Shown one piece after another: positions 1 through 11,676 of a DNA stretch of 11,676 nt. The DNA is from Methanolinea sp. (lineage in GTDB: Archaea; Halobacteriota; Methanomicrobia; Methanomicrobiales; Methanospirillaceae): NCBI GenBank assembly GCA_013331225.1, contig DUGV01000085.1, positions 1 through 11,676 on the forward strand, in the 5' to 3' direction. The notes under the pieces are model-generated. The model was not told the DNA's origin. It searched no databases and saw nothing but the letters and a program-made list of their open reading frames with translations. A program made the position numbers and the translations under genes. Within the stretch, counting starts at the first letter, position 1. The number at the start of each line of letters is the position of its first letter.

Positions 1-840
1 CTTTGCATCCTTCATCCCTGATTCGAGGCATGTTCCCACCCGGGCAGGAAGGCCTGGATCGGTAGTCACGAGGAGACTTGCTGCCCGGGGATCATGCTCT
101 GACTGGGCAAGGATGTCAGCGGCAATGAACTCCGCCCGTGCCGAATCGTCTGCAAGCACCACGATCTCGCTCGGGCCCGCAGGGAAATCGATCTCCGCGT
201 GATCCCGGAGAAGCATCTTTGCCATCGTCACGTAGATATTCCCGGGCCCAACAATCTTCTGGACGGGCCGGATACTCTCTGTCCCGAGCGCCATGGCCGC
301 GATTGCCTGCGCACCGCCGACCGCGTAGATCTCGTCGACACCCGCAATGTCCATCGCCACAAGGGTCAGGGGGGATATGGGGGGCGGGCTGCAGCAGCAG
401 ATGGATCTCACGCCTGCAACCCTCGCAGGAATCGTGCACATCAGTGCGGTGGATGAGTAAGCCGCCCTTCCTCCCGGGATGTAGGCACCGATGCGGTCGA
501 GGGGGGTGGTTTTGACCCCCAGCACCACGCCTGGCTCAACTTCCTCGAGCCACAATCCCCTCGGTTGCTGAAGTTCGTGGAAACGGGATATCCGTGCGTC
601 CGCCTCGATCAGACTTGCGATGACCCGCTCATCCACCTCCTGGAAGGCCTTCTCCCGTTCGTCCTCCCCGACCAGGAGAGAATCCACGTCAACTCCATCG
701 AACTGCCTGGTGAGATCGAGCAGTGCCCGGTCACCACCGTTCCTGACCCGTGAGATGATCTCCTCTACCACAGGCCTGGCCGAGGAGAGTTCCGAGACCC
801 GGTTTTTTGCCCAATCCTCAAGCGTTACGGCCTTCCACAT
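1..840 (-). CDS. hisD: Histidinol dehydrogenase, N-terminal 280 residues (partial)
   Basis: Histidinol dehydrogenase oxidises L-histidinol to L-histidine in two NAD-dependent steps, the end of histidine biosynthesis, in the cytoplasm. The minus-strand frame is open from the ATG at 840-838 to the window edge, so the C-terminal third (family length about 430) is missing. Family signatures are clear: DRIGAYIPGGRAAYSST (115-131), VGGAQAIAAMALGT (174-187), KIVGPGNIYVT (195-205), IDFPAGPSE (217-225) and AQSEHDP (245-251). The last supplies the conserved Gln and His of the zinc site (Q246, H249). The start gives MWKAVTLEDW, a usual HisD beginning; no strong ribosome binding site is visible, so a short or weak leader is likely. 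It is transcribed divergently from tupA and has no evident functional link to the rest of the window. The loop after the first strand of the central domain reads ICCCSPPP, with three Cys in a row from a TGC triplet repeat, and seems shorter than in bacterial HisD. Confidence 0.95.
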   Translation of the reverse strand, partial: MWKAVTLEDWAKNRVSELSSARPVVEEIISRVRNGGDRALLDLTRQFDGVDVDSLLVGEDEREKAFQEVDERVIASLIEADARISRFHELQQPRGLWLEEVEPGVVLGVKTTPLDRIGAYIPGGRAAYSSTALMCTIPARVAGVRSICCCSPPPISPLTLVAMDIAGVDEIYAVGGAQAIAAMALGTESIRPVQKIVGPGNIYVTMAKMLLRDHAEIDFPAGPSEIVVLADDSARAEFIAADILAQSEHDPRAASLLVTTDPGLPARVGTCLESGMKDAK

Positions 841-892
841 GGGGAAAACTTCGACTGGGGGAATGTTAAAGGTTTTTTTCGCCCATATCACC

Positions 893-900
893 TGATATAT
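893..900 (-). promoter_or_regulatory. Putative TATA box for hisD (possibly shared with tupA)
   Basis: The stretch reads TATATATC on the minus strand. It lies 53-60 bases upstream of the hisD ATG, which would put the transcription start near 870 and give a leader of about 30 bases. It is close to symmetric and could also serve the plus strand, with a start near 920, about 60 bases before tupA. Assignment is by position and composition only. Confidence 0.4.
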
Positions 901-920
901 ACAGCTGATAATGCAAGTGG

Positions 921-942
921 TTAACAATAACGTCAATGTTAA
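921..942. promoter_or_regulatory. Inverted repeat upstream of tupA (candidate operator)
   Basis: TTAACA (921-926) and TGTTAA (937-942) form a perfect 6-base inverted repeat with a 10-base spacer in the divergent hisD/tupA intergenic region. It sits around the expected tupA transcription start if the 893-900 TATA box is used on the plus strand. A weaker TATA-like AAATATTC (946-953) lies just downstream and would give a nearly leaderless tupA mRNA. A metal-responsive repressor site is one reading; an AT-rich chance repeat is another. Confidence 0.3.
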
Positions 943-980
943 TGGAAATATTCATCAGGAATCCTGTATAAGGACTAGCC

Positions 981-1961
981 GTGAGACCTATGCATCTCAA
1001 TCAAAGGACAGCAGGTATTCTTATTTTACTCAGTGCCCTCATCATCAGCGGGGCATTCTTTGCAGGTTGCACTACGACCACCCCCTCTCAGACAACCCCG
1101 GTTCAGACCCAGCCGGCTGAAAGGACAAAAGTGCTGCTGGCCACCACCACCAGCCTCTATGACACCGGGCTTCTCGAATACTTAAAGCCCATGTTCGATG
1201 AGAAATACAATGTCGATCTTCTCATCACTTCGCAGGGGACGGGAAAAGCTATCGAGATCGCTACACGTGGTGACTGCGACATCCTGGCCGTGCATTCTCC
1301 GAGCCAGGAACAGATCTTCATGGACGGCGGACATGGGGTCAACCGTCGCTGCTTTGCGTATAATTACTTTATAATCGTGGGACCTGCAAGCGATCCAGCA
1401 GGCATCAAGGGTATGAAGCCCGAGGATGCGTTCAAGAAACTGATAGACCAGGGGAAGGCTGGGACTGCCGGTGTCTCGTTTGCCTCCCGCGGGGATAACT
1501 CCGGAACCCATTCCGCAGAGAAGAATATCTGGAAGGCCGCAGGGTATAATTACACCACTGACATCCAGAAGTCCGGGAACTGGTACATCGAGGCCGGGCG
1601 GGGCATGGGAGAGACGCTGCAGCTTGCATCAGAGAAGCAGGCCTACACCCTGACGGACGAGGGGACCTACCTTGCCTACAAGGGGAACCTTGGACTGGTC
1701 CCTGTCATCGAACAGGGAGATATCCTCCTGAACGTCTACAGTGTCATCACGGTGTATACACCTACCCAGCCATCTGAAAAGATTGCGATGGCCAACAACT
1801 TTGTGAATTTCCTCATCTCCCCTGAGATCCAGACAGCCATTGGCGAATTCGGGAAGGAAAAGTACGGCAAGAACCTCTTTACCCCGATGGCAGGGGGATG
1901 CAGCCAGTTCAAGTGCGACTGCACGAGCCCGGCAACTGCCACGAAGCCTGCGACTGCCTGA
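981..1961 (+). CDS. tupA: Tungstate-binding lipoprotein of an ABC importer (TupA family)
   Basis: Extracytoplasmic solute-binding protein that captures tungstate for a TupABC-type ABC importer. The N-terminus has a hydrophobic signal (11-27) ending in the lipobox FFAGC, so Cys30 should be lipidated and hold the protein on the outer face of the membrane. The mature domain opens with LLATTTSLYDTGLLEYL (52-68); the TTTS motif (55-58) is the oxyanion-binding signature of TupA. NRRCFAYNYFIIVGP (121-135) and SRGDNSGTH (169-177) are also typical. Length (326) fits the family. The track start is GTG981, behind AAGGA; ATG990 (MHLNQRTAG) is an equally good choice and leaves the signal peptide intact. 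No TupB permease or TupC ATPase gene follows in the window. The C-terminal tail is odd: GGCSQFKCDC (305-314) then a Pro/Ala/Thr-rich end, giving three clustered cysteines. Confidence 0.88.
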   Translation: MRPMHLNQRTAGILILLSALIISGAFFAGCTTTTPSQTTPVQTQPAERTKVLLATTTSLYDTGLLEYLKPMFDEKYNVDLLITSQGTGKAIEIATRGDCDILAVHSPSQEQIFMDGGHGVNRRCFAYNYFIIVGPASDPAGIKGMKPEDAFKKLIDQGKAGTAGVSFASRGDNSGTHSAEKNIWKAAGYNYTTDIQKSGNWYIEAGRGMGETLQLASEKQAYTLTDEGTYLAYKGNLGLVPVIEQGDILLNVYSVITVYTPTQPSEKIAMANNFVNFLISPEIQTAIGEFGKEKYGKNLFTPMAGGCSQFKCDCTSPATATKPATA

Positions 1962-1967
1962 CCATTC

Positions 1968-1978
1968 CTATTTTTTCC
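1968..1978 (+). terminator. T-tract terminator after tupA
   Basis: Seven bases past the tupA stop the sequence reads CTATTTTTTCC, with six consecutive T (1971-1976) and no stem before it. Archaeal RNA polymerase ends transcription at such T-runs, so this may separate tupA from the following operon, at least partly. Confidence 0.4.
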
Positions 1979-1984
1979 ATGACT

Positions 1985-1993
1985 GGATAAATA
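1985..1993 (+). promoter_or_regulatory. Putative TATA box for the 2105-5425 operon
   Basis: GATAAATAC is the only TATA-like element between tupA and the next gene. It would place the transcription start near 2015, at the foot of the hairpin described at 2005-2043. The purine-rich BRE expected upstream is not clear. Confidence 0.35.
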
Positions 1994-2004
1994 CAGGGAA
2001 AGGT

Positions 2005-2043
2005 GGGAGTAAAATCCCCGGTCGGCTACCGGGCAGAAGGCCG
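2005..2043 (+). other. Structured leader element with stable hairpin
   Basis: CCCGGT (2017-2022) and ACCGGG (2028-2033) form a perfect 6-bp GC-rich stem with the 5-base loop CGGCT. A second small stem, GGGA/TCCC (2005-2008/2015-2018), abuts and partly competes with it. CGGC of the loop can pair with GCCG at 2040-2043, so a pseudoknot is possible on paper, though almost no bases are left to bridge the helices. It lies in the 5' region of an operon that encodes a W/Mo-binding protein. I do not recognise a known riboswitch class, including the molybdenum-cofactor class. Confidence 0.35.
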
Positions 2044-2104
2044 TAACTTTTGAGATCAACTGGATTGTAAACACATGAAACCTAACCCGAATTGTGAGAG
2101 AAAA

Positions 2105-2947
2105 ATGAGAGAGAACATCATACCACCTGCAAGATTCATCATCTGCATCATCTGCATCCTTTCGTTCTCCCTTGGAGCCTGCGCCGCCACCACATCCCTG
2201 CACATCATCAAATATGGAAATGATGGGGTCACAGTTCTGAAAGAGACAACTGTCTCGTATGAGTGGATGGAAAAGAATCTCCCGGTGCAGGGCGATGGTG
2301 TCACCCACTACTACCACCAGGGCCCGGTCTTCCTTGACGACCCTAATCCAGAGGCCCAGGAAATGCTGCGATGGAACCCTCCCGAAGACAAAAACGTCCA
2401 GGAAAAGGACATGGGTGCGGTGAAGGGGACCAATCTCCGTGACCTCTGCGAACTGGTGGGAGGGATGTCCCCGGGAGACACAGTGAAGGTCAGGGCTGCA
2501 GACGGTTTCTCCAGGGAATTTGCATACCAGAACGTGTATTCCTTCCCTCCAAGACAGGGGCCACTTGTCGTGACCTGGTGGAAGGCTGATGCCGGATACG
2601 TTCCGGATTACCGGGAAGGGATGCGGCTCGTATTCTTTGCTGACACCAGCACGAATCCCTGGGGTATCCATGCCTTTGGAAACTGGGACTGGCACGAGTC
2701 GGCTGATGAAGAGCACTGGTATTATTACCGCCAAGGGGACCAGAAATACCCGACCACGACAGGCCTCTCGGTCCAGTATATTTCAGACATTTTGATCTAT
2801 CCCGGCAGCTCTGCACAGGCAGAACCTCGTCGCATGGCAACACCTAACGCACCGGAGGCTCCGACACAGGCAGGATTCTCACTCCATGTGATCATGGGTG
2901 CTCTCACAGCCGGCGTTCTCCTTGTATACGCCACTAAAAAGAGGTAA
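2105..2947 (+). CDS. Secreted, C-terminally anchored HQGPVF-family protein (sulfite-oxidase-like fold inferred)
   Basis: Function unknown. I chose ATG2105 because GTGAGAG lies just upstream and the resulting signal peptide is compact (MRENIIPPAR, then a hydrophobic run, cleavage after GACA at 24-27). ATG2075 in the same frame adds ten residues and has no ribosome binding site. The domain (about 28-233) holds the motifs shared by all four paralogs in this window: SYEWMEKNL (51-59), GDGVTHYYHQGPVF (63-76), RWNPPEDKNVQEKDMGAVKG (89-108), LRDLCELVGGM (111-121), DGFSREFAYQNVY (133-145), GMRLVFFAD (172-180), NPWGIHAFGNWDWHES (184-199) and YPTTTGLS (215-222). Layout resembles the molybdopterin-binding fold of the lipoprotein at 3852-4433. 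After a Pro/Ala-rich linker, AGFSLHVIMGALTAG plus VLLVYATKKR (256-280) forms a C-terminal membrane helix with a basic end, somewhat like archaeal PGF-CTERM anchors. It is the first gene of a four-gene coupled block. Confidence 0.85.
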   Translation: MRENIIPPARFIICIICILSFSLGACAATTSLHIIKYGNDGVTVLKETTVSYEWMEKNLPVQGDGVTHYYHQGPVFLDDPNPEAQEMLRWNPPEDKNVQEKDMGAVKGTNLRDLCELVGGMSPGDTVKVRAADGFSREFAYQNVYSFPPRQGPLVVTWWKADAGYVPDYREGMRLVFFADTSTNPWGIHAFGNWDWHESADEEHWYYYRQGDQKYPTTTGLSVQYISDILIYPGSSAQAEPRRMATPNAPEAPTQAGFSLHVIMGALTAGVLLVYATKKR

Positions 2948-2952
2948 AAGCG

Positions 2953-3855
2953 ATGGATTTAAGTTCTTTTTCCCTTCGTATTTTTGACACACAACGAAAT
3001 CACAGGATCGGATTGTTCCCGTGCATCATCGCCGCGATCCTGCTCTTCGGGCTGATACACGTCACGTGCGCAGCTCCCACTACAGAAGTGCGTGCCGCGA
3101 AATATGCCGCAGACGGCACTACGGTTCTGAACGAGACGAAGGTGTCGTACCAGTGGATGGAAGCAAATCTCCAGGTATATGGTGACGGCCTGACGCACTA
3201 CTTCCACCAGGGTCCGGTCTTTGTGAGCGACAAGGAAGGGCAGTGGGACGTGAACGAGACTACGAATTTCAAGGACATGGGGGCCGTCAGAGGCACTTCG
3301 GTAAGAGACCTCTGCGACCTCGTGGGGGGAATGAATCCAGGCGACGAAGTGATGGTGAAAGCTTCCGATGGCTATCACGTGGAGTTCCCTTACGAAAACA
3401 TCTACCACCCACTTCCCCGCCAGGGGTCAGTCGTTGTCTGCTGGTTCAACGGTGAGGAGACCGCGGTGGGTGAGCGCCAGGGGACGGGATACCCGCCTTC
3501 CTACCATGTCGGTATGCGGCTGGTTTTCTTTGCTGACAACTCGACAAATCATGAGGGGAAGAATGTCTTTGGGAACACGGACATGAGGGAAACGATGCCT
3601 CCAGATTCGGTCCATCTCTTTGACAATCTCTATCCGTCGACAAGCGGCTATACCGTCAAGTGGGTTGACGAGGTGCGGATTTATAGTGGAGGATATCACG
3701 GGTCCTCCGAATTACTCCCGAAATCCTACGAGTCGAAGATGGATGAGACATACCCTCCTCCACCCACCAGGAGCCCGTTGCTCTTGGGTATTCCCCTCGT
3801 GGTATGTCTTGCTTGTGCACTCATGCTTGTGAAAAGAAAGGATCGTGAATCATGA
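2953..3855 (+). CDS. Secreted, C-terminally anchored HQGPVF-family protein, divergent copy
   Basis: Function unknown; paralog of the preceding gene, separated by five bases. Its ribosome binding site GAGGT (2941-2945) overlaps the previous stop codon, so translation is probably coupled. The signal peptide is long (hydrophobic 19-38, cleavage near VTCA at 37-40). Family motifs: SYQWMEANL (65-73), GDGLTHYFHQGPVF (77-90), KDMGAVRGTSVRDLCDLVGGM (107-127, split here by position only), DGYHVEFPYENIY (139-151) and GMRLVFFADNST (187-198). It is the most divergent copy. The RWNP segment before KDMGAV is gone, the second Tyr of HYYHQGP is Phe, and NPWGIHAFGNxDWHES has become NHEGKNVFGNTDMRET, losing the WH pair. 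YPTTTGLS has become YPSTSGYT. The C-terminus has a Pro-rich linker, a helix (275-293) and KRKDRES, a membrane anchor with a basic cytoplasmic tail. The divergence suggests a distinct ligand or a partner role beside the first copy. Confidence 0.85.
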   Translation: MDLSSFSLRIFDTQRNHRIGLFPCIIAAILLFGLIHVTCAAPTTEVRAAKYAADGTTVLNETKVSYQWMEANLQVYGDGLTHYFHQGPVFVSDKEGQWDVNETTNFKDMGAVRGTSVRDLCDLVGGMNPGDEVMVKASDGYHVEFPYENIYHPLPRQGSVVVCWFNGEETAVGERQGTGYPPSYHVGMRLVFFADNSTNHEGKNVFGNTDMRETMPPDSVHLFDNLYPSTSGYTVKWVDEVRIYSGGYHGSSELLPKSYESKMDETYPPPPTRSPLLLGIPLVVCLACALMLVKRKDRES

Positions 3856-4433
3856 AACTCACTATCCCAGTTCTCCTCATCTCATTTCTCGCTGTCGGAT
3901 TCCTGATGGCTGCAGGATGTTCCGACACAAAGAGCCCGGTGGCCGAGGCCGCTCCTGACTATTCTGACTGGCGGCTCACCCTGAAAGGAGCCAGTGAGAT
4001 GGTTTTCACACTGGATGAATTACGTAATCTGCCTTCGGTGAACGGTCATGGATACTGCGTCTCGACTACGGGATTCAGGTTCGGACCCTACCGCTGCAAG
4101 GGGGTAGACCTTCGTGTCCTTGCATCCATGGCTGGGGGTATGGAACCTGGTGACACCATCTGGATATCAGCTCCGGACGGATATCTCTGGGTTTTTGACC
4201 TGGACCAGATGGAAGGCAGAGGCTTCGTCACCTTCAACGAGGGCCTTGCAGAAATCCCTTCGCCGCCTCTTCGCATCATCCTGATGTATGAACAGGATGG
4301 AAAGCCACTCTCCTACAATGACGGCGGTCCCGCACGCATTGCCATCATCTCCGAAGAACCGGGAGTAATCACTGAAGGAAGCGCGTGGGTGAAATGGGTA
4401 GACCGGATCGAGATTAAGGAGAAGACGGCATGA
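3852..4433 (+). CDS. Lipoprotein with minimal sulfite-oxidase-type molybdopterin-binding fold
   Basis: Small (193 aa) lipoprotein; hydrophobic signal ending in the lipobox MAAGC (Cys23). From residue 40 it follows the oxidoreductase molybdopterin-binding domain (sulfite oxidase/YedY superfamily, Pfam PF00174) nearly end to end. WRLTLKG (40-46) matches the entry strand, FTLDELRNLP (52-61) the 'L-eL' helix, and GYCVSTTGF (67-75) the segment holding the molybdenum-ligand Cys, so C69 is the candidate ligand. KGVDLRVLASMAGG (83-96) matches 'GvpLrdLL'; APDGYLWVFDL (107-117) matches the DGY strand; MYEQDGKPL (145-153), GGPARI (158-163) and KWVDRIEI (181-188) match the closing segments. These matches are from memory of the family. 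The N-terminal and dimerisation domains of full enzymes are absent. The signal is Sec-lipoprotein type with no twin arginine, so export with a preloaded cofactor is unlikely. It overlaps the previous gene by ATGA (3852-3855), with AAGGA upstream. Confidence 0.85.
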   Translation: MKLTIPVLLISFLAVGFLMAAGCSDTKSPVAEAAPDYSDWRLTLKGASEMVFTLDELRNLPSVNGHGYCVSTTGFRFGPYRCKGVDLRVLASMAGGMEPGDTIWISAPDGYLWVFDLDQMEGRGFVTFNEGLAEIPSPPLRIILMYEQDGKPLSYNDGGPARIAIISEEPGVITEGSAWVKWVDRIEIKEKTA

Positions 4434-5425
4434 ACAGGGCGATCGTTCCGGTGATTCTCATGCTCATTTTCTGTACCCTCTACTCCGGGTGCAGTACGCA
4501 CCCGAACACCGGAAAGATCCCCCTCAAGGTTGTTGCTGCGGGAAGTCTCCTCGTTCCTTTCTCGGAATTGGAATCCCAATACGAGGCACTGAACCCGGAC
4601 ATTGACGTCCAGGTTGAAGGTCACGGAAGCATACAGGCAATTCGCCAGGTCACGGACCTCTACCGGAAATTCGACGTGGTCGCAGTTGCAGATGAATCAC
4701 TCATTCCTGATTTGATGTATCGCCCTTCCCGGGAGACCGGGAAGAACTTTACCGACTGGTATGTCCCTTTCGCCCGGAACGAGATGGTGATCGCGTATAC
4801 CGAAAAAAGCCTGTATCATACAGAGATAAATGAGACAAACTGGCCGGAAATCCTTGCAAAGCCGGACGTCAGGGTTGGTTTCTCAAATCCCATGCTCGAT
4901 GCTGCCGGATACCGGGCCCTCATGGTCACCATGCTCGCGGGAGACTATTACGGTGACCAGACAATATTCCCGAGGGTGATCGGGAATCATTTTGACCCAC
5001 CCCTTGTAATGGAAAATTCAGCGCAAGGTTACACGGTCCGTCTCCCGGAGGTCCCCCATCCATCAGACCAGCACATCGTCATCCGTGACGGGAGCATCTT
5101 TCTCCTGTCTCTCCTTGCCGCCGGAGGAATTGACTATGCATTCGAATACAGGAGTGTCGCAGAAGCCCAGAACTTATCGTATGTCAACCTTCCGCCAGAG
5201 ATCAACCTTGCCTCCACTGATTACGAAGACTGGTACGCAAAATCCCATGTGATACTTGGCTTTCCCCGCTTCTCCTCAATCGGCCAGGAACGGGGCGGAA
5301 GACCGATTGTCTATGCCATGACAGTTCCATCAGACGCAACACACCCGGATGAAGGACAGAAATTCCTGCAATTTGTACTGGGTCATGAAAAGATAGGAGA
5401 GAGAGGCTGGCCGGCCTCTCTCTAG
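4430..5425 (+). CDS. wtpA: Tungstate/molybdate-binding lipoprotein (WtpA family)
   Basis: Extracellular binding protein for tungstate and molybdate, normally feeding the WtpB/WtpC ABC importer. The lipobox LYSGC places the lipidated Cys at 21. The mature protein is a close match to archaeal WtpA: LKVVAAGSL (32-40), VEGHGSIQAIRQVTDLYRKF (62-81), DVVAVADESLIPDLMY (82-97), FSNPMLDAAGYRALM (151-165), DYAFEYRSVAEAQNLSY (235-251) and LPPEINL (254-260). In characterised archaeal WtpA/ModA proteins an Asp and a Glu complete an unusual octahedral oxyanion site; here D157 and E239 stand at those places, together with S39 of AGSL. It overlaps the preceding gene by ATGA (4430-4433), with AAGGAG (4416-4421) at ideal spacing. 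Neither wtpB nor wtpC follows, so transport must rely on components elsewhere, or the protein serves the surface proteins encoded with it. Length (331) is usual. Confidence 0.93.
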   Translation: MNRAIVPVILMLIFCTLYSGCSTHPNTGKIPLKVVAAGSLLVPFSELESQYEALNPDIDVQVEGHGSIQAIRQVTDLYRKFDVVAVADESLIPDLMYRPSRETGKNFTDWYVPFARNEMVIAYTEKSLYHTEINETNWPEILAKPDVRVGFSNPMLDAAGYRALMVTMLAGDYYGDQTIFPRVIGNHFDPPLVMENSAQGYTVRLPEVPHPSDQHIVIRDGSIFLLSLLAAGGIDYAFEYRSVAEAQNLSYVNLPPEINLASTDYEDWYAKSHVILGFPRFSSIGQERGGRPIVYAMTVPSDATHPDEGQKFLQFVLGHEKIGERGWPASL

Positions 5426-5530
5426 GCAATTGTCTCCATAATACCTATGCAAGAAATAACCGGAAATTTTCTGATGCAAGGCAGAAAAGGAGAGGAAATC
5501 TCAACCCGCATGCCGGGATATGAGGGATCA

Positions 5531-5641
5531 ATGGGGACCCCAGCTGCGGCGCATGTTACAGGGAGATCTCTCGCGGCAGCAGTTTTTTTCCTGTTTTTAT
5601 CTCAAGGGCCTCTGCCCTTCCCTAGAGAGGAGTGTGGATGA
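5531..5641 (+). CDS. Doubtful small ORF with one hydrophobic segment
   Basis: A 36-residue frame, extendable upstream to ATG5447 for 64 residues. The ATG at 5531 has GAGGG four bases upstream; the longer versions have no ribosome binding site. It contains a hydrophobic stretch SLAAAVFFLFLSQGPL and ends in TGA overlapping the next start as ATGA (5638-5641), the same coupling seen at other junctions here. Against it: the hydrophobic part is encoded by the T-runs that look like a terminator, and I recognise no family. Otherwise 5426-5637 holds only the T-tracts and the next gene's ribosome binding site. Confidence 0.2.
   Translation: MGTPAAAHVTGRSLAAAVFFLFLSQGPLPFPREECG
5583..5598 (+). terminator. 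Double T-tract, possible terminator of the wtpA operon
   Basis: TTTTTTT (5583-5589) and TTTTT (5594-5598) lie in tandem about 160 bases past the wtpA stop and 40 bases before the phosphoesterase start. This matches the stem-less T-run termination of archaea. The TTTTTATC end could instead act as a weak TATA element for the next gene. Confidence 0.35.
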
Positions 5642-7113
5642 TTCTACCCACAGGAAAAGGTCGCATTACTCCAGGGAGACGACAAATTGAGCGGATCTCC
5701 CGTATTTCGAGAATCATTTTTGCTGTATTCCTGTTATCGGCTCTTGCATGGACTTCTGGTGCCATTCCTGAAGATTTTGGCCATAATAACGCTTTCCCGG
5801 TCAATAATCACACCATGCAGGACGTAATACGATGGGGACCCTATATCACTGGTACAACATCCAATCACACGAATATTCATCTCTGGACCTCTGACCCTGT
5901 CCTTCCGACCATTCAATACGCAAATGATAGTTTCAGGAGCGATTTGTTGCAGCCTCATCGCACAGCGTTTTTTACCGATGGCTATATCCACCACACATTC
6001 CTTCTGGAGAATCTCGCTGATGCAACACGCTATGAGTACCGCATCTGGAGCGGAGAGACCGAGTACGGTATTTATCACTTTCTCACCTATCCGTGTTCGG
6101 GACCGGTCACGTTCGTGGTCTATGGGGACACGAGGGACGAGCTTCCCCGCATCTCACAGGAGGAACGGCACCGTCCGGTTGCGGATGTTATTGCCGCGGA
6201 ACCCGGCGTTTCACTGGTCGTGCATACAGGCGACCTTGTGAACAATGGAGAAAATATGTCGGACTGGGACCGGTTCTTTGCCACCGGTGCGGTGATGTTT
6301 GCGAATGTCACCCTTGTCCCGGTGATGGGGAACCATGAGAGGAACAGCGATCTGTATTTTGAAATATTCCGGACTTCCCCGAATTACACCGTTGAGGCCG
6401 GCAATATCCTGATCGTGGTCCTCGATTCCAACGACTGGGCATGGAATGACCTGCCTGCACAGTCTGCATGGATGAATGAATCATTCTCGCGGGATGTCCC
6501 CTGGAAATTCGTCGTCCTTCACCATCCAATCTATAGTTCTGAAGAGAAACACCCGGGGGGCTTTCAGAACCTCCGGAGAGAATGGGAACCGGTCTTTCGG
6601 GCGTGTGGGGTTATTGCCGTCTTCCAGAGCCATGTTCACGTCTACGAAAGGGACGTTGCACATGGAATCACGTATATTACCGAAGCAAGAGGAGGAGCTC
6701 CATTTTACACACTTGCCGAACAGAAGATACCCGAATACCGGGTGAGCTCGGAGAATACTCTCGGATACACTGTCGTGCGGACAGAAAACAATTCGGATTT
6801 CGTGCACATGAGGGTAATGGCCGTCTCCCCTGCAGGAGGGAAGGGAGAATCCAGGGCCAGTATCATTGAAGAGATCACTCTTCCTGAACCGGTGGAATGG
6901 GCGGATGATGACAGCGTTGACAAAAACCAGCGTTCACTGTTCCCTGCCAGGCTGCAGACCCTGCAGACCTGCAGGGATGCCCTCTTCGCAGGGTCGGGAG
7001 AGGCATGTTCAGGGGCAGAGGAGTGCAGGAATCTCATATCTTCCCTCTTCAACCCCGAAGAAGAGGATGGCCACCTGTTGCAGACCCGGGATATACCCGA
7101 GAGGAAACTATGA
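5638..7113 (+). CDS. Secreted metallophosphoesterase, purple-acid-phosphatase-like
   Basis: Extracytoplasmic calcineurin-superfamily phosphoesterase with an N-terminal fibronectin-III-like domain, as in purple acid phosphatases. I chose ATG5638, with GGAG at 5629-5632 in front; GTG5632 overlaps that site. Residues 25-42 form the signal or anchor helix after a basic stretch. Domain 60-150 (VIRWGPYITGTT through RYEYRIWSG) is the beta-sandwich. The catalytic domain shows all metal motifs in order: YGDTRDE (162-168, D164), HTGDLVNNG (196-204, D199), GNHE (231-234), VVLHHPIY (292-299) and SHVHVYERD (331-339). The substrate cannot be read from sequence; phosphomonoesters or diesters are likely. The C-terminal 75 residues are acidic and carry three cysteines (445, 457, 463) of unknown role. 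The last codon overlaps the next start as ATGA, so it is co-translated with the PEGA protein that follows. Phosphate scavenging or trimming of surface polymers are both possible. Confidence 0.88.
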   Translation: MILPTGKGRITPGRRQIERISRISRIIFAVFLLSALAWTSGAIPEDFGHNNAFPVNNHTMQDVIRWGPYITGTTSNHTNIHLWTSDPVLPTIQYANDSFRSDLLQPHRTAFFTDGYIHHTFLLENLADATRYEYRIWSGETEYGIYHFLTYPCSGPVTFVVYGDTRDELPRISQEERHRPVADVIAAEPGVSLVVHTGDLVNNGENMSDWDRFFATGAVMFANVTLVPVMGNHERNSDLYFEIFRTSPNYTVEAGNILIVVLDSNDWAWNDLPAQSAWMNESFSRDVPWKFVVLHHPIYSSEEKHPGGFQNLRREWEPVFRACGVIAVFQSHVHVYERDVAHGITYITEARGGAPFYTLAEQKIPEYRVSSENTLGYTVVRTENNSDFVHMRVMAVSPAGGKGESRASIIEEITLPEPVEWADDDSVDKNQRSLFPARLQTLQTCRDALFAGSGEACSGAEECRNLISSLFNPEEEDGHLLQTRDIPERKL

Positions 7114-10100
7114 CGAGAAATTCTCTCATTACATTCCATGCGAATCTCCATCCGCTCCTGCTCTTACTTATGATCTCATGCGTGCTGGTAGGTGCATCCG
7201 GAGTTACATCTGCTGCGACAACCGAGATTCGTGTAGTAAAATATGCAGCCGACGAGTTCACCATACTTGCCGAAAAGACCGTTGACTATCGATGGATGGA
7301 GAAAAACCTCCGTGTATACGGAGATGGATTCACCCATTACTACCACCAGGGACCAGTCTTTGTGGACGATCCGGACCCTGTGAAGGAAGAGGAACTGAGA
7401 TGGAACCCGGATGAAGATACCAATGTCCAGGAGAAGGACATGGGTGCCGTCAAAGGAACGAGTGTAAAAGACCTCTGTGACCTGGTAGGGGGGATGGGGT
7501 CTGAAGACAGGGTAAAAATACGTTCCGCTGACGGCTGGTCCATGCTCTTTGCGTATAAAAACGTTTACGAATATTCCAGTCGCGAAGGCCCCATCGTGAT
7601 CTGTTGGTCTAAGAATGGGATGTTTCCCGATACAGGATACTCGGATGGTATGCGGATGGTGTGGTTTGCCGACACCTCGACTAATCCCTGGGGGATCCAT
7701 GCCTTTGGGAATTACGATTGGCACGAAGCGGCTGATTCGGAATACTGGTATTTTTACCATTCGGGAGACGAGAGATATCCCACCACCACTGGCTTATCAG
7801 GGCAGATCGTCTCTGAAATCCTGATATACAGCCAGGAAGAGCCCGCTGGCAGCATCGAAGTCACATCAACCCCTGCGGGTGCCGAGATAGTGCTCGACGG
7901 AGAAGAGACCGGAGAGATCACTCCTTTCACTCTTGTCGACATTCCTGCCGGCAGTCACACTGTGAGTGTCCAAAAGGATGGTTATCTCGATCCCATTGAA
8001 GAGTGGGTCGATGTATCTCACGGGGTTGTCGTTCCGGTCCATTTCAACCTGGAACGGGAATATTCCGTCACATCGTCATCCGGGGATCTGGCATCCACCC
8101 AGGACGGCGGGTATGTATCCGAACAGATCTCATTCGGCTTGGTCGCAACTGCGATAACCGGCAATATATCCCTCCATGTTGCACCTGGAGAGCGCCAGAT
8201 CTGCAGGAGCGGACAGTCGATTACGTACCGCATTCCACCAGATTCTTTGCCGCCGAGTTCTTTCGCATGGGCCAGGCTCTATCTGTTCTCTGATGCGGGG
8301 TATACCCACGAACAGAGGATTGAGGTCGGAATCAACGGGATGAGCCCCGGCACTCCGGAGCGTTCCACATTTCGCCTCCCTGACGGCAAAGTCACTGAAA
8401 CGCTGGCCTTTAATGTTACACGCATGCTGAGGACCGATGCCCCGATGGAGATATCTGCCAGGAATCCCCCCGGCGGGAATGAATGGACTCTCTATCCTCC
8501 CCTTCTTCTTGTTGTGGCCGGAGACGATGGTGACGTCCATCGCGAGAACTGGATTTCGGAAGGAGCGGGCCTTGTCCACGCCATGAAGGAGTATTCCTAT
8601 CAGGACCTCCCGAACCTCACTGTTTCAGATTTCCCGGATATCCGGACAGGTCTTTCCGGAGCAGAACTCCAGGCAGTCAGTACGATCCCGGACGATGGTG
8701 GGGCATCCTCTCCCATGGCATTCCAGAACTCGGTTGTCATACCGGGTGAATACGCGCACAACCATGCTGGAATATGGGTCTCACGTTACAATGTCACCGG
8801 AACTGTCTCGGAGTATACACATAATGAATTGTTCTGGAAAACAACACCGGGAAGAGATCCGGCTGTAATCGGGCCAAGGATAGTCATCCTTACCGTTTCG
8901 TATCCACCGGGACTTTCAACAACTGATTATACGTCAAAGAATCGTTCGGCAATCGGACCTATCGATACTCCTCCCCCTGTCTCTGAAAGCCCCCCGCCAT
9001 CTCCGTCCACCTCTGCTGTCACGACCATTACTCCCGATTTAATCGGGAATGGACGTGAAGGAACAATAAGGGACGACTCCTTCTTCTCCCGCATATGGGA
9101 GGTGCTGTTCTGGATACTCGGGATTCCGATACCCGGACACGGGGACCAGGGCCAGGTGCCCGTCACCGGCGACAACCCATATGAGTACTTGCCAAATGAT
9201 GAATCTCCCCGCAATGCCCCGGATTCTTCTTCCGGTTACCCTCTCCAAGTCAGCACGACCCCCCCGGGAGCCCTCGTCTCGATTCATGGAGGATCAGATG
9301 TGCAAAGTTCGCCTGCCACCTTTGTACTGCCAGGGGGCGAATACCGCCTCGCGGCCGAGATGGACGGCTATCTCTCCTGCCAGACAGTGGTCCGTCTCGC
9401 CGGTCCACAGGAGATAACCCTTGTCCTGACCCCGGAAGGAGGAACAGATGAAAGCCTACCCGGAGAGGCACCGGAAAGGTCCCGCCATGGCGGCCTCCTG
9501 ATCGTCACCTACCCGGGGGATCTGGAATTATCGGTGGATAATCAACAAATGGAGAGAAAAAGTCCCCTTGTGCTCTATGGACTGAAAGAGGGATACCATA
9601 CCGTGAAGGCAACCCGGCCGAGTGCGTCGGCCGGCAAGGGCGAGACGCTCATTACAAGGGCTTGGGTATATCACGATGCACTAGCCATCTGTGAACTGGA
9701 TTTCGTTGTTGCCAGACTGGATCGGAGGATACGGATCACGGACCCTTCAGGAAATTCCACTGCATTCACGCTCAACGGGATATATCCACTGCTGCGGACT
9801 CCGGTTACCCTTGAAGTCCCGGGAACCGGGTCATATATCACCCTCATCGGCGAATCCACCTACACGAACATCCCTATCCAGGACGGCCTTGCAGACGGTA
9901 GCGAACTTCTCCTCCCCACATATAACGGAAATTATCATGCCATCTCAATTGAGTCCGCCCCTTCCGGTGCAGAGATTTTTATGGACGGGGCAAGGACCGG
10001 GAACACCACTCCTTCTCTCGTGAGGGGGTTATCTGAGGGGACACACCTCGTAATGGTATCATTGCCGGGTCACCTGCCGACGCACAGAGTGATCAGCATT

Positions 10101-10367
10101 CCCAGGACACAGGAGGAATATATCAAAGGGACTGTTTCATTTATCCTGGAAACATATCCATCCGGCCCTCTCCGGGTCGAGAGTGTCCCCGCTGGTGCTG
10201 CAATCTTCATCGACGGGATTGCAACAGGTGAGAAGACACCGTTCTCATTCACCGCGATTCCTATCGGGACCCACGACCTGACACTCCGCTCAGGAGATAC
10301 CACGCGGTCCCGGGATATCATCGTCCGTCCTGACAATCCGAACAGGTACATTGTCCATCTTCTTTAG
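7110..10367 (+). CDS. Large secreted HQGPVF - PEGA - DUF3344-like surface protein
   Basis: Multidomain surface protein of 1085 residues, function unknown. ATG7110 is chosen because GAGAGGA (7099-7105) precedes it, it overlaps the upstream stop as ATGA, and it opens directly into a signal peptide (hydrophobic 14-30, cleavage near VTSA at 32-35). An in-frame ATG7005 is inside the phosphoesterase gene. Order: HQGPVF domain (37-241, with GDGFTHYYHQGPVF 71-84, DLCDLVGGM 121-129, NPWGIHAFGNYDWHE 192-206, YPTTTGLS 223-230); PEGA 1 (248-314); DUF3344-like beta domain (about 317-600); Pro/Ser/Thr linker with short hydrophobic FFSRIWEVLFWILGIPIP (658-675); PEGA 2 (711-773); PEGA-like 3 (795-868); a beta-rich segment (869-943); PEGA 4 (944-1013); PEGA 5 (1019-1083). 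PEGA units show P-x-GA-x-I-x-x-DG ... TPF ... G-x-H. There is no C-terminal anchor; the 658-675 segment is too short and charged to be a sure membrane helix. PEGA repeats probably bind cell-envelope material, which would retain the protein at the surface. Confidence 0.88.
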   Translation: MTRNSLITFHANLHPLLLLLMISCVLVGASGVTSAATTEIRVVKYAADEFTILAEKTVDYRWMEKNLRVYGDGFTHYYHQGPVFVDDPDPVKEEELRWNPDEDTNVQEKDMGAVKGTSVKDLCDLVGGMGSEDRVKIRSADGWSMLFAYKNVYEYSSREGPIVICWSKNGMFPDTGYSDGMRMVWFADTSTNPWGIHAFGNYDWHEAADSEYWYFYHSGDERYPTTTGLSGQIVSEILIYSQEEPAGSIEVTSTPAGAEIVLDGEETGEITPFTLVDIPAGSHTVSVQKDGYLDPIEEWVDVSHGVVVPVHFNLEREYSVTSSSGDLASTQDGGYVSEQISFGLVATAITGNISLHVAPGERQICRSGQSITYRIPPDSLPPSSFAWARLYLFSDAGYTHEQRIEVGINGMSPGTPERSTFRLPDGKVTETLAFNVTRMLRTDAPMEISARNPPGGNEWTLYPPLLLVVAGDDGDVHRENWISEGAGLVHAMKEYSYQDLPNLTVSDFPDIRTGLSGAELQAVSTIPDDGGASSPMAFQNSVVIPGEYAHNHAGIWVSRYNVTGTVSEYTHNELFWKTTPGRDPAVIGPRIVILTVSYPPGLSTTDYTSKNRSAIGPIDTPPPVSESPPPSPSTSAVTTITPDLIGNGREGTIRDDSFFSRIWEVLFWILGIPIPGHGDQGQVPVTGDNPYEYLPNDESPRNAPDSSSGYPLQVSTTPPGALVSIHGGSDVQSSPATFVLPGGEYRLAAEMDGYLSCQTVVRLAGPQEITLVLTPEGGTDESLPGEAPERSRHGGLLIVTYPGDLELSVDNQQMERKSPLVLYGLKEGYHTVKATRPSASAGKGETLITRAWVYHDALAICELDFVVARLDRRIRITDPSGNSTAFTLNGIYPLLRTPVTLEVPGTGSYITLIGESTYTNIPIQDGLADGSELLLPTYNGNYHAISIESAPSGAEIFMDGARTGNTTPSLVRGLSEGTHLVMVSLPGHLPTHRVISIPRTQEEYIKGTVSFILETYPSGPLRVESVPAGAAIFIDGIATGEKTPFSFTAIPIGTHDLTLRSGDTTRSRDIIVRPDNPNRYIVHLL

Positions 10368-10375
10368 GGATCCCT
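10366..10375. repeat. Perfect 10-bp palindrome at the stop codon
   Basis: AGGGATCCCT overlaps the stop of the PEGA gene (TAG at 10365-10367). It has no T-run after it and is too short to be a convincing terminator, so the pair of genes upstream may read on into the following region. Confidence 0.3.
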
Positions 10376-10393
10376 CAGGTCCCTCTCATTTAA

Positions 10394-10430
10394 CAACAGG
10401 TATATCTGTTGGTATAACGTTTGATATCAA
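10394..10430. promoter_or_regulatory. Two palindromes upstream of the last promoter (candidate operators)
   Basis: CAACAGGTATATCTGTTG (10394-10411) is an 18-base dyad with 6-base arms and a TATA core, with one mismatched pair. TTGATATCAA (10421-10430) is a perfect 10-base palindrome. They lie about 20-60 bases upstream of the TATA box, where archaeal activators or dimeric repressors bind. TATAT (10401-10405) followed seven bases later by TATAACG (10413-10419) vaguely resembles the ModE molybdate-regulator half-sites, but the left arm is incomplete. Confidence 0.4.
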
Positions 10431-10448
10431 CAATTGCCTCAAGTTAAA

Positions 10449-10456
10449 TATATAAA
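10449..10456 (+). promoter_or_regulatory. TATA box for the last gene
   Basis: TATATAAA, within TTAAATATATAAAG and preceded by purines (AAG), is the best archaeal promoter element in the window. It predicts a start near 10477 and a leader of about 80 bases. Confidence 0.65.
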
Positions 10457-10477
10457 GATTTAGTTTTAAGATAACAT

Positions 10478-10559
10478 TGTTCCTGACCGGGTTATTCACC
10501 CGCTCGGGGAGTCGTGCGACTCGATAAAACTCCTGGTGAGGCAAGGTGGCGTGAATACT
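10478..10559 (+). other. Structured 5' leader of the last gene
   Basis: Two hairpins are visible: CGGGT/ACCCG (10488-10492/10498-10502, loop TATTC) and GAGTC/GACTC (10509-10513/10518-10522, loop GTGC). GGAGT (10508-10512) can instead pair with ACTCC (10529-10533), which excludes the second hairpin and brings the fold close to GGTGAGG (10535-10541). A second ribosome-binding stretch, GGTGGCGTGA (10545-10554), stands just before the ATG at 10560. The alternative pairing could control access to the ribosome binding site, but no known riboswitch is recognised. Confidence 0.3.
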
Positions 10560-11676
10560 ATGCGTTCCAAGTATGCACTTACTCTATGTTCCTTTCTTTT
10601 GATTGCCCTGGTCATTGTCCCGGCTTGCGCGGCGACGACCCAGCTGCATGTAATACGATATGCGAATGACAACACCACGGTTCTCAATGAGACCACCGTC
10701 ACGTACCAGTGGCTTGAAGAGACCCTCCCTGTCCTTGGTGATGGATCTACACATTATTACCACCAGGGGCCGGTCTTCATCGATGATCCAGACCCCGATA
10801 TTGAACAGCAGCTTCGGTGGAACCCGGCTGAAGACACCAATGAAAAGGATCAGGGTGCCGTCAAGGGGACCAATCTGAAGGACCTCTGCGATCTCGTCGG
10901 AGGAATGTCTCAGGGAGATACCGTCGAACTCGAGGCTTCTGACGGGTTTTCCAAGACATTTGCATATGAAAACGTCTACACCTATCCCGCGCGGCAGGGA
11001 CCGATGGTCATCACCTGGTACCAGGATGGTAACTATCCCGATACCGGCTATTCCGACGGTATGAAACTCGTATTCTTCGCCGATGACTCTGTCAACCCGT
11101 GGGGATACCACATGATGGGGAATTATGACTGGCATGAGTCGGCAGCACCCGAATACTGGTACTATTACACAAGTGGATCGGAACAATACCCCACGACAAC
11201 AGGTTTATCGGTAAAATACATTTCTGACATCAAGATATACAGCCAGGAAGCGCCTCCTGTCCCTGTCGATACCCTCTTTGATGGCACCGTTACTCTCATT
11301 GAGGGTGAGACCTTCACCGTCACCGCCTACAACAATGCCAGCGGGAACTACACGGTGGACTATACCACGCCACTCGGTGCCCTCGAGACCGCATCCAAGG
11401 CCGGATCAGGGTTCACCTACGACATAACCGACAAGAACTACGCCTCATCAGGAGCACTGCTCCTGGATAATATTGGCTCGTATATTTACCAGAAGACGCC
11501 CAGGAAAGCCTGGTATGCCTATGTCAATGATGTATACAAAGATGGATACAATAACCCGGCCGGTGCCCTGAACCTGATAGCGCTGAATGATGGCGACACA
11601 GTCGAGTTCTACTTCGTTGACGGCACCGTGGCCGATCCGACTGATTATGCCGCAGTGACCGCAGCAGCGACCGCTG
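10560..11676 (+). CDS. Secreted HQGPVF-family protein with DUF4430-like domain (3' end missing)
   Basis: Function unknown; 372 residues are visible and the frame is open at the window edge. The start ATG10560 follows GGTGGCGTGA; an in-frame GTG10551 sits on the ribosome binding site and is less likely. The signal peptide is short (MRSKYALTL, hydrophobic to 20, cleavage after PACA at 21-24). The HQGPVF domain (25-229) is complete: TYQWLEETL (48-56), GDGSTHYYHQGPVF (60-73), RWNPAEDTNEKDQGAVKG (86-103), DLCDLVGGM (108-116), DGFSKTFAYENVY (128-140), GMKLVFFADDS (167-177), NYDWHES (188-194) and YPTTTGLS (210-217). Residues 238-355 form a DUF4430/transcobalamin-like domain: PLGALETASKAG (271-282), YDITD (287-291), LLDNIGSY (301-308), WYAYVNDVYKDG (318-329) and LNDGDTVEFYF (342-352). 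An Ala/Thr-rich stretch begins at the edge, probably a linker to a further domain or anchor. It has its own promoter and leader, unlike the other copies. Confidence 0.9.
   Translation, partial: MRSKYALTLCSFLLIALVIVPACAATTQLHVIRYANDNTTVLNETTVTYQWLEETLPVLGDGSTHYYHQGPVFIDDPDPDIEQQLRWNPAEDTNEKDQGAVKGTNLKDLCDLVGGMSQGDTVELEASDGFSKTFAYENVYTYPARQGPMVITWYQDGNYPDTGYSDGMKLVFFADDSVNPWGYHMMGNYDWHESAAPEYWYYYTSGSEQYPTTTGLSVKYISDIKIYSQEAPPVPVDTLFDGTVTLIEGETFTVTAYNNASGNYTVDYTTPLGALETASKAGSGFTYDITDKNYASSGALLLDNIGSYIYQKTPRKAWYAYVNDVYKDGYNNPAGALNLIALNDGDTVEFYFVDGTVADPTDYAAVTAAATA

Follow-up and report, generated by a model that had tools for sequence, protein, structure and literature searches.

The window analyzed here, the entire contig DUGV01000085.1 of Methanolinea sp. 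(assembly GCA_013331225.1; 11,676 nt), carries a forward-strand gene cluster that encodes four proteins sharing a domain we call HQGPVF (HQ). A TupA-like tungstate-receptor lipoprotein (981..1961; NF041772, E = 1e-53, 182 bits, cut-off 400) is followed by HQ-1 (2075..2947) and HQ-2 (2953..3855), secreted proteins that each have one HQ domain—residues 37–245 of HQ-1 (window 2183–2809) and window 3070–3693 in HQ-2—and a C-terminal hydrophobic stretch, as read from open reading frames (ORFs), alignment, and, for HQ-1, an AF2 model. Next come a sulfite-oxidase-fold (SUOX-fold) lipoprotein without the conserved molybdenum-ligating cysteine (3852..4433; PF00174, E = 1e-10, with orthologue alignment and model), a WtpA receptor of a clade found after SUOX-fold genes (4430..5425; TIGR03730, 328 bits, cut-off 242.75), and a secreted calcineurin-like metallophosphoesterase with a purple-acid-phosphatase-like N domain (5632..7113; PF00149, E = 1e-13; PF16656, E = 7e-5, below cut-off). 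HQ-3 (7110..10367) is a large surface protein in which the HQ domain (7212–7838) precedes PEGA domains (E = 5e-40 in four stretches) and DUF3344 (E = 1e-7). HQ-4 (10536..11675; HQ domain 10629–11249, from ORFs) has a C-terminal part that faintly resembles DUF4430 (E = 0.065, below cut-off) and is incomplete, running into the contig end.

The HQ genes are tightly packed with those for the TupA-type, WtpA-type, and PF00174 lipoproteins, as the original prediction held: ATGA overlaps can be read in the sequence at 3852 (HQ-2/SUOX), 4430 (SUOX/WtpA), and 7110 (phosphoesterase/HQ-3), and a 5-base gap (2948–2952) separates HQ-1 from HQ-2. We set the HQ-3 start at 7110 for the ATGA overlap; the ORF list has 7005. 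The metallophosphoesterase gene, absent from the earlier listing, lies inside the cluster; in relatives, the phosphoesterase is encoded within the cluster and also appears as a fusion with HQ domains. It is the next gene after wtpA in the window, without a permease or ATPase gene; the window lacks wtpBC, and a separate wtpABC lies elsewhere in the same genome. Matches of window proteins to the GEGP dihaem model (E = 0.06, 0.07, and 0.016) were set aside as too weak.

ORFs and alignments bore out the proposal that four secreted proteins share one domain with nearly invariant motifs. Against HQ-1, the remaining three proteins show identities of 45, 58, and 61% across their full length and of 53, 66, and 68% in the domain; 79 domain columns are invariant across the four, including GDGxTHYxHQGPVF, DLCxLVGGM, and GMxxVxFAD, while YPTTTGLS occurs in three, as had been stated, and reads YPSTSGYT in the fourth. 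A Pfam scan of the four full-length proteins found no family covering the HQ domain. Its profile matches the neighboring PF00174 lipoprotein (profile–profile E = 9e-11), and the AF2 model of the HQ-1 domain (pLDDT 97.1) has PruR as its nearest solved fold, at 11–17% identity in the structural alignment. The HQGPVF domain is thus a divergent, PruR-like SUOX-fold domain without molybdenum ligation, and on these results a new fold was rejected. By profile comparison, the lipoprotein is a relative of the four HQ domains and not the separate kind of partner originally supposed. Searched against PDB sequences, the HQ profile hit nothing but antibody chains (E = 0.18 and 1.5), which we attribute to chance.

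Across the class, 93 of 232 genomes contain the HQ domain, which places it beyond chance. Positive genomes carry 1 to 14 copies, up to five of them in one protein, with PEGA, PKD, DUF3344, beta-helix, and chitobiase-C as companion domains. Four of 120 listed HQ homologues (P0004, P0021, P0093, and P0117) bear the NCBI name "argininosuccinate synthase"; Pfam and NCBIfam scans of the window proteins gave no argininosuccinate synthase signal, and we read the label as a wrong name passed between records.

The window's lipoprotein, 193 residues long, has the SUOX fold: Sulfite-oxidase and PruR chains are the top structural matches of its model (pLDDT 90.4). By a simple pattern, 43 of 57 SUOX lipoproteins have a lipobox-like N-terminus, and a twin-arginine-like signal was found in 0 of 216 N-termini. 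At the position nearest the molybdenum-ligating cysteine, the lipoproteins have Cys in 11 of 34 cases and otherwise Ala, Ser, Gly, or Phe. No Cys lies among the invariant columns of 100 HQ sequences; the DLC cysteine occurs in 87 of them and aligns with a non-Cys lipoprotein position. An Arg near the C-terminal part is conserved (34/34 lipoprotein, 94/100 HQ). The review PMC13259868 gives the PruR pterin-site residues as Asn/Asp102, Tyr104, and Trp160 (A. tumefaciens numbering). Under a mapping inferred from a short 7kom alignment and the review text, the putative lipoprotein equivalents are Asp, Tyr, and Trp in 34 of 34; for HQ, mapped likewise, they are Asp in 99, an aromatic residue in 83, and Tyr/Trp in 61 of 100. 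Because the HQ domain and the lipoprotein both resemble PruR, the earlier pterin idea gains a specific basis.

Of 27 near-complete genomes, 26 have a WtpA gene no more than 2.5 kb from HQ. In 49 of 51 loci, WtpA is the gene immediately after the SUOX-fold gene; a permease gene of WtpB type comes next in 17 of 46 loci, with a WtpC-type gene in 16 of these 17. These locus counts omit nine loci that repeat other regions, may include the same species more than once, and retain a contig titled Clostridiaceae (L050), which, from the placement of its WtpA inside that group, we take to be a misbinned Methanoculleus-like contig. The WtpA tree omits 12 of 87 ORFs, which were repeats or fell short of 300 residues. 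Labeled by gene position alone, all 48 WtpAs encoded immediately downstream of a SUOX gene fall inside one clade of 50, and none of the 25 WtpAs outside it directly follows such a gene; five of the latter (L012, L022, L066, L069, and L070) still lie less than 1 kb from an HQ gene. Clade support was 100/100 in the first tree and 100/99 in the second. The "HQ" labeling by distance and score, used with both trees, was partly circular, and the test was repeated on the first tree by gene position alone. The two carboxylate ligands of octahedral tungstate in WtpA we take to be Asp153 and Glu218 (A. fulgidus numbering). The Asp153 equivalent is present in 75 of 75 WtpAs, and Ser replaces the Glu218 equivalent in all 49 rows labeled HQ and in 19 of 20 labeled transporter. 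No oxyanion site special to the SUOX-linked clade was found, the Glu-to-Ser change also occurring in transporter-type WtpAs.

The expected neighborhood enrichment was strong for WtpA and PF00174 domains and failed for tupA. Of the 27 genomes, 3 have TupA no farther than 2.5 kb from HQ and 6 no farther than 10 kb; by gene, the counts are 3 and 6 of 35, on which TupA was rejected as a core part. Among SUOX loci with long flanks, TupA occurs within 8 kb in 3 of 19. The TupA-like protein is a neighbor here and in a few relatives, outside the conserved system. None of the TupA proteins from the 27 genomes attains the NF041772 cut-off; the nearest PDB chains to the window's protein, 5my5 and 3lr1, are tungstate-binding proteins. 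Among PF00174 matches from these genomes, we took the top nine for true enzymes; eight of them are located away from HQ.

Restriction to methanogens, as first proposed, proved too narrow: The cluster, often including the metallophosphoesterase, is shared by Methanomicrobiales methanogens, two other archaeal families, and some Firmicutes. The linkage spans six families of one order, those two other families, and Bacteria, with differing W/Mo importers. In one bacterial order, Mo/W transport or cofactor genes lie near HQ in 15 of 19 HQ-bearing genomes (11 of 15 without the four that supplied seed sequences: G541, G542, G543, and G546) and in 1 of 11 control stretches, HQ stretches being up to 40 kb and controls 20 kb, at least 24 kb away on the same contigs. 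The counts exclude four of the 23 positives (G563, G626, G634, and G643), in which every match was partial. The predicted link to W/Mo genes is thus seen again in Bacteria with other genes: moeA, mobB, and AOR genes occur near HQ, and WtpA, ModA, and TupA genes are also linked. The mobB and moeA genes are cofactor genes. Names follow the best family; WtpA of L043, ModA, ModB of L058, one MoeA, and MobB of L041 exceed curated cut-offs, and WtpB, TupA, TupB, an AOR fragment, MobB of L032, one MoeA, and ECF parts fall under them. Going by record titles, Firmicutes with the module include Pelotomaculum and Syntrophomonas, genera known for syntrophy.

The computations show fold, homology, operon, the WtpA clade, and W/Mo-gene linkage in two domains of life. 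The cluster is most likely a surface module for W/Mo acquisition, possibly in pterin-bound form, with the ligand putative. Our best explanation, which we place slightly on the probable side, is that PruR-like HQ domains, the same-fold lipoprotein, the phosphoesterase, and a dedicated WtpA gather pterin-bound Mo/W. Surface HQ domains would catch a pterin, most likely the Mo/W-pterin cofactor or products of its breakdown; the phosphoesterase would remove the pterin's phosphate; and freed tungstate or molybdate would pass to WtpA for import by WtpBC, in the window's genome by WtpBC encoded elsewhere. WtpB- and WtpC-type genes follow WtpA in about a third of cases. We infer the pterin ligand, the metal on it, the phosphoesterase role, and the transfer from an orphan WtpA to a distant WtpBC. 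Only tentatively do we entertain metallopterin scavenging, in which apo SUOX-fold domains on anaerobic archaea and Firmicutes would take Mo/W-pterin cofactor or breakdown products from neighbors in dense consortia, the phosphoesterase would strip them, and WtpBC, TupBC, ModBC, or an ECF importer with MobB would import metal or cofactor.

Direct oxyanion capture, with HQ and SUOX-fold domains binding tungstate or molybdate without pterin as a surface store feeding WtpA, would fit the close linkage to WtpA, ModA, and TupA genes, and PEGA- or PKD-bearing surface proteins with several HQ copies could provide such a store; however, the ligands associated with the SUOX fold are pterins and pterin cofactors, and it is not known to bind free oxyanions, and we consider this rather unlikely. 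Pterin sensing, in which surface domains bind free pterin as a signal and the W/Mo link reflects regulation instead of uptake, draws on PruR, the nearest HQ fold, which binds tetrahydromonapterin, controls DcpA, and has a pocket described as likely too small for Moco (PMC13259868). A Pfam scan found no GGDEF/EAL protein, the dcpA partner, among the window genes; a transporter receptor almost always directly follows the SUOX gene; and HQ domains sit, up to five copies each, in large surface proteins, which together leave sensing unlikely.

Structural or adhesive proteins encoded beside wtpA by chance would fit the PEGA, PKD, DUF3344, beta-helix, and chitobiase-C domains, which typify cell-surface proteins, and the wide variation in copy number, yet the breadth of the linkage over families and importers and the dedicated WtpA clade make this quite unlikely. 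An extracellular Mo/W oxidoreductase taking its cofactor at the surface would share the sulfite-oxidase fold and suit the moeA, mobB, and AOR linkage in Bacteria, but the Moco cysteine present in a minority of lipoproteins, its lack of an invariant counterpart in HQ, and the missing twin-arginine-like signals render it highly improbable.

Methanogens and syntrophs depend on tungsten and molybdenum for their formate and CO2 chemistry. In open PMC papers we found no prior description of this cluster, nor an answer to how these organisms gather scarce W/Mo, pterin-bound or not. The cluster suggests an undescribed surface route for collecting W/Mo in methanogens and some bacteria. Should the pterin-bound acquisition reading hold, Archaea would have a surface receptor for pterins or metallopterins made from a SUOX-fold domain that has lost its metal ligand. 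A large family, with some members under the argininosuccinate synthase name, would then gain a testable role. One module in methanogens and in Firmicutes, some of them in genera known for syntrophy, suggests gene exchange between partners.

Among known systems, PruR (periplasmic, Proteobacteria; PDB 7kos, 7kou, 7kom, 7kp2, and 7rkb) is, like HQ, a secreted SUOX-fold domain without the molybdenum-ligating cysteine, and its chains are also among the nearest folds of the lipoprotein. PMC13259868 describes PruR as a lone protein of ~170 residues in a gene pair with dcpA, which encodes a GGDEF-EAL protein. The lipoprotein fits this single secreted domain of ~170 residues without a Moco cysteine, whereas HQ proteins are longer; the HQ-1 domain has 209 residues, against ~170 in PruR, and carries THYYHQGP. 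Unlike PruR, the HQ domain also occurs in large surface proteins, is sometimes repeated, and is tied to WtpA and W/Mo genes. We do not file the cluster as PruR because the dcpA partner is missing in the window and WtpA follows instead. The Moco enzymes sulfite oxidase and YedY (PF00174) have in common the fold, the lipoprotein's PF00174 match, and the conserved Arg; unlike them, HQ and the lipoprotein lack a conserved Moco cysteine and twin-arginine-like N-termini. With the WtpABC importer, the cluster shares a WtpA above the TIGR03730 cut-off and, at some loci, a WtpB-type gene; unlike standard WtpABC, the SUOX-linked WtpA forms a separate clade, coupled to the lipoprotein gene and often without WtpB/C.

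The window—one entire contig of a source genome that is 67.77% complete in 304 contigs—carries a partial hisD on the minus strand and a TupA-like lipoprotein gene, then HQ-1, HQ-2, the sulfite-oxidase-fold (SUOX-fold, PF00174) lipoprotein gene (3852..4433), and WtpA in that order, followed by a gene for a secreted metallophosphoesterase and by HQ-3, which bears PEGA and DUF3344 domains; last comes HQ-4, truncated by the contig end. Sequence and alignment confirmed the shared motifs of the HQGPVF (HQ) domain and the gene junctions reported originally. Scanning the four full-length HQ proteins against Pfam at an E-value limit of 10, where the HMMER filters nonetheless remove most matches above 0.1, listed no model over the HQ domain; when two HQ domains were submitted on their own, the sole match, to one of them, had an E-value of 0.34 and was judged a chance hit. 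The C-terminal part of HQ-4 (11250–11675) has a faint, below-cut-off match to DUF4430 (E 0.065). Four homologous surface proteins (P0004, P0021, P0093, and P0117) are named "argininosuccinate synthase" in public records, apparently an annotation error that has spread between entries.

Of 232 genomes from the window's class, 93 carry the HQ domain, as do 47 of 392 drawn from its phylum; 10 of those 47 come from two families not belonging to the order. The cluster is unevenly distributed even between near relatives: seven genomes from the same genus as the window (G147, G149–G152, G154, and G155; five at least 94% complete) show no HQ domain. Copy number, too, differs widely among relatives. One copy has an in-frame stop (G145:C22:122163–122741), with five other copies in the same genome.

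The original prediction placed the HQ proteins in a surface tungsten/molybdenum (W/Mo) or pterin–metal capture system of methanogens and proposed testing for enrichment of TupA, WtpA, and PF00174 genes among the neighbors. We searched for these families and WtpB in 27 of the 93 positive genomes, picked for completeness across 16 genera and 6 families and leaving out G088 and G124 (13 HQ copies each) so that no match list was cut short; the genomes are related, so the counts are not independent trials. Of 44 listed WtpA matches, all above the family cut-off, 27 lay no more than 2.5 kb from an HQ domain, in 26 of the 27 genomes (0.32 expected from the genome share covered); so did 50 of 59 PF00174 matches, many of them within large HQ proteins themselves. 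TupA, in contrast, was this near HQ in only 3 of 35 cases and is not a core part; WtpB-type permeases were near in 9 of 61, no TupA or WtpB match exceeding its cut-off.

Gene order was compared across named loci, the window, and further genome stretches, omitting nine loci that repeat another region. All 51 loci holding the SUOX-fold gene have an HQ gene directly upstream, and 49 have WtpA directly downstream; the exceptions are L006, where an extra HQ–SUOX gene intervenes, and L019. A WtpB-type gene lies within 600 bp of the SUOX-linked WtpA in 17 of 46 loci with enough DNA, 16 of them also with a WtpC-type gene. At the window locus wtpBC is lost or was never there; wtpABC is found on another contig of the same genome. 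That genome also has modABC-like genes and two TrmO-like ORFs adjoining formate dehydrogenase genes (L073, G000:C278; names by eye), and in L055 a TrmO_N–FmdE protein also stands before modA. Among 19 loci with long flanks, 13 have a same-strand metallophosphoesterase within 8 kb; none of 17 regions around transporter-type WtpAs does, these regions being shorter (mean 7.5 kb). Seven ORFs fuse metallophosphoesterase and HQ, two being one gene in overlapping loci.

A tree of 75 WtpAs groups 50 of them in a single clade (support 100/100). Labeled by position alone, all 48 WtpAs directly following a SUOX-fold gene fall inside it and none of the 25 outside does so; its other two members, from L031 and a Syntrophomonas, are both near HQ genes. 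Five outsiders have an HQ gene no more than 1 kb away: three transporter-type (L066, L069, and L070) and two TupA–WtpA fusions (L012 and L022). A second tree, whose 56 rows took in more Bacteria as well as additional archaeal families, recovered one clade of 31 (100/99) with Bacteria at two places: G630 adjoins those additional archaeal families (96/86), and G627 and Syntrophomonas adjoin methanogens (96/78). Oxyanion binding by the clade WtpAs is plausible because the oxyanion-site residues are kept. The receptor fusions are single ORFs of ~635–650 residues that join a TupA-like to a WtpA-like receptor (L012:7836–9785, L022:1850–3799, L104, L105, L106, and L107); in the tree of 75 they form one clade (100/99). 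The WtpA of L050, a contig titled Clostridiaceae, falls inside the Methanoculleus group; the contig is probably misbinned and archaeal.

Nor is the system limited to methanogens. Bacterial HQ genes also have Mo/W genes nearby. The domain occurs in 23 of 113 genomes of one bacterial order (that of G541), two of which (G627 and G630) show the HQ–SUOX–WtpA–WtpB arrangement of methanogens. Counting modA/B, tupA/B, wtpA/B, moeA, mobB, AOR, fdhD, and fdhA, though not ECF genes, DUF364, or phosphoesterases, at least one Mo/W gene lay in the stretches read for 15 of 19 genomes with full-length HQ domains, for 11 of 15 when four genomes supplying seed sequences were left out, and in 1 of 11 control stretches. 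In one Firmicutes genome (L024 and L037), genes encoding TupA and TupB, an ABC ATPase, AOR, and two MoeA proteins lie back to back with the HQ genes; ModA and its permease precede HQ in L055 and L058 (TupA too in L058), as do WtpA and WtpB in L043. ECF-type importer genes (ATPases and a CbiQ-type T component) adjoin HQ in L032 (14597–17904) and L041 (17777–20643), where they follow HQ together with mobB, and in L055 (5155–8588), whose set includes a PF09819 membrane protein; their substrate could be a pterin or pterin precursor.

A fold shared with sulfite oxidase raises the possibility of an enzyme. The SUOX-fold lipoproteins have a Cys at the place nearest the molybdenum cysteine in only 11 of 34, the HQ domain has no invariant cysteine, and a pattern search of 216 HQ N-termini found no twin-arginine-like motif. 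Without such a motif, membrane passage of a folded, cofactor-loaded protein is not expected. On these three grounds the proteins are probably not enzymes. All 34 lipoproteins retain an Asp-Gly-Tyr and a pair of Trp residues near the C terminus; through a short alignment to 7kom, a PruR structure, the Asp, Tyr, and one Trp would correspond to Asn/Asp102, Tyr104, and Trp160 of PruR. Among 100 HQ domains, 99 have Asp at the first of these places, 83 an aromatic residue (F/Y/W) at the second, and 61 Tyr/Trp at the third. Lipoprotein and HQ domains are kin, rather than the separate partners first supposed.

The interpretation thus stands in part, corrected in three ways and made more specific by the PruR-like pterin fold, the dedicated WtpA clade, the phosphoesterase, and links to moeA, mobB, and AOR. 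The simplest reading covering fold, export route, and neighbors is that the module serves to acquire W/Mo at the cell surface: its SUOX-fold domains would bind a pterin that may carry metal, and the oxyanion would go to WtpA. In Syntrophomonas wolfei, one of the membrane proteins induced by butyrate is annotated for tungstate uptake (PMC3582634); this concerns how syntrophs are supplied with tungstate rather than HQ. PruR itself, according to a review (PMC13259868), lacks the molybdenum cysteine, binds reduced pterins, and has a truncated pocket. Such a fold suggests a pterin ligand; a metallopterin would be a further and still more inferential step, because PruR is described as likely unable to fit Moco. 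Uptake of cofactor between organisms has precedents: Caenorhabditis elegans obtains protein-stabilized Moco from bacteria, by a route described as unknown (PMC9793310), and outer-membrane proteins have been suggested, in one bioinformatic paper, as a means of taking up molybdopterin (PMC12282271).
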